From: Haloplanus sp. GDY1
GTDB taxonomy: Archaea > Halobacteriota > Halobacteria > Halobacteriales > Haloferacaceae
Direction: 5' to 3'
Length of the DNA: 64,000 nucleotides
NCBI RefSeq assembly: GCF_023703775.1
Contig: NZ_CP098515.1
Coordinates: 62,001 to 126,000 of the forward strand
Both the position numbers and the translations under genes were made by a program. Below are positions 1 to 64,000 of the stretch, piece after piece. Below the pieces are notes generated by a model. That model made no database searches and was not told where the DNA came from. It saw only the letters and a program-made list of their open reading frames with translations. Positions within the stretch are counted from its first letter, which is position 1. Every line of letters starts with the position of its first letter.

Positions 1-2
1 GG

Positions 3-1343
3 CTTCGGATGGGCGTGTACGCCCTGTTAGTGGGCCCAATCATCGCGCTCGTGATGCGGGTGTTCGATGTGATTGCGGCTGGGGGCGTAGCCAGTTCGGG
101 TGATATTGCCTCGTTCTACACGGCCTCGGCGCTCGCGCTGATCTTCCCGATCATTCTGTTCGTCACGATCTGGAAGACCATCGGTTGGGCCGGCCAGCCC
201 CTCGGCGTCGACGCCGCGTTCACGACGACCGTAGCTGCCGCAATCGCCGCCACGGGGGTTGGGGCAGTTGCTGTCGGCGCCGGTGCAGGCTCCGGTGCCG
301 TGAGCAGTGCCTCGAAGTCCTCGGCTGATGGGGCAAGCGGGGGCAGTGAGTCGAGCGGCGGAAGTGGCAGCTCTGTTGGGACCGGGTCGTCAGGTGGGAC
401 GGCGACCGACCCTTCAGCAGGAACTGCCAACTCGAGCGTCGGCGGAACGATGCGCAACAGTATCTCGGACGCGCTCAGTACGCGTGAACCGCCGGTTGAA
501 GACAAGGTCAGCCCTGCGTCTGGTGTAGTCTCGAAAGCCAGAGAGTACACGGGAGGGAAAGTAGCAAGCATGCCAGGACTCCAAGCTGCACGCTCGCAAG
601 TCAGCCAAGCCAGAACGACAGCGAAAGGACTGGGGTCAAAAACGAAGAACACCGGACTGGCTGAAGCTAGGAAGGCAGTCGGAACTCGGAGCATTGACGC
701 CCACCGAAAGGCGATCGCCGAGAATCTGGACGCAGTTGATGAAGCCGACTCAAATAGAGATTTCCTTACAGATGCGTACCAGAACGGCGAGATTAACCTT
801 TCTGAGGCCGCCGACCGCGGTATCCTGACCGGGTCCGATCAACCTGCAGAGGGGATCTCGACAGTAGTTCCGGCTGCCGACGGAACGGTAACCTACGAAA
901 CCTCAGCGGGTGAGGAGACGACGATGAACATCAACAACAGAGCCCAGCAATTCAGCGAGCAAGCACAATCGCTCAGAGAGAACGCTTCGAAATCGGCCCG
1001 GAGCGTGAAGCGGATCAGGACCGCACAAGTCGCCGCGAAGGCCCCTGCTCAAGTTGCTGTCTCAACCGGCCGAGCTGGCAAGCGAGTCGGGAAAGCCGGT
1101 GTTCAGACGGGAAAGGCCAGTGGGATTGTCTTCGCAGGTGCGATGACACGGAGTCCTTACGCGGCACACCAGATTGGCAAACGAGGCGGAAAACACCTCA
1201 TTGGCCCCGGAAACAATCCTCAGTCGGACGAATCGTCGGATGACGCAGACATCGACTGGTCGACGCAGCGTGACGGTCCCGGACAGGCTACGGACTCCCC
1301 GTGGGACGATGACGACATAGGTGAACCCTCCGAGATGGTATGA
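3..1343 (+). CDS. Membrane protein C-terminal portion (5' partial)
   Basis: The reading frame is open to the left edge, so the true start is probably outside the window; the first in-window ATG is at 9. Residues 1-75 from that ATG hold two hydrophobic segments (VYALLVGPIIALVM and ALALIFPIILFVTIW). A Gly/Ala stretch and a long Ser/Gly-rich linker follow, then a polar, Lys/Arg/Ala-rich tail of about 300 residues with an acidic end. Hydrophobic domain plus low-complexity linker is the layout of TrbL/VirB6-like conjugation membrane proteins, and the next gene is a membrane-anchored AAA ATPase, which fits a mating apparatus. No diagnostic motif was seen, so the conjugation role is inference. Confidence 0.6.
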   Translation, partial: LRMGVYALLVGPIIALVMRVFDVIAAGGVASSGDIASFYTASALALIFPIILFVTIWKTIGWAGQPLGVDAAFTTTVAAAIAATGVGAVAVGAGAGSGAVSSASKSSADGASGGSESSGGSGSSVGTGSSGGTATDPSAGTANSSVGGTMRNSISDALSTREPPVEDKVSPASGVVSKAREYTGGKVASMPGLQAARSQVSQARTTAKGLGSKTKNTGLAEARKAVGTRSIDAHRKAIAENLDAVDEADSNRDFLTDAYQNGEINLSEAADRGILTGSDQPAEGISTVVPAADGTVTYETSAGEETTMNINNRAQQFSEQAQSLRENASKSARSVKRIRTAQVAAKAPAQVAVSTGRAGKRVGKAGVQTGKASGIVFAGAMTRSPYAAHQIGKRGGKHLIGPGNNPQSDESSDDADIDWSTQRDGPGQATDSPWDDDDIGEPSEMV

Positions 1344-1589
1344 GTCAACCCGCAACGCTTCGGTACTGAACAATGCGCTCGAGACAACTCAGAGAGAGGG
1401 GCGAGACGTTATATCTGAGCACCACCATGAAACGACCATAGACCATCGCGAGCGCATCTGTCGGGCCCGTTCTCGATGGCTGTACCACCGTGCGGCTTGC
1501 ATGACCACTTCCCCTAGCGCGGCTCGCCCGTGCCAACCGCCACGCTCGCCCCCTCGCGAACTTTCAGAGGATATTCTTCGGATGGTTCG

Positions 1590-3176
1590 ATGAGTTTCCT
1601 CGATACTGCGCTCTCAGTGGTCGCTTTCCTCGGATTCTTCGCGATAGTGGAGTACGCGACGTACCGAGTCATGGAGCGTGAGCATCGAAAGCGAGACCTC
1701 TATCGGCTGTTCTTCATCTTCGCGTGGACAACGCTTGCGCTCGTCCACATGTGGGTAATTGCACCCTGGCTCAATCTACCACCGACTGCTGCCATCGGAG
1801 TAGGATTAGGCATTCTAGCGATGTTCATTTTGGGCCTGCTCAATCTCCCTGTTTTCAGATCGGTCGGCGTAATCGGACTGTATCCATTCGCACAGGTATA
1901 CGAACTGTTCGTGGTGCTATTGCTGCTTGCTGAAGCGGCGGCGTTAGTCGTGTCATTGATACCGATACCACAGCGGGAGTTCCTCACTGGAATCGGTCCG
2001 AGCGATCCTCAAATTCAAGCAGCACTCGGGGTTGGCATCGCGGCATCGTTCGTCGCTCTAACGTTCTACGATCCACGGGGCGAGAACGGATACTACTACC
2101 TCTCTGAGCGCAATTTGCCCGGTCCTAAGATTGACTCTGAGGCAATTAGGACAATGATGGAAGAAAAGGAAGACAATTCAATCAATTCGATCGATAGAGA
2201 AGCAGATCCGCTTGGTACCGGGAAAATGGCGAATGAGTCGAAGTTCCCGGAAACCTCACCAGTGGCGGCGAAAACTAATCCGTCAGAATACGAGTACAAC
2301 TGGACTCGTTCGGACGTCGGCTTCGACGACATCGGGGGCTACTACGACGTCAAAGAGCGACTCGCCGAGGAAGTCCTCCAGCCAACGCGGGCGAGGGCAC
2401 GCGGAGACGACCGGTATGATCGTTTCGGGATCGAGCCCTCACGAGGAATCCTGTTCCATGGTCCGCCAGGGACCGGCAAGACGCTGTTCGCCCGAGCGCT
2501 CGCCGGCGAACTCAACGTTCCCTTCGTCGAGTTGGGGCCGGCGGATGTGACCAGCAAGTGGATCAACGAAGGGCCACAGCGAGTGCGCCACTTATTCGAG
2601 GAGGCTGCCGTTGTCGGTCCCTGCGTCATCTTCCTCGACGAGGCCGAACACCTCTTCGGCGGACGGGATGTCGGCGCCGGCGGCGCCCACGCCGAGGATC
2701 GAAAAATCACCAGCGAATTGCTCGTCCATCTCACCGCCGAGGATCGAACGGCCATCGTCGTCGGCGCGACCAATCGGCCCGAGGATATAGATCCAGCAAT
2801 CCTCCGACCGGGGCGGCTCGCGTCGCACATCGAGATCGGACTGCCCGAGGAAGAGAGCCGACATGCGATTCTCCAAGCGAAGCTTACAGACGTACCGCAC
2901 GACCTCACCGGTGACCAGCTGGCGACGCTAGCGAAACACACTGCCGGCTGCAGTGGGGCCGACATCGAGGAATTGGTCACAGATGCGAAGCGCCGAGCGG
3001 CACGGCGGGACGCACGGAAAATCTCCATCGAGGATTTCCACTCTGTGGGGGTTGCCACGGAGGGGACAGATACCGAGATCGAGCCGATCACTGATAGAGA
3101 TCTGAACGATTCGAATGAGTTCGACCCAGTTCCCGAAGACCCGTTCGACGATGACCCGACGGCCGGACTCCGGTAG
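1590..3176 (+). CDS. Membrane-anchored AAA+ ATPase
   Basis: The ATG at 1590 is preferred over the GTG at 1530 because it places the first membrane helix directly at the N-terminus. About five hydrophobic segments fill residues 1-170. A classical AAA module follows: Walker A GPPGTGKT, Walker B IFLDEAEHLF, sensor-1 region GATNRPEDIDPA and the RPGR arginine finger. The AAA lid ends in SGADIEEL. This is the FtsH/Cdc48 type of ATPase core, but no HEXXH protease domain follows, so it probably remodels or extracts membrane proteins instead of degrading them. Position after the putative mating membrane protein suggests a role in the same apparatus. The 245 bp before it holds no recognisable gene. Confidence 0.85.
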   Translation: MSFLDTALSVVAFLGFFAIVEYATYRVMEREHRKRDLYRLFFIFAWTTLALVHMWVIAPWLNLPPTAAIGVGLGILAMFILGLLNLPVFRSVGVIGLYPFAQVYELFVVLLLLAEAAALVVSLIPIPQREFLTGIGPSDPQIQAALGVGIAASFVALTFYDPRGENGYYYLSERNLPGPKIDSEAIRTMMEEKEDNSINSIDREADPLGTGKMANESKFPETSPVAAKTNPSEYEYNWTRSDVGFDDIGGYYDVKERLAEEVLQPTRARARGDDRYDRFGIEPSRGILFHGPPGTGKTLFARALAGELNVPFVELGPADVTSKWINEGPQRVRHLFEEAAVVGPCVIFLDEAEHLFGGRDVGAGGAHAEDRKITSELLVHLTAEDRTAIVVGATNRPEDIDPAILRPGRLASHIEIGLPEEESRHAILQAKLTDVPHDLTGDQLATLAKHTAGCSGADIEELVTDAKRRAARRDARKISIEDFHSVGVATEGTDTEIEPITDRDLNDSNEFDPVPEDPFDDDPTAGLR

Positions 3177-3228
3177 CGCAGAGGAGGCCTGAACGTGTGA
3201 CTCGGATACCGCCGAGTAACGGAAACTA

Positions 3229-3244
3229 TTCTTGAAAGCAAGAA
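3229..3244. promoter_or_regulatory. Inverted repeat, probable operator
   Basis: TTCTTG and CAAGAA form a perfect 6-bp inverted repeat around AAAG, followed at once by the AT-rich ACTATA. It lies 23 bp before the wHTH gene start at 3267, in the core-promoter position. It is therefore a good candidate for an autoregulatory operator of that gene. Confidence 0.5.
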
Positions 3245-3266
3245 CTATAGCAGTAGCTCTGCAAAT

Positions 3267-3806
3267 ATGGGTATGGCCGGGACAGAATCTCCCGATAACC
3301 CGCCATCCTTCGAGGAGCCGTTCAGTGGCGACGATGTCGAACAGCGCATCTACGGAACTATCCTCCAGACCCGTGAGCCGACGACAGTGAGGGCCATCGC
3401 GGATCAGGTCGACTGCGATCCGAAGACCGCTCGGAAGTATCTGGGCTGGTTCGACGACCTCGGGATCGTCACCCGTCACGACGGTCATCCAACCACCTAC
3501 GAGCGAAATGATGCGTACTTCGAGTGGCGACGGATCAATCAGCTCGCTACCGAGCACTCCATCGAGGAACTACAGGACCGCGTTCGTGAACTCACGACGC
3601 GAATTGCCGAGTACGAGGAAACGTACGATGCCCCGTCACCGGCCGCAGTCGATGCCGTCGCCGTCGCAGAGAGCAGCGACGAGCGAACCATCGACGAGGT
3701 GTACAGCGACCTCGCTGACTGGGCGACCGCCCGCGAGGATCGCGAGCGTCACGAACGCGCCCGCCAGCAACGCACGGGTGGCGAGCGAGAGCAAGCCTCC
3801 GGGTAG
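3267..3806 (+). CDS. Winged-helix regulator of the DUF7342 type
   Basis: The 179-residue protein starts with an acidic tail, then a winged-helix domain (about residues 25-75: VRAIADQVDCDPKTARKYL is the helix-turn-helix, RHDGHPTTYERND the wing). A coiled-coil-like segment (EELQDRVRELTTRIAEYEE) and an acidic/basic tail follow. From memory this matches the haloarchaeal DUF7342 family, usually found on plasmids upstream of a small partner gene. ATG 3267 or 3273 could be the start. The next gene begins 8 bp after the stop, so the two are almost certainly co-transcribed. An inverted repeat sits over the promoter, suggesting self-repression. Confidence 0.75.
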   Translation: MGMAGTESPDNPPSFEEPFSGDDVEQRIYGTILQTREPTTVRAIADQVDCDPKTARKYLGWFDDLGIVTRHDGHPTTYERNDAYFEWRRINQLATEHSIEELQDRVRELTTRIAEYEETYDAPSPAAVDAVAVAESSDERTIDEVYSDLADWATAREDRERHERARQQRTGGEREQASG

Positions 3807-3814
3807 TCCGCTCG

Positions 3815-4249
3815 ATGGCACCACCGACAGGCGATGGTGGGAGTCCCGCCCCCATCGACCGCCCCATCCTCGAGTTCATCCAGACACGGCTTCAGGCCAC
3901 GAGGCAAGTCTCTCAAGCGATCATCACGGAGACAAGCGGTCACCTCGAGCTCACTGTCATCTTTGCACCGGCCTACTATCCGGCGAGCGTCGACGACGCA
4001 CGGCTGTCAGTTCGCTGGTACACGAACGACGATTTCAAGCTCCACTATCGAGAGGAACACGCAGACCACGCCTGGGAGTGCCGGTGGGATCGGCACCCGA
4101 ATCCCCACAATACGCGCGACCACTTCCACCCACCACCCACAGCCGCGACGCCCGGCGAGGACACCACGTGGCCGGTCGACCATCGTGACGTAGTGGCATT
4201 CGTTCTCAACGAGATCGAAGATCGGATCGCGACTCTCTGGAGTGAATAG
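3815..4249 (+). CDS. Conserved haloarchaeal protein paired with the wHTH gene
   Basis: 144 residues. The core reads ELTVIFAPAYYPASVDDA, then SVRWYTNDDFKLHYREEH and WECRWDRHPNPHNTRDHFHP, so the second half is rich in His, Trp and Arg. I recognise this as the common partner of DUF7342-type regulators in haloarchaea, but its biochemical function is not known to me. The tight pairing (8 bp) of a DNA-binding protein with a small acidic partner resembles a toxin-antitoxin layout; that is inference from gene order only. Confidence 0.65.
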   Translation: MAPPTGDGGSPAPIDRPILEFIQTRLQATRQVSQAIITETSGHLELTVIFAPAYYPASVDDARLSVRWYTNDDFKLHYREEHADHAWECRWDRHPNPHNTRDHFHPPPTAATPGEDTTWPVDHRDVVAFVLNEIEDRIATLWSE

Positions 4250-4360
4250 CCACGATCCGGGCGACGGACACCAAGGTCGAGACCAAAACCCAGCACGTCG
4301 TTCGACATCGAGAACTGACCGCCGACATTCTTGTCGCTCCGCAGCCATCGTCGAATCGCG

Positions 4361-4987
4361 ATGGCCCTCACGCCCTCCAGACGTGCCCTCCTCGCCAGCG
4401 TGGGTACCAGTGCCGTCACCGCGCTCACTGGCTGTAACGCCTCCGACACGGACAGCGCAACACCCGACGGCGGGACGCTCGTCACCGACTATACCGCTGC
4501 GATGACACGCTCAACCGGCGAGCGCCAACCCATCGTCGCGCCACGCGAGGATAGCGGTGACGCGGGGAATGCAGCGGAAACGTCGGCGACGCCCGAACCG
4601 CTATCCATTCACACGATCGAGAGCGAAAGCGGTGCTGCGGGGTTCGAGTTCGTTGACGACGCGACGAACGTCGCAGCCGTCCGCCGACTCGTCTCGGAGA
4701 CGGCGTACGGGAGCGAATCCGTACTCGTCTACCAGACGCGCATCGGCGAGTGCTACCGGCTGAAGCTGAATTACGTCACCAGAGACCCCGATGGCGACCC
4801 GGACGTCGACTTCTGTCAGGTGATCCGCGACGCCCACACCGCCTGCGAGCGCCGTGCCCGCGACCACGTCGCCGCGTTCGTTCGTCTCCCCTTCCCCGGC
4901 AGCGAGTACGGCGGCTTCTCCCCCGGGAGTGGCGGTAGCTGCGATCCGATTCCCGAACGCTACCGCAACGGGAGTGAGTCGGCGTGA
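4361..4987 (+). CDS. Tat-exported lipoprotein, unknown function
   Basis: The start at ATG 4361 (not the upstream TTG) puts a Tat signal at the N-terminus: SRRALLASV, then a hydrophobic core and the lipobox LTGC. The mature 195-residue protein begins with a Thr/Asp-rich linker. Its C-terminal half has three Cys residues (IGECYRLKLNY, VDFCQVIRDAHTACERR) and a Gly-rich segment with another Cys. It would sit outside the membrane, lipid-anchored. Its stop overlaps the start of the next lipoprotein gene (GTGA at 4984), indicating translational coupling and a shared job. Confidence 0.75.
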   Translation: MALTPSRRALLASVGTSAVTALTGCNASDTDSATPDGGTLVTDYTAAMTRSTGERQPIVAPREDSGDAGNAAETSATPEPLSIHTIESESGAAGFEFVDDATNVAAVRRLVSETAYGSESVLVYQTRIGECYRLKLNYVTRDPDGDPDVDFCQVIRDAHTACERRARDHVAAFVRLPFPGSEYGGFSPGSGGSCDPIPERYRNGSESA

Positions 4988-6279
4988 GTCGACCCACCCG
5001 TCGCTCGCTGCTCGCCGCCACCGGCACTGCAGTCATGGGCACGCTCGCGGGCTGTAGTGCGCTGAATCTCCTGTCGAGTGAGGAGACCGTCGAGTACGAC
5101 GACTCGGCGCTCGCGACACTCCCCAGTAATCTACCGCGAGTGCCCGCCGCAGTACCCGTCGAGCCAACGTCAGCGCACCTCACCACGGCCCGCGAGCGTG
5201 TCCGTTCGCTTCTCGACGACACGGATACGGAGATCGCAGCGGTTCCGAACGGAGTCGTCCGCCATCGACTCGCCAGCGAGAGCGAGTCTGCACGCGCCGC
5301 CCTCGCCCAGAACGACGGTGAATCCACGCGCATCGATGCACTCGCCGGTCTGACGTATCCGCGGTCGGAGGCGATGTTCGTCCACGCCGGTCTCGCTGCG
5401 TTCGACGGCGACCTCACGGCGGCGGATGTCGCTGCGCGTCGCGACCGGGATCATCGCGACGCCGAGGCGTTCCTCGACGACTACCGATACGTCGGCCCGT
5501 CCGACGACCCAGTAGGCGCACTCACTGAACACGCTCGCATCGTGGGGTGGGGTCGTACCGGCATCCGACTCACCGAGACGAACCGACGCTACGAGTACGA
5601 GAACACCGTCATGCACGTCGCCGAACTCGCACAAGACATCGAGTGGGGCCGCGCGTACGCCGTGGACGCCCGCCGTCTTCGAGAGTACTACGTGTCGACG
5701 CTCGACGACCCGCGCGACTACGGAAATCGTTTCTCGCGCGTCGCGGACGACCTCGTCGCGGATATCGATTCGCACGTGGACGCCCCTGACCGCAAGGCGC
5801 TGACGAGCGGGTTCGAACGCGATATCGAGAACACCGCAGCCGCGAAACTGCTCGAAGAACTCGCGCGTAGCCGATGGAGTGGCGCGAAAATGGCCGTCGA
5901 GGACTACGACGACGGCCGTTACACAATCGCCATCGTCTCCGTGATGCGGGCACTCGCCGCGGATCGTGCCCTCGCAGACGCGAGAGCGGTCGTCTCGGAT
6001 GGTGCATACAGTGTTCCCGAGTCAGTCGATCCGATCGAGGCGGAACGTACCGCCGCCGTGGAGGGGCTCCGCGCCCTTCTCGACACAGCACCTGCGCTTC
6101 TTGCACGCCGTCTCGCCGTCTACGCTCGCAATCCGATTCGAAACGCCGATAGAGAGATCCGCGAGAACACCGTCTCTTCGCCCGGACGCTACCTCTACGC
6201 GCAGTACGCCGTTGCGAACCGCTTCGCGGCCGCCGCGCCTGCCATCGTTCGACGAGTCGAGGACGCGCTTGTTTCTTGA
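4984..6279 (+). CDS. Tat-exported lipoprotein, helical, unknown function
   Basis: Starts with GTG 4984, overlapping the preceding stop by 4 bases. The N-terminus carries TRRSLLAATGTAVMGTLAGC, a Tat motif followed by a lipobox Cys. The remaining 400 residues are Ala/Arg/Asp-rich and look almost wholly helical, with no catalytic motif visible. The pair of overlapping lipoprotein genes next to a membrane AAA ATPase and a possible mating-channel protein suggests a surface complex of a plasmid or conjugative element. No known family was recognised. Confidence 0.75.
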   Translation: MSRPTRRSLLAATGTAVMGTLAGCSALNLLSSEETVEYDDSALATLPSNLPRVPAAVPVEPTSAHLTTARERVRSLLDDTDTEIAAVPNGVVRHRLASESESARAALAQNDGESTRIDALAGLTYPRSEAMFVHAGLAAFDGDLTAADVAARRDRDHRDAEAFLDDYRYVGPSDDPVGALTEHARIVGWGRTGIRLTETNRRYEYENTVMHVAELAQDIEWGRAYAVDARRLREYYVSTLDDPRDYGNRFSRVADDLVADIDSHVDAPDRKALTSGFERDIENTAAAKLLEELARSRWSGAKMAVEDYDDGRYTIAIVSVMRALAADRALADARAVVSDGAYSVPESVDPIEAERTAAVEGLRALLDTAPALLARRLAVYARNPIRNADREIRENTVSSPGRYLYAQYAVANRFAAAAPAIVRRVEDALVS

Positions 6280-6414
6280 AGAGTAACACTAAGGCTGTCG
6301 TCTCCCGTTCTCAGTTGCCACCAGATACCCCTGCACTCGACACTATCCGGTTACTGTGTGCAGCGGTCTCATCGCTCCACTATCTTCAACAGTCAGGCGC
6401 CCCTCGGGACGACT

Positions 6415-6651
6415 ATGGACTGCCCCGCATTCGGATCCTCTGTCACCATCGGGGTTGGACCGGAGCGGCCGCTTTCGACATCGCTCCGCGACGCAGGCGC
6501 CATTGAGCGAGCTGCGCTCGTCGACGAGATTACCGACGAACTCTCGACAATCGACAACGTGGAAACGCTCGAGGAGACCTTAGCTGCGATCCGCCAGCAA
6601 CGAGGAACCGACCCGGCGATGACTGATACGGACGACGACGCCACGGAATGA
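6415..6651 (+). CDS. Small hypothetical protein
   Basis: 78 residues from ATG 6415 (MDCPAFGSSVTIGVG...), acidic, with a helical middle (RAALVDEITDELSTIDNVETL) and an Asp-rich end. The 135 bp after the previous stop and the 6-bp gap to the next start place it in a run of small plus-strand genes. An upstream in-frame start at 6358 exists but gives an un-haloarchaeal basic leader. No function recognised. Confidence 0.5.
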   Translation: MDCPAFGSSVTIGVGPERPLSTSLRDAGAIERAALVDEITDELSTIDNVETLEETLAAIRQQRGTDPAMTDTDDDATE

Positions 6652-6657
6652 CTCGCA

Positions 6658-6987
6658 ATGCCTGCGTCTGAACCCCTCTATGATATTCGTGAGCGAACCG
6701 GGAATCCCGACCACGCATCAGTCGATGATGTGGTCGATCTCGTGGTGGAACGGGCACAGAATCCGCGAGACGATCACGACGATGCGCATTTCGATACGGT
6801 GATGGCGACCACCATCGATATCTACGGGACCGAGCCCGTTCGCACAGTCATCCATCGGGTCCTCGTCAACAACGAACCGTTCCGGACCGCGACGAATGAC
6901 CTCGAATTGCGTAACGTCGACGGTGTTCGGATCGGAACAGCAGCCAGTTGGTTTCTCGACGAACTGAACACACAGAACGACGGCTGA
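6658..6987 (+). CDS. Small acidic hypothetical protein
   Basis: 109 residues, starting 6 bp after the preceding stop. Composition is strongly acidic (DDHDDAHFD), with a central segment DIYGTEPVRTVIHRVLVNNEPF and a C-terminal helix. No motif or family recognised; the gene spacing suggests co-transcription with the 6415 gene. Confidence 0.55.
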   Translation: MPASEPLYDIRERTGNPDHASVDDVVDLVVERAQNPRDDHDDAHFDTVMATTIDIYGTEPVRTVIHRVLVNNEPFRTATNDLELRNVDGVRIGTAASWFLDELNTQNDG

Positions 6988-7045
6988 GACTGGCGTGAGT
7001 GAGTCCTGTTCCAAGTGCTCTGATATGCAAGCTCTGTGCAGTCGC

Positions 7046-7084
7046 CGAAACCGTTATGCACCTATGTGCAGAACTTGCACATAG
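7046..7084 (+). promoter_or_regulatory. Promoter with perfect palindrome ahead of TA pair
   Basis: A BRE/TATA-like stretch (CGAAACCGTTATG, 7046-7058) lies about 28-40 bp before the ATG at 7086. A perfect inverted repeat, CTATGTGCA (7062-7070) and TGCACATAG (7076-7084) around GAACT, ends one base before that ATG. A partial extra copy, TTATGCAC, overlaps the TATA region. This is where an RHH antitoxin would bind to repress its own operon. Confidence 0.65.
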
Positions 7085-7085
7085 A

Positions 7086-7451
7086 ATGAGTGCGAGTGAC
7101 GATCCGCGACGGGTGCACTTCCAGTCGCCGGAGTACCTCGTCGACCGGTTGGATGCGATCGCGGAGCTCTTCGACAAGGATCGGACGGATTTACTTGTCG
7201 AGGCAATTCGCGAGTACATCGAAGATACCGCCGATAGTGAGACGTTCCAAGAACTCGTCGCGACCAAGTACTACGACGACCAGCTCGAGTTCGAGACGGT
7301 CAAGCAGTTGGTCGGCGCCGAGACCGCCCAGCGGCTCCGGCTTCTCAAAGCGGACCTCGAGGACGAGCCACTCGATCTCGCTTCCCCAGAGGATGTCGAC
7401 GTCTACGATGGCGACGCGACGGCAATCGACACCGCTGACGACGATCGATGA
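7086..7451 (+). CDS. RHH antitoxin (VapB-like)
   Basis: 121 residues. The N-terminal 45 residues fit a ribbon-helix-helix fold: strand RRVHFQSPEYLVDRLDAIAELF, then RTDLLVEAIREYIEDT. The remainder is acidic and helical, as expected of the toxin-neutralising part. The ATG at 7086 is chosen because it follows the palindrome by one base; the ORF could extend upstream to 6999 but would then cross the operator. It overlaps the PIN-domain gene by ATGA at 7448, typical of vapBC operons. Confidence 0.75.
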   Translation: MSASDDPRRVHFQSPEYLVDRLDAIAELFDKDRTDLLVEAIREYIEDTADSETFQELVATKYYDDQLEFETVKQLVGAETAQRLRLLKADLEDEPLDLASPEDVDVYDGDATAIDTADDDR

Positions 7452-8017
7452 GCGGCCAGCGACTGCGAACGGTCGTCGCCGACACCAGCGCACTCGTCAG
7501 TCTCGCCGTGCCCCGAGCCGACGCGGCCGTCGATACCGACACCTCAGACCCGTGCCAGTATCTCCTCACCTCGTGTGACGTGTTCGTCCCACCGGAAGTC
7601 GTGACCGAGCTCCGCGACATCACGCAGTATCAGGATATCCACGGCGCAGCCGCGAACAACGTCCTCGCAGCCCGCAACCACTACACTGTCGAGGATCCAT
7701 ACGATCGCGACGAGACGCCAGACTCGCGGCCGACCTTCGGCCTCGGCGACGGCGAAACCGATGGTATCGTCCTCGCGAATGCGCTCGCCGTGGACGGGTT
7801 TCTCACCGACGAGTTCGGCGGGACGAACTTCCCCCTCATCCACGCCGTGCTGCAGGGACCACGGATCGTCCCGACACCGCGGCTGATCGTGGACTACGCC
7901 CGGAATGGGCATCTGACCACGGAAGAAGCGAACACACTGATTACGACGATCAGCCCGCATCGTAGTTGGGAGAATAGTCCCTACGTCACGCAATTACTCC
8001 AGCATCTCGACGCGTAA
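7448..8017 (+). CDS. PIN-domain toxin (VapC-like ribonuclease)
   Basis: 189 residues with the PIN-domain acidic set: VVADTSALVSL (first Asp), VTELRD (Glu), GLGDGETDGIVLANAL (Glu, Asp) and GFLTDEFGG (last Asp). These coordinate Mg2+ for RNA cleavage in VapC. The protein is longer than a minimal VapC (about 130 residues) owing to an insert near residues 25-45 and a C-terminal extension. The 4-bp overlap with the RHH gene supports a toxin-antitoxin pair. Confidence 0.8.
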   Translation: MSGQRLRTVVADTSALVSLAVPRADAAVDTDTSDPCQYLLTSCDVFVPPEVVTELRDITQYQDIHGAAANNVLAARNHYTVEDPYDRDETPDSRPTFGLGDGETDGIVLANALAVDGFLTDEFGGTNFPLIHAVLQGPRIVPTPRLIVDYARNGHLTTEEANTLITTISPHRSWENSPYVTQLLQHLDA

Positions 8018-8351
8018 CCGGCCTCTGAGTGGTGACGCCGAGCACCAAGCGCTGGTGACGACTCCTGAAAACCCTCGGCCGCTCGGCATCCCGTGCACTC
8101 CGCTTATCGTCCCTGCGGTGCTTGCGGGGTCAGGGGCGGCCGAGACGGCCTCGCCATTTCTGAGTCCGCCAGGACGGTGGATGGCTGGCCGAGAGACGTG
8201 GCCGGTTGGATAGGTGTGTTCGTACCGGCCCGCTCCGCTCGTCGCGACTAGCTGACGAGAGCTCGGGGAGTTGTGAGTTGCTAACCAGAATGTAAACGAT
8301 TTGGGCGACAGGAAGCGGTATGAGCAATGGATAGCTTGGTAAGTGTCGTGA
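8018..8351. other. Intergenic, nothing recognised
   Basis: GC-rich sequence between the toxin gene and the truncated kinase. No promoter, RNA gene or supported ORF. A stop codon at 8349 in the kinase frame marks where its homology ends. Confidence 0.5.
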
Positions 8352-9365
8352 TTTCCGGGCCCTGTTGATGAACTCGACGGCGTAGCACTCTGGACGGCGT
8401 CCGAACCCGGTGAATTCGATTACATCGGTGCTGGCTTCGAAGACATCTGGAGTCTCCCGTCCGACGAAATCAAAGGCGACATCAATACACTGATCGAGAC
8501 GATCCATCCCGACGACCGAGAGCGTGTTCGCGCAAACATCGAGGAATCAACCCGCGAACTCCGTGATACGGAGTATGAAGGTCGCATTGTTCGCCCGGAT
8601 GGCTCGGTCCGATGGACGCTCAATCGGCAAGTCATCCTCCGGAATGAGACGGGAGATGTCTCGGAGATCGTCGGCATTTCCACCGACATCACGGATCAAA
8701 GACGCCGTGAGCAAGAGCTTGAACTATTGAACCGGATCGTTCGGCACGATATCCGCAACGATATGGTGGTCGTACTTGGCTGGGCAGGAATACTCGAAGA
8801 CTACGTCGACGATGAGGGCCGTGAATACCTGCGGAAGATCCTTGCCAGCGGGGAACACGTCGTTGAATTGACCGAGGTCGCGCGTGAGTACGTGGAAACG
8901 GTTGTCTCGGATGAAGCGCTCACCGTGGAACCGGTGCCACTGCGTTCGGTCCTCGAAACCGAGCTATCGCTTCGCGAGGAATCCTTCCCGGAGGCAGAGT
9001 GCATACTGGAGAACTCCCCGCCTGATGTGGAGGTAACTGCCAACAGTATGCTCAGTTCGGACTTCCGGACCCTCCTCAACAACGCTGTCCAACACAACGA
9101 CGCGGACACCCCTCATATCGAGGTCTCGTATGAAGTACGGGATGACACGGTTGATGTTCGAATCGCCGACGACGGGCCTAGGATCCTCGACGATCACAAA
9201 GATACGGTTTTCGGTAAAGGGGAACGGGGGCTCGGAAGTCCCGGCACTGGAATCGGGCTCGATCTTGTTGATACGCTTGTCACCGAATACGGTGGCGAGA
9301 TCTGGGTAGAAGACAATGAACCGACAGGCGCTGTCTTCGTTGTCCAGCTCCCACTCGCAGAGTAA
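8352..9365 (+). pseudogene. 5'-truncated PAS histidine kinase
   Basis: The frame is open from 8352 but has no ATG or GTG before the kinase core; a stop lies at 8349. Reading through gives a PAS domain (FDYIGAGFEDIWSL, IHPDDRERV, GRIVRPDGSVRW, VGISTDIT) and then a histidine kinase: H-box IVRHDIRNDM, N-box LLNNAVQHND, G1 VRIADDGP and G2 GTGIGLDLVDTL. Sensor input domains expected before the PAS are missing. Translation could only begin at TTG 8727, inside the dimerisation helix. It is best read as a 5' deletion remnant, although the catalytic end is intact and could be expressed as a fragment. Confidence 0.75.
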
Positions 9366-9916
9366 CTACCGCTACACGGCAAAGTCGGTACAACGGATTG
9401 TTCTTGGGGCTACTGAATACGGAGCAGCGACACCTCGCGTCAATGCCACTGCCGGCTCGGGGGTGGTCGGGATTTGATTCTGATACCCGTCGTGTCGTCT
9501 GTACTGACCGACTTTGGGCAGATTCTCGGATGCTGGTCTCCAACTTCGGTTGTCCTCAGGTACACGCTGGAAGCCACAAATACACGGGGCCGGTAGCTCT
9601 CACCCCGTAGAAGGTCAGTCGAAGGAACCATTCCTGATTCACCCTTTTATCGGATCAGTATGAACAGCTCACTTTCCAGCTTTGGGAATACTGTCGGACA
9701 ACACACCAGGGAGGTCTGAAGGGATAGGCGAAGAGGTGCCTATCTTCTGGGTCTGAATGGACGACCCGGATTCAAATCAACTATTCGGGCTTAATAAGCG
9801 AAGTGGAAACATTCTATCTTCCGCCAGCCCTCGATTAGTCGCTCAATCCTCTCGTGGGCGGATTATGCCAGCAAAGGATTTCAACCCCCAACATAATCGA
9901 ATAACAGATTGCAAGG
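9366..9916. other. Intergenic, nothing recognised
   Basis: 550 bp without a supported gene. It is less GC-rich towards 9640-9900, where the promoter for the 9917 gene must lie. No RNA gene, repeat or IS end was recognised. Confidence 0.45.
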
Positions 9917-10219
9917 ATGGACCGGGAGACGTGCGAACAAGTTGTTCAGACCCAATTGGAAAAGAAAGAACCAGATGCCGACCCTCATGTGCAACAAGCA
10001 GTTGCAGAGGAAATGTGTCGGTTGCTGGATTCTGGAAAGCTAGAAGATGATATCGATGAAGACACCTATGCAGGACTGTTCGATGTCGAATATCTTCTGT
10101 CGAGATTAGAGGTGCGTGGAGGTGATGCCGATCTACGGACGAAGTGGAATTACTGGATCGGGCAGATGTGTTACTTCGCTGGTGACGATTACGAGCGATA
10201 TAAAATCGATTCAGAATGA
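9917..10219 (+). CDS. Small acidic hypothetical protein
   Basis: 100 residues (MDRETCEQVVQTQLEKKEPD...), mostly helical and acidic, with YLLSRLEVRGGDADLRTKWNYW in the middle and two Cys. Composition fits a halophilic cytoplasmic protein, unlike the overlapping frame from 9757. No family recognised; it stands alone. Confidence 0.55.
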   Translation: MDRETCEQVVQTQLEKKEPDADPHVQQAVAEEMCRLLDSGKLEDDIDEDTYAGLFDVEYLLSRLEVRGGDADLRTKWNYWIGQMCYFAGDDYERYKIDSE

Positions 10220-10362
10220 ATCTGTGTCCGACTCTCAGCTAATTCTCGGACGTTCATCCTGCGGCAGTTTTGACCTTAGTTGGCGCTCAGTTGCCTCGCG
10301 CATCGTAGTATCCTTTCTTTACAGGAACTAAGTCCAGTGAGTCGGTTTACTGTACGAAAACG

Positions 10363-10740
10363 TTAGAGAATCACTGTCCGGAGATACTCGAAGCAGTCAT
10401 CTAGGTCCGCTATCGTCACGTCCCCCCTGCGGTCAAATGTGACGAGATAGCCAGTCTTTCGAGCGGTCGGATCAGTTTGCACGGCGACGAACGCCTCGCC
10501 GAATATGTGGACCGTGCCGGTAAGCTGCCCACATTTGAATTCGTTCTCCAGTCGCTGGGAATGTAACTGCCCGAGTGTGATCTCGTCGACGACGCGCTGG
10601 TCTTCGCGATCCGTGTAGAGATTCCGAACATCATCTCGCATTCGTGTCTCGAACTCCCCGTTTCGAAATTTCGTGACGGCACGGAGTGCGTCTCCGTACT
10701 GCGAAACAAGGTGATCCCACACTTCGTCAACCCGTGACAT
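10363..10740 (-). CDS. Conserved haloarchaeal protein (DUF7522-like)
   Basis: 125 residues, single domain with alternating helices and strands: VTKFRNGEFETRMRDDV, then an acidic middle, GTVHIFGEAFVAVQ and GYLVTFDRRGDVTIADLDDC. From memory this resembles the DUF7522 type of haloarchaeal protein, function unknown. A TATA-like TATTAAA (complement of 10767-10773) lies 27-33 bp upstream of the start, consistent with a near-leaderless transcript. Confidence 0.6.
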   Translation of the reverse strand: MSRVDEVWDHLVSQYGDALRAVTKFRNGEFETRMRDDVRNLYTDREDQRVVDEITLGQLHSQRLENEFKCGQLTGTVHIFGEAFVAVQTDPTARKTGYLVTFDRRGDVTIADLDDCFEYLRTVIL

Positions 10741-11033
10741 ACTGCCTCAAACTCCACGGAAGCGTCTTTAATAGCCCGCTTTCCAGTTTTGTGTGGAATC
10801 CGGCTCGGTGTGAGACTGTGACTCTTCTCAGAGCCACCGACTCCCTCCATCGAAGTTGCATGGAGGGCAACACCCATCGGTCTCAGTCGTCTCGGCGAGC
10901 ATCTGATACGCTGTCAATATCGACCGCCACGTAATCAACTCGCGGTTGCATCTTTGAAAGCGCCTGTTCTTGTTTCCAGTTCTAGATACGGGCTACAGAT
11001 TTGAGTGGACATTGCAGAAGGCATCACAGGACT

Positions 11034-12398
11034 CTAGATGACTCCCCCAATGACAAGTAATCCAATAATGACCAACAATGACGCGACGAACGCACCCCCA
11101 ACCAACGGCTTGTTCTCCATCGCTTTCTCGTGAATCGGCATCGCGGCGTACTCCTCGCGGAACGCCTCGAGATGCTCCTCGTCGTAGAAGTACTTCGTCT
11201 TCAGCGCGAATCGCTCCGTGACCGCACAGCCCGTACAGACTGGCTCCTCTTCCAGCCGTTCGGTTTTGATGTGGCTACCACAGGCAATCGCCCCACAGTT
11301 CGGACAGTAGGTGTACGTCTCGTCGACGCCGCTCGTCTCGCAGTGGACGCAGCGATGAATTCCATCCTCGGTCGTCACTCGCGATGGTCCCGCCGCGTAG
11401 TATTCGTAGGGGTAGGTGTACTCCTGTATCTCGGTCGTATGGCGAACCTCAGGAAGATACACCGGTTCAATCGATTGCACTGAGATGTCCGAGAGATTCG
11501 GCTCACACGTTTTGTTGTACGTGACGTTGTTGTCGCCAGTGTAGGTTACCGTCGTCGTGTGGTAGTCCCGAAGACGGTCGACAGCCCACTCCTTGTACTC
11601 CGTTTGGGTTTGGCCGAACCGACGCTCCGAAATCTCGTCGAACACGTCTTCGAATCGATCGGCGTCGAGGTCAACCGTCGCGTGGAAGTTCTCGGTCACC
11701 AGCGTCGCGATGTCGTCGTCGGCCACCCGTGGATGGCCGCGTTCAGCGTGGACGACGAATTGTGTGCGATCGTTGATCCGGTGGATGACGCCCACCGACG
11801 TCTCGAAGACAGCGTTCGTGTCGGCGGTGATCGCGACCACCGGCCGAAACGTCACCTGCGAGTGTGGTGCCGGAAGATCGCCGGCCTCGATATGTTCGAT
11901 GTCGCGGAACGCCTCCTGAACGGGCGCGTCGACAGCGGCTGCTGGATCGTACGGTCGGAGCGTCTCGTCACAGAGGATCTCGATGCGCCCGTTGTAGAGA
12001 TCGAGACCGATTTCGTCGGCAATCTCCCGAAGGTCCTCGCCGTCGATCAGCTCGATGGGATAGGGATCGTCGTTCCGCTGGAGCCGGTCAGCGTACTCCT
12101 CGGCAGGGTTCGTAAATCGACCTGTGGTGGTGACCATCCCTCGCTTCGGGCCGTCGAAGTCGAACGTCGCGATGGCCGAGTGCAGCTTCTGGACGACCGG
12201 CCGACCGACCGTACCCGTGTGCTTGCACTCGACGATGATCGCCCGTCGCGTCCCATCGACGACCTCCTCCATAAGGACGTCCCGCCCCTCATCGGCCGTG
12301 CGTTCGGCCTGCCGGACGTTCTCGTAGCCGAGGTTGCGGAACACGTCTTCCATCAAATCCTCGAACTCGAACCCCGAGAGGTCGTCCAGTACAGCCAT
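11034..12398 (-). CDS. mrr: Mrr-type restriction endonuclease, membrane-tailed
   Basis: The start at ATG 12398 (MAVLDDLSGFEFEDLMEDVF) is preferred because this exact N-terminus recurs at 27401. Residues 1-120 form the Mrr/RecB-like nuclease fold: FEFEDLMEDVFRNLGY, the catalytic Asp in EGRDVLMEE and IIVECKH as the E-x-K motif. A middle region of unknown fold follows, then a zinc-ribbon-like four-Cys segment (RCVHCETSG, YCPNCGAIACG, CTGC). The protein ends in a hydrophobic helix (GGAFVASLLVIIGLLVIGG). Mrr proteins cut modified foreign DNA; the C-terminal anchor would hold this one at the membrane. 454 residues. Confidence 0.8.
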   Translation of the reverse strand: MAVLDDLSGFEFEDLMEDVFRNLGYENVRQAERTADEGRDVLMEEVVDGTRRAIIVECKHTGTVGRPVVQKLHSAIATFDFDGPKRGMVTTTGRFTNPAEEYADRLQRNDDPYPIELIDGEDLREIADEIGLDLYNGRIEILCDETLRPYDPAAAVDAPVQEAFRDIEHIEAGDLPAPHSQVTFRPVVAITADTNAVFETSVGVIHRINDRTQFVVHAERGHPRVADDDIATLVTENFHATVDLDADRFEDVFDEISERRFGQTQTEYKEWAVDRLRDYHTTTVTYTGDNNVTYNKTCEPNLSDISVQSIEPVYLPEVRHTTEIQEYTYPYEYYAAGPSRVTTEDGIHRCVHCETSGVDETYTYCPNCGAIACGSHIKTERLEEEPVCTGCAVTERFALKTKYFYDEEHLEAFREEYAAMPIHEKAMENKPLVGGAFVASLLVIIGLLVIGGVI

Positions 12399-12482
12399 TC
12401 GAATATAATTGGACTGTATCTTGCTAGAACCAAATACGTTGCCGACCTCGGCGACGGAAGCGGGTGCGGCGACCGCAGATGT

Positions 12483-12510
12483 TGTTTCACGTCCCGCGAG
12501 GGGTGCGAGA
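12483..12510 (+). repeat. Short hairpin element, copy 1
   Basis: TTGTTTCACGTCCCGCGAGG followed by GGTGCGAG. It is one of four related elements (others at 13639, 26039 and 26463) lying just upstream of small plasmid genes on the plus strand. This copy runs directly into the direct repeat at 12504. Confidence 0.5.
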
Positions 12511-12601
12511 CGTACAACCATCCCGGGTCACCCATGGGCTTACTCCTCGTCGTCGACGAGCGGTCGAGTGCGAGACGTACAACCGTCCCGGGTCACCGAT
12601 G
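12504..12601 (+). repeat. Direct repeat, two copies 64 bp apart
   Basis: GTGCGAGACGTACAACC, then A or G, then TCCCGGGTCACC occurs at 12504-12533 and 12568-12597. Each copy is followed by an ATG within four bases (12535 and 12599). The first ATG opens only a 22-codon frame that ends at 12602; the second opens the real gene. This may be a tandem duplication of a leader or an operator pair. Confidence 0.6.
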
Positions 12602-13045
12602 AGTTCTGAGAGCAACAGCGAGGTCGCACCCGACAACTGGTGGTTGCATCGCCGAACAGACGACGACCATTTCGTGTTCGCCTACGACTTCTCGAAATCC
12701 GTCCTTTGTCACGTCCAGCACTCCTCGGACTGGCTGGTCCGGGTCGATCGAGCCGATGGGACGATCCTCTTCAGCCAGCACGACCTCCAGTCGCGAGCAG
12801 CGGCATTCGCGCTCGCCGAGAGCGTCATGGAGCTCTGTACGCTGCTCCATCGGGAGGTCGTCACGGAGCGAAGTCAAACGCGAAAGCCGATGTACGTGGG
12901 GTCCCGACCAACCGGGACCGCGGGTGCGAGCACTCGGCAAGCCGGACGCAGTCCGGACACCGCCCGCCGACCGTCGGATTCCCGGCCCAGCCAGCCCCCG
13001 ACGCGACCACGAGGCTTGGACCATTGGGAGGGTGAGTTCCGATGA
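12599..13045 (+). CDS. Plasmid-type hypothetical protein
   Basis: 148 residues from ATG 12599 (MSSESNSEVAPDNWWLHRR...). Residues 10-75 look folded: WWLHRRTDDDHFVFAYDFSKSV, WLVRVDRADGTILFSQ and AAFALAESVMELC. The C-terminal half is Pro/Arg/Ser-rich and probably disordered. It overlaps the next reading frame by ATGA at 13042. I recognise it only as a frequent companion of DUF6166 genes on haloarchaeal plasmids; function unknown. Confidence 0.6.
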   Translation: MSSESNSEVAPDNWWLHRRTDDDHFVFAYDFSKSVLCHVQHSSDWLVRVDRADGTILFSQHDLQSRAAAFALAESVMELCTLLHREVVTERSQTRKPMYVGSRPTGTAGASTRQAGRSPDTARRPSDSRPSQPPTRPRGLDHWEGEFR

Positions 13046-13612
13046 CCGCCGGCCGAGCATACCGCGGCGAACGCTGTATGGGGTGGACAGTTGGTGTACA
13101 CGCCCGATGGCGACGTGTTGGACAAGCACCTCCACGTCCTACGCCGCGCCCCTGGTGGGTTCGACTGGGGATCGGAGGCCGACGAGGCCCGCATCGATCA
13201 GCTCGCCATCGCGCTGTTGGCCGATTCAGCGACGAAGAATATCGCGCTCGATCACTACAAGGAGTTCGCGCAGTACCTGCGTGAAGAACTCGAGGGCGAC
13301 GAGTGGCGACTCCCGACCAGCGACATTTCGGCCGATACCTGGTCGCGGGACATCGACATCGCTGATGAGACGCCCTCACCGGAGGACGTCGACATCACAA
13401 CGGTCGATTTCGACGAGATGACCTTCTCGGTCGAGCGAGCCTACGAGGAGGAACTGGAAGCGGACGGCGACGACGGGTCGCAGGCGTCGCTCGCCGGCGA
13501 GCGGGCGCTCGCGAGCATCGAGCGCGTCAGCGACGATCTACAGGAGAAGGTCGACCAGTTCGAGGAGCGTGAGGACGCGCTTCGTGAGCGGTTCCAGGAC
13601 GCGATGGCCTGA
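13042..13612 (+). pseudogene. DUF6166-like gene with a probable 1-bp frameshift
   Basis: The natural start is ATG 13042, overlapping the previous stop; it encodes MTAGRAYRGERC. The typical DUF6166 core (VYTPDGDVLDKHLHVL, then GFDWGSEADEARIDQLAIALL) is in another frame that has no good start, only TTG 13091. Removing one base near 13084 would join the two as RGERCMGGQLVYTPDGDVLD. The C-terminal 90 residues are acidic and end in a coiled coil (VSDDLQEKVDQFEERED). Either the gene is inactivated or there is a sequencing error. Confidence 0.6.
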
Positions 13613-13638
13613 CGCCGCGACGAGGCTGTAGTCGGCGG

Positions 13639-13669
13639 TTGTTTCTCTCGCCCTCGAGGGGTGGAGGCC
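13639..13669 (+). repeat. Short hairpin element, copy 2
   Basis: TTGTTTCTCTCGCCCTCGAG followed by GGGTGGAGGCC. The self-complementary core CCCTCGAGGG can form a hairpin. It ends 7 bp before the 13677 gene. Confidence 0.5.
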
Positions 13670-13676
13670 AACAGAG

Positions 13677-13889
13677 ATGGCTCAGTCTACGGATACTGAC
13701 GACGAGTTCCCGCCTGAGAAACGCCTCGAAGCGCCCAATCATCGACTGATCAAGGCCGGGATCGCAACGATCCCCGATATGGAGACACTCCAGGAGTGTG
13801 TTGCCTACGAGAACGCACACCAGAATCGGACGCAGATTCTGCGTCGGCTCCAGTGGAAGGCTGAAGAGTTGCGTGAGGACGAGAAGTAG
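13677..13889 (+). CDS. Small plasmid-type hypothetical protein
   Basis: 70 residues: MAQSTDTDDEF..., then RLEAPNHRLIKAGIATIPDME and a helical C-terminus with TQILRRLQWKAEELREDE. Likely real given its composition and position after the DUF6166-like gene and a hairpin element. Function unknown. Confidence 0.55.
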   Translation: MAQSTDTDDEFPPEKRLEAPNHRLIKAGIATIPDMETLQECVAYENAHQNRTQILRRLQWKAEELREDEK

Positions 13890-13898
13890 CGATCGATA

Positions 13899-13941
13899 TT
13901 AACCAACAATCGGAGTTAGCCAACACCTGGTGTTGGTTAAC
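13899..13941. promoter_or_regulatory. 27-bp palindrome plus half-site between convergent genes
   Basis: GTTAGCCAACACC, a T, then GGTGTTGGTTAAC (13915-13941) is a near-perfect palindrome. A further half-site TTAACCAACA lies at 13899-13908. It sits between the end of the plus-strand cassette and the end of the minus-strand RND gene, so it could be a two-way terminator, a protein-binding site or an element boundary. Confidence 0.5.
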
Positions 13942-14024
13942 GTTGAGAGTATCCCGTTTTTTCGGGGACCGGTGAAACTGCTATGGTTTCATGCCGCCTC
14001 ACCGACTCAGCAATCCAAATACGA

Positions 14025-16355
14025 CTACCCCGCCGACGCGTCATCGTCACGTGACCGCCGTCGAAGCGAGGGAAGTCGCTCTGCCGCCGTGTCGAGGAGG
14101 ATGAGTGTCGGCGGGAGCGTCGCCAGCGCCGCCACCAGCGTCAGGAAGATGACGCCGACGGTGAGGTAGCCGAAGTCCCCGAGGATCGGGAACGGCGAGA
14201 GCGTCAGCGCCGAGAAGCCGAAGACGGTCGTCATTCCCGAGACGGAGATTGCCTTCCCGACGCGGGTCGCTGCCGTCTCGACCGCGTCGAGTTTGCTCGC
14301 ACCTGGTCTCGCTTTCTCCTCGTAGTAGCGCTCCATCACGATGATGGTGTACTCGGCACCGATGCCGACGCTCATGGCACCGAGCGAGGCTCCGAGCGGT
14401 GAGACGGCGATGTTCAACCCTGCCATGTAGAGGTTCTGCCACCCGATGACGAACAGCATCGGAATCAGGGGAGCAATCGCCTTCACGAGGTTCCGGTAGT
14501 ACGCCAACAGGAGGCTGAAGACGAACAGGACGCCCAGGCCCGTCGTCACGTTCCGGCTCTCGATCTGGCCAACGATTAGTGGCGGTGTGATCGCCGCCGT
14601 CCCGGTGAGCCTCGCGTCGACACTCGGCGGTGGGTTGCTGAATTCGATGGTCTCTCTCACGTTCGATATGAACGAGAGCGTCTGCCCCGTCGTCATATCT
14701 TCCGCTGCGATCACCGTGATGTGCGCGTAGCCATCGTTGTAGTACTGGGCGCGCTCCCGGTCGGGAACGTCGGCCAAGACGCGCTCGACACCACCCCTCG
14801 TTTCGGGTATCTCGCCCCCGTTGTGTGTCGCAACGAGCGTCGCGGGGGAGTCAACGCCCTGAATCAGCGGCGCGTCGACCGCAACTCGTTCGAACCGTTG
14901 CATCCAGCGTAACACGTCCGGGTGCCTGAGGTCGCTTCCTTGGACGAGTACGTCGTACTGGACGGCAGTCCCTCCGCCAGTTGCAGAGCGGAACTGCTGA
15001 AGATCGACGTACGCCGGGAGGTCTTGTGGGAAGAACTCCTCGGTGTCCGCCATCGTATCGAGGCTCTGTCCCGCCTGAAATCCGGCACCCATCAACAGCA
15101 GAGCGGTCAGTAGGACGATGCCGGGGTTGGCAGCGAGCGTTCGCGAGGTTCGACCGAGAAGCCGACCGAACGTGCCGACCCGTTCCGAATCAGTCGGGTC
15201 GGTAGGAGCTTCAGCCGTGTCGCTCCCTTCGCTATTGTCGGAATCGCTCTCTTCCGACACGGGTTCCCGGCCTTCATCGGTGACCTCACGAGAGCCGAGT
15301 TGTCCCAGTCCACGCCGACGGAAACGAGCGTACAGCGTCAGGATCGGGAGCAGGATGATGAGACCCGTAAGGAAAGTAAGCAACACCCCGAAGATGGACG
15401 TCTGGGCGAACCAGACGAAGGCTGGGGAGTTTAGTGACGATATCCATGTCGCACCGAACCCAAGTGCGGCGGCGAGCATCGCGATGAACACCGGCGGCCC
15501 GATACCTGCTAGCGCTTGCGGTAGCGCCTCACGAGGAGGATGCGCCTCTAACTCCTCCTCGTATCGTTCGTGGAACTGTACGGAGTAGTCGATACCGAGG
15601 CCGATCAGAATGGGGAAGGTCGCACTGGTGAGCGTCGAATTGGGGACGCCGGCATAGCCGATGGCCCCGAAGGTGTAGAGGACCCCGACGAAAACGGCAA
15701 CGATGGGCAAGAGTCGCAGGCGAACCCCACGGAACAGGAAGAAGAGCGCGACGATCATCAGCCCGACCGCAAGACCGAGTAACTGGTTCGTGCTCTGCTG
15801 GATGAGCGCGGAGAGTTGCACGGAGAACGCCGCCGATCCCGTGACGATGACATCGACGCCTGCAGGGAAGCGTGCCCACTCCTCTGCGGCCAGCGACTCG
15901 TCGTAAATTGGGGCTTCCTCCGCCTGCGAGAGACCCGGCTCGAAGATGACCTGTATCAACAGCCGGTCTTGCTGGCCGAGCACCCGCTCGATTTTCTCTT
16001 GGGAGTCCGGGATGTAGCCGTACTCCGACCGGATTCGATCTGCCGGACTCGATACATAGGCGACGTCATCGACGGCGGACATCCGGCTGTCGAACCGAGC
16101 GGTGGCGCGAATCGCTGCAGGATCGGTCGCCTCTCCCCTCATGAGGACGACGATCGCGCCGCGATCGAACGCGTCGTCAAACGCATTCAGCGTCGGATCT
16201 TCGGTAGTAAACGCCTCGTTACCGGTGACGCTCGTGATCTGGGCGGCTCCGTTAAAGGCGGCAAACAGCAGTATGACCGCGAACAACAGGGCGAGAACCG
16301 GATGAGCCTGAATCTTTTCGCCAATTGCGGCGAAGCCGTCGCCGAGAGTCCCCAT
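14025..16355 (-). CDS. RND/MMPL-family exporter
   Basis: 776 residues with the duplicated RND layout: one helix, a large extracytoplasmic loop, then a cluster of helices, twice, for about 12 membrane segments. The first half has GVDVIVTGSAAFSVQL and GLGIDYSVQFHERYEEE; the second has GVGIGAEYTIIVMERYYEEK-like GIGAEYTIIVMERYYEE, the usual MMPL/SSD signature. The central linker is acidic (SEESDSDNSEGSD). Archaeal members of this HAE3-type group are thought to export hydrophobic compounds or lipids. The COG1361 gene lies just upstream on the same strand (54-bp gap), the usual partner arrangement. Confidence 0.85.
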   Translation of the reverse strand: MGTLGDGFAAIGEKIQAHPVLALLFAVILLFAAFNGAAQITSVTGNEAFTTEDPTLNAFDDAFDRGAIVVLMRGEATDPAAIRATARFDSRMSAVDDVAYVSSPADRIRSEYGYIPDSQEKIERVLGQQDRLLIQVIFEPGLSQAEEAPIYDESLAAEEWARFPAGVDVIVTGSAAFSVQLSALIQQSTNQLLGLAVGLMIVALFFLFRGVRLRLLPIVAVFVGVLYTFGAIGYAGVPNSTLTSATFPILIGLGIDYSVQFHERYEEELEAHPPREALPQALAGIGPPVFIAMLAAALGFGATWISSLNSPAFVWFAQTSIFGVLLTFLTGLIILLPILTLYARFRRRGLGQLGSREVTDEGREPVSEESDSDNSEGSDTAEAPTDPTDSERVGTFGRLLGRTSRTLAANPGIVLLTALLLMGAGFQAGQSLDTMADTEEFFPQDLPAYVDLQQFRSATGGGTAVQYDVLVQGSDLRHPDVLRWMQRFERVAVDAPLIQGVDSPATLVATHNGGEIPETRGGVERVLADVPDRERAQYYNDGYAHITVIAAEDMTTGQTLSFISNVRETIEFSNPPPSVDARLTGTAAITPPLIVGQIESRNVTTGLGVLFVFSLLLAYYRNLVKAIAPLIPMLFVIGWQNLYMAGLNIAVSPLGASLGAMSVGIGAEYTIIVMERYYEEKARPGASKLDAVETAATRVGKAISVSGMTTVFGFSALTLSPFPILGDFGYLTVGVIFLTLVAALATLPPTLILLDTAAERLPSLRRRSRDDDASAG

Positions 16356-16409
16356 ACTAACTCACCCCGTTGCGTCCATAGTGGGCCGTCGTAGGGCTTG
16401 CGGGCTCGT

Positions 16410-18053
16410 TCATCGCCGACGGTACCAGACGACGAGGCCGATCACGATGAGAACGAGTACGCCGCCGACGGCTGCTGGTGGGACTGGTTGACCGCCAGAA
16501 GGTTCGTTCACCGAGACCCCGATGGACATGCCGTCGGTGAACTCCGTGTCACCGTCGGCCTCGTCGTACCGCACCTCTATCGACGACGCGTACTGCTTCG
16601 GGAGCGCGTCGCTGGTCGCGCTGATGCGGAAGGTTGCGGTCGTCGTCTCGCCCGGTTCCATCCGTCCGAGGAAGGCACCGTCATCGGAGGTCGACAGCGG
16701 ATCGCTGGTGAACAGACGGGCATTGACCGCCGAGATGGGGTCGTCACCGATGTAACGCACCTCGGCGCTGAGTTGGGCCGTCCCGCCCGGAGTCACCGTC
16801 GTCGAGACATTCGACACCTCGAACCGGTCGCGCTCGGGAGCAATCTCCGCACGTTTCCGGATCGGATTCGATGCCGTCAGGACGTCGCCGTCGGCGTTCT
16901 CGTACTCTACATCGAAGGTAAAGGAGTTCGATCCCGGTTCGGCGTCGCTAGCGATGGCAGTGGTAAAGGAAACGTCGGCCGACTCACCAGGGTCGAGCGT
17001 CCCGACCGCTGACTCGCCGTTCGTGGGAGTCACCGTTCCGTGGTCGCGCAACCTGACGACGACGTTTCGGGCGGGGGCTGGTCCTGTATTGGTTATCTCC
17101 CCCGAAATAGTCGCCTCGTTCTCGTCGACCCGGAAGTTCGAGGTCGAGAGGTCCGCCATCGAGAACGTGCGCTCGGGACGGACCATCACGCCCGTCGTCA
17201 GCGTGTCCGAGCGCTGGCCGATGTCGTTCTCGTCGCGGTACGAGACGACGGCGTTGACGGGGTACTCACCCGGCGACACGTCGTCCGTGGCGCCGACTTG
17301 TACGGACACTCGTCGCGTTTCACCAGGATCGAGCGACCGGACGAATACGCCCGTATCTCTCGCAGGATTCGTCGGATTGCCGAAGAAAACCCCTGAGGCG
17401 GCCGATGACAGCTGAACCGACGCGTTCCGCGCCGTCTGGGAGCCAGTGTTCTTGATCGTGAACGCGAGCGATCCCGTATCGCCTGCGAATAGCTGATTTG
17501 TCCCTTCGGAGACGATATCGAATTCCGAACGCTCCTCAATCCGGATCGTCAGGTCGACCGTCTGTTCCTCATCCAGCCACGTGTACTCGATTTCGGCGGG
17601 GCCCGAGGGAGTTTCGTCGAAGATGATAGCCCGCGCGTGGCGGTACGTGACCTCTACCGGGATAGTGTACGTTCCCGGCTCGGCGTCTCCAATTTCGAGG
17701 TTGAAGCTGAACTGTGCGGTGCCGCCGGGACCAATACTCCCAGTTGTCACTGTTCCCGACTTCACGTCGATCGGTGCGTCTATCTGTCCCTCTTGAATAT
17801 CCATCTGGACACTCCGTGCCGTCTGCACTTGATCCTCAAAGCGCCCAATTCCGCCATCGTCGATGTCACCGTCGTTTGAGGCGACGACTGTCAACGTCGC
17901 CTCTTCGTTCGCCCGAAACGTATCGTCGCCGACACTGTAACTCAACTCGGGGTTTCCGGTGACGACGCTCGACGCTGTCACCGGAACGACCGGTGCGAGC
18001 AGCAGGAGAGCAACGATTCCAACAACCGTAATCTGTCTCATTTCGTGAATCAA
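16410..18053 (-). CDS. COG1361-type exported protein, exporter partner
   Basis: 547 residues. A signal peptide is at the N-terminus (ITVVGIVALLLLAPVVPVTA); MRQITVV at 18041 is an alternative start. Four or so CARDB/NEW3-like Ig domains follow, each with an N-x-G-x-x-x-A-R-N-type strand pair and a DPGE(T/S) turn (SLDPGETRRVSV, TLDPGESADVSF, RMEPGETTTATF). The protein ends in one membrane helix and Tyr-Arg-Arg-Arg. It would be an extracellular, membrane-anchored partner of the adjacent RND exporter. The promoter lies in the 237-bp gap shared with the divergent regulator at 18291. Confidence 0.8.
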   Translation of the reverse strand: MIHEMRQITVVGIVALLLLAPVVPVTASSVVTGNPELSYSVGDDTFRANEEATLTVVASNDGDIDDGGIGRFEDQVQTARSVQMDIQEGQIDAPIDVKSGTVTTGSIGPGGTAQFSFNLEIGDAEPGTYTIPVEVTYRHARAIIFDETPSGPAEIEYTWLDEEQTVDLTIRIEERSEFDIVSEGTNQLFAGDTGSLAFTIKNTGSQTARNASVQLSSAASGVFFGNPTNPARDTGVFVRSLDPGETRRVSVQVGATDDVSPGEYPVNAVVSYRDENDIGQRSDTLTTGVMVRPERTFSMADLSTSNFRVDENEATISGEITNTGPAPARNVVVRLRDHGTVTPTNGESAVGTLDPGESADVSFTTAIASDAEPGSNSFTFDVEYENADGDVLTASNPIRKRAEIAPERDRFEVSNVSTTVTPGGTAQLSAEVRYIGDDPISAVNARLFTSDPLSTSDDGAFLGRMEPGETTTATFRISATSDALPKQYASSIEVRYDEADGDTEFTDGMSIGVSVNEPSGGQPVPPAAVGGVLVLIVIGLVVWYRRR

Positions 18054-18290
18054 TCATAGCCAAAGAGTGAGAAAAGATTTCTCTGTACCAGAATACAGTC
18101 ATGGACCTTTCACTTCGTGCTCGACGTCAGTTTGGAGTGAACTGAGGTGAGTGTCGATTGGGTCAAACGGTTCATCGTATCCACAGAGAATTGCGCCTCT
18201 CTCCTGAATTCTCGATTGTAGGGCCACTCAGGAGGGCCAGTTTGAACACCCACCAATAGACTTACCCGGAAGCCAGCGCGATACTGAGGT

Positions 18291-19259
18291 ATGGGCGGGT
18301 CGAGTCACGAGGTGGACTCCGAACCAGATGTCGACGAGCAAGATTCGCAGTTCACCTCAGAACGGGGGCATCTTGGCAGGGAGTACACCAACGAAGGAAT
18401 TCTTCCGGCAGAAGCATTTTCTCTACTTGGAAACGATACGCGTATCGATATTTTGCAGGCGATGTTGGATGCGAATGCCGACGATGCGCCAGTTGGATTC
18501 ACGGAACTGTTCGAACGGGTCGATATGGAGGATAGTGCCAATTTTAACTATCATCTGCAGAAGCTCACTGGACATTTTATAAGACAAACGGAAGACGGCT
18601 ACGAATTCCGGCATCCCGGTCGAAAAGTGGTGAGTTCGATTTTTGCTGGGACACTCACAGACCGCACTCAACTCGACTCATTCCCGGTCGACGGAACGTG
18701 CCACGCCTGCGATGGGGACTTGCACGGCTGGTATGTCGACGAGGTTCTCACGATAGCCTGTGTCGATTGTTCGGCTGTTCTCGTGAGGTATCCGTTCCCA
18801 CCAGGCGGGATCGATGATCGGACGCCTGAGGAGTTACTGCAAGCATTCCATCACTATGTCCGTCATCATTACTGCATGGCTGCTGATGGAGTCTGTCCCG
18901 AATGCACAGGCCCTGTAAAAACAGAACCGGTCTATGAACCGGAGGAGAACGACAACTTCGACGTAATCGTCGAGCATGTGTGCCAGCGATGTGGATACGA
19001 TCTTCAGTCGGGTGTCGGTGTGAACCTCCTCGACAACGCTGAGGTACTCTCGTTCCATTCCAAGCGTGGGATCGATCTGAGTACAGAACCGTTCTGGCAC
19101 TTTGAATGGTGTGTGAGTGATGAATATACGACAGTATTATCTGAGGACCCTCTCCGCCTACGGGTCAATATCCCCTGCGCTGGGGACGAATTGCAGGTCG
19201 TGCTGGACGATACCCTCTCGGTGGTCGAAACGGCGAGACAAGAACACCTCTCGTATTAA
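18291..19259 (+). CDS. ArsR-like winged-helix regulator with zinc-ribbon-like tail
   Basis: 322 residues. Residues 45-110 form a winged helix (AFSLLGNDTRIDILQAMLDA, then NFNYHLQKLTGHFIRQTEDG). The rest has paired Cys motifs: TCHACDG, IACVDC, VCPECTG and VCQRCGYD, as in haloarchaeal regulators of the DUF7351 type. It is transcribed away from the COG1361-RND pair, so it is the obvious candidate to control that exporter; this is inference from gene order. Confidence 0.75.
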   Translation: MGGSSHEVDSEPDVDEQDSQFTSERGHLGREYTNEGILPAEAFSLLGNDTRIDILQAMLDANADDAPVGFTELFERVDMEDSANFNYHLQKLTGHFIRQTEDGYEFRHPGRKVVSSIFAGTLTDRTQLDSFPVDGTCHACDGDLHGWYVDEVLTIACVDCSAVLVRYPFPPGGIDDRTPEELLQAFHHYVRHHYCMAADGVCPECTGPVKTEPVYEPEENDNFDVIVEHVCQRCGYDLQSGVGVNLLDNAEVLSFHSKRGIDLSTEPFWHFEWCVSDEYTTVLSEDPLRLRVNIPCAGDELQVVLDDTLSVVETARQEHLSY

Positions 19260-19375
19260 AAAGCGAAGTGCGTTAGGTTGACTCCCCCATCTGTAATCTG
19301 GATTCCAGCATACGGTATGGATAAGCGTGGGTCAGATCAGTTCTTATGAATGCTGCGGCCCAGCGGCACGTCCTC

Positions 19376-19795
19376 TTAGAATCCGATGTGGGAGGTTGAA
19401 CTCGGACCATCACCCTCTTCCTCAATACCACCTTCATGGAGATAGGTGTAGCCGTCCTCAGTGAGGAACACGTCACTCCCTTCGACCGAAATATCGACTT
19501 CAGGGAGCGTTGTTCCAGCGGCCTCCCCATTGTCGCACGCTCCTGAGCAAGTGTCGAACATCGACCCGTGCCGCGGGCATATTATCTGCCCATCTCGCAT
19601 TGCCACTCCGGAACCCCTGTCGAACCGTTGGGATTCATGTGTGCAGTTATTGGTCCACGCCTTGACAGCAGATTCCTCCTCGCACCGGACGAGAATGACT
19701 TCTTGTTTGCCGCCAGAAGTGTCTTCGACGGTGAATAGGTACGATCCGTCTTCAGGAATATCGTTGACCCTTCCGATTCGATTTCTATCGCTCAT
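19376..19795 (-). CDS. Rieske-type [2Fe-2S] protein
   Basis: 139 residues with both Rieske ligand boxes: NNCTHESQRF (C-x-H) and IICPRHGSMFDTCSG (C-x-x-H). The fold is a small ferredoxin-like Rieske domain with no membrane helix, so it is probably a soluble electron carrier or oxygenase ferredoxin component. A second Cys pair (DTCSGACDNG) follows the second box. It is followed at a distance by superoxide dismutase on the same strand. Confidence 0.85.
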   Translation of the reverse strand: MSDRNRIGRVNDIPEDGSYLFTVEDTSGGKQEVILVRCEEESAVKAWTNNCTHESQRFDRGSGVAMRDGQIICPRHGSMFDTCSGACDNGEAAGTTLPEVDISVEGSDVFLTEDGYTYLHEGGIEEEGDGPSSTSHIGF

Positions 19796-19901
19796 CCAAC
19801 CAACTGTACCTCACTACGCGCACAAGTAATCGCCGCCAAAATGGGGGAGACCGATGATGCCCATGGTCGGAAAGTTGGGGAGTGGATCGACGGCAGACCG
19901 C

Positions 19902-20504
19902 CTATTCGAACAGCTGAACGGCCTGCTCGTAGCGGGCGCTCGGCTCGGACCAGTCGACGACCTCGAAGAAGTTGTCGACGAAGTCGCCACGGGCCGGACC
20001 GTAGTCGTGGTAGTACGAGTGCTCCCAGACGTCGAGCGCGAGGATGGGGTGCGAGCCCCAGAGCGCGCCCTGGTCGTGCTTGTCGACCACGACGTTGCGA
20101 AGCTGGTTCGAGAAGCTGTCGTACACCAGGAGTGCCCAGCCACCGGCGGCGCCGGCAGCGGCCTCGAATTCACCCTTCCAGGCCTCGTAGGAGCCGAAGT
20201 CCTCCTCGATGCGATCGGCGAGGTCACCGCTTGGCTCGTCGCCACCCTCCGGAGACATGCAGTTCCAGAAGAGGTCGTGGAGGATGTGCCCGGAGCCGTT
20301 GTGCGTGACGTTCCGAATCGCACCCGCCGAGGAGCCGAAGTCGCCGTCGTCACGGTTCGCTTCGAGCGTCTCCTCGGCGCTGTTCCAGCCGTTCACGTAG
20401 CCCTGATGGTGGGTGTCGTGATGCCACGTCAATACCTGCTCGCTGATGTGCGGTTCGAGGGCGTCGTAGTCGTACGGGAGTGGGTCAAGTTCGTAGTCAG
20501 TCAT
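19902..20504 (-). CDS. sod: Superoxide dismutase (Fe/Mn family)
   Basis: 200 residues from ATG 20504 (MTDYELDPLPYDYDALEPHI). Metal ligands are visible: LTWHHDTHHQGYVNG (first His), NGSGHILHDLFW (second His) and ALDVWEHSYYHDYG (Asp, His). It converts superoxide to oxygen and peroxide in the cytoplasm; haloarchaeal enzymes of this family are usually Mn-dependent. The upstream sequence has a conserved block (complement of GGATATGAACATTTTCTGTA, 20536-20555) that recurs at the remnant near 20949. Confidence 0.95.
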   Translation of the reverse strand: MTDYELDPLPYDYDALEPHISEQVLTWHHDTHHQGYVNGWNSAEETLEANRDDGDFGSSAGAIRNVTHNGSGHILHDLFWNCMSPEGGDEPSGDLADRIEEDFGSYEAWKGEFEAAAGAAGGWALLVYDSFSNQLRNVVVDKHDQGALWGSHPILALDVWEHSYYHDYGPARGDFVDNFFEVVDWSEPSARYEQAVQLFE

Positions 20505-20615
20505 TCGTATCGCCAAGATTCTCTACAGACAGGAGGGATATGAACATTTTCTGTACCCTGTTATGGTAGGGATATTGTCACTATTCCACGTTCAAACTAT
20601 CCTTTCGACAGAGCT

Positions 20616-20771
20616 TCAACTTTCATTTCTGGGGCGTCGTTCACGTGTAACCTCTCCAATCCCAGCAGTTGCGGAGCAATTGGGACAGGCATACACGTGG
20701 CCAACTTCGTCACCGAACACCCGTGCGAAGCATTTCGAGACGTGGTCACCGCAGTTGTTACAGGTTGGCAT
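20616..20771 (-). CDS. 51-residue zinc-finger protein (DUF7563-like)
   Basis: MPTCNNCGDHVSKCFARVFG, then DEVGHVYACPNCSATAG and a basic tail. Two CxxC pairs (TCNNC and ACPNC) make a small zinc ribbon. The organisation matches the tiny DUF7563-type proteins common in haloarchaea. The stop (20616-20618) and start (20769-20771) were read directly. An AT-rich stretch (ATTAATTATTTT) lies immediately upstream. Confidence 0.75.
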   Translation of the reverse strand: MPTCNNCGDHVSKCFARVFGDEVGHVYACPNCSATAGIGEVTRERRPRNES

Positions 20772-20802
20772 TAATTATTTTCTTGGTGTTTTCTATTACT
20801 GC

Positions 20803-21001
20803 TTAGTAGCCCTCTGCTATGCCGTGTCTCTGTCGGGTGTTCACAGCGAGGTCGTGGTACCCAGTAGTCGCAAGAAACGCTAATTGGGGGTGATCTATCT
20901 CGCCAGGTATCGCATGTCGCGGTTGCGGGGGAAGTTCGGGGTTAGTCATTCGTATAATCCAGGGTATCAACGAAGGATGGAAATATGAAGATTTTCTGTA
21001 A
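20803..21001 (-). pseudogene. Remnant of a second sod promoter and 5' end
   Basis: From the ATG at 20949, the first codons (MTNPELPPQP) align with those of sod (MTDYELDPLP), including ATGACT and CGAACTT at DNA level. Upstream, CATTCGTAT and ATATGAAGATTTTCTGTA match the sod upstream block at nearly the same spacing. After about ten codons the similarity is lost and a 48-residue frame ends at 20803. This looks like a decayed duplicate of sod. Confidence 0.55.
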
Positions 21002-21539
21002 TTTATTTTGGCGAATTCGCCGTCATACATCCGAATCCAAAATACAATTTTGGACGCAGAGGATGATTACCGTAGTCATGCGAAGTGGTGGCTGAAGAGT
21101 TTTTAAGTCATTGATGGCCGTGGTCGGGATGAATGGCCACCTACTGTACACATGCCAGTGTATCGACCGTGGTTACTACGTGACCTCCGCCGGCTATCCT
21201 GAGATTGATTCGAGACATTTCGGGCGAAAGTTGTTCCTCCCTATCGCTCAGGCGTGATTGATGACAAAGTCAATCGGGACGGTGATCGTGAGTTCCCCAT
21301 TAAACGACGATGAACTTATATCTCTGTTTGCCATATGGTAAACTGCATCCCAAGACTGGATGCACGGTCATCGAACCCGGCAGTTGAAGTACTTCGTAAT
21401 TGAGGGCGACCGTGGTTGGCATCACCACTGGACGCCTCTCCGATTCTTTATACTGGCCTGTTACTCCCTGCGTAATATTGCTGTAGCGAGTCGCGTGGGC
21501 AAGTCAACTCTCGCCCATTGCTTACTTTCCGAAATATTG
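21002..21539. other. Intergenic, nothing recognised
   Basis: AT-richer than its flanks, with several short frames but none with convincing composition. It may hold remnants of a lost gene; no family was recognised. Confidence 0.4.
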
Positions 21540-21555
21540 TTTTCCAAGTGGAAAA
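21540..21555. promoter_or_regulatory. Palindrome upstream of the MFS gene
   Basis: TTTTCCA-AG-TGGAAAA is a perfect 7-bp inverted repeat. It overlaps an AT-rich ATATTTATCC likely to be part of the promoter and lies 75 bp before the MFS start. A repressor of the exporter is the likely ligand; no second copy was found near the TetR gene at 24348. Confidence 0.5.
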
Positions 21556-21629
21556 TATTTATCCGACTCCTTCTTAGAGGCGTTACTACACGATGATCGA
21601 GCGAATTGGTTTCCGAGGTGACGAAGGGA

Positions 21630-22892
21630 ATGGTTGATACGGATCGCCGCGTCGTCGTGCTTGGAATTGCCCGAATGGCCGACGCGGTCGGGAATTCATT
21701 TCTTATCGTCGTTCTTCCACTCTACGTGGCCAGTGGTGCGGTTACAGGGGGGACATTCGGCCTCACCGAGGCCTTCGTCTCAGGACTCGTCCTCGCTCTC
21801 TTTGGGTTCGTCAGTAGTGTCGTCCAGCCGATCGCTGGGCGTCTATCGGACAGGGCAGGAAAACGAAAACTGTTCGTCATCGTCGGATTGGCCATACTCG
21901 CGCTCACCGACCTTGCGTTCTCGGTTGCCGGGAGCTACGTAAGTCTCATGCTCATCCGAGTAATTCAGGGGATCGCCGCCGCCCTTACGATCACTGCCAG
22001 CATTGCGCTTGTGAACGAACTGAGTGCATCGAAGAGTCGTGGTGGAAACATGGGTGTCTACAACGCCTTGCGACTTACGGGATTTGGTGCTGGACCACTC
22101 GCTGCAGGTGTCATCGTTGAAGGCGGACCGTATCAACTGTCGTTCGGAACCAATATTCAGGTGAGCGGATTTGATGCTGCGTTTGCAACTGCGGCATTCG
22201 CCGCGCTAGCGAGTATTCTATTAGTCCAAGTACTGGTCTCCGATCCGGAAGAGACGATGCCGACAAGCGACGATGTTGCTTTAGCCGTTCGAGATCAAAC
22301 CGGCCGTCACCTGTTGGATCCGATTTTCACGTTGGGGCTGGCCACCCTTGCCATGTCGACATGCATCGCGCTATTAGCGCCGATACAGCCGACAGTAAAT
22401 AACCGACTCGGTCAGGGGGCGATTCTCTTCTCGATTCAGTTTGCAGCGTTTATCGGCGCACTAGCGGTGACACAACCGATTGTTGGAACGGCCAGTGACC
22501 GGCTCGGACGCCGATTGTTCATCATTGCAGGACTGGCCTTCCTCGTCCCAACTACTCTCGTCCAAGGTATAGTCGTCGAGCCGTGGCAGATGATCGTGGC
22601 TCGGATTCTTCAGGGAGTGAGCGGGGCGATGGTCTTTGCACCAGCACTCGCCTTAGCCGGGGACCTAGCAAAAAAGGGCCAATCCGGTGCACAGCTTTCC
22701 GTCCTTACGGTTGCATTCGGGCTCGGAATCTCTTTTGGTCAAGTTATATCCGGCTTTCTCATCAGATACGGATTTATCACTCCATTTGCTTTCGGTGGTG
22801 CGCTCGCGGTGATTGGGTTCGTACTCGTGTCGACTCAAGTCGAAGAGCCGACTGCAGAATCCAGCGTACAGACTACTGGCCCAGCAGACTAG
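21630..22892 (+). CDS. MFS transporter, probable drug exporter
   Basis: 420 residues from ATG 21630; TTG 21606 and GTG 21618 are weaker alternatives. Twelve hydrophobic segments are visible. The MFS motif A sits between helices 2 and 3 (GRLSDRAGKRKLF) and again in the second half (GTASDRLGRRLFI). ALRLTGFGAGPLAAGVI resembles motif C of drug/H+ antiporters. It would exchange a solute against protons across the cell membrane. A palindrome lies in its promoter region. The substrate cannot be read from the sequence. Confidence 0.85.
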   Translation: MVDTDRRVVVLGIARMADAVGNSFLIVVLPLYVASGAVTGGTFGLTEAFVSGLVLALFGFVSSVVQPIAGRLSDRAGKRKLFVIVGLAILALTDLAFSVAGSYVSLMLIRVIQGIAAALTITASIALVNELSASKSRGGNMGVYNALRLTGFGAGPLAAGVIVEGGPYQLSFGTNIQVSGFDAAFATAAFAALASILLVQVLVSDPEETMPTSDDVALAVRDQTGRHLLDPIFTLGLATLAMSTCIALLAPIQPTVNNRLGQGAILFSIQFAAFIGALAVTQPIVGTASDRLGRRLFIIAGLAFLVPTTLVQGIVVEPWQMIVARILQGVSGAMVFAPALALAGDLAKKGQSGAQLSVLTVAFGLGISFGQVISGFLIRYGFITPFAFGGALAVIGFVLVSTQVEEPTAESSVQTTGPAD

Positions 22893-22941
22893 TGAGTATG
22901 CGATACTTCTCGAGCGTTAAGACGTCAGCCAGAGGCTGCCG

Positions 22942-23700
22942 CTATTCCATCTCGCTCCCGCCGTTGACGGGCGTATAGGTCCCGGTCACGAACTGGGCGT
23001 CCTTACCGGAGAGTGCGGCAATCGCGTGGGCGACATCCTCGGGTTGAGCCACCCGATCCATCGGAGTCTGTGACGCGACGTGCTCGCGTACCTCGTCGAT
23101 GCGATCAGCCGTGGCGTCAGTTTCGACCAGTCCCGGCGCCACGACGTTCGCGGTGATGCCGTGGGGACCGTACTCTTGGGCGATGTATTTGGCGAACGTG
23201 TCAAGGCCGCCCTTGGCCGTGCCGTGGGCGATAAATCCCGGTGTCGGACTCTCGCCGGCACCGCTCGAGACGTACACCAAGCGGCCGTACTCCTGCTCGA
23301 CCATGTGTGGTAACACCGCTTTCGAGACGGTGAAGGCAGCCTTGAGTTCCGCGTCGAGTTTCGACGAGAACTCATCCCAACTCATCGACTCGAATGGCTC
23401 GACCGCAAACGGCATGTTCGCGTTGTTGACGAGCACGTCGATCCGCCCCCACTGGTCGAGGACGCCCTCAACCATTCGCTCGACCGCGTCCTCGTCTCGA
23501 ACGTCGGCTTGCGCGACGAGTGCCTCGCCGCCGGCGTCACGGATCTCCTCAGCCACCGCGTGCGCTTCCGTCTCGCTAGAGCGATAGTTGATGACGACCT
23601 TCGCGCCACGGTCGGCGAGCAGTTTCACCGTCTCAGCTCCGATTCCGCGGCTACTTCCTGTCACTAGTGCCACACGGTCAGCAAACTCAGACTCAGACAT
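22942..23700 (-). CDS. SDR oxidoreductase with His at the Tyr position
   Basis: 252 residues of classical SDR fold. Cofactor motif VTGSSRGIGAET, then RSSE after strand 2 (NADP-type preference), ADVRD, LVNNAN and a conserved Ser in VYVSSGAG. The usual YxxxK catalytic motif reads AHGTAKGG: Lys is kept but Tyr is His. The C-terminus (VTGTYTPVNGG) is normal. By homology it would be a 3-oxoacyl reductase-like enzyme, but loss of the Tyr makes ordinary carbonyl reduction doubtful. It is convergent with the MFS gene (49-bp gap). Confidence 0.85.
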   Translation of the reverse strand: MSESEFADRVALVTGSSRGIGAETVKLLADRGAKVVINYRSSETEAHAVAEEIRDAGGEALVAQADVRDEDAVERMVEGVLDQWGRIDVLVNNANMPFAVEPFESMSWDEFSSKLDAELKAAFTVSKAVLPHMVEQEYGRLVYVSSGAGESPTPGFIAHGTAKGGLDTFAKYIAQEYGPHGITANVVAPGLVETDATADRIDEVREHVASQTPMDRVAQPEDVAHAIAALSGKDAQFVTGTYTPVNGGSEME

Positions 23701-23898
23701 CGTCCGATTTGTTGCCGTTGGCGGGCAAGAATCTGTCGTATGACGATTTCTACAGTGTTGAGAGGGATATATCTGAGCTGATATAAAATAGCAGAATCAA
23801 ATTGTGGATTTCAGAGTAGCGACAAACCGACCCTCGACCCGAGGGCACTCTCCGGTATCGCTGGTCTGCTTTGAATCGACCTGAAAAGGCGAGCTATG

Positions 23899-23909
23899 GC
23901 CTTATATTC
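23899..23909 (+). promoter_or_regulatory. TATA box for the 23931 gene
   Basis: GCCTTATATTCC at this position has its centre 27 bp upstream of ATG 23931, the spacing of haloarchaeal leaderless promoters. Confidence 0.55.
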
Positions 23910-23930
23910 CCAAATTTCATAGATTGTATC

Positions 23931-24260
23931 ATGGTATATCGACTCGTGCGTGGGTGTCCGAAACCCGACGAATTTCCCGAGCTGCGTGAACGAATTGATA
24001 CTGGTGAAATCGAGCAGATGAATCCCTTCGGACGTGCAATGACAACGTCTCTAAACAATGCACGTTTCGACCCAGATACGGGAGAGGCTGTCTGGGTCGA
24101 GGAGGATTACTGTACGCCACCGCTCGCAATGGAACGTGAAGTTCTGGGCCAGTATTTCGACGACCTCGTAGTGGTTGAGGAGAATGTAAGGGAGACAGAA
24201 GGCTGGGAACGAATCGAAAAGTACCCACCGCTATGGGACGAGATCGCTGGTGAAGCGTAG
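23931..24260 (+). CDS. Conserved hypothetical protein
   Basis: 109 residues from ATG 23931, chosen because a TATA box lies at the leaderless distance. Begins MVYRLVRGCPKPDEFPELRE and contains MEREVLGQYFDDLVVVEENV and a Trp/Pro-rich end. Acidic and cytoplasmic. No family or motif recognised; it precedes the TetR gene by 87 bp and could share its transcript. Confidence 0.6.
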   Translation: MVYRLVRGCPKPDEFPELRERIDTGEIEQMNPFGRAMTTSLNNARFDPDTGEAVWVEEDYCTPPLAMEREVLGQYFDDLVVVEENVRETEGWERIEKYPPLWDEIAGEA

Positions 24261-24347
24261 ACATCCGATGTGTAGATCTATCCGAGACAGGCCAAACTAT
24301 CCCCCATCGTTATCATGGGCAACTTCCTCAGGCTGTAGTAATTGGAT

Positions 24348-24971
24348 ATGACGAGGACTAGTCGACCGGAGATTCCCGAAGAAACCTACGAGGACCTGAT
24401 GCAAGCGACTGCTCGTGCGCTGTGTGAACACGGGTACAGCCGCCTCCGGGTACGAGACATTGACGAGTATTTCGGGAAAAGCCGTCAGCTTATCAATCAC
24501 TACTACGACGGCAAAGACGATCTGATCGAGGCTGTTCTCAAGTATCTACTGGAAGAGTATGAGCGTGGGATTGCGGTCGGAGATGACGTTGACCCCGAAC
24601 AGCAACTCGACAGCTACATTCAGCAATTTTTCTATGGACCGGATCTCGAGAACTTCGACCATTGGGCGTTCGTCACGGCACTCATCGAACTTCGCTCACA
24701 GGCACAACACTACCCCCGGCATCAAGAATTACTACTGGAGAATTACTTCCATCTCAAAGGGATTCTCGTCGCGATCATCGAAAGAGGGATTGAGGAAGGA
24801 GAGTTCCAAGATGTCGATGCAGATACGTTTGCGACCGCCATCAACGATGTCATCTCCACATCCCGAATGCGAAAAGTATGTCTCGGTGATGACGAAGCAA
24901 TCGAAAGAGGCCGTGAAATCCTCGATAGGATCATTCTCCCACAACTACTCGGTGAACTAGACGGCAACTGA
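24348..24971 (+). CDS. TetR/AcrR-family regulator
   Basis: 207 residues from ATG 24348. The N-terminal 60 residues form the TetR DNA-binding domain: YEDLMQATARALCEHGYSRL, then VRDIDEYFGKSRQLINHYYD and KDDLIEAVLKYL. The remainder is an all-helical ligand and dimer domain. It probably represses a nearby exporter or oxidoreductase gene; the SDR and MFS genes are within 3 kb but neither is directly adjacent and divergent. Confidence 0.85.
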   Translation: MTRTSRPEIPEETYEDLMQATARALCEHGYSRLRVRDIDEYFGKSRQLINHYYDGKDDLIEAVLKYLLEEYERGIAVGDDVDPEQQLDSYIQQFFYGPDLENFDHWAFVTALIELRSQAQHYPRHQELLLENYFHLKGILVAIIERGIEEGEFQDVDADTFATAINDVISTSRMRKVCLGDDEAIERGREILDRIILPQLLGELDGN

Positions 24972-25247
24972 TCGGACTTCTGGTGCTGGACGTGCCAGTA
25001 ACATCTACCGGTTGGTTCAGTCATTTCAGTATTATTCGAATAGCCCTGCCACATACCGTCTCTGTATGCAACAGATCCATCTGAAAACCATCAATAATTT
25101 AATACAATACCAACCTGTCAGAAAGGTATTCCCAGCGATCAGAGTGTCTACTTGCCGCCGGCATGAGGGTAGCGACCCATCTACTCAGCGTGAAGCCAGG
25201 AGCCGGGGCGCAGAACCCATTTAGCGGGTGAGCGACTACACAAGGTA

Positions 25248-26015
25248 ATGGACGACGAGTCGCCTTCCGCACAGACCCAATCTCGTATCTACACGGCGCC
25301 GCGAACGGATGTCTCGCAGAACCAGGGCAAGTTTCGGATCCACTTCAATTTCCCTGGACGGGCCGTCCCCGACCATGACGATCACGGCTACGGGCCGCTC
25401 GCGACGGTCGTGGAGTCGTTCATGGACCCCGGCACCCTGATTCGGATGCACCAGCACCAAAACGAGGAGATCATCTCGTGGGTCCCCGAGGCCGTGATGC
25501 GCCACGATGACCGCCAGGGCAACCAGCTGGTCACCGATTCCGACCATCTGATGGTGATGAACGCCGGCAGCGGCTTCTGGCATTCCGAGGAGACGCTCGC
25601 CGACGACCCGCCGCTGCGAATGCTCCAGATTTTCGTCCGCCCGCACAGCCTCAACCTAGAACCGGGCATCCAGCACGAACCGATTCCCGACCCGGTCGCC
25701 GGCGAGTGGAGCCACCTGTTCGGCCCTAAAGGCACCAACGCCCCGCTGTACGTACGGAACGATGTCGATTTCTACGACTGCCGCCTCGCCGCCGGGGCCA
25801 CGACCACGCTCCCGTCGCAATCTGGCCGCCACACCTACCTGTACGTGTTCGACGGGGCCGTTGAGGTCGGCGATGAGCCGGTCGGGTACACAGAGAGCGC
25901 ACTCGTGACCGGCGACGACGACGTGGCCGTCACGGCAACCGAGGACGCCACTATTGTCGCGTTCAGCATCAACCCGGACTCGCCGGTCACGCGCCAGGGC
26001 ACCATCGGCCGCTGA
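25248..26015 (+). CDS. Pirin-like bicupin protein
   Basis: 255 residues in two cupin domains. The first has the metal-binding His set of pirins: MHQHQNEEIISWV, then a His in MRHDDRQG and GFWHSEET. The second (DVDFYDCRLAAGATTTLP onwards) lacks these ligands. The order matches the pirin/YhhW family, some members of which are quercetinases. The 276 bp upstream is AT-rich with no other gene. The cellular role here is unknown. Confidence 0.8.
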   Translation: MDDESPSAQTQSRIYTAPRTDVSQNQGKFRIHFNFPGRAVPDHDDHGYGPLATVVESFMDPGTLIRMHQHQNEEIISWVPEAVMRHDDRQGNQLVTDSDHLMVMNAGSGFWHSEETLADDPPLRMLQIFVRPHSLNLEPGIQHEPIPDPVAGEWSHLFGPKGTNAPLYVRNDVDFYDCRLAAGATTTLPSQSGRHTYLYVFDGAVEVGDEPVGYTESALVTGDDDVAVTATEDATIVAFSINPDSPVTRQGTIGR

Positions 26016-26038
26016 GACACCGGCGGACCGACTGTGGA

Positions 26039-26067
26039 TTGTTTTTCTGCCCCCTGAGAGGGTGAGG
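26039..26067 (+). repeat. Short hairpin element, copy 3
   Basis: TTGTTTTTCTGCCCCCTGAG followed by AGGGTGAGG. It ends 34 bp before the 26102 gene. Confidence 0.5.
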
Positions 26068-26101
26068 ACTTCAGCGAACGCCCTCCAGTCAGGTGATTTC
26101 C

Positions 26102-26449
26102 GTGAGTCAACAACAGTCACCGAGCGATGTCTCGATCGACGAGATTCCCGTCGATATCGCGAACACGCAGTCCGGCGACATCCACGCAAGCGACGTTCCT
26201 GAGGAGATCCAGTCGCTGATCCGTGCGCTGGCGAGTACGGAGCCGCCGACGAACCCGCTCGTCGTGCTGAAAGCGGCGCGCTGGTGGTATATCCATGGGA
26301 AGGGCGGAGCTGATCCTGCGTTTCAGTGGGCAGTCGAGTGGGCCCGTCACCTCGCGACCGACACGCCCAGCGACGTGGATCGGTTCGACGAGTTCCTCAA
26401 GTATCTCGTCACAGTCGGCTTCGCGGACGATACAGCCGAGCTTCGATAG
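26102..26449 (+). CDS. Plasmid-type hypothetical protein
   Basis: 115 residues from GTG 26102 (MSQQQSPSDVSIDEIPVDI...). Its helical C-terminal part contains LVVLKAARWWYIHGKGGAD and FDEFLKYLVTVGFADD. I know similar small proteins only as neighbours of ardC on haloarchaeal plasmids. It lies between two copies of the hairpin element. Confidence 0.6.
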   Translation: MSQQQSPSDVSIDEIPVDIANTQSGDIHASDVPEEIQSLIRALASTEPPTNPLVVLKAARWWYIHGKGGADPAFQWAVEWARHLATDTPSDVDRFDEFLKYLVTVGFADDTAELR

Positions 26450-26462
26450 CGTTCCTCGAGGG

Positions 26463-26491
26463 TTGTTCATCCGCCCCTGAGGGGTGCGGCG
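26463..26491 (+). repeat. Short hairpin element, copy 4
   Basis: TTGTTCATCCGCCCCTGAGG followed by GGTGCGGCG; the core GCCCCTGAGGGG is nearly self-complementary. It ends 46 bp before the broken ardC gene. Confidence 0.5.
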
Positions 26492-26536
26492 CGTTCTGAA
26501 CTGGCGAAATCGCGTTCAACCGATTCAGTGACCACT

Positions 26537-27258
26537 ATGTCCACGACCAGAGACTCGTCGGTCTCCTTCGACCAGACCGACACGCGATCCGACGAGATGA
26601 ACAGTCCCATCGAACAGTGGATCGACGACCTCGTCGCCGGCGTCGACGACGCACAGGCCAGCGCCGAGTTCCAGGAGTGGCTGGACGTCCAGAGCCGCTT
26701 CCACGACTACTCCTACCGGAACACGCTGCTCATCAATCGGCAGTGTCCCGAGGCGAACCGGTGACGGGCTACCGTACGTGGCAGGAGGAGTTCGAACGCC
26801 ACGTCAAGGAGAGCGAATCGGCCATCTGGATCTGGGCACCGATCATCACCAAGCAGTGTCCAGGGTGCGAAAACTCGCCGAGCTACCACGAGGACAGTGA
26901 CTGTGAGTACGACGAGACGCCACCAAAAGAGTGGTTCGAGGGCCTGGTCGGTTTTAAGCCCGCGCCGGTGTTTGATGTCTCCCAGACCGAAGGTGAGCCA
27001 TTTCCCGACCTAGACACAGAAGCGACTGGAGACGCCGCCGACCTCGTCGAACAGTTGACTGTCGCCGCTGACGGCCTCGGCGTGACGGTGCAATCGTTCC
27101 AGCCGAGGAGTGGACTCACAGCGAGGCGAAGGGCATCTGCGAGCAGCTGAGTCTCGTCGATATGCAACCGCGGGTCGAGATGCGTGATCGGGAGAACGAT
27201 GCCGACCTTGCGCGGACACTGATCCACGAGTACGCACACGCCCTGCTCCACTTCGACG
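26537..27258 (+). pseudogene. ardC: Broken ArdC-type antirestriction gene
   Basis: ArdC proteins join an ssDNA-binding domain to a zinc metallopeptidase. Here the first domain is read in one frame from ATG 26537 (IEQWIDDLVAGVDD to NTLLINRQCPEANR), stopping at 26764. A second frame continues directly with VTGYRTWQEEFERHVKE to LGVTVQSF. A third resumes with EEWTHSEAKGICEQLSLVDM and the peptidase motif LIHEYAHALLHFDVDD. Each change is explained by loss of one G (near 26761 and 27096). The gene stops abruptly after HFDVDD, where the sequence turns into an inverted mrr fragment. Confidence 0.8.
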
Positions 27259-27401
27259 TCGATGACCTCCTCCATCAGTACGTCTCGACCCTCGTCGGCC
27301 GTTCGTTCAGCCTGACGAACGTTCTCGTAGCCGAGGTTGCGGAACACGTCCCCCATCAAATCCTCGAACTCGACTCCAGAGAGGTCGTCCAAGACAGCCA
27401 T
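27259..27401 (-). pseudogene. N-terminal fragment of mrr
   Basis: From ATG 27401 the frame encodes MAVLDDLSGVEFEDLMGDVF and about 27 more residues that match the N-terminus of the 11034-12398 Mrr protein almost residue for residue. Homology ends near 27258 at a shared GACCTCCTCCAT stretch, where ardC begins on the other strand. Only about 145 bp are duplicated; the upstream DNA differs. Confidence 0.8.
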
Positions 27402-27589
27402 CCGAGATGGGTGAAGAGTAAGTGGCGACTGTCAAATACGTTACTGAATTTATGACCAAAGAGACATCATCAAACCTATTGACACCAGGATCAATATCAC
27501 AGCAGAGGCAGTTATTTCGGTTGATGGACAACCAAGCGAGATGCTCCTCACTGTGAATGGCTGGCTTCGCTCCTTAGTAACAGAGAGAA

Positions 27590-27628
27590 GTTACCCCACA
27601 CGAAATAAAGTCCGATGTGTGGGGTAAC
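27590..27628. repeat. Long inverted repeat GTTACCCCACAC, copy A
   Basis: GTTACCCCACAC (27590-27601) and GTGTGGGGTAAC (27617-27628) are perfect 12-bp arms around a 15-bp spacer. It lies 35 bp beyond the stop of the minus-strand wHTH gene. Related elements are at 28173 and 32256. Confidence 0.75.
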
Positions 27629-27662
27629 TTCAGATGTCATCAACGCTATATCGCTGAATCAC

Positions 27663-28071
27663 TCATCGCGCAGGACGCGGGGCTGGCTCGTAGCGCTCGA
27701 TTTCAGCGATCTTCTCAACCCGGTTGTAGATGACTCGGAGGGTCTCCTGTGCGCGCAGGAGCCTGTGCTCCTCAAGGAATCGACGCCCTTCCTCGATAAT
27801 CCCGTAGAAGGTGTACGGCAGGTCGTTCTGACGGCGCTCCTCGGGGAGTTCGACTTTCTCGACGATGCCCGTCTCGACGAGGCGCGGCAGATGCTGGCGG
27901 ATCGTTGTTTGACTCCGGCTCGGATTGACGTAGTCCAACTCCTTCAGCGTCGGCAGCCCCGACGGATGCCCGAGAATGTCCTGGACGAGCGAAAATCGCG
28001 TCTCCCGGGTGACGAGGTTGAGCCGCTCGCGAACGGTGGCGCGATCTTCTGCCCGCGAATCCGTCGCCCAT
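27663..28071 (-). pseudogene. Winged-helix regulator with disrupted start
   Basis: The intact frame encodes a haloarchaeal wHTH protein: RATVRERLNLVTRETRFSL, then VQDILGHPSGLPTLKELDYV, the recognition helix in PSRSQTTIRQHLPRLVETGI and NDLPYTFYGIIEEGRRFLEE. This frame has no ATG or GTG after its upstream stop. The expected ATG at 28071 reads MGD and then leaves the frame; removing one G near 28063 would restore MGDDSRAEDRATV. The gene may be frameshifted or use an unusual start. It is divergent from the 28216 gene, with an inverted repeat between them. Confidence 0.65.
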
Positions 28072-28172
28072 GATGTTTGTCGAAGGTCGAAAATCGAGGA
28101 ATCAGCCGGAACACGGAGTAACGCAGTAGTTTACACATCGATAACGGGGAGTGTACGTCGCCGAATCTCAAA

Positions 28173-28214
28173 GTTACCCCACAAATTGATGTGATACGCC
28201 GTTGTGGGGGTAAC
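28173..28214. repeat. Long inverted repeat GTTACCCCACAA, copy B
   Basis: GTTACCCCACAA (28173-28184) pairs with TTGTGGGGGTAAC (28202-28214, one extra G). It occupies the divergent promoter region and ends one base before the ATG of the 28216 gene, a strong operator position. Confidence 0.75.
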
Positions 28215-28215
28215 T

Positions 28216-28593
28216 ATGGCCGAGGACGTCCCGGAGAAACCGCCCGCACCGGAGTTGCCGAAGTATCTTCGCGAACCACTCGAGAACCAATCCCCGGAAC
28301 GGTTGGAAGTAGTCGCGGCGTACGCGGCTGATTTGGCGGAATGGAAACGCCGACAGCGGGAGGAAGAACTCGAGCGTCGACGAGCCGAGGACGAGGTCGA
28401 TGAGGAAGAACTCGAGGAACTGGACGAGCGCGAGATCTCGACGGATCCAGAGGATTACGAAGACGTCCCGACGAATGGTGCGTACATCACGGTGAAGGAG
28501 ACAAAGCCGGGATATCGTTATTATTATTTTCAATGGAGGGAGGGAGATACGTGGAAAAACGAATATATTGGGCCCGTGAATCCGAAAGAATAG
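28216..28593 (+). CDS. Charged plasmid-type protein divergent from the wHTH gene
   Basis: 125 residues from ATG 28216, directly after inverted repeat B. The middle is a highly charged helix (EWKRRQREEELERRRAEDEV); the C-terminal 40 residues look folded (NGAYITVKETKPGYRYYYFQ, then WREGDTWKNEYIGPV). I know this pair (charged protein and divergent wHTH) as a frequent neighbour of plasmid replication genes; no biochemical role is known to me. Confidence 0.65.
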   Translation: MAEDVPEKPPAPELPKYLREPLENQSPERLEVVAAYAADLAEWKRRQREEELERRRAEDEVDEEELEELDEREISTDPEDYEDVPTNGAYITVKETKPGYRYYYFQWREGDTWKNEYIGPVNPKE

Positions 28594-28604
28594 TACATTC
28601 AGAA

Positions 28605-29570
28605 TTACGTTGTTTTCTCTCCATTCTGTGCGAATTCATCTGGCGAACAGTCTTTCCACAGCCCTTCATACGTTCGGTGGCAACCACTACAGAGAGTGAT
28701 CAGATTTGAGGGTTGATTCATACTGTCGTAATCAACGGATTCGGTAGACACGAACTCGTGAGCAGGTCTAATATGGTGAACGTGAAGATCGCGGGGCGTT
28801 TCATTTCGATTGATCTTGCAGATCCGACAGGCGTAGTTATCACGTTGAATGATCTCTTCACGTCGTGAACGCCAGTTAGAGCCATAGTAACAATTCCAAG
28901 AATGCCGAAGGGAACTCCGAGGTTCATATCCAGCCAATCGGATGGCTCTATTCCACGAATCAAAGTATGCCCAGTAAGTAGCGCTCGAGAACTTTCCCAA
29001 TTCGTCCATCTGGGTGGTTGAAGGGACGTGTCCGAGTTCGTCGTGCAGTCGTTGGAGTTCAGCTAATAGACTCGCTAAATCAATTTCACGCACGACAGTA
29101 GGCTCGTAACCAGCCTCGGTAAGCGCCCGATTCCAACTCCCGAATCGCGTGGTAAACGTCCTGATACTATGTTTGCTGAAGCGAACAATATCTGGTGCTG
29201 TTGGCACGTGTCCAAGTTCCTCGTATAGAGAGTGAATCTCGGGCAGCAAGTCTTCTTTCGTGAGGCTACGGTCACGTTGTGGTTCATAGCCTGCCGCGCG
29301 AAGAGCATCTGCCCACGTCCCATAATAATGCTGGTAGGTCGTCACACTAAACACACCACAGTCATCCATCTCATCGGGAGTAGGGGGACGACCAATGTCG
29401 TCGTTCAGTTGATTTATAACTGAGATTAGGGTGCTTCGCTTCTCGTCCTCTGTATGATATCGGAAGTGAATACGAGCACCGTGCTTCGAATCAAAGACAT
29501 CGTCACACTCCTCAACAGGACATGCCGACGAAGCCATGCCGTCACGAGAGTCGGGAAAGAGTCGCCCCAT
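28605..29570 (-). CDS. HNH endonuclease with homing-endonuclease-associated repeats
   Basis: 322 residues if started at ATG 29570 (29537 is also possible). The N-terminus has a C2H2-type finger (CPVEECDDVF, then HGARIHFRYH). Three repeats of about 55 residues follow, each ending SWNRAI/ALTEAGYEP and containing a LG(H/R)xPT turn: the homing-endonuclease-associated repeat seen in HNH and intein proteins, which binds DNA. The C-terminus is an HNH nuclease: YACRICKINRN, LHVHHIRPAHEF and LITLCSGCHRTYEG. Its promoter region is covered by origin repeats. It is AT-richer than its neighbours, suggesting transfer. Probably a free-standing homing or mobile nuclease. Confidence 0.8.
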   Translation of the reverse strand: MGRLFPDSRDGMASSACPVEECDDVFDSKHGARIHFRYHTEDEKRSTLISVINQLNDDIGRPPTPDEMDDCGVFSVTTYQHYYGTWADALRAAGYEPQRDRSLTKEDLLPEIHSLYEELGHVPTAPDIVRFSKHSIRTFTTRFGSWNRALTEAGYEPTVVREIDLASLLAELQRLHDELGHVPSTTQMDELGKFSSATYWAYFDSWNRAIRLAGYEPRSSLRHSWNCYYGSNWRSRREEIIQRDNYACRICKINRNETPRDLHVHHIRPAHEFVSTESVDYDSMNQPSNLITLCSGCHRTYEGLWKDCSPDEFAQNGEKTT

Positions 29571-29708
29571 TGAGTGTGATTGGCTCGGAATAGTATATGA
29601 AGGATTGGAGGAGGTAAGAACCCGATCAGGAGGCGGAACGATGTGATCCGACATATTCCAGACAGACGGTGAAGGAATTCTAATATCGGCCACGCGCGAG
29701 TCAGGGAT

Positions 29709-30071
29709 ACACATCGATAGAGGAGTACTAATCCAATCGCTACATATCGATAGAGGGGTGTGCGGAAGCAAAGCAAGCTGGCGAACACATCGATAGCGGT
29801 GCGTGTGCTGCGAAGCAGGCGGTAGATGATTGAGTTCGAAACGTATCGAGACGAGTGATGATATGCCGTCGGTCAGCGGGCCAGTTCGCAGAAGCGGTCA
29901 ATCCAAGATCGCCGATTTCTACCGATAGAGTCGATATCAAGTTCGAATACACATCGATAGAGGTGTGTGACGTGCGTCTGACGCAAGCGGGCTCTATGAA
30001 CTCGGCACTCGAGGTGGATATCGAAATGTGACGCGGTAACATCCGCCTGATACACATCGATAGAGGGGTGT
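29709..30071 (+). repeat. Origin repeats, cluster 1 (five copies)
   Basis: Copies of ACACATCGATAGAGGGGTGT or close variants are at 29709-29728, 29742-29761, 29785-29804, 29949-29968 and 30052-30071, all in the same orientation. They fill the gap beyond the stop of orc1/cdc6. Their repetition on both sides of an initiator gene is how archaeal origin recognition boxes are arranged. Confidence 0.85.
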
Positions 30072-30104
30072 CCCCTCCGTAGTCGGTTGAGGAACAGTCC
30101 GCGC

Positions 30105-31559
30105 TCAGGTTTCGTTTCGAATCTGCGCTTTCACGACCGATTCGACTTCCTCGGGCGAGACCATGTCGATTCGAGAGTCCTCGCGAAGCGTCTCGAGAAT
30201 CGTCTCCGGACGTTCGCCGAACTGGAATTCGAGGAACATTCCGGAGCTGGGACCGTGACTCCGGCGCTCGAAATCGACGAGTGAGTACGTCGTCAACTCC
30301 TTCATCTTGTTGACGTAGGTCTCTTGGTGGTATTGATCGGCGTCGATCGAGTCAGTAAGGAACTGATAGACACGGTAGCCGGTCGTACTGCGAGCCGATC
30401 CGTCGTCGGTCTGTGCAGCGACGGCTGCCGTCGCGTATAGACAGAGTTTTTTCTGCGTGCTGATGCCGCGAACGACTTCGAGAACGCGGTTTTTCTCGAC
30501 TTTGTCCTGGGCTTCCCGCACGTGTTCCTCGCGAACGCAGTCGTCACCTTCTCGTTCGGCAAGTTCGCCGGCGACGCGCATCAAGTCGATCGCCTTTCTC
30601 GCATCACCGTGTGTTTGTGCGGCGAACGCGGCGGCAAGTGGAATCACGTCGCCATCCAAGACATCGTCGTGGAACGCATCCTGCCGTCGACGCAGAATCG
30701 CCTGGAGTTGATTCGCGTCGTAGTCGTCGAAGTGGACGTCTTCCGGAGTGAACGAACTCAACGCACGGCTTCCGACGGACTCCATCATTCGCGCATCGTT
30801 CGAGATCGCGACGACAGAGATGTACGCGGTTAGTTCGTCGTTGGCTCCTGCTCGAGACAGTTGGTAAAGTAATCGCGAAAACGCGGGATCTTGCTTATCT
30901 CGACGGCCCACCAGCATATCGAGTTCGTCGAGGACGAACACGACGGAATCGAAGTTCTCGTTGACGATGCGGTAGAGTTCGTCCCATTTCTCCTTGGTCG
31001 CGACACCATGTTTCGGAACGTCGATGTCGACGCCGGCCTCGTCGGCGGCTTGACTCGCTAGTTCGTAGACGGCAACGCCGAGGGTATCGAGATCTTGGCA
31101 GTTGACCTCGATGGTTCCGAATTGAATATCACGAGTCTCACAGATGCGGCTGATATTGTGGCAGACAGCTTTCGTAATGAGCGACTTCCCCGTTCCGGAC
31201 GGTCCGTAGAGAAAGAGATTCGGCGGACGGTTATCGCCGAGCGCCACGCGCAGCATCTTCGTCACTTCCTGGAGCTGTCCGTCGCGACCGACGATGCGAT
31301 CCTCTTCGACGACGTAGTTCGGATCGAGGAGTGACCGGTCACGGATCAATCCTTCTTGTTCGTCGAATTCGAGCAGCATGTCCTCGATCGACTGTGACGT
31401 ATCTTCGTCGGATTCCGTAGTCGACGAAGGAACGGATTCCTGCTCAGAATCTGAGGAACTCGACGCGAGATCGACCTGCGTCGTCTCGTCATCTGTTGAC
31501 GAGTCGGCCCCCCTCGCCTCAAGATCAGATGGAGAATTCTCGGAGTCCTCGGCACCCAT
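30105..31559 (-). CDS. cdc6: Orc1/Cdc6 replication initiator 1
   Basis: 484 residues from ATG 31559 (31571 and 31586 are also possible). A Ser/Asp/Glu-rich tail of about 70 residues precedes the AAA+ domain: Walker A FLYGPSGTGKS, Walker B VVFVLDELDML, sensor-1 VVAISNDARM and the Orc-type lid. A winged-helix DNA-binding domain forms the C-terminal 120 residues. It would bind the flanking 20-bp repeats and load the MCM helicase. It lies between repeat clusters 1 and 2, and a degenerate repeat overlaps its promoter, suggesting autoregulation. Confidence 0.9.
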   Translation of the reverse strand: MGAEDSENSPSDLEARGADSSTDDETTQVDLASSSSDSEQESVPSSTTESDEDTSQSIEDMLLEFDEQEGLIRDRSLLDPNYVVEEDRIVGRDGQLQEVTKMLRVALGDNRPPNLFLYGPSGTGKSLITKAVCHNISRICETRDIQFGTIEVNCQDLDTLGVAVYELASQAADEAGVDIDVPKHGVATKEKWDELYRIVNENFDSVVFVLDELDMLVGRRDKQDPAFSRLLYQLSRAGANDELTAYISVVAISNDARMMESVGSRALSSFTPEDVHFDDYDANQLQAILRRRQDAFHDDVLDGDVIPLAAAFAAQTHGDARKAIDLMRVAGELAEREGDDCVREEHVREAQDKVEKNRVLEVVRGISTQKKLCLYATAAVAAQTDDGSARSTTGYRVYQFLTDSIDADQYHQETYVNKMKELTTYSLVDFERRSHGPSSGMFLEFQFGERPETILETLREDSRIDMVSPEEVESVVKAQIRNET

Positions 31560-31594
31560 GGCGGAAACCATACAGTCCGACGACAAAAATCTTC

Positions 31595-32237
31595 CCCACC
31601 CCTATCGAAGTGTGATCCGGGGAATCAGTCGATTTTTCTCAAACATATCGCGGCTTCGACTGGAAATTGGCGATGACAACGGAAACGGCTGACGAAGTGT
31701 TCCACGACGTTGATGGGAATCGTTGGACAGACACACCCCTCTATCGATGTGTTCGATGTGTTTGGTTCAACCGTGATTCTGTCCATCTTTCACGTCAGAA
31801 GTCGTAGTTCGTGAGAAGCGTCGTGTTCTGTCAGTATCGTGCTCTACAAGCCTTGTGATGACGGTTTTCTTGTCAATGATCACGGGACCATCCTCGAGGG
31901 ATTCTATCTCACCCTGTCAGCATAGATGTCGAACACATCGATAGAGGGGTGTCTGTCTTCTCGACATCTGGCGCGAAGTACTCCCGCGTGTCACTCATAC
32001 TCCTCTCCCCGACGAAATCCGTCTCAGTATTTCGATTTCTATCGAATTGACTTCGTAGATTGCTGAATGTCACCGACTCTGCGTTGCAGTTCGCTTTGCT
32101 CGCGTTTGAGGAGGGCGCTCCCGTGCTACCGCATCAGTTGACTACGGGACGATTTCACGGATGATGTTGAGACACGGATTTTCTGATTGATTAAGCCCAG
32201 AGTGGCGGTCAGATCGAACACATCGATAGAGGGGTGT
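31595..32237. repeat. Origin repeats, cluster 2 (four copies)
   Basis: Copies of ACACATCGATAGAGGGGTGT lie at 31733-31752 (inverted), 31933-31952 and 32218-32237, all exact. A degenerate inverted copy (CCCCACCCCTATCGAAGTGT, 31595-31612) sits about 35 bp before the initiator start. The 31620-32200 stretch has no gene and is the likely site of replication initiation. Confidence 0.85.
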
Positions 32238-32255
32238 GATTGGATTGAGTGCGTG

Positions 32256-32295
32256 GTTACCCCACAAAACAGAATGTTCTGGTCTGTGGGGTAAC
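32256..32295. repeat. Long inverted repeat GTTACCCCACA, copy C
   Basis: GTTACCCCACA (32256-32266) and TGTGGGGTAAC (32285-32295) are perfect 11-bp arms around 18 bp. It lies 18 bp beyond the last origin repeat and just past the stop of the polB fragment. Confidence 0.75.
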
Positions 32296-32310
32296 TCGGA
32301 TCGACGTCTC

Positions 32311-33174
32311 TCAAACATCGGTCTCTGTAAACGCCGAAAGCTTCGTCATTCGTGTCTCTGCGAGTTCCCGACGAATCTTCGACCGATCCCAGCCTAACGG
32401 CGACAGCAAACTTTCGACAGCTCTGACGAGTCCCGTCTCATAGTACGACGGATCGTACGACTCGAACTCCTCGTGAGCCAACGCGACCCGGTCTCGTGAG
32501 GATTTCTCGTCGTCGACGACCACGTACGCGATGTCCTGTCCGGGGAGGACAGCGAGGTCGTGATCGCGAGCCCGCTTCAGCGCCGCTACGTTTTGCGTGT
32601 TCTGCGTGTACCCTTCGAGCGGCTTGGAGACACGATTCCGTTCGACGAGTTCCGCAACAGGCACCGTTCCAGCGTGGAGCCGCTCGATGGCATCCTGGAG
32701 ACAATCAAGCACTGCGTCTGGCGACCGGGTCGCGTCGAACCGTTCGAGACAGTTCCGCTGGACGGCCTCGATGAACGGCGGTGTCGAGCGCTGTCGAGCT
32801 TCGATCCCTCTGATCTTGAACTCGTCTTCGCCGGTGACCTTCCCGAAGTACTTCGTCAACGCGCCGGCGTCGCTATCGCGCTGTGGGACGAACGCCACCC
32901 AGTCATAGTAGGCTTCGTGTTCGAGCCGAATCTCGACGCGTTCCGTGATCTCCATTGCGAGCGTCACGAGGTCCTCCCGTTTCTCGTCGTCGACATCGGA
33001 ATCCGGTGTCACCCAGATGGAGTCGACGATGCCGTGAACGACCCGCCAGCCGCCGGATTCCAGCTGTCGTTTCGCCTCCAACAGAATCTCGCGAGCAAAC
33101 GCGTTGATCGCCTCGTGGATTCGGGCTTTCTCGCGGTCGCCCTCGTCGTGCTGTTCGAGCGTGTAGGTTAACAC
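32311..33174 (-). pseudogene. C-terminal fragment of a family B DNA polymerase
   Basis: The frame gives HEAINAFAREILLEAKRQLE, then GGWRVVHGIVDSIWVTPD (the region of the polymerase YGDTDS motif, here HGIVDS), EDEFKIRGIEARQRSTPPF and KPLEGYTQNTQNVAALKR, all features of the haloarchaeal PolB palm and thumb. The exonuclease and most of the palm are missing. The best start is a GTG at 33174, so the gene has lost its 5' two-thirds. A fragment of a replication gene next to an origin suggests decay of an older plasmid backbone. Confidence 0.7.
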
Positions 33175-33381
33175 CCAGTCGTCCCCGGATGCGCCGTCAG
33201 TCGCCGGATCGAGTGAAATCGTCTTTGCCGGCTCACCCGGGACGGAGTGCCAGGTGTTCGACCGAACCCGTCCGAAGTGACGCGCCGGGTGCGGGTTCCC
33301 CGGGTCGAATCGTCGGACATTGCCGATTACGCCTCGCCTATGTCGCCATTCGCTCGCCCCTCGCGCCGACGCATCGACGTC

Positions 33382-33615
33382 CTAGAGCGCTTTCAAGCCG
33401 GGCTTCACGACTCGGCGCCACCAAGCCCATCGGTAGCGGTCGCCCGCCTCGACTTTCTCTAGAGCGCCGTGGACGTCGTACCCGACCGGGTGCCCCGGCA
33501 TTACCTCGACGACGATCTCCCGCATGGTTGCCGATCCGTGCTCGCGAAGAGTGCCGAGCAGCGTACACGGCGGCCGAACACGCCTCTCACTCACGACCGG
33601 CCGGAAAGTGGACAT
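33382..33615 (-). pseudogene. Winged-helix protein, C-terminally cut
   Basis: The core TLLGTLREHGSATMREIVVE, then MPGHPVGYDVHGALEKVEAG and YRWAWWRRVVKPGLKAL fits a haloarchaeal wHTH family that normally continues with DVEAP...EWRY. Here a TAG at 33382-33384 interrupts it; the same frame resumes with DVDASARGASEWRHRR, so the stop looks like a point mutation. The open frame then continues into the polB fragment. Confidence 0.5.
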
Positions 33616-33628
33616 CCTCAAGGGGAGC

Positions 33629-33769
33629 GCCGATGAGTACCCCGACAACTGCGACTGTTGGGACGCCGACGCCGAGCTCCAGTGTTGGCCGTGCTACCGG
33701 GACGGGTTCGAGAAACCGAACCCGAGTGGCAGCGAGAAATGGGACAGCAACGTTGCAATCCATCGGTAA
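33629..33769 (+). pseudogene. Cys-rich C-terminal gene fragment
   Basis: ADEYPDNCDCWDADAELQCW, then PCYRDGFEKPNPSGSEKW, is a four-Cys tail I recall from the C-termini of larger haloarchaeal plasmid proteins. The sequence before it is not coding-like. It is probably the end of a deleted gene. Confidence 0.4.
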
Positions 33770-33870
33770 CCATCATTGATGTTACAAGAAGTATCATTCG
33801 CCGGTCAGTATGCCAAAGTACTGCCCCGCCACTATAGAATACACAAAGCTACCCCATTAGGGAGATACAT

Positions 33871-33945
33871 ATGACCCCCTCACTCAATCGGCGGGAAGTA
33901 CTGAAATCGTTTGGAGGGTTAGCGAGCGTCAGATGGGGTAGTTGA
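33871..33945 (+). pseudogene. Orphan Tat leader peptide
   Basis: ATG 33871 opens MTPSLNRREVLKSFGGLASV, a textbook Tat motif (NRREVLK) and the start of a hydrophobic core. A stop comes after 24 codons. Upstream CTATAGAATAC (33833-33843) could be a promoter. It looks like the surviving start of a deleted exported protein. Confidence 0.5.
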
Positions 33946-34051
33946 CGGAGCAAATGCTGTCTGCCGTGAGTGAGTAGGGTAGTTCTCGAAGATCAAGAAT
34001 GAGGTCCAATCGAAATTACTGTAATGTAGTATTACATATGCACGTTCATCC

Positions 34052-35638
34052 GTGGTTTCACGATTTATCTCGGAGCGCGCGTTGGCTGAAACATATGATA
34101 CAAATACTGGGTGGAAAACAGTCAACCAGTATCGGGAAGCGATCCGACTTGCCGAGGAACAGCCAGATCTGGCCCGAGCTGAGATTGCGCGACGAGTCAA
34201 TCGCTCCCCTAGCGCAATCCGTGGTTGGTTGGCCGAAAATAAGACCCCACCTGTAGTGAAAGGACTTGAGACCGCTCAGAAACGAGGGTGGCTAGATATA
34301 GAGTCAGATTCAGAGACGTTTCGCGTATTTAACCAACTCGTTGCTTGGATCTTTTCTGGTGGAGGTATCAATCAGGCGGCCTTCGTGCCGACATTTTCAG
34401 CTGATGATCAACTCACTGTTACCACGCTTACTCATCTACTGAAGTGGGTGAATATACCCTTCCACCTCCGGACGCACAACGAAGACAACCGACATATCGA
34501 AGTCATCCCCGCGGAAGACGCTTCCGTGTTTGGTCGTGTTCTAACTGCACTTGGTGCACCATGTGGTCCTAAAGCAAGACAAGATTCGTTGACATTGCCG
34601 AAATACCTCCACTCAGTAGAGGAGGAGTTTCAACGAGATTTTGCACGGGTATATCTGCTGAATCGCGGAAGCTTTCTTTCGAACCAACGAACGGTTGGCA
34701 CGTACTTACAAGAAAGTTCAGAGAAAGAATACAAACAAAGTCTCCGAGATCTCTTCGCGTCAATTACTGCAGGATCCGCTACACTCGGCAGTCAGCATCA
34801 AGTATGGGTTTCTGCTGATTCTGTTCGTGATCTTGCTGATGGATCTCCTCTCAGATCGGCACTCGCAACACGAGTAGCCTTCGGTACACTCACGCCGCCA
34901 AGTAATCGAGCATTTGCATCAACGTTCCGCCAGCAACGAAGCCCTGGCGGCTATCAGTACCTGCAATTGTACAGGCGAGCGCTAGAAAGTGATTCTTCAA
35001 GAGGAAAGCTTGCCAACCAACTTGGACTACCTGAAACGACAATTCAAAGCTGGCGTCGAGGAAGTAGCCCGTATGTTCACAATGCGCTGTCTACCGCTCA
35101 TGAACGCGGCTGGCTAACTGCCTCTTCTGATGATGACATTCCCTTAGCACTAACAGCTATTCTTGCTTGGATATTTTCTCAAGGATCGATTCGAGCTGAA
35201 TCATACTATCCCATTTTTCGGCTTAGTTCTCCTGATCAACGGTCGTACTTCGAAACGATTGCTGATGACCTTGATCTCTCATATTCGATCATTCGATCGG
35301 AAGATCCCACTCGTTCAACCGAGGTTCGACCTATAGAGGACGGCACAGTTCTCGGACGAGTTCTCCATATTCTTGGAGCACCACTCAGTGAGAGTACTCA
35401 ACAGATATCACTGCCACCTGTGTATCTTTATCATTATCCAGAACATGCACACCGATTTATTACGATATGGATGAAACAGCATAGTGATCCAAACGGACAA
35501 CTAACGCTCACCGTTCCGCCACGCCTTGGAAAGCCATTTGCTGATGCTCTGGAGGCTCTAATGACCGAGCAACTCTCCTGGTCAACAACACGGAACTCGG
35601 AGTGCGAGATCGGGATACTCCCGAAAGAGAATCCGTAG
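34052..35638 (+). CDS. Internally duplicated HTH / LAGLIDADG-like protein
   Basis: 528 residues made of two similar halves. Half 1: HTH (RAEIARRVNRSPSAIRGWLA), LVAWIFSGGGINQAAFVPTF, then VFGRVLTALGAPCGPKARQD and a Pro-Lys-Tyr turn. Half 2: HTH (KLANQLGLPETTIQSWRRGS), ILAWIFSQGSIRAESYYPIF, then VLGRVLHILGAPLSESTQQI. The pattern matches LAGLIDADG homing-endonuclease domains preceded by HTHs, but the LAGLIDADG catalytic acid is replaced (Gly in half 1, Gln in half 2). It may therefore bind DNA without cutting. Codon use is AT-richer than its surroundings. GTG 34052 is the likely start. Confidence 0.6.
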   Translation: MVSRFISERALAETYDTNTGWKTVNQYREAIRLAEEQPDLARAEIARRVNRSPSAIRGWLAENKTPPVVKGLETAQKRGWLDIESDSETFRVFNQLVAWIFSGGGINQAAFVPTFSADDQLTVTTLTHLLKWVNIPFHLRTHNEDNRHIEVIPAEDASVFGRVLTALGAPCGPKARQDSLTLPKYLHSVEEEFQRDFARVYLLNRGSFLSNQRTVGTYLQESSEKEYKQSLRDLFASITAGSATLGSQHQVWVSADSVRDLADGSPLRSALATRVAFGTLTPPSNRAFASTFRQQRSPGGYQYLQLYRRALESDSSRGKLANQLGLPETTIQSWRRGSSPYVHNALSTAHERGWLTASSDDDIPLALTAILAWIFSQGSIRAESYYPIFRLSSPDQRSYFETIADDLDLSYSIIRSEDPTRSTEVRPIEDGTVLGRVLHILGAPLSESTQQISLPPVYLYHYPEHAHRFITIWMKQHSDPNGQLTLTVPPRLGKPFADALEALMTEQLSWSTTRNSECEIGILPKENP

Positions 35639-35889
35639 CTCTTCCGGTTATTTCTCTCACCCAGCCGTTCGTTCCGATTGTGCGGGGGTTGTCCGTGGAC
35701 CAGTCCTGTGGCCAGAGTAGGCGCTGACACTCTCCGACGGCTACTATGGGATTAGTTCCTCCAATGGATTGCACCCATGGAAACAGAGAGGTTAGTGGGT
35801 TCGTCGTCACAGTGGACAATGTCCTGTGTTTCGGGCTGTGCCAGTACAACCTCGCCTCGGACAGCGGTTTCGAGAACTTGCCAAAGGGC

Positions 35890-36290
35890 TCGTCTGCTGA
35901 TGTTCAGCACGCCGTTTTTATTCTCCACACTATGGTCAAAAGAACGGGTGGTACGTGGTCACAGTCAAACCAGAGAAGACGACAGTGGAGTGCCCGTCAT
36001 GCGGTACGAGTATATAAGTCGTTGTGGGTGTGTGAGTCCTCGTGCCTGCCGTGGGAGTTTGAAACGGACAGAGTCTGGGATGCGGCTCTGAACCTCCTCT
36101 CGCGAAGACTCTCGAAACTAGGAGAGACATCCAAAGATATGCCTGCAGAGACTGCGACCGCTGTGTCTACCAACGGTGGCGAGTCTCGTCCATCGTTGTG
36201 GCTGCAAGTCGCGTCGTAGATGTAGGAAATTCCGTTTAAAGAAGCGATGTCAATCGCTGAGGAGGGTGGAATCGTTCACTTGAACAGACT
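35890..36290 (+). pseudogene. TnpB C-terminal remnant (IS1341 type)
   Basis: Reading across frames gives NGWYVVTVKPEKTTVECPSC, GTSI, then CLPWEFETDRVWDAALNLLS, RRLSKLGET and PAETATAVSTNGGESRPS. These match the zinc-finger and final RuvC region of haloarchaeal IS1341-type TnpB (compare the intact copy at 52305). Several frameshifts are present. No matching ends were identified. Confidence 0.65.
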
Positions 36291-36371
36291 AACTGCTATC
36301 GGCTGAGTATTCAAAAAAGAAATCCGCGGTGGGATACCGATGACCGCTTTCGGCGGTCAGTCGTAGTTAGC

Positions 36372-39323
36372 TTAGTTGTCGCGCCGGGTCGCGAGCAGCG
36401 CAGCCGCGAGCAGCGCGATGACAGCGACGATGGCACCGAAGCCGGGGCCGCCACCCGAGGTGGGCGTCGGCGTGTCAGTCGGCTCAGCCGTCGCCGTCGC
36501 CGTCGGTTCGGGCGTCGCCGTCGCCGTCGGCTCCGGCGTCGCCGTCTCCGTCGGCGTCGGTTCCGGCGTCTCCGTCGGTTCCGGCGTCGCCGTCTGGACG
36601 TTCTGGACGATCTCGACGTCAACTATGTCCGTGTTGTAGCTGTCGTCGGCCTCGAGGATGTACGAGCCGGTCTGCACGTCCTCGAGCTCCATCGAGACCA
36701 TCCAGGTCCCGTCGAAGGACCATTCCTCGGTCGTCGTCAGCGCGACCGAGTCGCCGTCCTGCGTCAGCAGTTCGACGGTGATGGAGTTGTCGTCGGGGCG
36801 CAGGTTCGTGCCACCCTCGGCGACCAGCGTGTCGTCAACGCCGACCGGGTTGACACCCGAGGCTTCCATGCCTTCGGGGTAGACCGTGTTGATGGTCGTC
36901 TGCGCGTCCGCGTAGCGGAAGCGCGTCGTGACCATCCGGTCGTCGCTCGCGACTTCCTCGGTCGTCTGATCGAGGATACGCGAGCGGACCTGCTGGCCCG
37001 TCAGACCCGAGTTGTCGTTGTCCAGGTTCGCGACGAACTCCTGGAAATCACCGCTGGACTGGCCAGCGACGTCACCGAAGCTACCGTCACCGAAGTTGTC
37101 GTCACGACCGGGGATCAAGACGTGGGCACTGACCTCGCCCTCTGCGATGCCACTGCCACCCGCCGACGTGGAGACCGTGAGGTCGTCCTCGTCGAACGTG
37201 TTGTCGTCGTCGACGCTGACCGTGTGGAACGCCGTGTTCCCACGCTCACCGACGAAGACGATGTAGGCCTGCTGCGAGCCGAAGGCCGTCCCGGACACGT
37301 TGACCGAGTTGTCCTCGACGGCCACCTGGCCGCCGACGGTCTTGAAGCTCGCCTGCAGTTCCGTGTCGAGCACCCGCAGCGACTTCTGGGAGCTCGTGTT
37401 CGTGTTGAAGTTCGACGTGCTGATCGTCTCGGGCGGCGTCGCGCCGATACCGCCGGCATCAACGACGCCGAGCCGGTAGGTCCCGGGCTGGGACAGCTCG
37501 TTGTTACCGGGCTCGTTACCCTGCGAGAGGATCACGTCTTCCTCTTCGAACGTGCCGTCAGCATCGACGGTCAGCGTGTCCGAGCCGTCGATGTCGAGCA
37601 GCTGGTAGTCGTTCTGCCGGCGGACGTAGAAGGCGACCTCCTCGATGCCCTCGGAGGCCGTCCCGTTCACGTCCACCTCGCTCCCGACAACGTACGTGTT
37701 GCCGGGCGACTCGATCGAGAGGTCACCCTGCTCGATGGAGATCGACTGATCGTCGACCTCAGCTTCTTCGGTCGGGGTCGAGCCCAGCTCGAAGGGCACG
37801 AGGTAGCCCTGCTCGTACAGGTACATGTCGATGTCGGAGTCATCGAGGTACTGCGTCTCGATCTGACCGACACCGAGGCCCGTGCCGTCGTCGATCGTCA
37901 CGGTCGCGTACGCGTAGTCGACCGTGCCGCTGGGCGTGGTGCCGCGCGGGACAGCCGTGTTGCCGCCGTCGGTGACGACACCGACCTCGTCGGTGTCACC
38001 GACGTTGCGGAAGATCCGCTGGGCGTCCTCACCGGAGAGGCCGTCGCGGAAGTCGTCGGATTCGATCAGGACCGTGTGCTGGTCGCCAGCGTCCGAGCCC
38101 TGGATCTCGAAGCGGACGTCCTCACCGCGGACGACGTCGTCCTCGTCGATCTGGAGGCTCGGGTCGTCGTCGCCGGTGACCGTGATGGTCGTCGACTGGG
38201 ACGCCTCACCGAAGCCGAGGTCGTCCGTGCCGGCGAGCGAGATGGTGTATGTGCCCGTGCCAGTGTCCGAGAGGTCAAGGTCGTAGCCGACCTCGTTGGA
38301 GCTGATGTCCTGGCCGTTGACGTCAGTGCCTTGGTCGCTCTCGCCCTTGACGGCGTCGTTAGCGACGTCGCCGGTCACGTCGAGACCGGTGTCGTCCTCG
38401 ACCGTCAGTTCGAGGTCTTCGGCTTCCTCGTAGTTCCAGGCACCGACGACGGTGAGTTGACCGGCGCCGGACTGGTCGCTCTGACCCTCGCCGACGGAGC
38501 CGCCGGCGATGTCCTCACCGTTCGTGTTGAGCACTTCGAGCGTGGTGACACGCGGCGTGGTGACGACAACACCGTCGGCGCCAGGCGTGCCATCAGTGGT
38601 GTAGCGACCGGTCTCCTGGCTCTGCGGGACGTCCGGGAGGTTGAGGGGGACACCCTCAGCGTCGCCGGCCGTCTTCAGGAGTTCCTCGCCAGCGAGGTCG
38701 CCACCGAGCTGGAGGCCGGACTCGCCCTGGAAGACGGTTGCACCGGGGAGGATGAACCCTTCACCGTCCGCGGTGTTGAATTCACCCGTCCCGTCCTGGT
38801 TGGCGGCACGGTTGTCACCGTCGGGGTCAACCTCGCCGTCATCACCGTTGTCCCCGTTACCATCATCTGCTTCGATGGTGACGGTCGTACTGACGGTGGT
38901 GCTGGAGGTGCTGCCTTCGATGAAGGCTTCAGCGTCAACCTGCTGATCACCAGTTGCTGCGTCCGAAGCCACCTCGAAGGTGACCGTCGTGGTGAGAGTC
39001 TCGCCAGGCTGGATGGGACCGCTGAGGCCGTAGAGGACGCTCTGCGGTTCGCCTCCAAGACCAGATGCCCCATCGCCTTCGATACTCGTTGCTTCGACGC
39101 CGCTGGGCGTCGTGAACTCGATACGGCCTGCGTCACCGGCCTCGTCGCCGGTATTTGTATAGTCGTACGTTACCGTGAACGTGTCTCCCTGCTGTGCGCT
39201 CCCAGCGTCATCAGGGGCACTAAGGCCAACCTGTGGCGCGGCAGCGGCAGGGGCAGAGACCGCGAAGATGGACAGCACCATGAGGGCTGCCATCGTAACT
39301 GCTCTGATTTGCTTTCGTGTCAT
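36372..39323 (-). CDS. S-layer-type surface glycoprotein
   Basis: 983 residues. Signal peptide (VTMAALMVLSIFAVSAPAAAA), then a CARDB-like domain (VGLSAPDDAGSAQQGDTFTV... up to about residue 155) and an acidic spacer. The remainder follows the haloarchaeal S-layer glycoprotein layout: ATVFQGESGLQLGGDLAGEE onwards, Ig-like repeats, a Thr/Pro/Glu-rich O-glycosylation stretch (TPTETATPEPTATATPEP) and a PGF-CTERM tail (GGGPGFGAIVAV, helix, RRDN) for archaeosortase processing. Several N-x-S/T sites occur. The CARDB domain ahead of the S-layer part is unusual. It follows the 39336 gene by 12 bp, so they share a transcript. Confidence 0.85.
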   Translation of the reverse strand: MTRKQIRAVTMAALMVLSIFAVSAPAAAAPQVGLSAPDDAGSAQQGDTFTVTYDYTNTGDEAGDAGRIEFTTPSGVEATSIEGDGASGLGGEPQSVLYGLSGPIQPGETLTTTVTFEVASDAATGDQQVDAEAFIEGSTSSTTVSTTVTIEADDGNGDNGDDGEVDPDGDNRAANQDGTGEFNTADGEGFILPGATVFQGESGLQLGGDLAGEELLKTAGDAEGVPLNLPDVPQSQETGRYTTDGTPGADGVVVTTPRVTTLEVLNTNGEDIAGGSVGEGQSDQSGAGQLTVVGAWNYEEAEDLELTVEDDTGLDVTGDVANDAVKGESDQGTDVNGQDISSNEVGYDLDLSDTGTGTYTISLAGTDDLGFGEASQSTTITVTGDDDPSLQIDEDDVVRGEDVRFEIQGSDAGDQHTVLIESDDFRDGLSGEDAQRIFRNVGDTDEVGVVTDGGNTAVPRGTTPSGTVDYAYATVTIDDGTGLGVGQIETQYLDDSDIDMYLYEQGYLVPFELGSTPTEEAEVDDQSISIEQGDLSIESPGNTYVVGSEVDVNGTASEGIEEVAFYVRRQNDYQLLDIDGSDTLTVDADGTFEEEDVILSQGNEPGNNELSQPGTYRLGVVDAGGIGATPPETISTSNFNTNTSSQKSLRVLDTELQASFKTVGGQVAVEDNSVNVSGTAFGSQQAYIVFVGERGNTAFHTVSVDDDNTFDEDDLTVSTSAGGSGIAEGEVSAHVLIPGRDDNFGDGSFGDVAGQSSGDFQEFVANLDNDNSGLTGQQVRSRILDQTTEEVASDDRMVTTRFRYADAQTTINTVYPEGMEASGVNPVGVDDTLVAEGGTNLRPDDNSITVELLTQDGDSVALTTTEEWSFDGTWMVSMELEDVQTGSYILEADDSYNTDIVDVEIVQNVQTATPEPTETPEPTPTETATPEPTATATPEPTATATAEPTDTPTPTSGGGPGFGAIVAVIALLAAALLATRRDN

Positions 39324-39335
39324 GTTCTATGTGTT

Positions 39336-40958
39336 TTAGCTGTTGAGCGCAGCAATGACAGCTTGCGCTCCGCTCGGGTCGATTTGGTTATTGTTCAGTG
39401 CCGCAATGGCATCCTGTGCTTCACCGGGCTGAATGCCAGCCTCGCCGTTCGTGTCGAACTGATCGACAACGGAGTTGCCACCGTTCGGCGGAGACGGCTC
39501 AGCGCCGGTAACAACGATGTCGTTAGTCGTTGTATTACCGGCGTCAATCGGATTCTCGGTTACCGCGGAACCGGACAGACCACCGTCCGTGGTGGCAACC
39601 ATCCGATACTCGAATCCAGACGGCACGTTGGTGAACACATACGAGCCGCCCTGTCCAATCTCGGAAGTGGCGACTACGTTGTTGGTGCCCAGTCGGTAGA
39701 GGCTAACAGTTGCCTGACCGGCAGCCAACTCGTCATCGTCTTCGTTTACGACATCGCCGGTGATTTCACCGACGCCGTAGACGCTGACGGTTGCCTCCTC
39801 ACTGTTGGACGTCGAGTAGGGAGTCCCATCATTGGCCTCGGTCGAGGCAGTGACGTTCGTGTTCCCAATGTTCTCTGCCTGGAACTCTACCGTGGCGTCT
39901 CCGTTGCTATCTGTCGTGACGGTCGTGGAGTTGGGATCCAGGATGTCGTTGTTCGTCAGTTCGAGAGTAACATCCTGATCTCCAGCTGGCAGCCATGCAT
40001 CGGTGCTGCCTCTTGGACGCTGTTCAACGGTGACTGTCGCGTTTGCCGTTCCTTCGCTCGCGATATTGGCCGTCTTATTCCCATTGTCAACCGTCACATC
40101 GAGACGGTACTCAGTGGGAAGCTGTTCAATGACGAGGTTTGCAGTAGTCGTTTGGCCCTGGTCGACTTCATTGTCATTTGCAGTGGCCGTCGTATAGCCC
40201 CTGCGTTCAACAGTGATGTCGTAGGTTCCAACAGGAACGCGCAGCGTGTATTCGCCATCTGCGTTCGTCCTCGTCGATGCGGTCACACCGCCACCGGTTG
40301 CTCGGACAATCGCGTTCGCGACGTCGTCGTTCTGTGTGTCGGAGACACGACCGGAGAGATAGCCACCATTAGCGGTGTCAACGACTTCCAGCTGGGTGAA
40401 GGTCGTCGACGCGATGTCGTCTCCTCCACTATCAACGAACGACGCGCTGATACCGTAGTTGGTGGTGCTGGTAACGCTCGGTGCGTTAGTCGTGACATCC
40501 ACTTGGAATTCGATGTCACGGACCCCATCGTCCGGCTGAATCCCGAACTGGATTGTGTCATCAACCCCATCGCCGTCGGGGCCGTCAACCAGTTCGGCAC
40601 TGCTTGAGATCGAGACCTGATTATCGTTGTTCGCGAACTCGGCAGAAACGCCGTTAACGGAGAGGCCTTCCTGCGCGATTTCGTTCGCGACAGTAACATT
40701 CACCGTGTCACTGTCACCATCGGTCTGGACATCAGTCACAGTGAACCGGATGATGTGATTGTCAATATTCGATCCTTCTGTTACACTTGCCGGGTCAATA
40801 GCGGTGTTTCCAGCAATGTCACCGCTATTTCCAGCCCCGGAAGTGACGGTATTTGCTGCGGCAGCTGTTCCAGCGAATGCAATGGATCCTCCCATTACGG
40901 AAAGGACCATTATCATGGCCAGGAACAGACCGCGCAACTTGTCTGTTGGTCTTGTCAT
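39336..40958 (-). CDS. Secreted multi-Ig protein with dockerin-like end
   Basis: 540 residues. Signal peptide (GLFLAMIMVLSVMGGSIAFA, then GTAAAA), a Big/cohesin-like N-terminal domain, a carboxypeptidase-regulatory-like domain (GYLSGRVSDTQNDDVANAIV, YTLRVPVGTYDITVERRGY), an Ig domain and another regulatory-like domain (GEITGDVVNEDDDELAAGQA). The last 45 residues (VDQFDTNGEAGIQPGEAQDA, IAALNNNQIDPSGAQAVIAA) form a dockerin-like module that recurs in the 60072 gene. No membrane anchor. Co-transcribed with the S-layer gene, so likely part of the surface layer. Confidence 0.75.
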   Translation of the reverse strand: MTRPTDKLRGLFLAMIMVLSVMGGSIAFAGTAAAANTVTSGAGNSGDIAGNTAIDPASVTEGSNIDNHIIRFTVTDVQTDGDSDTVNVTVANEIAQEGLSVNGVSAEFANNDNQVSISSSAELVDGPDGDGVDDTIQFGIQPDDGVRDIEFQVDVTTNAPSVTSTTNYGISASFVDSGGDDIASTTFTQLEVVDTANGGYLSGRVSDTQNDDVANAIVRATGGGVTASTRTNADGEYTLRVPVGTYDITVERRGYTTATANDNEVDQGQTTTANLVIEQLPTEYRLDVTVDNGNKTANIASEGTANATVTVEQRPRGSTDAWLPAGDQDVTLELTNNDILDPNSTTVTTDSNGDATVEFQAENIGNTNVTASTEANDGTPYSTSNSEEATVSVYGVGEITGDVVNEDDDELAAGQATVSLYRLGTNNVVATSEIGQGGSYVFTNVPSGFEYRMVATTDGGLSGSAVTENPIDAGNTTTNDIVVTGAEPSPPNGGNSVVDQFDTNGEAGIQPGEAQDAIAALNNNQIDPSGAQAVIAALNS

Positions 40959-41331
40959 GTCTTATCGTGGTGCGTTTCTGTCGGCGTCGGCAAGCTTCCG
41001 CCCACTGCGATCCGCCACTCACTGCAAAGTGACGCCCGCAAGGGGGTACTCACTTCCAACACCATGGGTAGGGGTACATTCGCCACGTGATCCCCTGCTT
41101 ATAAATTCTTTGTGGTCGTTGATGTGTATGGGTGAGTGTGACACTCCGGAAAACAAGCAATAGAGCTAATTTGGGGCGAATTTACAGAACTCCCCTGTGA
41201 AATACTCAACATATATCGGACGTCTGTCAGACAATAAGCGTACGAAGCATTTCTCGCAGTAAGGACATCCCGTGCCAACTATCTAGTCTCAACACAGACT
41301 GTGAACCTCCACTCACACCGAGCGGTGCTGA

Positions 41332-42690
41332 CTAAGCCTCTGCAACGGTACGCTTACGAGCCAACTTGGAAGCTCCTGTCCCAAGGAATCGAGCCGTCAG
41401 GCGATCTGTCGAGAGGACGAACCTCCGGAAGATTCGTGTCGAGAGTGGTGGTTTCTTCGGAATCGCTCCGTGTGTAAAAAGGACGTTCGCCAACACCCAC
41501 AGATTATACAACGAGACCGCGAACAGGAAGTAGAACAATCATACCGAGAACGTCGGTGACGACGTTCTCGGCAGAAAGTCGTCGATCTTCCGATACGATG
41601 TCTCGATGCCTCAGCGGCGGAACGCCGTCGCGTACGCTCTGGCTGTCTCTGGTTCTACAGGTGGAGTAGGTCGAGTGTCTTGGGGCTTGATTCCGGGGCG
41701 GTTCACGTCTGGTTCGTGACGAACCAGACGTGTTCAACCTCGCTCGTTCGAGGAGGCACGGCGAAGACAGTGACATCGACCGATGCTGTCGGTGGCCGCT
41801 TTCACTGCATCTGGTAGGCATCGATGACCATCTCAGCGCCGACGCTGAGACGGGCTTTCATCCCCCTGCTCGGCCGCGCACGGATAATGAACTAATATAA
41901 TATCCGATCGGTCTAACTCTGCGAAGATGTGAACCTGGTAGAATCGCCGGTTGAGGTAACCGTATCTGATTGAGACATATCGACGCGCTTTGACGATGAG
42001 TGAGCGATCGGCTTTCGTGCGAAGCAGGAAGCCGATCGCGTTTATCGAGCTCACGGCGAGGGTGAATCGAACACTGGGAGCGGCGATGCAGAGCGTCGCA
42101 AAGCAGTACGCTCGGTTCGTTCCGAGATCAGGATAGGTGATGAGGACGTGGTCTGTGTCGGCTGAACCGTAGACCTGTCACTCGTGGCCGTCGATCGCGA
42201 CGTCGGCATGAGGAGGAAGCAACCGAAGTGACTGAGACGGTTTATTGTGCCGTGTTGAATAGTGCTCTCTGAGCCATGACGAAGTGACACCAGTTTTGAA
42301 CTCACCGGCATCAGCCCCTGACAAAGCCACTCAAATTTCGACTGTCCCGACCAGCACCGCTATTCAACACGGCGGTTTATTCTACGTCATTATCGGTGGT
42401 TCGCCAAGACGGCTCGGCGAACCACCAGTACACAGTTACAACCCTCCGTATGAAGGACGTGAAAGAGGCTAGGCGTTGATGGCGGCCGCGTTAAGCTGTC
42501 GAAGATGGTAGAGCAGCGATTTCGCGAGTGGGTTCCAAGCCGTCGATGTAGAGTCACCCGGCTCGGAGCAAGCCAGTTGAACGGTCTTGCCACTCGTATT
42601 GGCGAACTCCTGAATCGAACGCGATTCAAGAGTGGACCTCCTCAAAGTCTGTTCTCGTGTAGGACCCACATGGTTTGATTCCGAAGTCTA
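41332..42690 (-). pseudogene. IS4-like transposase remnant
   Basis: Fragments in several minus-strand frames can be joined in order: WLAPSRVTLHRRLGTHSRNR near 42560, NRAYCFATLCIAAPSVRFTL and RRYVSIRYGYLNRRFYQVHI (41920-42130), EHVWFVTNQT near 41720, IETSYRKIDDFLPRTSSPTF (41550-41610) and LFYFLFAVSLYNLWVLANVL (41478-41537). The last two hold the Y-x2-R/E-type end of an IS4-like DDE transposase. Stops and frameshifts throughout show it is dead. A 127-bp MITE is inserted in it at 42247. Confidence 0.7.
42247..42373. mobile_element. 127-bp MITE with 8-bp target duplication
   Basis: GCCGTGTTGAATAG (42249-42262) and CTATTCAACACGGC (42360-42373) are perfect terminal inverted repeats. GGTTTATT flanks the element at 42239-42246 and 42374-42381 as a direct target duplication. 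The interior has no coding capacity. A related element is at 56500. Confidence 0.85.
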
Positions 42691-42847
42691 GGGCCGGGTA
42701 GACGAGGGTTGAGGCAGCACAGCAGCATGTTTTGCCTCGGTTGTGTCGACCATATCGAGAGCTACGAGCCGAGCAGTCAGTCCGATTCAGCAACTACTGT
42801 TTAGTGCGGGGAGGAGGTCAATAACCCGCTGAACAGTCGCGGGATTT

Positions 42848-45247
42848 ATGTGCTATTTGAACGGAAGTGGTGATATGCCGCCGGATATCTATGAAGAGAC
42901 TGACAATCTTTTATCTGAGTATCCCGATCTCGAAGAGGATCTGGCTATCATAGTAAAGAAGGACCAACGGGGAACGTGGGAGTTTAGTGAAATTCCCCTT
43001 GATTCGGGTCTCTTTGGGGAGCTAGTGTCCCGAGGGATTGCTGAACAGTCTGGTGAGGGCTATCGTCTTGTTGATCGGCAGGCTGTTGCAGACGCACTAC
43101 ACGGTGATGCCCCCAAGAGGACACAGTCGAAGGGGAGTGAGGATACTCGGATTGAGAGAGTCTTGTCTGATATTACCCTGAAACGAGTCGGAGCTATACT
43201 TGGAAGCCTCCTATTGGTTGTTGGATTTCGACTCTTTGCCTATCCGCAGGTCTTTCAGAATGGGGATATCGTTCTTCTCGGAAATGACCCATATTACTAC
43301 CGCTACTGGGTAGAAACCCTCCTCGCCAATACTGAAGGACCAATTACTCTCAAGACTCTGGGTTCACTTCCGGAACCAGTAGCGAACGGTGAGCCGCTCT
43401 TCGTAGTGACGCTCGTGGTAGCCGCGACGTTTCTGGGTGGTAATTCGACTGCGGCCGGTGTTACGCTTGCGTGGTATCCGGTCGTCTCGGCTGTCTTTGT
43501 TGGAGGGATCACATACCTTCTGGCAACCCGCCTATTTGCCGACCGGCGTGTCGGTGTTGCAACTGTGGGAATGCTCGCGATAATTCCTGTCCACGGATTC
43601 CGGAGTGGGCTTGGATTTGCTGATCATCATGCATTTGATTATTTCTGGCTCGCCGCCACGATGCTGACGCTTGTTATTCTTTCTGAGCAGCATAAACTTC
43701 GAGACTCGCGACTCTGGATTGCTATTGGGGGATTCGGGCTTGCAACTACCGGACAGGTTCTTGCCTGGGAGGCTGGGCCACTCCTGCTTCTCCCGATTGG
43801 CCTCTTCCTTGCAACCCGCTCCCTACTCGATATCCAGGCAGATCGATCACCTCTCCGGTTTGGCGGTCCGGTTTTGATTGGATTGGGCTTTTGTTCACTG
43901 CTTGTGTACCTTGCTCATCGTGGCCTCGCCTGGCATACGTCTGCCGTAGTGTCTGCTCCATTTCTCCTCTTTGTTGGGAGCAGTGGGATCATATTCTTCG
44001 CTGAAGGTGCTTGGAGATGGGATCTCTCCCCGAAATACGTCGCTACGGGTGAAGTTGTCGGGCTCCTTGCCGGCGTTAATCTGCTCCCCAAACTCGTTCC
44101 AAGTGTCGCAACGACACTAGCCCGCGGGCGTACATTCTTAGTTCAAACAGAGGGGATCGCTGAGTCGATATCTATACTCAGTGGGAGACTTGGCTCGATC
44201 TTTGGTCCTGCGTTCCTATTTGGATGGGTCCTTTTCCTTGCGTTACCGTACCTCTGCTGGCTCAGTTTTCGAGCATATCGAGAGCATGACTCTGTAGCCC
44301 TTGTCCCAGTCGTGTACGGGTGGACGTTCTTGATCCTTGCCGTAGTTCAACTCCGCTTTGCTGGTGAACTATCGATTCCCATCGCAGTGCTTGCTGGCCT
44401 TGGGTTTGTGCATCTCACCGCATGGATTGATCTCTCACGTGGGCTTCCTGACTTCAGTGACTATAGGCCGCCAGAATCGACCGGTACGCCGTCTCAACCC
44501 GTATCACTGTCTATCCCTGATCGCCGAACTGTCCTTTTACTGTTCGTGACCTTCCTGTTAATCGGCAGTATGAGTTTTGCAATGACCCCGCTAAAAACGA
44601 ATCAGCTGGTTATCTCAGATGAAGAGTACCAAGCTGTGACGTGGATGGACGAGTATTCGGCTGAGCAGGATTGGGAGTATCCTGAGAATTACGTACTCAG
44701 TATCTGGGGAAAGAATCGATTCTACAACTATTTCGTAAGTGGTGAGGCAGCATCATATCAGTATGCGGAATCACATTACGGTGAGTTTCTCACATCCTCC
44801 GCTGGGGAACAATGGTACTCTCAACTTCATGATCGAGTTGGCTTTATCGTCCTGAGAGACTCACCACCAGGACCGGACTTTACTGCTGAATCACTACAGA
44901 CTCGCCTCCACACCCACTATGGTAGCGAGAGTGCTGCTGCGTCCGGATTATCCCATTACCGCCTAGTCTATATTAGCGACGATGCCTCATTAACTGTCTT
45001 CACCCTTGTTCCAGGCGCGCGGTTGGCTGGCACAGCCCCACCTGGGTCAACAGTCTCCGTCTCGACAACTCAGTCCGTTACCGGGGAGCAATTCACCTAT
45101 TCGCGCACGGTTGAAGCAGATTCGACTGGGCAGTACGCGGTCACCGTTCCGTATCCGGGAGAGTATACGGTTGGTGGCAGTCAAATGCAGGTCTCGCCAA
45201 CAGCAATCACCGCGAATGAGACCATCTCAGTTCCTGCTGAGGCGTGA
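42848..45247 (+). CDS. AglB/STT3-like oligosaccharyltransferase paralogue
   Basis: 799 residues. Residues 1-90 form an acidic winged-helix-like domain unusual for STT3. About 13 membrane helices follow, with loop motifs of the family: LGNDPYYYRYWVE (conserved Asp) and GFADHHAFDYFW. A C-terminal soluble domain starts near residue 590. At the acceptor-binding WWDYG position the sequence reads VLSIWGKNRFYNYF, so the motif is degenerate. The extreme C-terminus is an Ig-like domain. Role by homology: transfer of lipid-linked glycans to surface proteins. UppP follows by 219 bp and an S-layer gene precedes it. Confidence 0.8.
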   Translation: MCYLNGSGDMPPDIYEETDNLLSEYPDLEEDLAIIVKKDQRGTWEFSEIPLDSGLFGELVSRGIAEQSGEGYRLVDRQAVADALHGDAPKRTQSKGSEDTRIERVLSDITLKRVGAILGSLLLVVGFRLFAYPQVFQNGDIVLLGNDPYYYRYWVETLLANTEGPITLKTLGSLPEPVANGEPLFVVTLVVAATFLGGNSTAAGVTLAWYPVVSAVFVGGITYLLATRLFADRRVGVATVGMLAIIPVHGFRSGLGFADHHAFDYFWLAATMLTLVILSEQHKLRDSRLWIAIGGFGLATTGQVLAWEAGPLLLLPIGLFLATRSLLDIQADRSPLRFGGPVLIGLGFCSLLVYLAHRGLAWHTSAVVSAPFLLFVGSSGIIFFAEGAWRWDLSPKYVATGEVVGLLAGVNLLPKLVPSVATTLARGRTFLVQTEGIAESISILSGRLGSIFGPAFLFGWVLFLALPYLCWLSFRAYREHDSVALVPVVYGWTFLILAVVQLRFAGELSIPIAVLAGLGFVHLTAWIDLSRGLPDFSDYRPPESTGTPSQPVSLSIPDRRTVLLLFVTFLLIGSMSFAMTPLKTNQLVISDEEYQAVTWMDEYSAEQDWEYPENYVLSIWGKNRFYNYFVSGEAASYQYAESHYGEFLTSSAGEQWYSQLHDRVGFIVLRDSPPGPDFTAESLQTRLHTHYGSESAAASGLSHYRLVYISDDASLTVFTLVPGARLAGTAPPGSTVSVSTTQSVTGEQFTYSRTVEADSTGQYAVTVPYPGEYTVGGSQMQVSPTAITANETISVPAEA

Positions 45248-45303
45248 ACTACCCCACTTACTCGCTCGCGCTGACGCGCTTGCTCCGTGAGGCAGGGGGC
45301 TCC
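45247..45303 (+). repeat. Orphan IS1341-like right-end hairpin
   Basis: CTACCCCACTTACTCGCTCG, then CGCTGACGCGCTTGCTCCGT and GAGGCAGGGGGCTCC has the same design as the end of the tnpB at 52305 (CTACCCTACTCGCTCACCGC...GAGGGTAGGGCTTCC). No tnpB accompanies it. It may now end the STT3-like transcript. Confidence 0.5.
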
Positions 45304-45339
45304 GTGGAAGGTTCCTCTATCTCCGAGAGGCTTTCGACT

Positions 45340-45372
<33 letters not shown>

Positions 45373-45466
45373 GGACTCAAATAAAACCAACAGGCTGTTA
45401 CGTTAGTCTGAAATTCTGTAGGGTGATCCTTCACTCGTGCGGCGCGAGGCAGGAGGGCAAATACGT

Positions 45467-46279
45467 ATGGATCGCTCAGTACTCGTCGCAATCGCTGCTG
45501 GTGTGCTTCAGGGCATTTTTGAGTGGCTCCCCATCTCTAGCGAGGGAAATATCACAATTGTACTCGCTTGGCTTGGAGAAAGTCCCCAACAAGCAGTGGC
45601 CTTTGCCCTCTTTCTCCATCTCGGGACAGCACTCTCTGCGACAGCATACTATCGCCACGAAATCGCTACTGAGCTGGCAACGATTCGAACATGGCGTCCG
45701 GAAGTGGCACGTCAGGAAGCGTATGCGAAAACAACCTTTCTTGCGGTCGCGACACTCGTCTCCGGTGGCGTTGGCCTGAGCGCATATCTGCTTCTCTCGG
45801 AACTCGTCTCTGCGTTGACTGGCGGGGCTATTGTCATCGTCATTGGTGTGTTGCTTCTGCTGACTGGTGTCTTTCAGCGACTCTCAACCACGGTCGAGGA
45901 CACTTCCCAGAAGACACCAACACTCTGGGATGCGGTTTTGGTTGGGATTGCCCAAGGCCTTGCGATCCTTCCAGGGATTTCTCGCTCTGGCTCGACGACA
46001 GGTGTCCTCCTTCTGCGTGGCTACGAGGCCCCCACGTCGTTCCGACTCTCGTTTCTGCTCTCGATTCCAGCCGCACTCGGCGGGGGATTCTTAGCGGCCT
46101 TTGATACTGGATTGGCTAGCCTGACGCTTGTGAGTGGTACGATTGCTCTGGTCACGGCAGCTGTTGTTGGATATCTTACGATTGATGCACTCATGCGAGT
46201 CGTCAATCGGGTATCCTTCTGGGCCGTCTGCCTTGGTCTGGGAGGTCTTGCTATCCTTGGCGGTATTCTCTTGGTGTGA
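45467..46279 (+). CDS. uppP: Undecaprenyl/polyprenyl-diphosphate phosphatase
   Basis: 270 residues from ATG 45467. Both UppP (BacA) signatures are present: GVLQGIFEWLPISSEGN near the start and GIAQGLAILPGISRSGSTTG in the middle, with about eight membrane helices. It removes a phosphate from polyprenyl diphosphate so that the lipid carrier can be reused. In archaea the carrier is dolichol, used for N-glycosylation, so the neighbouring STT3-like gene is its natural partner. Confidence 0.9.
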   Translation: MDRSVLVAIAAGVLQGIFEWLPISSEGNITIVLAWLGESPQQAVAFALFLHLGTALSATAYYRHEIATELATIRTWRPEVARQEAYAKTTFLAVATLVSGGVGLSAYLLLSELVSALTGGAIVIVIGVLLLLTGVFQRLSTTVEDTSQKTPTLWDAVLVGIAQGLAILPGISRSGSTTGVLLLRGYEAPTSFRLSFLLSIPAALGGGFLAAFDTGLASLTLVSGTIALVTAAVVGYLTIDALMRVVNRVSFWAVCLGLGGLAILGGILLV

Positions 46280-46472
46280 CTTCTCGTGAGAAGGAAGGAG
46301 AAGAATCGTCTTATGAGATACTAACTATTAACTCGGCTTTGAATGTCGAGTATCTACCACTATCTCGACTGGAATGGCGGCTGAGACCGTGTTCAAACGG
46401 ACGGAGTGGTCAGTCGCAGACGCTACGGCTCTCCGTTGGAGGACCAAACGGCAAACGGCGTGACAGCTGCTT

Positions 46473-47879
46473 TCAGTCACTCTCGAGAATGGCAACAATA
46501 TCGGAGAGATCGAAGAGACGGAGGTCATCACGCTCGTCTGCAGCTTCCTCAACCGAGCGTTTGAAGCCAGAACGGCTGAACAGGGCAAATTCATATGTCG
46601 GCTCATCACCTCCAGTGGGTGTCCAGTCGATGTGCTCCACGTCGTCTTCGAGATTCGAAAGCACGTCATAGCCGAGGGGAGTGCTGGTGAATTTCGCTTC
46701 GCCGGCGATTAGCGTTGACTCATCAGTTGGGGCGACGACATCTACCTCCCGGCCCTTGTACCACCACTGGCGTGGCACCTGTGTGAGCTGGTAGTCTGCA
46801 TAGAGCGCCGGCACCGCCTGGTGACAGAGCGATTCGAATGTTTCGCTGACGAAGTCGGGCAATTCCGGTTCGATGAGATCCGCGTAGGCGTTCTCGCCGT
46901 AAAGTTCGTACTGGCCTCCACGGCCGTAGAGATACCGGAAGTAAAACCGGAATACTGGATCCTGAATCTTGTATCGCGTCCGCTTGCTGCGTGCCGGGTC
47001 AGCGAGTGCTGGATGGTGTTTCTCGATGATCTGGAGCGTTTCCAGCCGGTCAAAGTAGTACGACGTGTTGGTACTCTCGATGCCGGCTCCCTGGGCGATC
47101 TCGTTTCGACTGCGGTTCCCGCTGGCCATCGATTCCAGTACGGAAAAATACGTGTTCACCTCGGTGAGTTCCATCTGAAGGACGGTTTCAGGCTCGTCGT
47201 GGAGTGGGCCATCCGGGTCGCACAGCAGCCGCGTGATGTTCTCTCCGAGGTTCTGTGATGGATCGAGTGGGCTGAGATATCGGGGTGTGCCACCGAAGAC
47301 GCCATAGACGAATACCCGTTCTTCGGGATCGTACGTCGGCACGAACTCTTGGATAGAGCGAAACGGCAGCTGGGCGAGTTCGAGACGGCCATTCGGTGTC
47401 TGAGATACCCGGCCGTAGAGTGGCGCACCGCCATCGAGGACGTGGGTATGAATCATACCGATTGCAGAGCCTGTGAGTACGAGCGTTGCCTGACTCTCGT
47501 CGACAGCTGTACCCCACAGGTGTTGAATGACCGACGGGAACCCCTCGTTCGATTCGATGAGGTACGGGAATTCGTCGATAACGATGATGGCGTCTCTGTC
47601 GGTGAGGTACGTCAAGAGCGGTTCCCATTCCTCTTTGACGGCCGTGATGTCTGGATAGGTCGTCGCTGCTGCTTCGACGAATCGCCTAAGTTGTGTCGTC
47701 GCTGTTCCTTGGACTGCCTGATAGTACACAGCATCGTCGCGGTCGGCAATCGATTGGCGGACGAGTTCGCTCTTGCCGATTTGACGGCGCCCATAGATAA
47801 TGGCGAGCTCTGCAGCGTCACTCTCGTAGAGGGCCTGCAACCGATCGAGTTCATCGAGACGATTGACGAACTGGTCCAT
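46473..47879 (-). CDS. Archaeal ATPase with DUF234 nuclease-like domain
   Basis: 468 residues. N-terminal P-loop ATPase of the archaeal ATPase family (FVNRLDELDRLQALYES; Walker A YGRRQIGKSEL; Walker B AIIVIDEFPYLI; VLTGSAIGMI). A winged helix follows (RSRNEIAQGAGIESTNTSYY). The C-terminal DUF234 domain has a PD-(D/E)xK-like set: YKGREVDVVAPTDESTLIAG, then EAKF. These proteins are abundant in archaea, often near mobile elements; their role is unsettled, but DNA repair or defence is plausible. Confidence 0.85.
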   Translation of the reverse strand: MDQFVNRLDELDRLQALYESDAAELAIIYGRRQIGKSELVRQSIADRDDAVYYQAVQGTATTQLRRFVEAAATTYPDITAVKEEWEPLLTYLTDRDAIIVIDEFPYLIESNEGFPSVIQHLWGTAVDESQATLVLTGSAIGMIHTHVLDGGAPLYGRVSQTPNGRLELAQLPFRSIQEFVPTYDPEERVFVYGVFGGTPRYLSPLDPSQNLGENITRLLCDPDGPLHDEPETVLQMELTEVNTYFSVLESMASGNRSRNEIAQGAGIESTNTSYYFDRLETLQIIEKHHPALADPARSKRTRYKIQDPVFRFYFRYLYGRGGQYELYGENAYADLIEPELPDFVSETFESLCHQAVPALYADYQLTQVPRQWWYKGREVDVVAPTDESTLIAGEAKFTSTPLGYDVLSNLEDDVEHIDWTPTGGDEPTYEFALFSRSGFKRSVEEAADERDDLRLFDLSDIVAILESD

Positions 47880-48127
47880 ACTCCCAGTCGTGGTGGGGAG
47901 AACATACGTGCTTCGAAGTTAGAGGTAGAACTATAATAGTCTGCACGATAATATTCTGAGCTCTAATATAGAGGGCCAATGATACAGACCGATAGCGCAT
48001 ACCTCCGTCTTCAGGCGGAGGTCAAGCGATAGGCATAGTGCGTCAATCCACGAATCCCGCCATTACTGGATTTCCCACGCTTCACCGAGGGTATTAAGAC
48101 GCCGACGAACCATAGTGTGCAATACGG

Positions 48128-48517
48128 ATGAAGACCACACGGCACGCGACCTACAACCTCAACTACCACATAGTGTGGTTGCTGAAGTACCGACAGTCGG
48201 TACTTGTCAAGGAGGTCGCCGACCGTGTGCGAGACATCCTCCACGAAATCGCCGACGACAAGGGCTTAGAGATTATCGACCTGACCGTTCAGCCCGACCA
48301 CATCCACCTGTTCGTCAGTAGCCCACCGAAACACGCGCCCTCACTTCTCGCCAACTGGTTCAAGGGTATCTCCTCGCGGAAATACAACCACCGCTACGCC
48401 GACAACGAGGGCGAGAAGATTCGATGGGCGCGGGGCTACTACGCAGGGACGGCGGGGCACGTATCCAGCGAAACGGTACAGGACTACATTCAGCGTCACG
48501 GGGAGGGCGACCAATGA
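48128..48517 (+). CDS. tnpA: IS200/IS605 transposase TnpA (Y1 HUH)
   Basis: 129 residues with the HUH motif LTVQPDHIHLFVS and the catalytic Tyr in TVQDYIQRHGEG. This enzyme cuts and joins single-stranded element ends at the subterminal hairpins. It overlaps tnpB by ATGA at 48514. Length matches the family. Confidence 0.93.
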   Translation: MKTTRHATYNLNYHIVWLLKYRQSVLVKEVADRVRDILHEIADDKGLEIIDLTVQPDHIHLFVSSPPKHAPSLLANWFKGISSRKYNHRYADNEGEKIRWARGYYAGTAGHVSSETVQDYIQRHGEGDQ

Positions 48518-49752
48518 CCGAACTCACCAAGACGCTGGAACTGAAACTGGTAGACCCGAACGCACACAAACGGCGGAAACTCCGCGAGACACGAGACGCC
48601 TACCAACAGGCCCTTCGAGATGCGTTCGACGCTGGTAGCACCACGCAAACCGAAGCGAACGACGTGGTGGTCAACTACGACCTGTCGGGGTACGCGAAAA
48701 ACGCCCTCAAGAAGTACGTCCCGCAGTTGACGACAACCTACAATGCGGGCGAACTTCACGATGACCACCCTGTTCGGTTCACCAACGAGGGGCTACGCCT
48801 CAACCACAAGCCCGAGAACACTATCGAGTGGTACGTCAAAATCCCGCACCACGAGGACCACCACCTCTGGATGCCAGCACAGCCGAATCCCAACCAACGG
48901 GACTGGTTGGAAGCGTTGAACGCTTGTGACGCGGAGATGGGTGAGAGTCGGCTGTTCCAGCGGAACGGGACGTGGTATCTCCACGTCACCGCCACCCGCG
49001 ACGTGGAGGATTGTTCCGAGGCGTCCACCGATGAACAGACGCCTATCGGAGTGGACATTGGAGAAGCGTCACTTGTCACGGTGTGTCACCGCGACGACCA
49101 CGGTTCTCCGACCCGCCCCGAACTATGGGCTGACGAAGGCAAAACCGTTCGTCGTCTACGCAAGACCTACTTCACCGCTACGCGACGGCTTCAAGAACGC
49201 GGAAGCAACCGTATCGCCGAATCGTTCGGCGACGACCTGTGGAACCAGATAGACGACGTGTTCCACCGCGTCACCCGCGAAGTCGTGGAGTACGCCGAGT
49301 CCGTCGAGAATCCCGTACTGGTGCTGGAAGACTTGACGTACATTCGGGAGTCGATGGACTACAGCGAGTATATGAATCGCCGTCTTCACGGATGGGGGTT
49401 CGCCAAACTCCACGCACAGATACGGTACAAGGCCGTCGAAAAGGGGATTCCCGTCGAGACGGTGAATCCGCGTAACACGTCGAAGGAGTGCCATGCGTGC
49501 GGTGAAGTCGGATATCGTCCGAAACAGGCGACGTTCAAGTGTACGAACGACGACTGCTGGATGGGTGAGTACCAAGCGGACGTGAACGGGGCGATAAACA
49601 TCGCAGACCGCTACCTCAGCGGAGAGAGTCCTTCCAGAGAACACGAGAACGACGATGACTCGGCTGAGGATGGGGCGCATTTGACCGCGCCACAAGACAG
49701 CCAAGCCGATGCTGAAATCCAGCAGTTGACGCTTGGAACGTATGCGTCTTGA
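48514..49752 (+). CDS. tnpB: TnpB RNA-guided nuclease (IS200/IS605)
   Basis: 412 residues from ATG 48514. The RuvC-like acidic residues are present: TPIGVDIGEASLV (Asp), VLVLEDLTYI (Glu) and YQADVNGAINIA (Asp). The zinc finger is CHACGEVGY, then CTNDDC. TnpB of this family is guided by an RNA from the element's right end to cut target DNA, favouring element retention. The coding 3' end runs into the right-end RNA region. Confidence 0.93.
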   Translation: MTELTKTLELKLVDPNAHKRRKLRETRDAYQQALRDAFDAGSTTQTEANDVVVNYDLSGYAKNALKKYVPQLTTTYNAGELHDDHPVRFTNEGLRLNHKPENTIEWYVKIPHHEDHHLWMPAQPNPNQRDWLEALNACDAEMGESRLFQRNGTWYLHVTATRDVEDCSEASTDEQTPIGVDIGEASLVTVCHRDDHGSPTRPELWADEGKTVRRLRKTYFTATRRLQERGSNRIAESFGDDLWNQIDDVFHRVTREVVEYAESVENPVLVLEDLTYIRESMDYSEYMNRRLHGWGFAKLHAQIRYKAVEKGIPVETVNPRNTSKECHACGEVGYRPKQATFKCTNDDCWMGEYQADVNGAINIADRYLSGESPSREHENDDDSAEDGAHLTAPQDSQADAEIQQLTLGTYAS

Positions 49753-49828
49753 AACCACAGGGTCGTTGCACTCGGCCTGAAATCCCGTGGCGGGATTCCC
49801 GCGTCTTCAGGCGCGGGAGGAGGTCAAG
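49753..49828 (+). ncRNA. Right-end omega RNA region of the IS200/IS605 element
   Basis: Downstream of tnpB, two stems can form: AATCCCG-TGG-CGGGATT (49781-49797) and the terminal hairpin at 49798-49817. The element ends at AGGTCAAG (49821-49828); bases after it would be the guide. Position and structure follow the known omega RNA layout; overlapping RNAs of this kind have been reported from haloarchaeal tnpB genes. Expression here is inferred. Confidence 0.6.
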
Positions 49829-49976
49829 TGACGTACATAGTGACGGCTGTCGTCCATGGAGTCGCTGACCACGATGGAGGCTCACACTCCCTGCCACGCA
49901 GTTTGAACTAACTCGGAGCTGAGAGGCGCTCAAGGGAAGAAGCCGCAGGACAAATCGGAGAAGATAGAGTCCACGA

Positions 49977-50362
49977 ACCCTCCACCGTTTCCGAAGCTTT
50001 TGCTGACGGCTAGTAACGCGAACCCTCACTCCACCATTTCCGGAGCTATCCACGAGAGAAGGAAGGAGGCCACGACAAAGACGGCATAGATTGCCGAGAA
50101 GACGATCCGCTCCACGAGTTCTGTCCTCCCACTCCAAACATATTCTTTTTCTAGAGTATTGTTTTTTCGGTATTACGGTTACTGTTTTACAGTGAGTATC
50201 TTAGTTCTTTTGTCTTGTATAGTACCTCTGCTGGACGGTAGCCCGCGTCTTTTCGATAGCTTCGGAAACAGTGGAGTGAGAGGGTATTATAAAGAAACGG
50301 GGCTTCGGAACCGGTGGTGTGGGAATCCCTTTAAACAACCGAGCTTCGGACGCTCCGGAAAC
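49977..50362. repeat. Origin 2 iterons, upstream cluster
   Basis: Repeats of GCTTCGGAAACNGTGGAG with a GWGAGGGT tail. Inverted copies: 49977-49997 and 50022-50046. Forward copies: 50259-50285 (most complete), 50302-50323 and a partial double copy at 50343-50362. They lead up to the initiator start at 50409. The AT-rich 50145-50220 stretch between them could be the unwinding region. Confidence 0.8.
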
Positions 50363-50408
50363 TAAGGAAGCGGTGGTTTTATCATATCATCCCGTGTGGC
50401 GGTTTATC

Positions 50409-51665
50409 ATGGGGATGTTCCAACGAGACCGTCAGGTGTTCGCTGATGCCGAACCACTTGACGACTCCTATGAGCCCGAGGATATCCGGGAACGGGACGA
50501 GGAACTCGAGAAATATCAACGAGCCCTCCAGCCGATCATCGATAACCGACCGACGTCGAACATCTTTCTATACGGTAAGACGGGAACGGGGAAGACCGTG
50601 GCGACGAAGTTTATGCTGTCCCATCTCGAGAACGACGCAGCCGAATACGATGACGTCGATCTCTCGACGGTTTGGGTCAGCTGCGAGAACCTCTCCTCAT
50701 CCTACCAGGTCGCCGTCGCCCTCGTCAACGAACTTCGCGAAAGCCAGGACAAAGACCGCATCAGTACCACCGGCTACTCTCAGCAACGAGTCTTCGACAT
50801 CCTCTACGAGGAACTCGACGCGCTCGGTGGTACCGTCGTAATCGTCCTCGACGAAATCGACAACATCGGCCACTCCGACGACATCCTCTACGGGCTCCCA
50901 CGAGCACGGTCGAACGGCTACGTCGACGACGTCCGCCCGGTGATCGTTGGCATCAGCAACGACTTCCAGTTCCGGGATAACCTCTCGCCGAAGGTCAAGG
51001 ATACACTCGCCGAAAAAGAGATTCTCTTCCCCCCATACGACGCGAATCAGCTACGCTCGATTCTCAACCCACGTGCCGAGAAAGCGTTCCACGACGATGT
51101 CTTAGCGGATGACGTCGTCCCGCTCTGTGCGGCGTTTGCCGCCCAAGACACGGGATCGGCCCGGCAGGCGATCCGACTGCTCCGTGAGGCCGGCGAGCTC
51201 GCGCAAGCCGCCGATTCTGACACGGTAACCGAGGAGCACGTCCGGGACGCCCAGGACGAGCTCGAAAAGGACCAACTCTACGAGGGGATGCAGGAACTCA
51301 CGACACAGGGACACGCCGTCCTCTGTGCGCTCGCATACCACCAGGCGCTCGATGATGTCCCCATCCGCTCTCGCGATCTCTACGAACGGTACGTGAAGAT
51401 CTGCGACCGGCTTGACGCCGACAGCGTGAGCGAACGCCGTGTTCGCGACCACCTCTCGGATATGAATATGCTCGGGCTCATCAGCGTCTATGAACGGAAC
51501 GAGGGGCTCTCGGCTGGCCGGTATCACGAGTACGAACTCGACGTTCCGCTGAAAGCCGTGCTGGAGGTCCTCTTGTCGACGACCCGCTTCGAAGAACTCG
51601 CGAACATCATCGAGTCGACGGCCGACGATAACAACCTCCTCCAGTCGGATATCTCCGACTACTGA
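50409..51665 (+). CDS. cdc6: Orc1/Cdc6 replication initiator 2
   Basis: 418 residues from ATG 50409; the earlier ATG 50319 lies inside the iterons. AAA+ motifs: Walker A FLYGKTGTGKT, Walker B VVIVLDEIDNI, sensor-1 VGISNDFQF. The winged-helix domain fills the last 130 residues. It differs clearly from initiator 1 (no long acidic N-tail, different motif flanks), so it belongs to another plasmid lineage. Iterons flank it on both sides, making an independent origin. Confidence 0.9.
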   Translation: MGMFQRDRQVFADAEPLDDSYEPEDIRERDEELEKYQRALQPIIDNRPTSNIFLYGKTGTGKTVATKFMLSHLENDAAEYDDVDLSTVWVSCENLSSSYQVAVALVNELRESQDKDRISTTGYSQQRVFDILYEELDALGGTVVIVLDEIDNIGHSDDILYGLPRARSNGYVDDVRPVIVGISNDFQFRDNLSPKVKDTLAEKEILFPPYDANQLRSILNPRAEKAFHDDVLADDVVPLCAAFAAQDTGSARQAIRLLREAGELAQAADSDTVTEEHVRDAQDELEKDQLYEGMQELTTQGHAVLCALAYHQALDDVPIRSRDLYERYVKICDRLDADSVSERRVRDHLSDMNMLGLISVYERNEGLSAGRYHEYELDVPLKAVLEVLLSTTRFEELANIIESTADDNNLLQSDISDY

Positions 51666-51707
51666 ACCCAGTTTCGTGATTTCTAACGTGGTACTGAGTT
51701 CCTGAAA

Positions 51708-51902
51708 GCTCCGGAAACGACGGAGGGTGAGGATTGTCCTAAAACTCCGAAAATAGTAGAGTGAGAGCGTATACTGCTAGGTGTGTCTTACCAAACAACT
51801 TGAACAAATAGTGCTGAGGAGTTTGGTAAGACTAGTCGAGCTGTATAGTAGAAGCTTCGGAAATGGTGGAGGGGTAGCAAAGCTTCGGAAACACCGGAGG
51901 GT
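51708..51902 (+). repeat. Origin 2 iterons, downstream cluster
   Basis: Forward copies at 51708-51732 (GCTCCGGAAACGACGGAGGG), 51744-51768, 51854-51875 (GCTTCGGAAATGGTGGAGGG) and 51882-51902 (GCTTCGGAAACACCGGAGGG). They begin 42 bp after the initiator stop. The 51780-51840 stretch between them is AT-rich and contains a TCTTACCAAAC / GTTTGGTAAGA inverted repeat (51784-51794 and 51819-51829). Confidence 0.8.
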
Positions 51903-52304
51903 ACAGTCCTCATTTCTATCGGAAGCAGTACGTATGGACCGCGGGACGATTGACGTACTTAGCGAATCAAAATAGAATTCTCGTGCTGAATCGAAGCCGG
52001 TGAGGTCCCCGATTCGTCATTCAGCGACTCGACCGTCGGCTCGTGCGCTGGATCGAACCGTACTGAGCGTACACTGGTTGGTGTTGTATTCTACCGAATA
52101 AGGCGTCGCAGATGTCTTGTCGGAGATCATTCGCGTGACGCTGAACGGGAGGTTCCAGAAAAAATAGACAGATCACATCCCCACCACCGTTTCAGCAATT
52201 CCCGTGGGAAATAGTGGAGACGGTCGATTCCAGATCAAACACACGATACAGTACAAGAACATGCTGGTTAGCCGCTGGGTACTTGATTCACTCTGTGAAC
52301 TACC

Positions 52305-53549
52305 CTACTCGCTCACCGCTGACGCGGTTCGCTCCTTGAGGGTAGGGCTTCCTGCTTCTATGACGCGCTTTGCAGATACCGAATCGGTATCCACAGGAAG
52401 CGCAGTCTCCACAGGCGTTCGTTCGGAGTGTCCCACTCCTACTTTTTCGATACCGCGAGAAAGGATGTTCCACGCCGCGTTCGCATCCCTGTCCGTCTCA
52501 AACCCGCAGGCAGGACAGGAGTGTTCCCGAACCCACAGCGGTTTCTCCGTCGAGACGCCGCACGACGCGCACTCCTTGGTCGTGCCGCTCGGGTTGACCG
52601 CGACGAAGTGCGTTCCCTCTCGCTTGCACTTGTATTCGAGCAACGAGAGGAACGTCCGCCACGCGGCAGATGCCGTGTTGCGGCTGTTCGACGGCGACTC
52701 CATCATCCCCTTCACGTTCAGGTCTTCTACCGCCACTAGGTCGTACTCCCGAGCGTAGTAGTTCGAGAGCTTGTGCAAGAAGTCGCGGCGCTTTCGCTTG
52801 AGGGTGGCGTGGCGTTCAGCCACGACCTGCCGTTGTTTCTCCCAATTCGCGGAGCCGTTTTCCTTCCGCGAGAGGTCGCGCTGTTCGCTTTCGAGCTGTT
52901 CGCGCTCGTCGGAGAGGTCTGGCGACCCGACCGCCGTGCCGTCGGTGTCGTGAGCGTACGTGAGAATCCCCACGTCGATGCCGACGCACTTCTCGGGGTT
53001 TTCGGGCTTCGCGGGTGGTTCGCGGTCCATTTCGATGCCGAAGGTGGCGAACCACTCGCCCGTCGGTTCCTTCTTGAGCGTGACCTGCTTGAGTTGGGCG
53101 TCGTCGGGGATGGCACGGTGGAGCCGAATCGGTATATCTCCGAGTTTCGAGAGTGATAGGACAGTCTGACCGCCCCTCTTGTCGAGCTTGAAGCCAGACT
53201 GACTATACGTGAAACTGCGGAACTCCCGTGGTGGCTTCCATTTGAGTTGGCCGACGCCGTATCCGTTCTCCTTGAGCTTGGAGAGTCCTTTAACGTTGTC
53301 GAACAACCGTTCAACGACGGTTTGGAGAACTTTCGAGTACACGTCCGAGAGGTCGTCCCACCACGTCTTGAGGTCGGGAAGTTCCGACCGCAGGGTAGTC
53401 ATGGACGGCAATTCGCCGTGGTTCTCTCGGTACTCGTTGAGGCGGTAGCGCGTGTGGTTGTACAGTTGCCTACAAATGTCTCGGTGGCGGTCCAACTCCT
53501 CGCGGTGGGCGTCGGACGGCGTGAGACGGTACTTGTAGGCGTAGTACAT
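52305..53549 (-). CDS. tnpB: TnpB, IS1341 type
   Basis: 414 residues, apparently intact. RuvC residues: CVGIDVGILTYAHD (Asp), YDLVAVEDLNVKGM (Glu) and ETDRDANAAWN (Asp). Zinc finger: ECASCGVS, then HSCPACGFE. There is no tnpA partner, as usual for IS1341-type units. It starts 3 bp after an RHH gene with which it must be co-transcribed. Related broken copies lie at 35890, 56055 and 61082. Confidence 0.92.
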   Translation of the reverse strand: MYYAYKYRLTPSDAHREELDRHRDICRQLYNHTRYRLNEYRENHGELPSMTTLRSELPDLKTWWDDLSDVYSKVLQTVVERLFDNVKGLSKLKENGYGVGQLKWKPPREFRSFTYSQSGFKLDKRGGQTVLSLSKLGDIPIRLHRAIPDDAQLKQVTLKKEPTGEWFATFGIEMDREPPAKPENPEKCVGIDVGILTYAHDTDGTAVGSPDLSDEREQLESEQRDLSRKENGSANWEKQRQVVAERHATLKRKRRDFLHKLSNYYAREYDLVAVEDLNVKGMMESPSNSRNTASAAWRTFLSLLEYKCKREGTHFVAVNPSGTTKECASCGVSTEKPLWVREHSCPACGFETDRDANAAWNILSRGIEKVGVGHSERTPVETALPVDTDSVSAKRVIEAGSPTLKERTASAVSE

Positions 53550-53552
53550 CTG

Positions 53553-53672
53553 TTACTCTCGTTCTTCAATTAGTTCGTCCAGTTTTTCGCGGACAAACGA
53601 CGAGAGGTTGAGGTGTTGGTCCTCAATCCACTCGTCTTGGTCCTCCCGAATGGTGATTGTCTTCCGTTTCAC
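53553..53672 (-). CDS. 39-residue RHH-like protein preceding tnpB
   Basis: Starts at GTG 53672: MKRKTITIREDQDEWIEDQH, then LNLSSFVREKLDELIEERE. This is a minimal ribbon-helix-helix: strand KRKTITI, helix 1, turn NLSS, helix 2. GTG 53672 is chosen because a TATA box lies 25 bp upstream; ATG 53693 would fall on that box. It probably binds the ATGCAC repeats next to the promoter (ATGCACACTATGCACAT) and controls tnpB. Confidence 0.7.
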   Translation of the reverse strand: MKRKTITIREDQDEWIEDQHLNLSSFVREKLDELIEERE

Positions 53673-53675
53673 CGT

Positions 53676-53702
53676 AATGCACACTATGCACATTATATAT
53701 TA
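53676..53702 (-). promoter_or_regulatory. Promoter and operator-like repeats of the RHH-tnpB unit
   Basis: ATTATATATTA (53692-53702) is a strong TATA box for minus-strand transcription, about 25 bp from GTG 53672. Two ATGCAC repeats (53677 and 53686) lie between box and start. Confidence 0.6.
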
Positions 53703-53765
53703 GTGTCTTCGGTGGCGTGGGCCTGTGGGCCGAGCGTCGAACGTGTTTGAGAACTGTGCAGCACT

Positions 53766-53838
53766 GTATCCCCTCCCTACTGCGCTACTCGGTCGCTTTG
53801 CTCCCTGCGTTGCTCCTTGAGAAAGGGGCTTAGTGCCT
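53766..53838 (+). repeat. Orphan IS-end-like repeat, copy 1
   Basis: GTATCCCCTCCCTACTGCGC, then TACTCGG and a GC-rich loop, GTTGCTCCTTGAGAAAGGGG and CTTAGTGCC. Two other copies are at 55319 and 55983 (inverted). The outer parts can pair (CCCCT with AGGGG). Confidence 0.6.
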
Positions 53839-54173
53839 CGATTCAGCTAATCTGGGTGAATTGCTGAAACGGTGGTGGGGGTCCTGAGGCCATTCGTTAC
53901 CCCTCTCAACCCAAATCGAGTGTTGACCACTCTCCAGTTTCCAGTTACGAACTCACTCCGATTCTGGGGTATAATGTTCTTCCAGCTAGATTAATTCCTG
54001 AAATAGCGGTGGGTGTCTCTAACCCTAATTGCTCAGAACCTTATCAAATCTGAGGGAGGAAAAAGATGTGAACTGTTAGATAAGACTACTAGTCGCCGAT
54101 AAGCTCCGGGAACGCTTCGTGTTGAGAAGGGTAGTCCGTCAAACGCGTGTGAACGGCGGCGACGGTATCGCAG

Positions 54174-54584
54174 CTAGGCGGTCGAACTGTCGTACATCTC
54201 TTCGAATGCTTGCTCGCCACGGATCAACTCGTCGACGCCGTCAGTGAGCGTCACCTCACCGAAAACGGTCGCTCGATAATACGTGTACAGGCCGTCCTGT
54301 CCGCGCTCCGTGCGCTGGCGCTTCTCGACGAGGCCGACGTCGACGAGCTTGTTGAGATGGTAGTGGAGTGTACTGTCGTCGATGTCGAGTGCGTCTTCGA
54401 GTTCTTTCGGACTCATCTCACCGTTGTGAACGAGTCGATAGAGGATCTCATAGCGGGTTCGGTGACCGACAGCCGCGTGCATATCGAGGTACTCCTCAAG
54501 GCTAAGAATGCTCTCCTCGGGCAGCAGGTCTGCCGGATCGTCCGGGGCGTCGCCACCAACCGTCCGCGTTTGATCCGTCGCCAT
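54174..54584 (-). CDS. ArsR-like winged-helix regulator
   Basis: 136 residues. Acidic N-tail, then AAVGHRTRYEILYRLVHNGE, MSPKELEDALDIDDSTLHYH (recognition helix) and LNKLVDVGLVEKRQR. The C-terminal helix carries DELIRGEQAFEEMYD. It is divergent from the 54681 gene with a 96-bp gap, so it likely controls both. A TTTTTATACT box (54650-54659) in the gap serves the 54681 gene. Confidence 0.8.
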   Translation of the reverse strand: MATDQTRTVGGDAPDDPADLLPEESILSLEEYLDMHAAVGHRTRYEILYRLVHNGEMSPKELEDALDIDDSTLHYHLNKLVDVGLVEKRQRTERGQDGLYTYYRATVFGEVTLTDGVDELIRGEQAFEEMYDSSTA

Positions 54585-54680
54585 CGTACGTCACGCTATG
54601 CGGCGGAGACGCTTAGTCGTTGTCAAGCCGGAAATTCTCAAAAACACCTCTTTTTATACTCTCGCTGAATAGGGTCCGAT

Positions 54681-55301
54681 ATGCCCGTCGAAATCACGCG
54701 CGAGCTGATCGCTGACCGGTTCGGGCGTGTGACATACGACCGGTTTCTCTTCTATCTGATGGGGCCGTACAAGTCGTTCAACCTCAACTACGTCCTCAGC
54801 GAGGAGGACCGGCGCGAGATCGACGTCGACGATCTTCCTGGACCGTTACGCCGACTCTTCAGGAATAAGGACGACATCAACGCGGCACAGGCACTCTTGC
54901 GACGTGTACAAGGGGAACTTCGGACCGACCCGGGAGTGAATGCATTTCTCGCACTTGACGTCGACATCGACACAGACGACGTCGATGCGGTGACCCAGAG
55001 CATTGAGTACGCACGCTGTAGCAACGCAACCGCGTTCGTGGTGCCGTTTCTTGGCCACAATTTTGGCGTTGGAGAAGAGGCTGGTAGTATTCTCGAAAAT
55101 CTTGCGGCAACCCACGGGGAGCGGTTGATTTTCGTCCACGAGGATGACGTGACGAGTGCGATGATCCGGTCGGCGTCCGTCCGGTGGGATTTGCGCGTTG
55201 AAACCTACGAGACTGAGGACGAACTCGCGGCCAAACTACGGCGGTTCGCCGGCGGAATTATGCATCGCGAACGACGGGGGGAACTCGATCAGTTGGATTA
55301 G
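54681..55301 (+). CDS. DUF7509-like protein paired with a wHTH
   Basis: 206 residues. Begins RFGRVTYDRFLFYLMGPYKS, then acidic text, NAAQALLRRVQGELRTDPGV, NAFLALDVDIDTDDVDAVTQ and ATAFVVPFLGHNFGVGEEAG. Alternating strands and helices suggest a Rossmann-like fold similar to TIR or nucleotide-sugar-related domains. From memory this is the haloarchaeal DUF7509 family, commonly beside a wHTH gene. Function unknown; a defence-related role is possible but not shown. Confidence 0.6.
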   Translation: MPVEITRELIADRFGRVTYDRFLFYLMGPYKSFNLNYVLSEEDRREIDVDDLPGPLRRLFRNKDDINAAQALLRRVQGELRTDPGVNAFLALDVDIDTDDVDAVTQSIEYARCSNATAFVVPFLGHNFGVGEEAGSILENLAATHGERLIFVHEDDVTSAMIRSASVRWDLRVETYETEDELAAKLRRFAGGIMHRERRGELDQLD

Positions 55302-55318
55302 AAGACGATGACGGCGAT

Positions 55319-55391
55319 GTATCCCCTCCCTACTGCGCTACTCGGCCTTCGGCCTGCGTTGCTCGTTGAGGAAGGGGACTTAGCGCCTGAA
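55319..55391 (+). repeat. Orphan IS-end-like repeat, copy 2
   Basis: GTATCCCCTCCCTACTGCGC, then TACTCGGCCTTCGGCCTGCG, TTGCTCGTTGAGGAAGGGGA and CTTAGCGCC. It differs from copy 1 mainly in the loop. It begins 17 bp after the DUF7509-like stop. Confidence 0.6.
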
Positions 55392-55428
55392 AACAATTAA
55401 AACGAATGGGTCCTCCAAGCGGTCCTGT

Positions 55429-55746
55429 TCAGATTAGTTGATTCCATGCGAAGGCGAACGATCTGAGCCACTCGTTTGCAGTTTCTGCTTCGGTATTGCT
55501 AAAACAGTTCGAGAAACTGGCAATTCTGCGCTTTACCTCACGAAAGACACGTTCGACGGCATTCCGATTGCCGTGGCGTTCGTATCTGCAATCGAGGCCG
55601 TGGCGTCGGCAAGCGTCGTTCAGCGGTTTCGCACTGTCGACGAGATCTGTCGGGAGTTGTGCCGGCGAGATCGTTGGCTTGTAGGACATCAGCGGTCGCT
55701 TCGTGATAACCGGACCTCTGACAGAGGTAGAGTGTTGGTTGATCAA
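55429..55746 (-). pseudogene. IS6-family transposase C-terminal fragment
   Basis: RHGLDCRYERHGNRNAVERV, FREVKRRIASFSNCFSNTEA and NEWLRSFAFAWNQLI match the end of haloarchaeal IS6-type transposases, including the last catalytic Glu region. The N-terminal two-thirds, with the other DDE residues, are absent. No terminal repeats were found. Confidence 0.7.
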
Positions 55747-55982
55747 ATATTATCCTCTTTGACTGACTGAATAGGAAATTATCTACAAATAGTAACTAGG
55801 TGTGCTCTCGATGCCAAACCGATGGTGGTGTTCACAAAACTCGTACGGGTCCCTTTTGATCACTACTCCGTATATTAGGACGCGGCTATGGGGGGGCACC
55901 AAGGGGAACGTTGCCGCGTCCCACTAATACTGTTAGCAGGTGCTTAATAAGAGGTGTGGTAGCAGGTAGGGACTCTGTTAAA

Positions 55983-56052
55983 TTTGCCTGAGTTGAGGTG
56001 CTAAGACTTCTTCCTCAACTAGCGACCGGAGTGAGTAGGAGGGAGGAATACA
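55983..56052 (-). repeat. Orphan IS-end-like repeat, copy 3 (inverted)
   Basis: The reverse complement reads GGCGCTGTATTCCTCCCTCC, then TACTCACTCCGGTCGCTAGT and TGAGGAAGAAGTCTTAGCAC, a diverged version of copies 1 and 2. It directly precedes the broken tnpB at 56055. The 55760-55980 stretch holds nothing recognisable. Confidence 0.5.
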
Positions 56053-56054
56053 GC

Positions 56055-56760
56055 GCCACACCCTTCATCGACTCAATCGCACTGACAACACCTCGGCATA
56101 CAGCGAACAGAAACTCCTGCCGAGCCTCATGACGTGGTGGAACAGCCTGAAACAAGTTCACTCGAGCGTCCTACAGAAAATCGTTCAGCGATTATACGAC
56201 ACCCTTTCGATGCTTCGCGGATGCAAAGAGAGCAGCTACTGCGTCGGGACACTCATATGGAAGGCACCGGACGAGTACTGCAGTTTCACCTACAGCCAAT
56301 CCGGCTTCAAGCTCAAGAACACGAGCAGTCGGACGCGACTGTGGCTCTTGACACTCGGAGAAATCCCATTACCTTCCACCGTGACCTTCCCGATGTTGCC
56401 GATATCAAGATCGTCACGGTCAAGCGAGAACCCACCGCCAAGTGGTACGGTATCGTTGACGTCGAAACTCCGGATAACCCGGCGCAGAAGCCGAAGAATC
56501 TGCCGTGTTGAATAGCGGCTTCTGAGTCATAGTGAGACGGGACCGATCTTGAGACTACTCGCACCAACCACTAACAAGCCGACTCAAATTCTGGTTGGCT
56601 CGGCCAGCACCGCTATTCAACAGAGCAGAAGAATGCTGAGCAAGGCGTCGGTTTCGACGTGGGGATTCTCACATACGCTCACGATACGGACGGCACTACC
56701 GCTGAAACAGGAAGCCACTGCCTCAAGCGAGAACTATCAGGCTATTGATAGGGAGTGGTT
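56055..56760 (+). pseudogene. Broken IS1341-type tnpB carrying a MITE
   Basis: Segments in order: HRLNRTDNTSAYSEQKLLPS, LMTWWNSLKQVHSSVLQKIV, YCSFTYSQSGFKLKNTSSRT (frame 1), then ITFHRDLPDVADIKIVTVKR and YGIVDVETPDNPAQKPKN (frame 2). After the MITE at 56500-56627 it resumes with VGFDVGILTYAHDTDGTT, the first RuvC Asp. At least one frameshift and the insertion kill the gene. The C-terminal half is missing. Confidence 0.75.
56500..56627. mobile_element. 128-bp MITE, second copy
   Basis: Left end CTGCCGTGTTGAATAG (56500-56515), right end CTATTCAACAGAGC (56613-56626). GAAGAAT flanks it at 56493-56499 and 56628-56634. Interior resembles the 42247 element (for example GCCGACTCAAATT compared with GCCACTCAAATTT). 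It interrupts a broken tnpB. Confidence 0.85.
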
Positions 56761-56850
56761 CACAGTCAATTTTATCTGAGATGATTACTAGGTACAACAT
56801 GGCAGCGAATACTGCCAGACAGGCTCGGTATGGTCTGTCATGTTTTGCAT

Positions 56851-56877
56851 GCCTCCCCTTAGGGGAGGGAGGCTTTT
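56851..56877 (+). terminator. Hairpin followed by T-run
   Basis: GCCTCCC (56851-56857) and GGGAGGC (56867-56873) pair, followed by TTTT. It resembles both a terminator and the right-end hairpin of IS1341-type elements. The rest of 56770-57024 has no supported gene. Confidence 0.45.
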
Positions 56878-57033
56878 CGTTGACTACGCTTCTGTGTAGT
56901 GATTGTACTTGTAACAAGGAGAGTTAACTCAGGATATCTGATTGTCGTGTCAAACTTTCACGATAAGATCTTGATCTCTCGATATAGATGGATTCCCATC
57001 GTTGAATAGGAGGGAGAGTGTTAAGTGCCACCA

Positions 57034-57660
57034 ATGTCAGATGTTGTCAAGAACACAGATGCAACTCTATTTCTCAAGCCGGCGCAGATTGAGGCCATGC
57101 GTGACGCCGCTTATGAGGGACGCCACGGCCCTCGAAACGATGCGATCATCACACTAGTATACGACACGGGATTGCGTCGTACTGAGCTCACCAAGGTTGA
57201 TCGTAACATGATTGACCTTGACGACGAGACGGTTCGTATCCCTGCAGGGATTCAGAATGACTATTCGAAAATCTCTCCCAAAACTATGACGTTGGAACTG
57301 GATCGAAGTGGTAATCTCTGCACGGTGCAGACACTCCGTGAATGGCTCTCGTCAAGAGGTGATTCATCATCAGCACTATTCCCGAGTCAAAGAACCTCTC
57401 GAATGTCCCCAAAGGCGATCAACGATGTTATTAACCGGTGTGCAGAACGCGCTGAGGTTCGCCCGTTTTCTGTTGAAGGACGTGGGATCCCTTCGGACGT
57501 GTCTCCACAGACACTTCGCCACAGTACTGCGTGGCGGATGCTCCGAGAAGAAGAGGGATACACACTCGATGACGTTCGCAACCGCCTACGATACACGACT
57601 CTTCTCGCAACCAAGAAAGAATATCGTCACTTTCAGACGCTTGAATGCAATCCTTCGTAG
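57034..57660 (+). CDS. Tyrosine recombinase (XerC/D-like), altered active site
   Basis: 208 residues from ATG 57034 (GTG 57025 possible). Only the catalytic domain is present: first Arg in VYDTGLRRTELTKVD, the second box SPQTLRHSTAWRML, and the nucleophile Tyr in TKKEYRHF. The usual His in the H-x-L-R box is Gln, and the later His/Trp position (normally LRHSS) is Tyr in LRYTTLL. The usual N-terminal SAM-like domain is missing. It may be a domesticated or weakened integrase. Next to it is the exported propeller operon. Confidence 0.75.
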   Translation: MSDVVKNTDATLFLKPAQIEAMRDAAYEGRHGPRNDAIITLVYDTGLRRTELTKVDRNMIDLDDETVRIPAGIQNDYSKISPKTMTLELDRSGNLCTVQTLREWLSSRGDSSSALFPSQRTSRMSPKAINDVINRCAERAEVRPFSVEGRGIPSDVSPQTLRHSTAWRMLREEEGYTLDDVRNRLRYTTLLATKKEYRHFQTLECNPS

Positions 57661-57706
57661 AGATCACCACATTTAATTTGATAGCGAAGTGCGCGTTTCC
57701 TGAACA

Positions 57707-60079
57707 ATGACAAATAGAAAATCAGACACACAGAATGATAGAAAACCTGAATTTATGACTAAGGAGTCATCAATACCAAGTCTGCACCGCCGCACGATAT
57801 TGAAATTTGCGGGAACGGGTACCGTGATCGGAGCTAGTGGGCTAGCTAGTGCTCAGAGTGGGGCTACGAACGACGGACGTGAGACATGGACCTTTTCAAC
57901 GGATGGCGCCGTTCAGAGTTCACCAACTGTCGTAGATGATATGGTGTACGTTGGGAGTGATGATAATCATCTGTACGCACTAGACGCTTCTGATGGCACT
58001 AAGCAGTGGCGTTTTAATACGGGTGGGGCAATCTACTCTTCTCCAGCTGTAAGTGAAAGTACGGTCTATATTGCTAGTGAGACTGGTACTGTATTCGCAC
58101 TTAATGCCGATGATGGCACACAAAAATGGCAATTTGAAACTGGACATGATATAAATTCATCACCAACAGTCTCTGCGGGAACAGTCTATATCGGATCCGG
58201 TGACAACAATGTCTATGCGCTCTCTACTTCCGATGGAAGTGAACAGTGGGATACCCCATTTTCGACAGATGGGGTTGTGGACTCATCTCCGACAGTTGTT
58301 GATGGGACCGTCTATATTGGGAGTAGTGACAACAATGTCTATGCGATTGATGCTGCAGAGGGTACTGAACAGTGGAAGTTTTCGACAGGACATTCAGTTA
58401 TCTCATCACCAACGGTGGCTAATGGAACCGTGTACGTCGGAAGCTACGACAGGAATCTCTATGCAATTACTAATGGCTCTCAAAAGTGGAAAACAAACCT
58501 GGATTCCTCAGTATATACCTCTCCCACTGTAACTGACGATTCTGTATATGCAGCAGACTATTCGTTCGGTACCTTGTTCAAACTTGACACCGAAACTGGC
58601 AGCAGGACAGCAATTGCACCGGATGAGACGAGCAACCCCCTCATGTCCTCACCGACTGTTGCTAACGGTGTCGTCTATCTCGGAGATGGCGAAGGAGTGA
58701 TTTATGCATTCGATCCAGACGAGAAAACATCCGATCAAATCAAACAGTGGCAGTTTGAAACGGGGAGCTTAATTGAATCATCACCAACCGTTGTTGATGG
58801 AACCGTTTATATTGGAAGTAACGATGGCTCTATCTACGCATTAGACACAGGGACATCAAGCTCAAGTACTGGAACGCGTGTCCAGTTAGGAACTCTCGGT
58901 CACCACTTTGCCGCGGCCGGTACGGATGATTCAACAGACCAACCCCCGCTTGCTGGACGTGAACAAAAGATCACGACTGCTGAGAAGATCGACAGTCGGT
59001 CTGTTCTTAGTGCTATTGAGTCTCTGTATGGCATCAAGCTTGACGGTGACAAGGAGATGATCAAGTCGACTATCGACGATCTCCAACAGGCCGTAATCGA
59101 TGGGAAGCTTGATCGGCAGACGGCCGAGGAAGCGATCCAGCGGATGCAAGCACTAGAAGACGCCTCGCTATTGACGGTCCACCGTGTTGGTCCGAACACT
59201 CCAGACGATGCCGATTCAAATGGTGATATTAATATTGCCGAAGCAACTGCACGTCCAACTATTGCCACCGCATTCAAGCTCATTCTGATTGTTCTTACGC
59301 TGAAAATCCTTGCGCTGAGTAGTGTGGGAATAGTTGGTACCGCTGCTGTTAGTGCCTCTTTAGATTTCATAACAGGGGCAGTAGATAAGCTCTTGAGCAC
59401 GATGATCGGATCTGATAGCGACGACGAGACTAATCTCAAAGTAGAAGCAAAACAAAAAGCACATGCAGAGGCTCAGGGGATTGTCCAGCAAATCAAAGAT
59501 GGCACAATAGAGACTGGCCAAGCTTTGCTTGACACGATTGATACGGCCGTTGATAAATTAGTTGATATATTTGCGGATAGTATTCGTGCTAAAATTGAAC
59601 TTGATGCTCCCAAAAGCGTCCTAATTCCTGGGACAGGATTACTTCTTGGAGCCGGGCCCTCTGTCTATGGTGCGCTACAGCGGGCGGATCAAGCATTTGG
59701 GGTGGAGGAATTGACATCAACAGGGCTTCGAGGTTCAACTGCGACTGCGACACAATCGATTTACGATGCACGGATATCTCTCGAGGAAAGTATCCAAGAT
59801 GGTATCGATTATCTCAACGAGCTTGAAGCCTTTGCAGCAGACATCAATATTTGGGAAAGATCTCTTCAGTTCGCCCAAGAAGATGAGCCTCCGATTGAAG
59901 AGATTATAGACCTTATCCTCACCATTGGAGATACGCTTGCAAGTGGGATCATTGGTACTCTCGCAAGTCTGCGAACTGCTGTTGCCGGGTATACAATGAT
60001 CGTGTATCTCAAACTGATGCACGGACGGCTGGCAACGGCAGCTATCGAAGGTCGGGAGGTGAATTATCTCAATGTCTGA
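57707..60079 (+). CDS. Tat-exported PQQ-like eight-bladed propeller protein
   Basis: 790 residues. Tat signal HRRTILKFAGTGTVIGASGL, then eight tandem blades of about 42 residues (residues 58-385), each with SSPTVVDGTVYIGS and YALD-type strands ending in a Trp (QWKF, KWQF). A Ser/Thr linker and a helical region follow, including one or two hydrophobic helices near residue 525 (FKLILIVLTLKILAL). The propeller lies outside and the C-terminal part is in or at the membrane. It overlaps the next gene by 8 bases. Propellers of this class scaffold protein complexes; the enzyme residues of PQQ dehydrogenases are absent. Confidence 0.8.
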   Translation: MTNRKSDTQNDRKPEFMTKESSIPSLHRRTILKFAGTGTVIGASGLASAQSGATNDGRETWTFSTDGAVQSSPTVVDDMVYVGSDDNHLYALDASDGTKQWRFNTGGAIYSSPAVSESTVYIASETGTVFALNADDGTQKWQFETGHDINSSPTVSAGTVYIGSGDNNVYALSTSDGSEQWDTPFSTDGVVDSSPTVVDGTVYIGSSDNNVYAIDAAEGTEQWKFSTGHSVISSPTVANGTVYVGSYDRNLYAITNGSQKWKTNLDSSVYTSPTVTDDSVYAADYSFGTLFKLDTETGSRTAIAPDETSNPLMSSPTVANGVVYLGDGEGVIYAFDPDEKTSDQIKQWQFETGSLIESSPTVVDGTVYIGSNDGSIYALDTGTSSSSTGTRVQLGTLGHHFAAAGTDDSTDQPPLAGREQKITTAEKIDSRSVLSAIESLYGIKLDGDKEMIKSTIDDLQQAVIDGKLDRQTAEEAIQRMQALEDASLLTVHRVGPNTPDDADSNGDINIAEATARPTIATAFKLILIVLTLKILALSSVGIVGTAAVSASLDFITGAVDKLLSTMIGSDSDDETNLKVEAKQKAHAEAQGIVQQIKDGTIETGQALLDTIDTAVDKLVDIFADSIRAKIELDAPKSVLIPGTGLLLGAGPSVYGALQRADQAFGVEELTSTGLRGSTATATQSIYDARISLEESIQDGIDYLNELEAFAADINIWERSLQFAQEDEPPIEEIIDLILTIGDTLASGIIGTLASLRTAVAGYTMIVYLKLMHGRLATAAIEGREVNYLNV

Positions 60080-61046
60080 AGTGCCCTCTCACGTTCCAGC
60101 GCTCAGAAACGCTATCGAAAACGAAGAGATTGATCGGGCTGCTGCGGCATACGAACAGCTGTCCCAAACGTCCCTTGAGACGCTGTTGAGCCAGCTTGAA
60201 ACGGCAATAGATGCAGGTCGATATTCTGATGCTAGATTACTGTTTGACCAGATCGTTCGTCAGTATGATTCACTACGCTTGGAAAGTAACAGAATAACCG
60301 CCCGAGTGGAGGCTGCACAGGCCGCCGAGGACACGTCGTTTGAGACAGTTCAAGACTTCTCGGAGTATCTCCGTTCAGCCACTAAAACTGATGTGATTCG
60401 GTCAGAATTCCTCGCAAGTGTTAAAGGATTCATTGAGGCACAAACCGGGGACGGCACGCAATCCCCGCCAAAAGACCAATCAACTGTTCTGCAGACAATC
60501 CAGCAAACGCGCCAGCGAGAACAGAATCGCCAGCAACGCAAATCAACAGTCACATCAGAGATAGACAACCTCTCCGTTCCACCATCATTGGCCATTACGA
60601 ATCTCAAGAAGGGAATGCAAGCTCCCAGGGCCGGAACTACCGTCAATCTGGACGTAACCGTCACGAATGTCGGGGACAGTCCCGTCAGTAGCATCAGCCT
60701 GTCGGTACGCCCCCCATCTGGGGTGACTACAAGTCAATCAAAGAGTAACATTGGCCAGTTGGGCGCAAGTAGTACCACGAGCAAATCTATCACGCTCACG
60801 GGGCAGTCTGCCGGCACGTATTCAATTCCCGTTGATGTGACCGGGAGCGAGGGGACACAGGCTTCAGAAGAGGTGACACTCTCTGTTATGAATGAATCAT
60901 CACTACCACCGAATATCGAACAGTTCGATACGAACGGTGCCCCAGGAATCCAGGTGGACGAAGTCCAGAATGCCATCGCCGCGTTCAACAACGGCAAAAT
61001 CGGAGCTGGTGTCGCACAAGATGTTATAGCGGTATTCAACAGGTGA
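60072..61046 (+). CDS. CARDB-domain protein with dockerin-like end
   Basis: 324 residues, starting inside the previous gene's last codons. A helical N-terminal half (about 160 residues, Gln/Arg-rich linker QQTRQREQNRQQRK) leads to a CARDB-like domain (PRAGTTVNLDVTVTNVGDSP, SISLSVRPPSGV, GQSAGTYSIPVDVT). The last 45 residues (IEQFDTNGAPGIQVDEVQNA, IAAFNNGKIGAGVAQDVIAV) repeat the dockerin-like module of the 39336 protein. It lacks a signal peptide although its domains are of extracellular type; it may be exported with the propeller protein or act on its inner side. Confidence 0.7.
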   Translation: MSEVPSHVPALRNAIENEEIDRAAAAYEQLSQTSLETLLSQLETAIDAGRYSDARLLFDQIVRQYDSLRLESNRITARVEAAQAAEDTSFETVQDFSEYLRSATKTDVIRSEFLASVKGFIEAQTGDGTQSPPKDQSTVLQTIQQTRQREQNRQQRKSTVTSEIDNLSVPPSLAITNLKKGMQAPRAGTTVNLDVTVTNVGDSPVSSISLSVRPPSGVTTSQSKSNIGQLGASSTTSKSITLTGQSAGTYSIPVDVTGSEGTQASEEVTLSVMNESSLPPNIEQFDTNGAPGIQVDEVQNAIAAFNNGKIGAGVAQDVIAVFNR

Positions 61047-61049
61047 ATC

Positions 61050-61072
61050 GCCTCGGGGTCAAGCCCCGAGGC
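61050..61072 (+). terminator. Perfect hairpin after the 60072 gene / IS right end
   Basis: GCCTCGGGG-TCAAG-CCCCGAGGC begins 3 bp after the stop. The loop TCAAG is the IS200/IS605-type end sequence. It is likely the right end of the broken tnpB on the minus strand and may now stop transcription from the left. Confidence 0.6.
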
Positions 61073-61081
61073 TTCCCGTTT

Positions 61082-62300
61082 CCACGACGCGCTTTGCAGA
61101 CACCGAAGTGGTGTCCGTAGGGAGCGAAGTCTCCACGGGCGTCTCTTCGGGCAACCCAGCCCTAATTCAGAAAAGCCGCGTTGCCACACGTTCATCGACG
61201 CATTCGCATCCCGATCGGCCTCGAACCCGCACGCCGGGAAGGAATGTTCCCGCACCCGGATTGGCTTCGCTGTCTCCACACCACACGACGCGCACTTTTT
61301 TGTGGTGCCCCTCGCTTCAACCTACTTGACGTGACAGCCGTACAGGTCGGCCTTGTATTCGAGCAAAGTGATGAACTGTCGCCACGCCGCATCCTGCTTG
61401 TTCCGAGCGTTAGGCGACTGCTCCAACATTCCCTTCACGTCCAAGTCTTCCACGAATACCGCGTCGTACTCGCGGACGAGCCACGTCGATAGTTTGTGCT
61501 TAGTCCAGCACTTTCCGACGGATGTGACGCTTGACCATAGCGACCTCTCGGCGTTGTTTCTCCCAGTTGTTCGACCCCTCTTGTTTCCGCGACAACTTCC
61601 GTTGCTCGCGCCGAAGACGCTCGTACTCGTCTTCGAAATCAAGCCAATCCACGGTCGTCCCGTTCGAGGTGTAAATGTAGTTCAGGATACCAATGTCAAC
61701 ACCGACGCTGTTGCTCGCATCCAGTGAGTCCACGTCGGGTTTCTCTGGGAGATCGGCGTCCTCGGTTTCGAGGCCGACGGAGACGAACCACTCGCCGGTC
61801 GTCCCCTTCTTGATTGTGACCCTTTGATGGACGCTGTATCTGTGATTTCGCGGTAGTCGCGGATTTTGATATCTCCCATTTTGGAGAGTCAGAATGTCGC
61901 GTGTCGGCTACTCGTGTTTTTGAGTTCGAAGCCGGACTGCGAGTACGTCATACTCTGGAACTCCCTCGGAGACCTCCACTTGAGCTTCCCGACCTTTCGA
62001 CCGTTCTGTTTCTGCTCGGAGAGTCGGTTAAGATTCTGGTAGAACCGTGTGACGGTTCGTTGCAGAGCCTTCGAGTTGACGTCCGAGACTAGGGGGAACT
62101 GGTTTTTCCAGCCGGGGAATCGGTAGTGATGTTTGTACGCCGAGCCGATGTCTTAAGCGTCAACGTATTCGTACCCGTAGAGGGTGAGTTGTACGCTTGA
62201 CGATGAATGTCGATATGGGATTCCAGTCGCGCCGCTACCGCTTGCGTCGGGTATGCGGGGTAGCGTTGACTCGTGTGGTTCGGCGAAGCTTGTTCGATCG
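61082..62300 (-). pseudogene. Broken IS1341-type tnpB
   Basis: Minus-strand fragments in different frames, from 5' to 3': NGRKVGKLKWRSPRE-like text near 61960, DSLDASNSVGVDIGILNYIY (first RuvC Asp, 61680-61730), EGSNNWEKQRREVAM, EYDAVFVEDLDVKGMLEQSP (RuvC Glu, near 61440) and VREHSFPACGFEADRDANAS (zinc finger and last Asp, near 61200). Several frameshifts. Its right end is the hairpin at 61050. Confidence 0.75.
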
Positions 62301-62334
62301 ACACGCCACGCGCTCGGGCCTTGTACTACAACGT

Positions 62335-63554
62335 ACTCAGCTTTGCACGTTAAGCGTCCGCAGTTGAGTACATGAAGAGGTGGTCGATCTCTTCCATGAG
62401 GTCATCGATGCCACGATCATCGTTGTCCCGAACCCATGAGAGAAGGTTGTAGACGGCCTCTTTCAGAGAGTGTTTGAGGTTCGCTCGAAGCGATGACGCC
62501 TTCGAGCGAACCGTCCCCAAAGCGCTCGGCTCAGGATCAAGAGGACGAGACTGTAGGCAGCCAAGCCGAGATCCTGCTTCGAGTCCTCGAAGAACGTCTC
62601 GATGTGCCACCGCATCCCGTAGGAGCGAATCACGTGCACAGTCGATGCCTCTATCTTGTTCGTGGCGAGATACTTGAGCGAAACCTCTTCGTCTTCGTCG
62701 GTCTCTTTCTCGGCGATAACCAGCTTCGCGTTTCCCAGCTGGGAGACAGGACGCTTCTTCGTCCAGATGTAGTAGGTGTCGTCATCGACATCACGCTCGT
62801 CCATGTCGATGCACTTTGCCACGCATCGACTCGGAGTTCTTCGCCGGCATACGTCACCTTGCAATTGCTCCGGAGCGGGGCGATCCAGTCCTTGTCGTAG
62901 GCTTTGATGTGTTCGGGAAGGCCAGAGTCGTGAGCGAACCACGAGTCGAAGAGGTAGATGTCCGCAGGCACACCTACCTCTTCTTCGAGTTCGGTGACGA
63001 TCTCGCGGGCGAGATCGTACTTGGTGTCGTGGTCTTGGTCGTTCTCGTCTTGCTGTTCGTAGAGGCGGAAGGTGAGCGGATAGGCTGTTTTGTCGTCAGC
63101 GTAGAGGGCGTAGATGAGGTCTTGACTCCATACAGTGTCGCCTTCAGCGTGATCGTAGAACTGGCCGACGCCGGGGACGAAGTCCCCGGCTTTCTCGGTG
63201 ATAGTGTCGTCGAGGATGATGTAGCCGTTCTTCGACCAGCGCGTTTCACCGTGTTTCTGAAGCTCTTCGAGGCGTTCGTGGTTGAACTGCTGTTCGTCCC
63301 AGTCGTACTCGGTGAGGAACTTGTTGAGGGCGCGTTTGCCGCTGGCTGGAAGAACTTCGCGTGCGGTATCCGTTACGATCTTGTTGCTGGCCGCAACAAG
63401 ACAGGTAGCGTAGGTTTTCGCGTGACGACGTTGGGCCGATGACAGCGAGTTGAACTCGTCGAACAGGCGCGTACACGACAAGAAATCCGCGATCGGCATC
63501 ATCCGTCTTTGCTACCGCCTACGTCACGCTCCCACTTCACGTGCAAAGCTGAGT
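62335..63554 (-). mobile_element. DDE insertion element, 1,220 bp, with target duplication
   Basis: ACTCAGCTTTGCACGT (62335-62350) and ACGTGCAAAGCTGAGT (63539-63554) are perfect 16-bp terminal inverted repeats. AACGT flanks it at 62330-62334 and 63555-63559. It has landed next to the broken tnpB. The single transposase gene inside is damaged. Confidence 0.88.
62350..63502 (-). pseudogene. Damaged DDE transposase (IS4/IS701-like)
   Basis: From ATG 63502 (or 63499) the frame is intact through GYIILDDTITEKAGDFVPGV (first Asp) and PADIYLFDSWFAHDSGLPEH (second Asp) to about 62820. It then shifts to another frame with YYIWTKKRPVSQLGNAKLVI and RSYGMRWHIETFFEDSKQDL (catalytic Glu). After that about 20 residues are missing (DLGLAAYSL) and the end (LRANLKHSLKEAVYNLLSWV) is in a third frame. 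The element can move only with a transposase supplied elsewhere. Confidence 0.85.
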
Positions 63555-63672
63555 AACGTAGATCACATTGCCAACAACTGCTATGAGCGTGGAAATCTGT
63601 ACGCGTACATGGGTATGTTTTTGTCGCAGGCGTAGTCCTAGCATACCATATGCAGGCGCTGGTGGTTCGCGT

Positions 63673-64000
63673 ATGGAGCTGATTGATGATAGTGGTCGTG
63701 TCTTTGGCCGGGTAAATGTCATTGACGCGCTCGTCGTGCTGATAATCATCGCAGTGGTCAGCGCCGGGATCGTGTTCGTCTTTACCGATGACTCAGCGGC
63801 TCCAGAGACAAAAACAACGTACGCAACACTTGATATGGGTGTCCAAGAGCCATATCTCGTTGAGGAGATCTCAGCGGGCGATACGTATGAGCCCAGTGAG
63901 ACTTCAACGTTGCGTGTAACTGATGTCCACCTCACCCCTCACGAGGATGGTACCCGCGTTTTTCTTCGTGTTGCAATCAAAGGCGAATTGAATGAACAAG
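63673..64000 (+). CDS. DUF4330-type membrane protein (3' partial)
   Basis: Starts MELIDDSGRVFGRVNVIDAL, then one membrane helix (VVLIIIAVVSAGIVFVFTDD) and an extracytoplasmic domain (YATLDMGVQEPYLVEEISAG, TLRVTDVHLTP). The N-terminus is characteristic of haloarchaeal DUF4330 proteins, which often sit in surface polysaccharide or glycosylation loci. The gene runs off the window, with 109 codons visible. Confidence 0.8.
   Translation, partial: MELIDDSGRVFGRVNVIDALVVLIIIAVVSAGIVFVFTDDSAAPETKTTYATLDMGVQEPYLVEEISAGDTYEPSETSTLRVTDVHLTPHEDGTRVFLRVAIKGELNEQ

Follow-up and report, generated by a model that had tools for sequence, protein, structure and literature searches.

The protein encoded at positions 34052-35638 (forward strand) of the window, the term used here for the whole stretch of 64,000 nucleotides that was analyzed, is probably a domesticated, cleavage-dead homing endonuclease that binds DNA and regulates genes for surface proteins. 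Its open reading frame is intact, from a GTG start at 34052 to a stop at 35638, and the 528 residues consist of two copies of one 260-residue family, phrog_14115 (PHROGs profile match, E 2.6e-100 in two stretches), whose full-length profile is matched by each half; this is the single strong PHROGs match of the protein, and the function listed there is unknown. A BLASTP comparison of one half with the other gives an E of 1e-23 (31% identity over 194 residues) and, as originally predicted, both contain an HTH, a WIFS(G/Q)G(G/S)I segment, and a GRVLxxLGAP turn; Pfam recognizes the HTH alone (CENP-B_N/HTH_28). The original prediction aligned one segment in each half with LAGLIDADG, which is correct for motif 1, but it missed a second, more eroded motif in each half (RDFARVYLLNRG with Arg205 in the N-terminal half and RFITIWMKQHS with His477 in the C-terminal half). 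Because of this second motif, each half is, in the predicted models, a complete two-repeat saddle, and the whole protein has four LAGLIDADG-like repeats; the predicted count of two HTH and two saddle domains is therefore right. The features are as follows.

34052-35638, forward strand: tandem protein with HTH and degenerate LAGLIDADG domains, 528 residues, GTG start
34052-34870, forward strand: N-terminal unit, residues 1-273, predicted HTH and full LAGLIDADG saddle (AF2 model, Foldseek, VIA)
34127-34279, forward strand: HTH of the N-terminal unit, residues 26-76 (Pfam CENP-B_N/HTH_28; model helices)
34337-34369, forward strand: LAGLIDADG motif 1 of the N-terminal unit, LVAWIFSGGGI, with Asp replaced by Gly103 (codon 34358; alignment)
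34532-34573, forward strand: GRVLTALGAPCGPK segment, common to the LonB-intein endonucleases as RFFVALGAPVGKK (alignment)
34634-34669, forward strand: degenerate LAGLIDADG motif 2 of the N-terminal unit, RDFARVYLLNRG, with Asp replaced by Arg205 (alignment; model helix 191-205)
34892-35635, forward strand: C-terminal unit, residues 281-528, predicted HTH and full LAGLIDADG saddle (AF2 model, Foldseek)
34961-35098, forward strand: HTH of the C-terminal unit, residues 304-349 (Pfam matches, model)
35159-35191, forward strand: LAGLIDADG motif 1 of the C-terminal unit, ILAWIFSQGSI, with Asp replaced by Gln377 (codon 35180; alignment)
35453-35485, forward strand: degenerate LAGLIDADG motif 2 of the C-terminal unit, RFITIWMKQHS, with Asp replaced by His477 (alignment)
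36372-39323, reverse strand: S-layer glycoprotein gene of the HVO_2072 family (TIGR04216, E 1.6e-224), proposed target

The AlphaFold models, in which the halves were folded singly and which were built with relatives from named genomes, have pLDDT 91.6 and pTM 0.90 for the N-terminal half and pLDDT 90.5 and pTM 0.88 for the C-terminal half. In both, a helical HTH at the N terminus is followed by two α-β repeats that form the full two-repeat saddle of the LAGLIDADG homing endonucleases. The near-top Foldseek matches of the halves are I-Tsp061I, the TliVMA intein, WhiA, I-DmoI, and PI-SceI, and VIA-align gives Z scores of 17.5 with the TliVMA intein (over 184 residues), 15.2 with I-Tsp061I, and 14.0 with WhiA in its complex with RNAP. 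PDB sequence searches produced nothing useful.

The catalytic positions were compared in an alignment of 101 sequences comprising the family and the LonB inteins. At the motif-1 position, the family has Gly in 79 sequences, Ser in 6, Arg in 4, Gln in 3, Ala in 2, and His and Cys in 1 each, with an acid in 0 of 96; at the motif-2 position, it has Arg in 87, His in 4, Tyr in 2, Pro and Trp in 1 each, and one gap, with an acid in 0 of 95. The LonB inteins have at the same positions Asp in 4 and Asn in 1 (motif 1) and Asp in 4 and Glu in 1 (motif 2); the exception is the intein of Nanobdella aerobiophila (L113:4620-6041, forward strand), which has Asn and Glu where the others have two Asp. The window protein has Gly103 and Arg205 in its N-terminal unit and Gln377 and His477 in its C-terminal unit, Gly103 and Gln377 replacing the Asp of the LonB-intein GDG motifs. 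The claim that the metal-binding acid is Gly in one half and Gln in the other is thus upheld by the alignment, in which no family member has an acid at either position. Judged from sequence, the tandem protein is a predicted cleavage-dead homing endonuclease, the acids of both active sites being gone from each half.

Outside the haloarchaea, the profile of the single-copy family finds the inteins of LonB proteases in an Archaeoglobaceae MAG and in N. aerobiophila, and the reverse search from a LonB-intein endonuclease recovers the family. Alignment of the two with hhalign (Prob 98.2, E 2.9e-14) covers 219 columns and includes the HTH; other inteins in the phylum search gave weaker matches that start only after the HTH, which makes the LonB-intein endonucleases the nearest acid-bearing endonucleases found by these sequence comparisons. 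The LonB inteins share with the family the order HTH, LAGLIDADG 1, LGAPVGKK, LAGLIDADG 2 and a significant profile match, but they retain the acids (Asp, or Asn/Glu in one) and are embedded in the splicing domain of a host gene, whereas the family proteins are free-standing, lack splicing blocks, and are shorter past motif 2. Descent of the family from a LonB-type intein and descent of both from a common ancestor are compatible with these observations. Relatives were recovered from genome contigs by searches with the family alignment; a single-sequence scan of the genome contigs found no relatives, nor did alignment scans of viral contigs.

A close parallel is WhiA (DUF199), a bacterial regulator of sporulation and cell division in which a LAGLIDADG saddle without metal-binding residues is joined to an HTH and which acts as a transcription factor (PMC3781837). 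The window protein resembles it in having a degenerate saddle joined to an HTH (Z 11.2-14.0 with the WhiA structures), but the HTH of WhiA is C-terminal, whereas that of the window protein is N-terminal, ahead of the saddle; by this domain order, the window protein is not a WhiA, and the WhiA family is absent from its Pfam and NCBIfam matches at the thresholds used. It differs also in being archaeal, tandem, and tied to pilin and S-layer genes.

Family matches are present in 176 of the 391 Halobacteria genomes sampled. A survey of 57 loci, with flanks of up to 5 kb counted in kilobase bins, places a pilin open reading frame in the first kilobase upstream of the family gene at 54 of 55 loci; the second upstream kilobase has further pilins at 16 of 53, and all other bins have a pilin at 0-3 loci (0-5 percent in the downstream and far-upstream bins). 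At most loci, the pilin and the family gene are divergent. The pair also occurs on plasmid pR1SE2, twice in one archaeal genome outside the Halobacteria, and in the virus SNJ2 (gp9 and gp10). The product of SNJ2 gp10 (L002:5194-5658, reverse strand), annotated as hypothetical, matches the model of the type IV pilin N-terminal domain, and orf4-orf10 of this virus are described as a validated lysogeny/lysis regulatory region (PMC13107129). With its relatives beside pilus and surface-coat genes, the protein is probably a gene switch.

At most loci, about 310-355 bp separate the pilin from the adjacent putative regulator, and this gap contains two conserved blocks. The pilin-proximal block is a structured RNA leader whose arms may be able to pair with the ribosome-binding region; the structure is hidden in a sequence-only alignment and was seen with a 7-sequence seed and a covariance model. 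The covariance model built from this seed has 45 hits in 970 kb, every one of them at the pilin position (e.g. L071:4661-4803 and L078:4658-4798, both reverse strand), and no Rfam family matches the leader. Of its 33 pairs, 27 are changed on both sides, and the covariation score of 0.386 compares with 0.173 in shuffles, none of 500 of which scored as high, and with 0.06-0.09 when the partners are slid, although it should be noted that the alignment was fitted to the structure and is biased in its favor. A pilin is beside the leader at all 30 loci examined, and 20 of 116 genomes, all in one family (Natrialbaceae by its named members), have the leader.

The strength of this covariation, the possible pairing with the ribosome-binding region, and the existence of LAGLIDADG maturases (bI3 maturase, Z 10.1) raise the alternative that the protein is maturase-like, its saddle binding structured RNA, which for single-copy members would be the leader of the pilin mRNA, and controlling translation. 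This is unlikely, given that the leader is limited to the Natrialbaceae and SNJ2 while the protein family is far wider, that a regulator is missing next to 12 of the 30 leaders, that searches of the tandem loci found no such leader, and that the protein has an HTH of the DNA type. The second block, on the regulator side, was also considered as an RNA structure, but its consensus energy is 0, and it was therefore treated as DNA. It extends over about 85 bp (TTTCA..CTGATAATCAG..TACAGCACC..CTTGAA) upstream of the pilin TATA (e.g. L051:4864-4950 and L177:1691-1774, both forward strand) and is kept at 12 of 12 pilin loci without an adjacent regulator, indicating that it belongs to the pilin promoter; it is also a candidate operator. 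In some genomes (G004, G064, G096, and G104), no regulator was detected although the pilin, leader, and element seem to be present. The tandem loci were searched for this promoter element as well as for the leader, and neither was found. Both observations weigh against the regulator reading.

The tandem branch differs from the general trait of the single-copy members in having no pilin neighbor at any of its seven loci. In four of the seven genomes (G000, which contains the window on its contig C2 of 154,567 bases, and G135, G239, and G173), the next gene encodes a TIGR04216 S-layer glycoprotein, and a fifth locus (G394) has an S-layer gene fragment at the contig end; in the other two (G392 and G080), no S-layer gene is directly adjacent. 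S-layer genes are multi-copy, and their orientation relative to the tandem gene varies. The two loci without a directly adjacent S-layer gene and the varying orientation weigh against the proposed regulation. The chance of an S-layer gene within 2 kb in four of seven is about 1.5e-8, a value that assumes about four copies per genome and ignores shared descent, the seven genomes being from one genus and not independent. Members of phrog_14115 (SNJ2 gp9 and its relatives), the same family that each half matches, are single copies beside a pilin; in the window, by contrast, two copies are fused and the neighbor is an S-layer gene, the best candidate for the target of the tandem.

The window lies in the genome of a haloarchaeon whose genus is probably Haloplanus, given a Cdc6 region 92% identical to that of a Haloplanus rubicundus plasmid; of 12 genomes of this genus, 7 carry a full-length tandem orthologue. 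In the tree, the N-terminal halves form one group and the C-terminal halves another, each with 100/100 support; on this sequence evidence, the tandem arose by one old duplication and fusion. All seven have a GC content (0.485-0.561) and GC3 (0.40-0.56) below those of their own loci. The AT-rich codon use that the original prediction took as a mark of acquisition is therefore a property common to the orthologues of an old duplication and does not indicate recent import. In Natrinema thermotolerans, a 625-codon frame (L065:1236-3110, forward strand) fuses two different paralogues, and by sequence this pair arose independently of the window tandem.

Three further explanations were weighed. The protein might serve plasmids and viruses in their replication or maintenance, as the family gene of SNJ2 adjoins an Orc1/Cdc6 gene, a Cdc6 gene is 2.5 kb from the tandem gene in the window, and many relatives are on plasmids. 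However, no homologue of the window Cdc6 was found around the six other tandem orthologues, and a Haloplanus rubicundus plasmid that is 92% identical to the window in the Cdc6 region has no such gene in the stretch examined; the constant neighbor is the pilin, on chromosomes also, and this role is improbable. A protein still active as a nuclease or recombination factor through other residues, mobilizing or swapping pilin and S-layer genes, seems no easier to accept. The LAGLIDADG fold, the multi-copy S-layer genes with their changing orientation beside the tandem, and the free-standing LAGLIDADG_2 genes (PF03161) reported in Haloferax glycosylation islands (PMC5867893) are in its favor, but both catalytic acids are missing in every member, and the LAGLIDADG_2 endonucleases of haloarchaea, although also encoded outside introns and inteins, are a separate family with intact acids, no match to the family profile, and no pilin beside them (0 of 7). 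A decaying remnant of a selfish element without function would account for the eroded second motif and the patchy presence in 7 of 12 genomes but is very improbable, because a reading frame of more than 500 codons is intact in seven genomes at 46-54% identity, with many invariant residues.

The fold, the dead catalytic sites, the conserved HTH, the strict gene association, and the element in the pilin promoter fit a WhiA-like DNA-binding regulator. The original prediction of a former homing nuclease now used as a DNA-binding protein holds for the LAGLIDADG fold and the loss of the acids; DNA binding is suggested by the fold, HTH, and gene neighborhood, and transcriptional control by the neighborhood and the promoter element. 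In such a mechanism, each half would keep the DNA-recognition apparatus of an HTH-bearing endonuclease of the LonB-intein type, namely the HTH and the two-repeat saddle, and these would together bind to a specific site in the DNA and regulate the transcription of the neighboring surface-structure gene, which would be the type IV pilin for the single-copy family and the S-layer glycoprotein gene for the tandem branch. With its units duplicated, a single chain could occupy either two neighboring sites or one extended site. The pilin leader RNA and the promoter element make the regulator idea directly testable.

A broader and more tentative proposal, which may or may not hold in full, is that archaea have independently made regulators of surface structures from an HTH-bearing endonuclease of this type: a single-copy form for type IV pilins on chromosomes, on plasmids, and in a pleolipovirus, accompanied in the Natrialbaceae by a structured mRNA leader that is itself new, and a tandem form, made by fusion, whose targets have shifted to the genes of S-layer glycoproteins. 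WhiA is the one transcription factor derived from a homing endonuclease found in the literature surveyed, and the archaeal proteins would be a second case, with a likely intein-related source. The control of archaeal pili and the S-layer is poorly understood, and a candidate regulator would be provided for both, together with a function for unannotated genes of the virus SNJ2 and the vesicle plasmid pR1SE2.

PADLOC gave a weak match to the window protein over 29 residues only, which is not counted as evidence of a defense role. Elsewhere in the window, a gene at 28605-29771 (reverse strand) that adjoins the Cdc6 gene encodes three homing-endonuclease-associated repeats (PF18780) and an HNH domain, positions 32311-33174 (reverse strand) encode a C-terminal fragment of a family B DNA polymerase, and TnpB-family genes are present at 48424-49752 (forward strand) and 52305-53549 (reverse strand).
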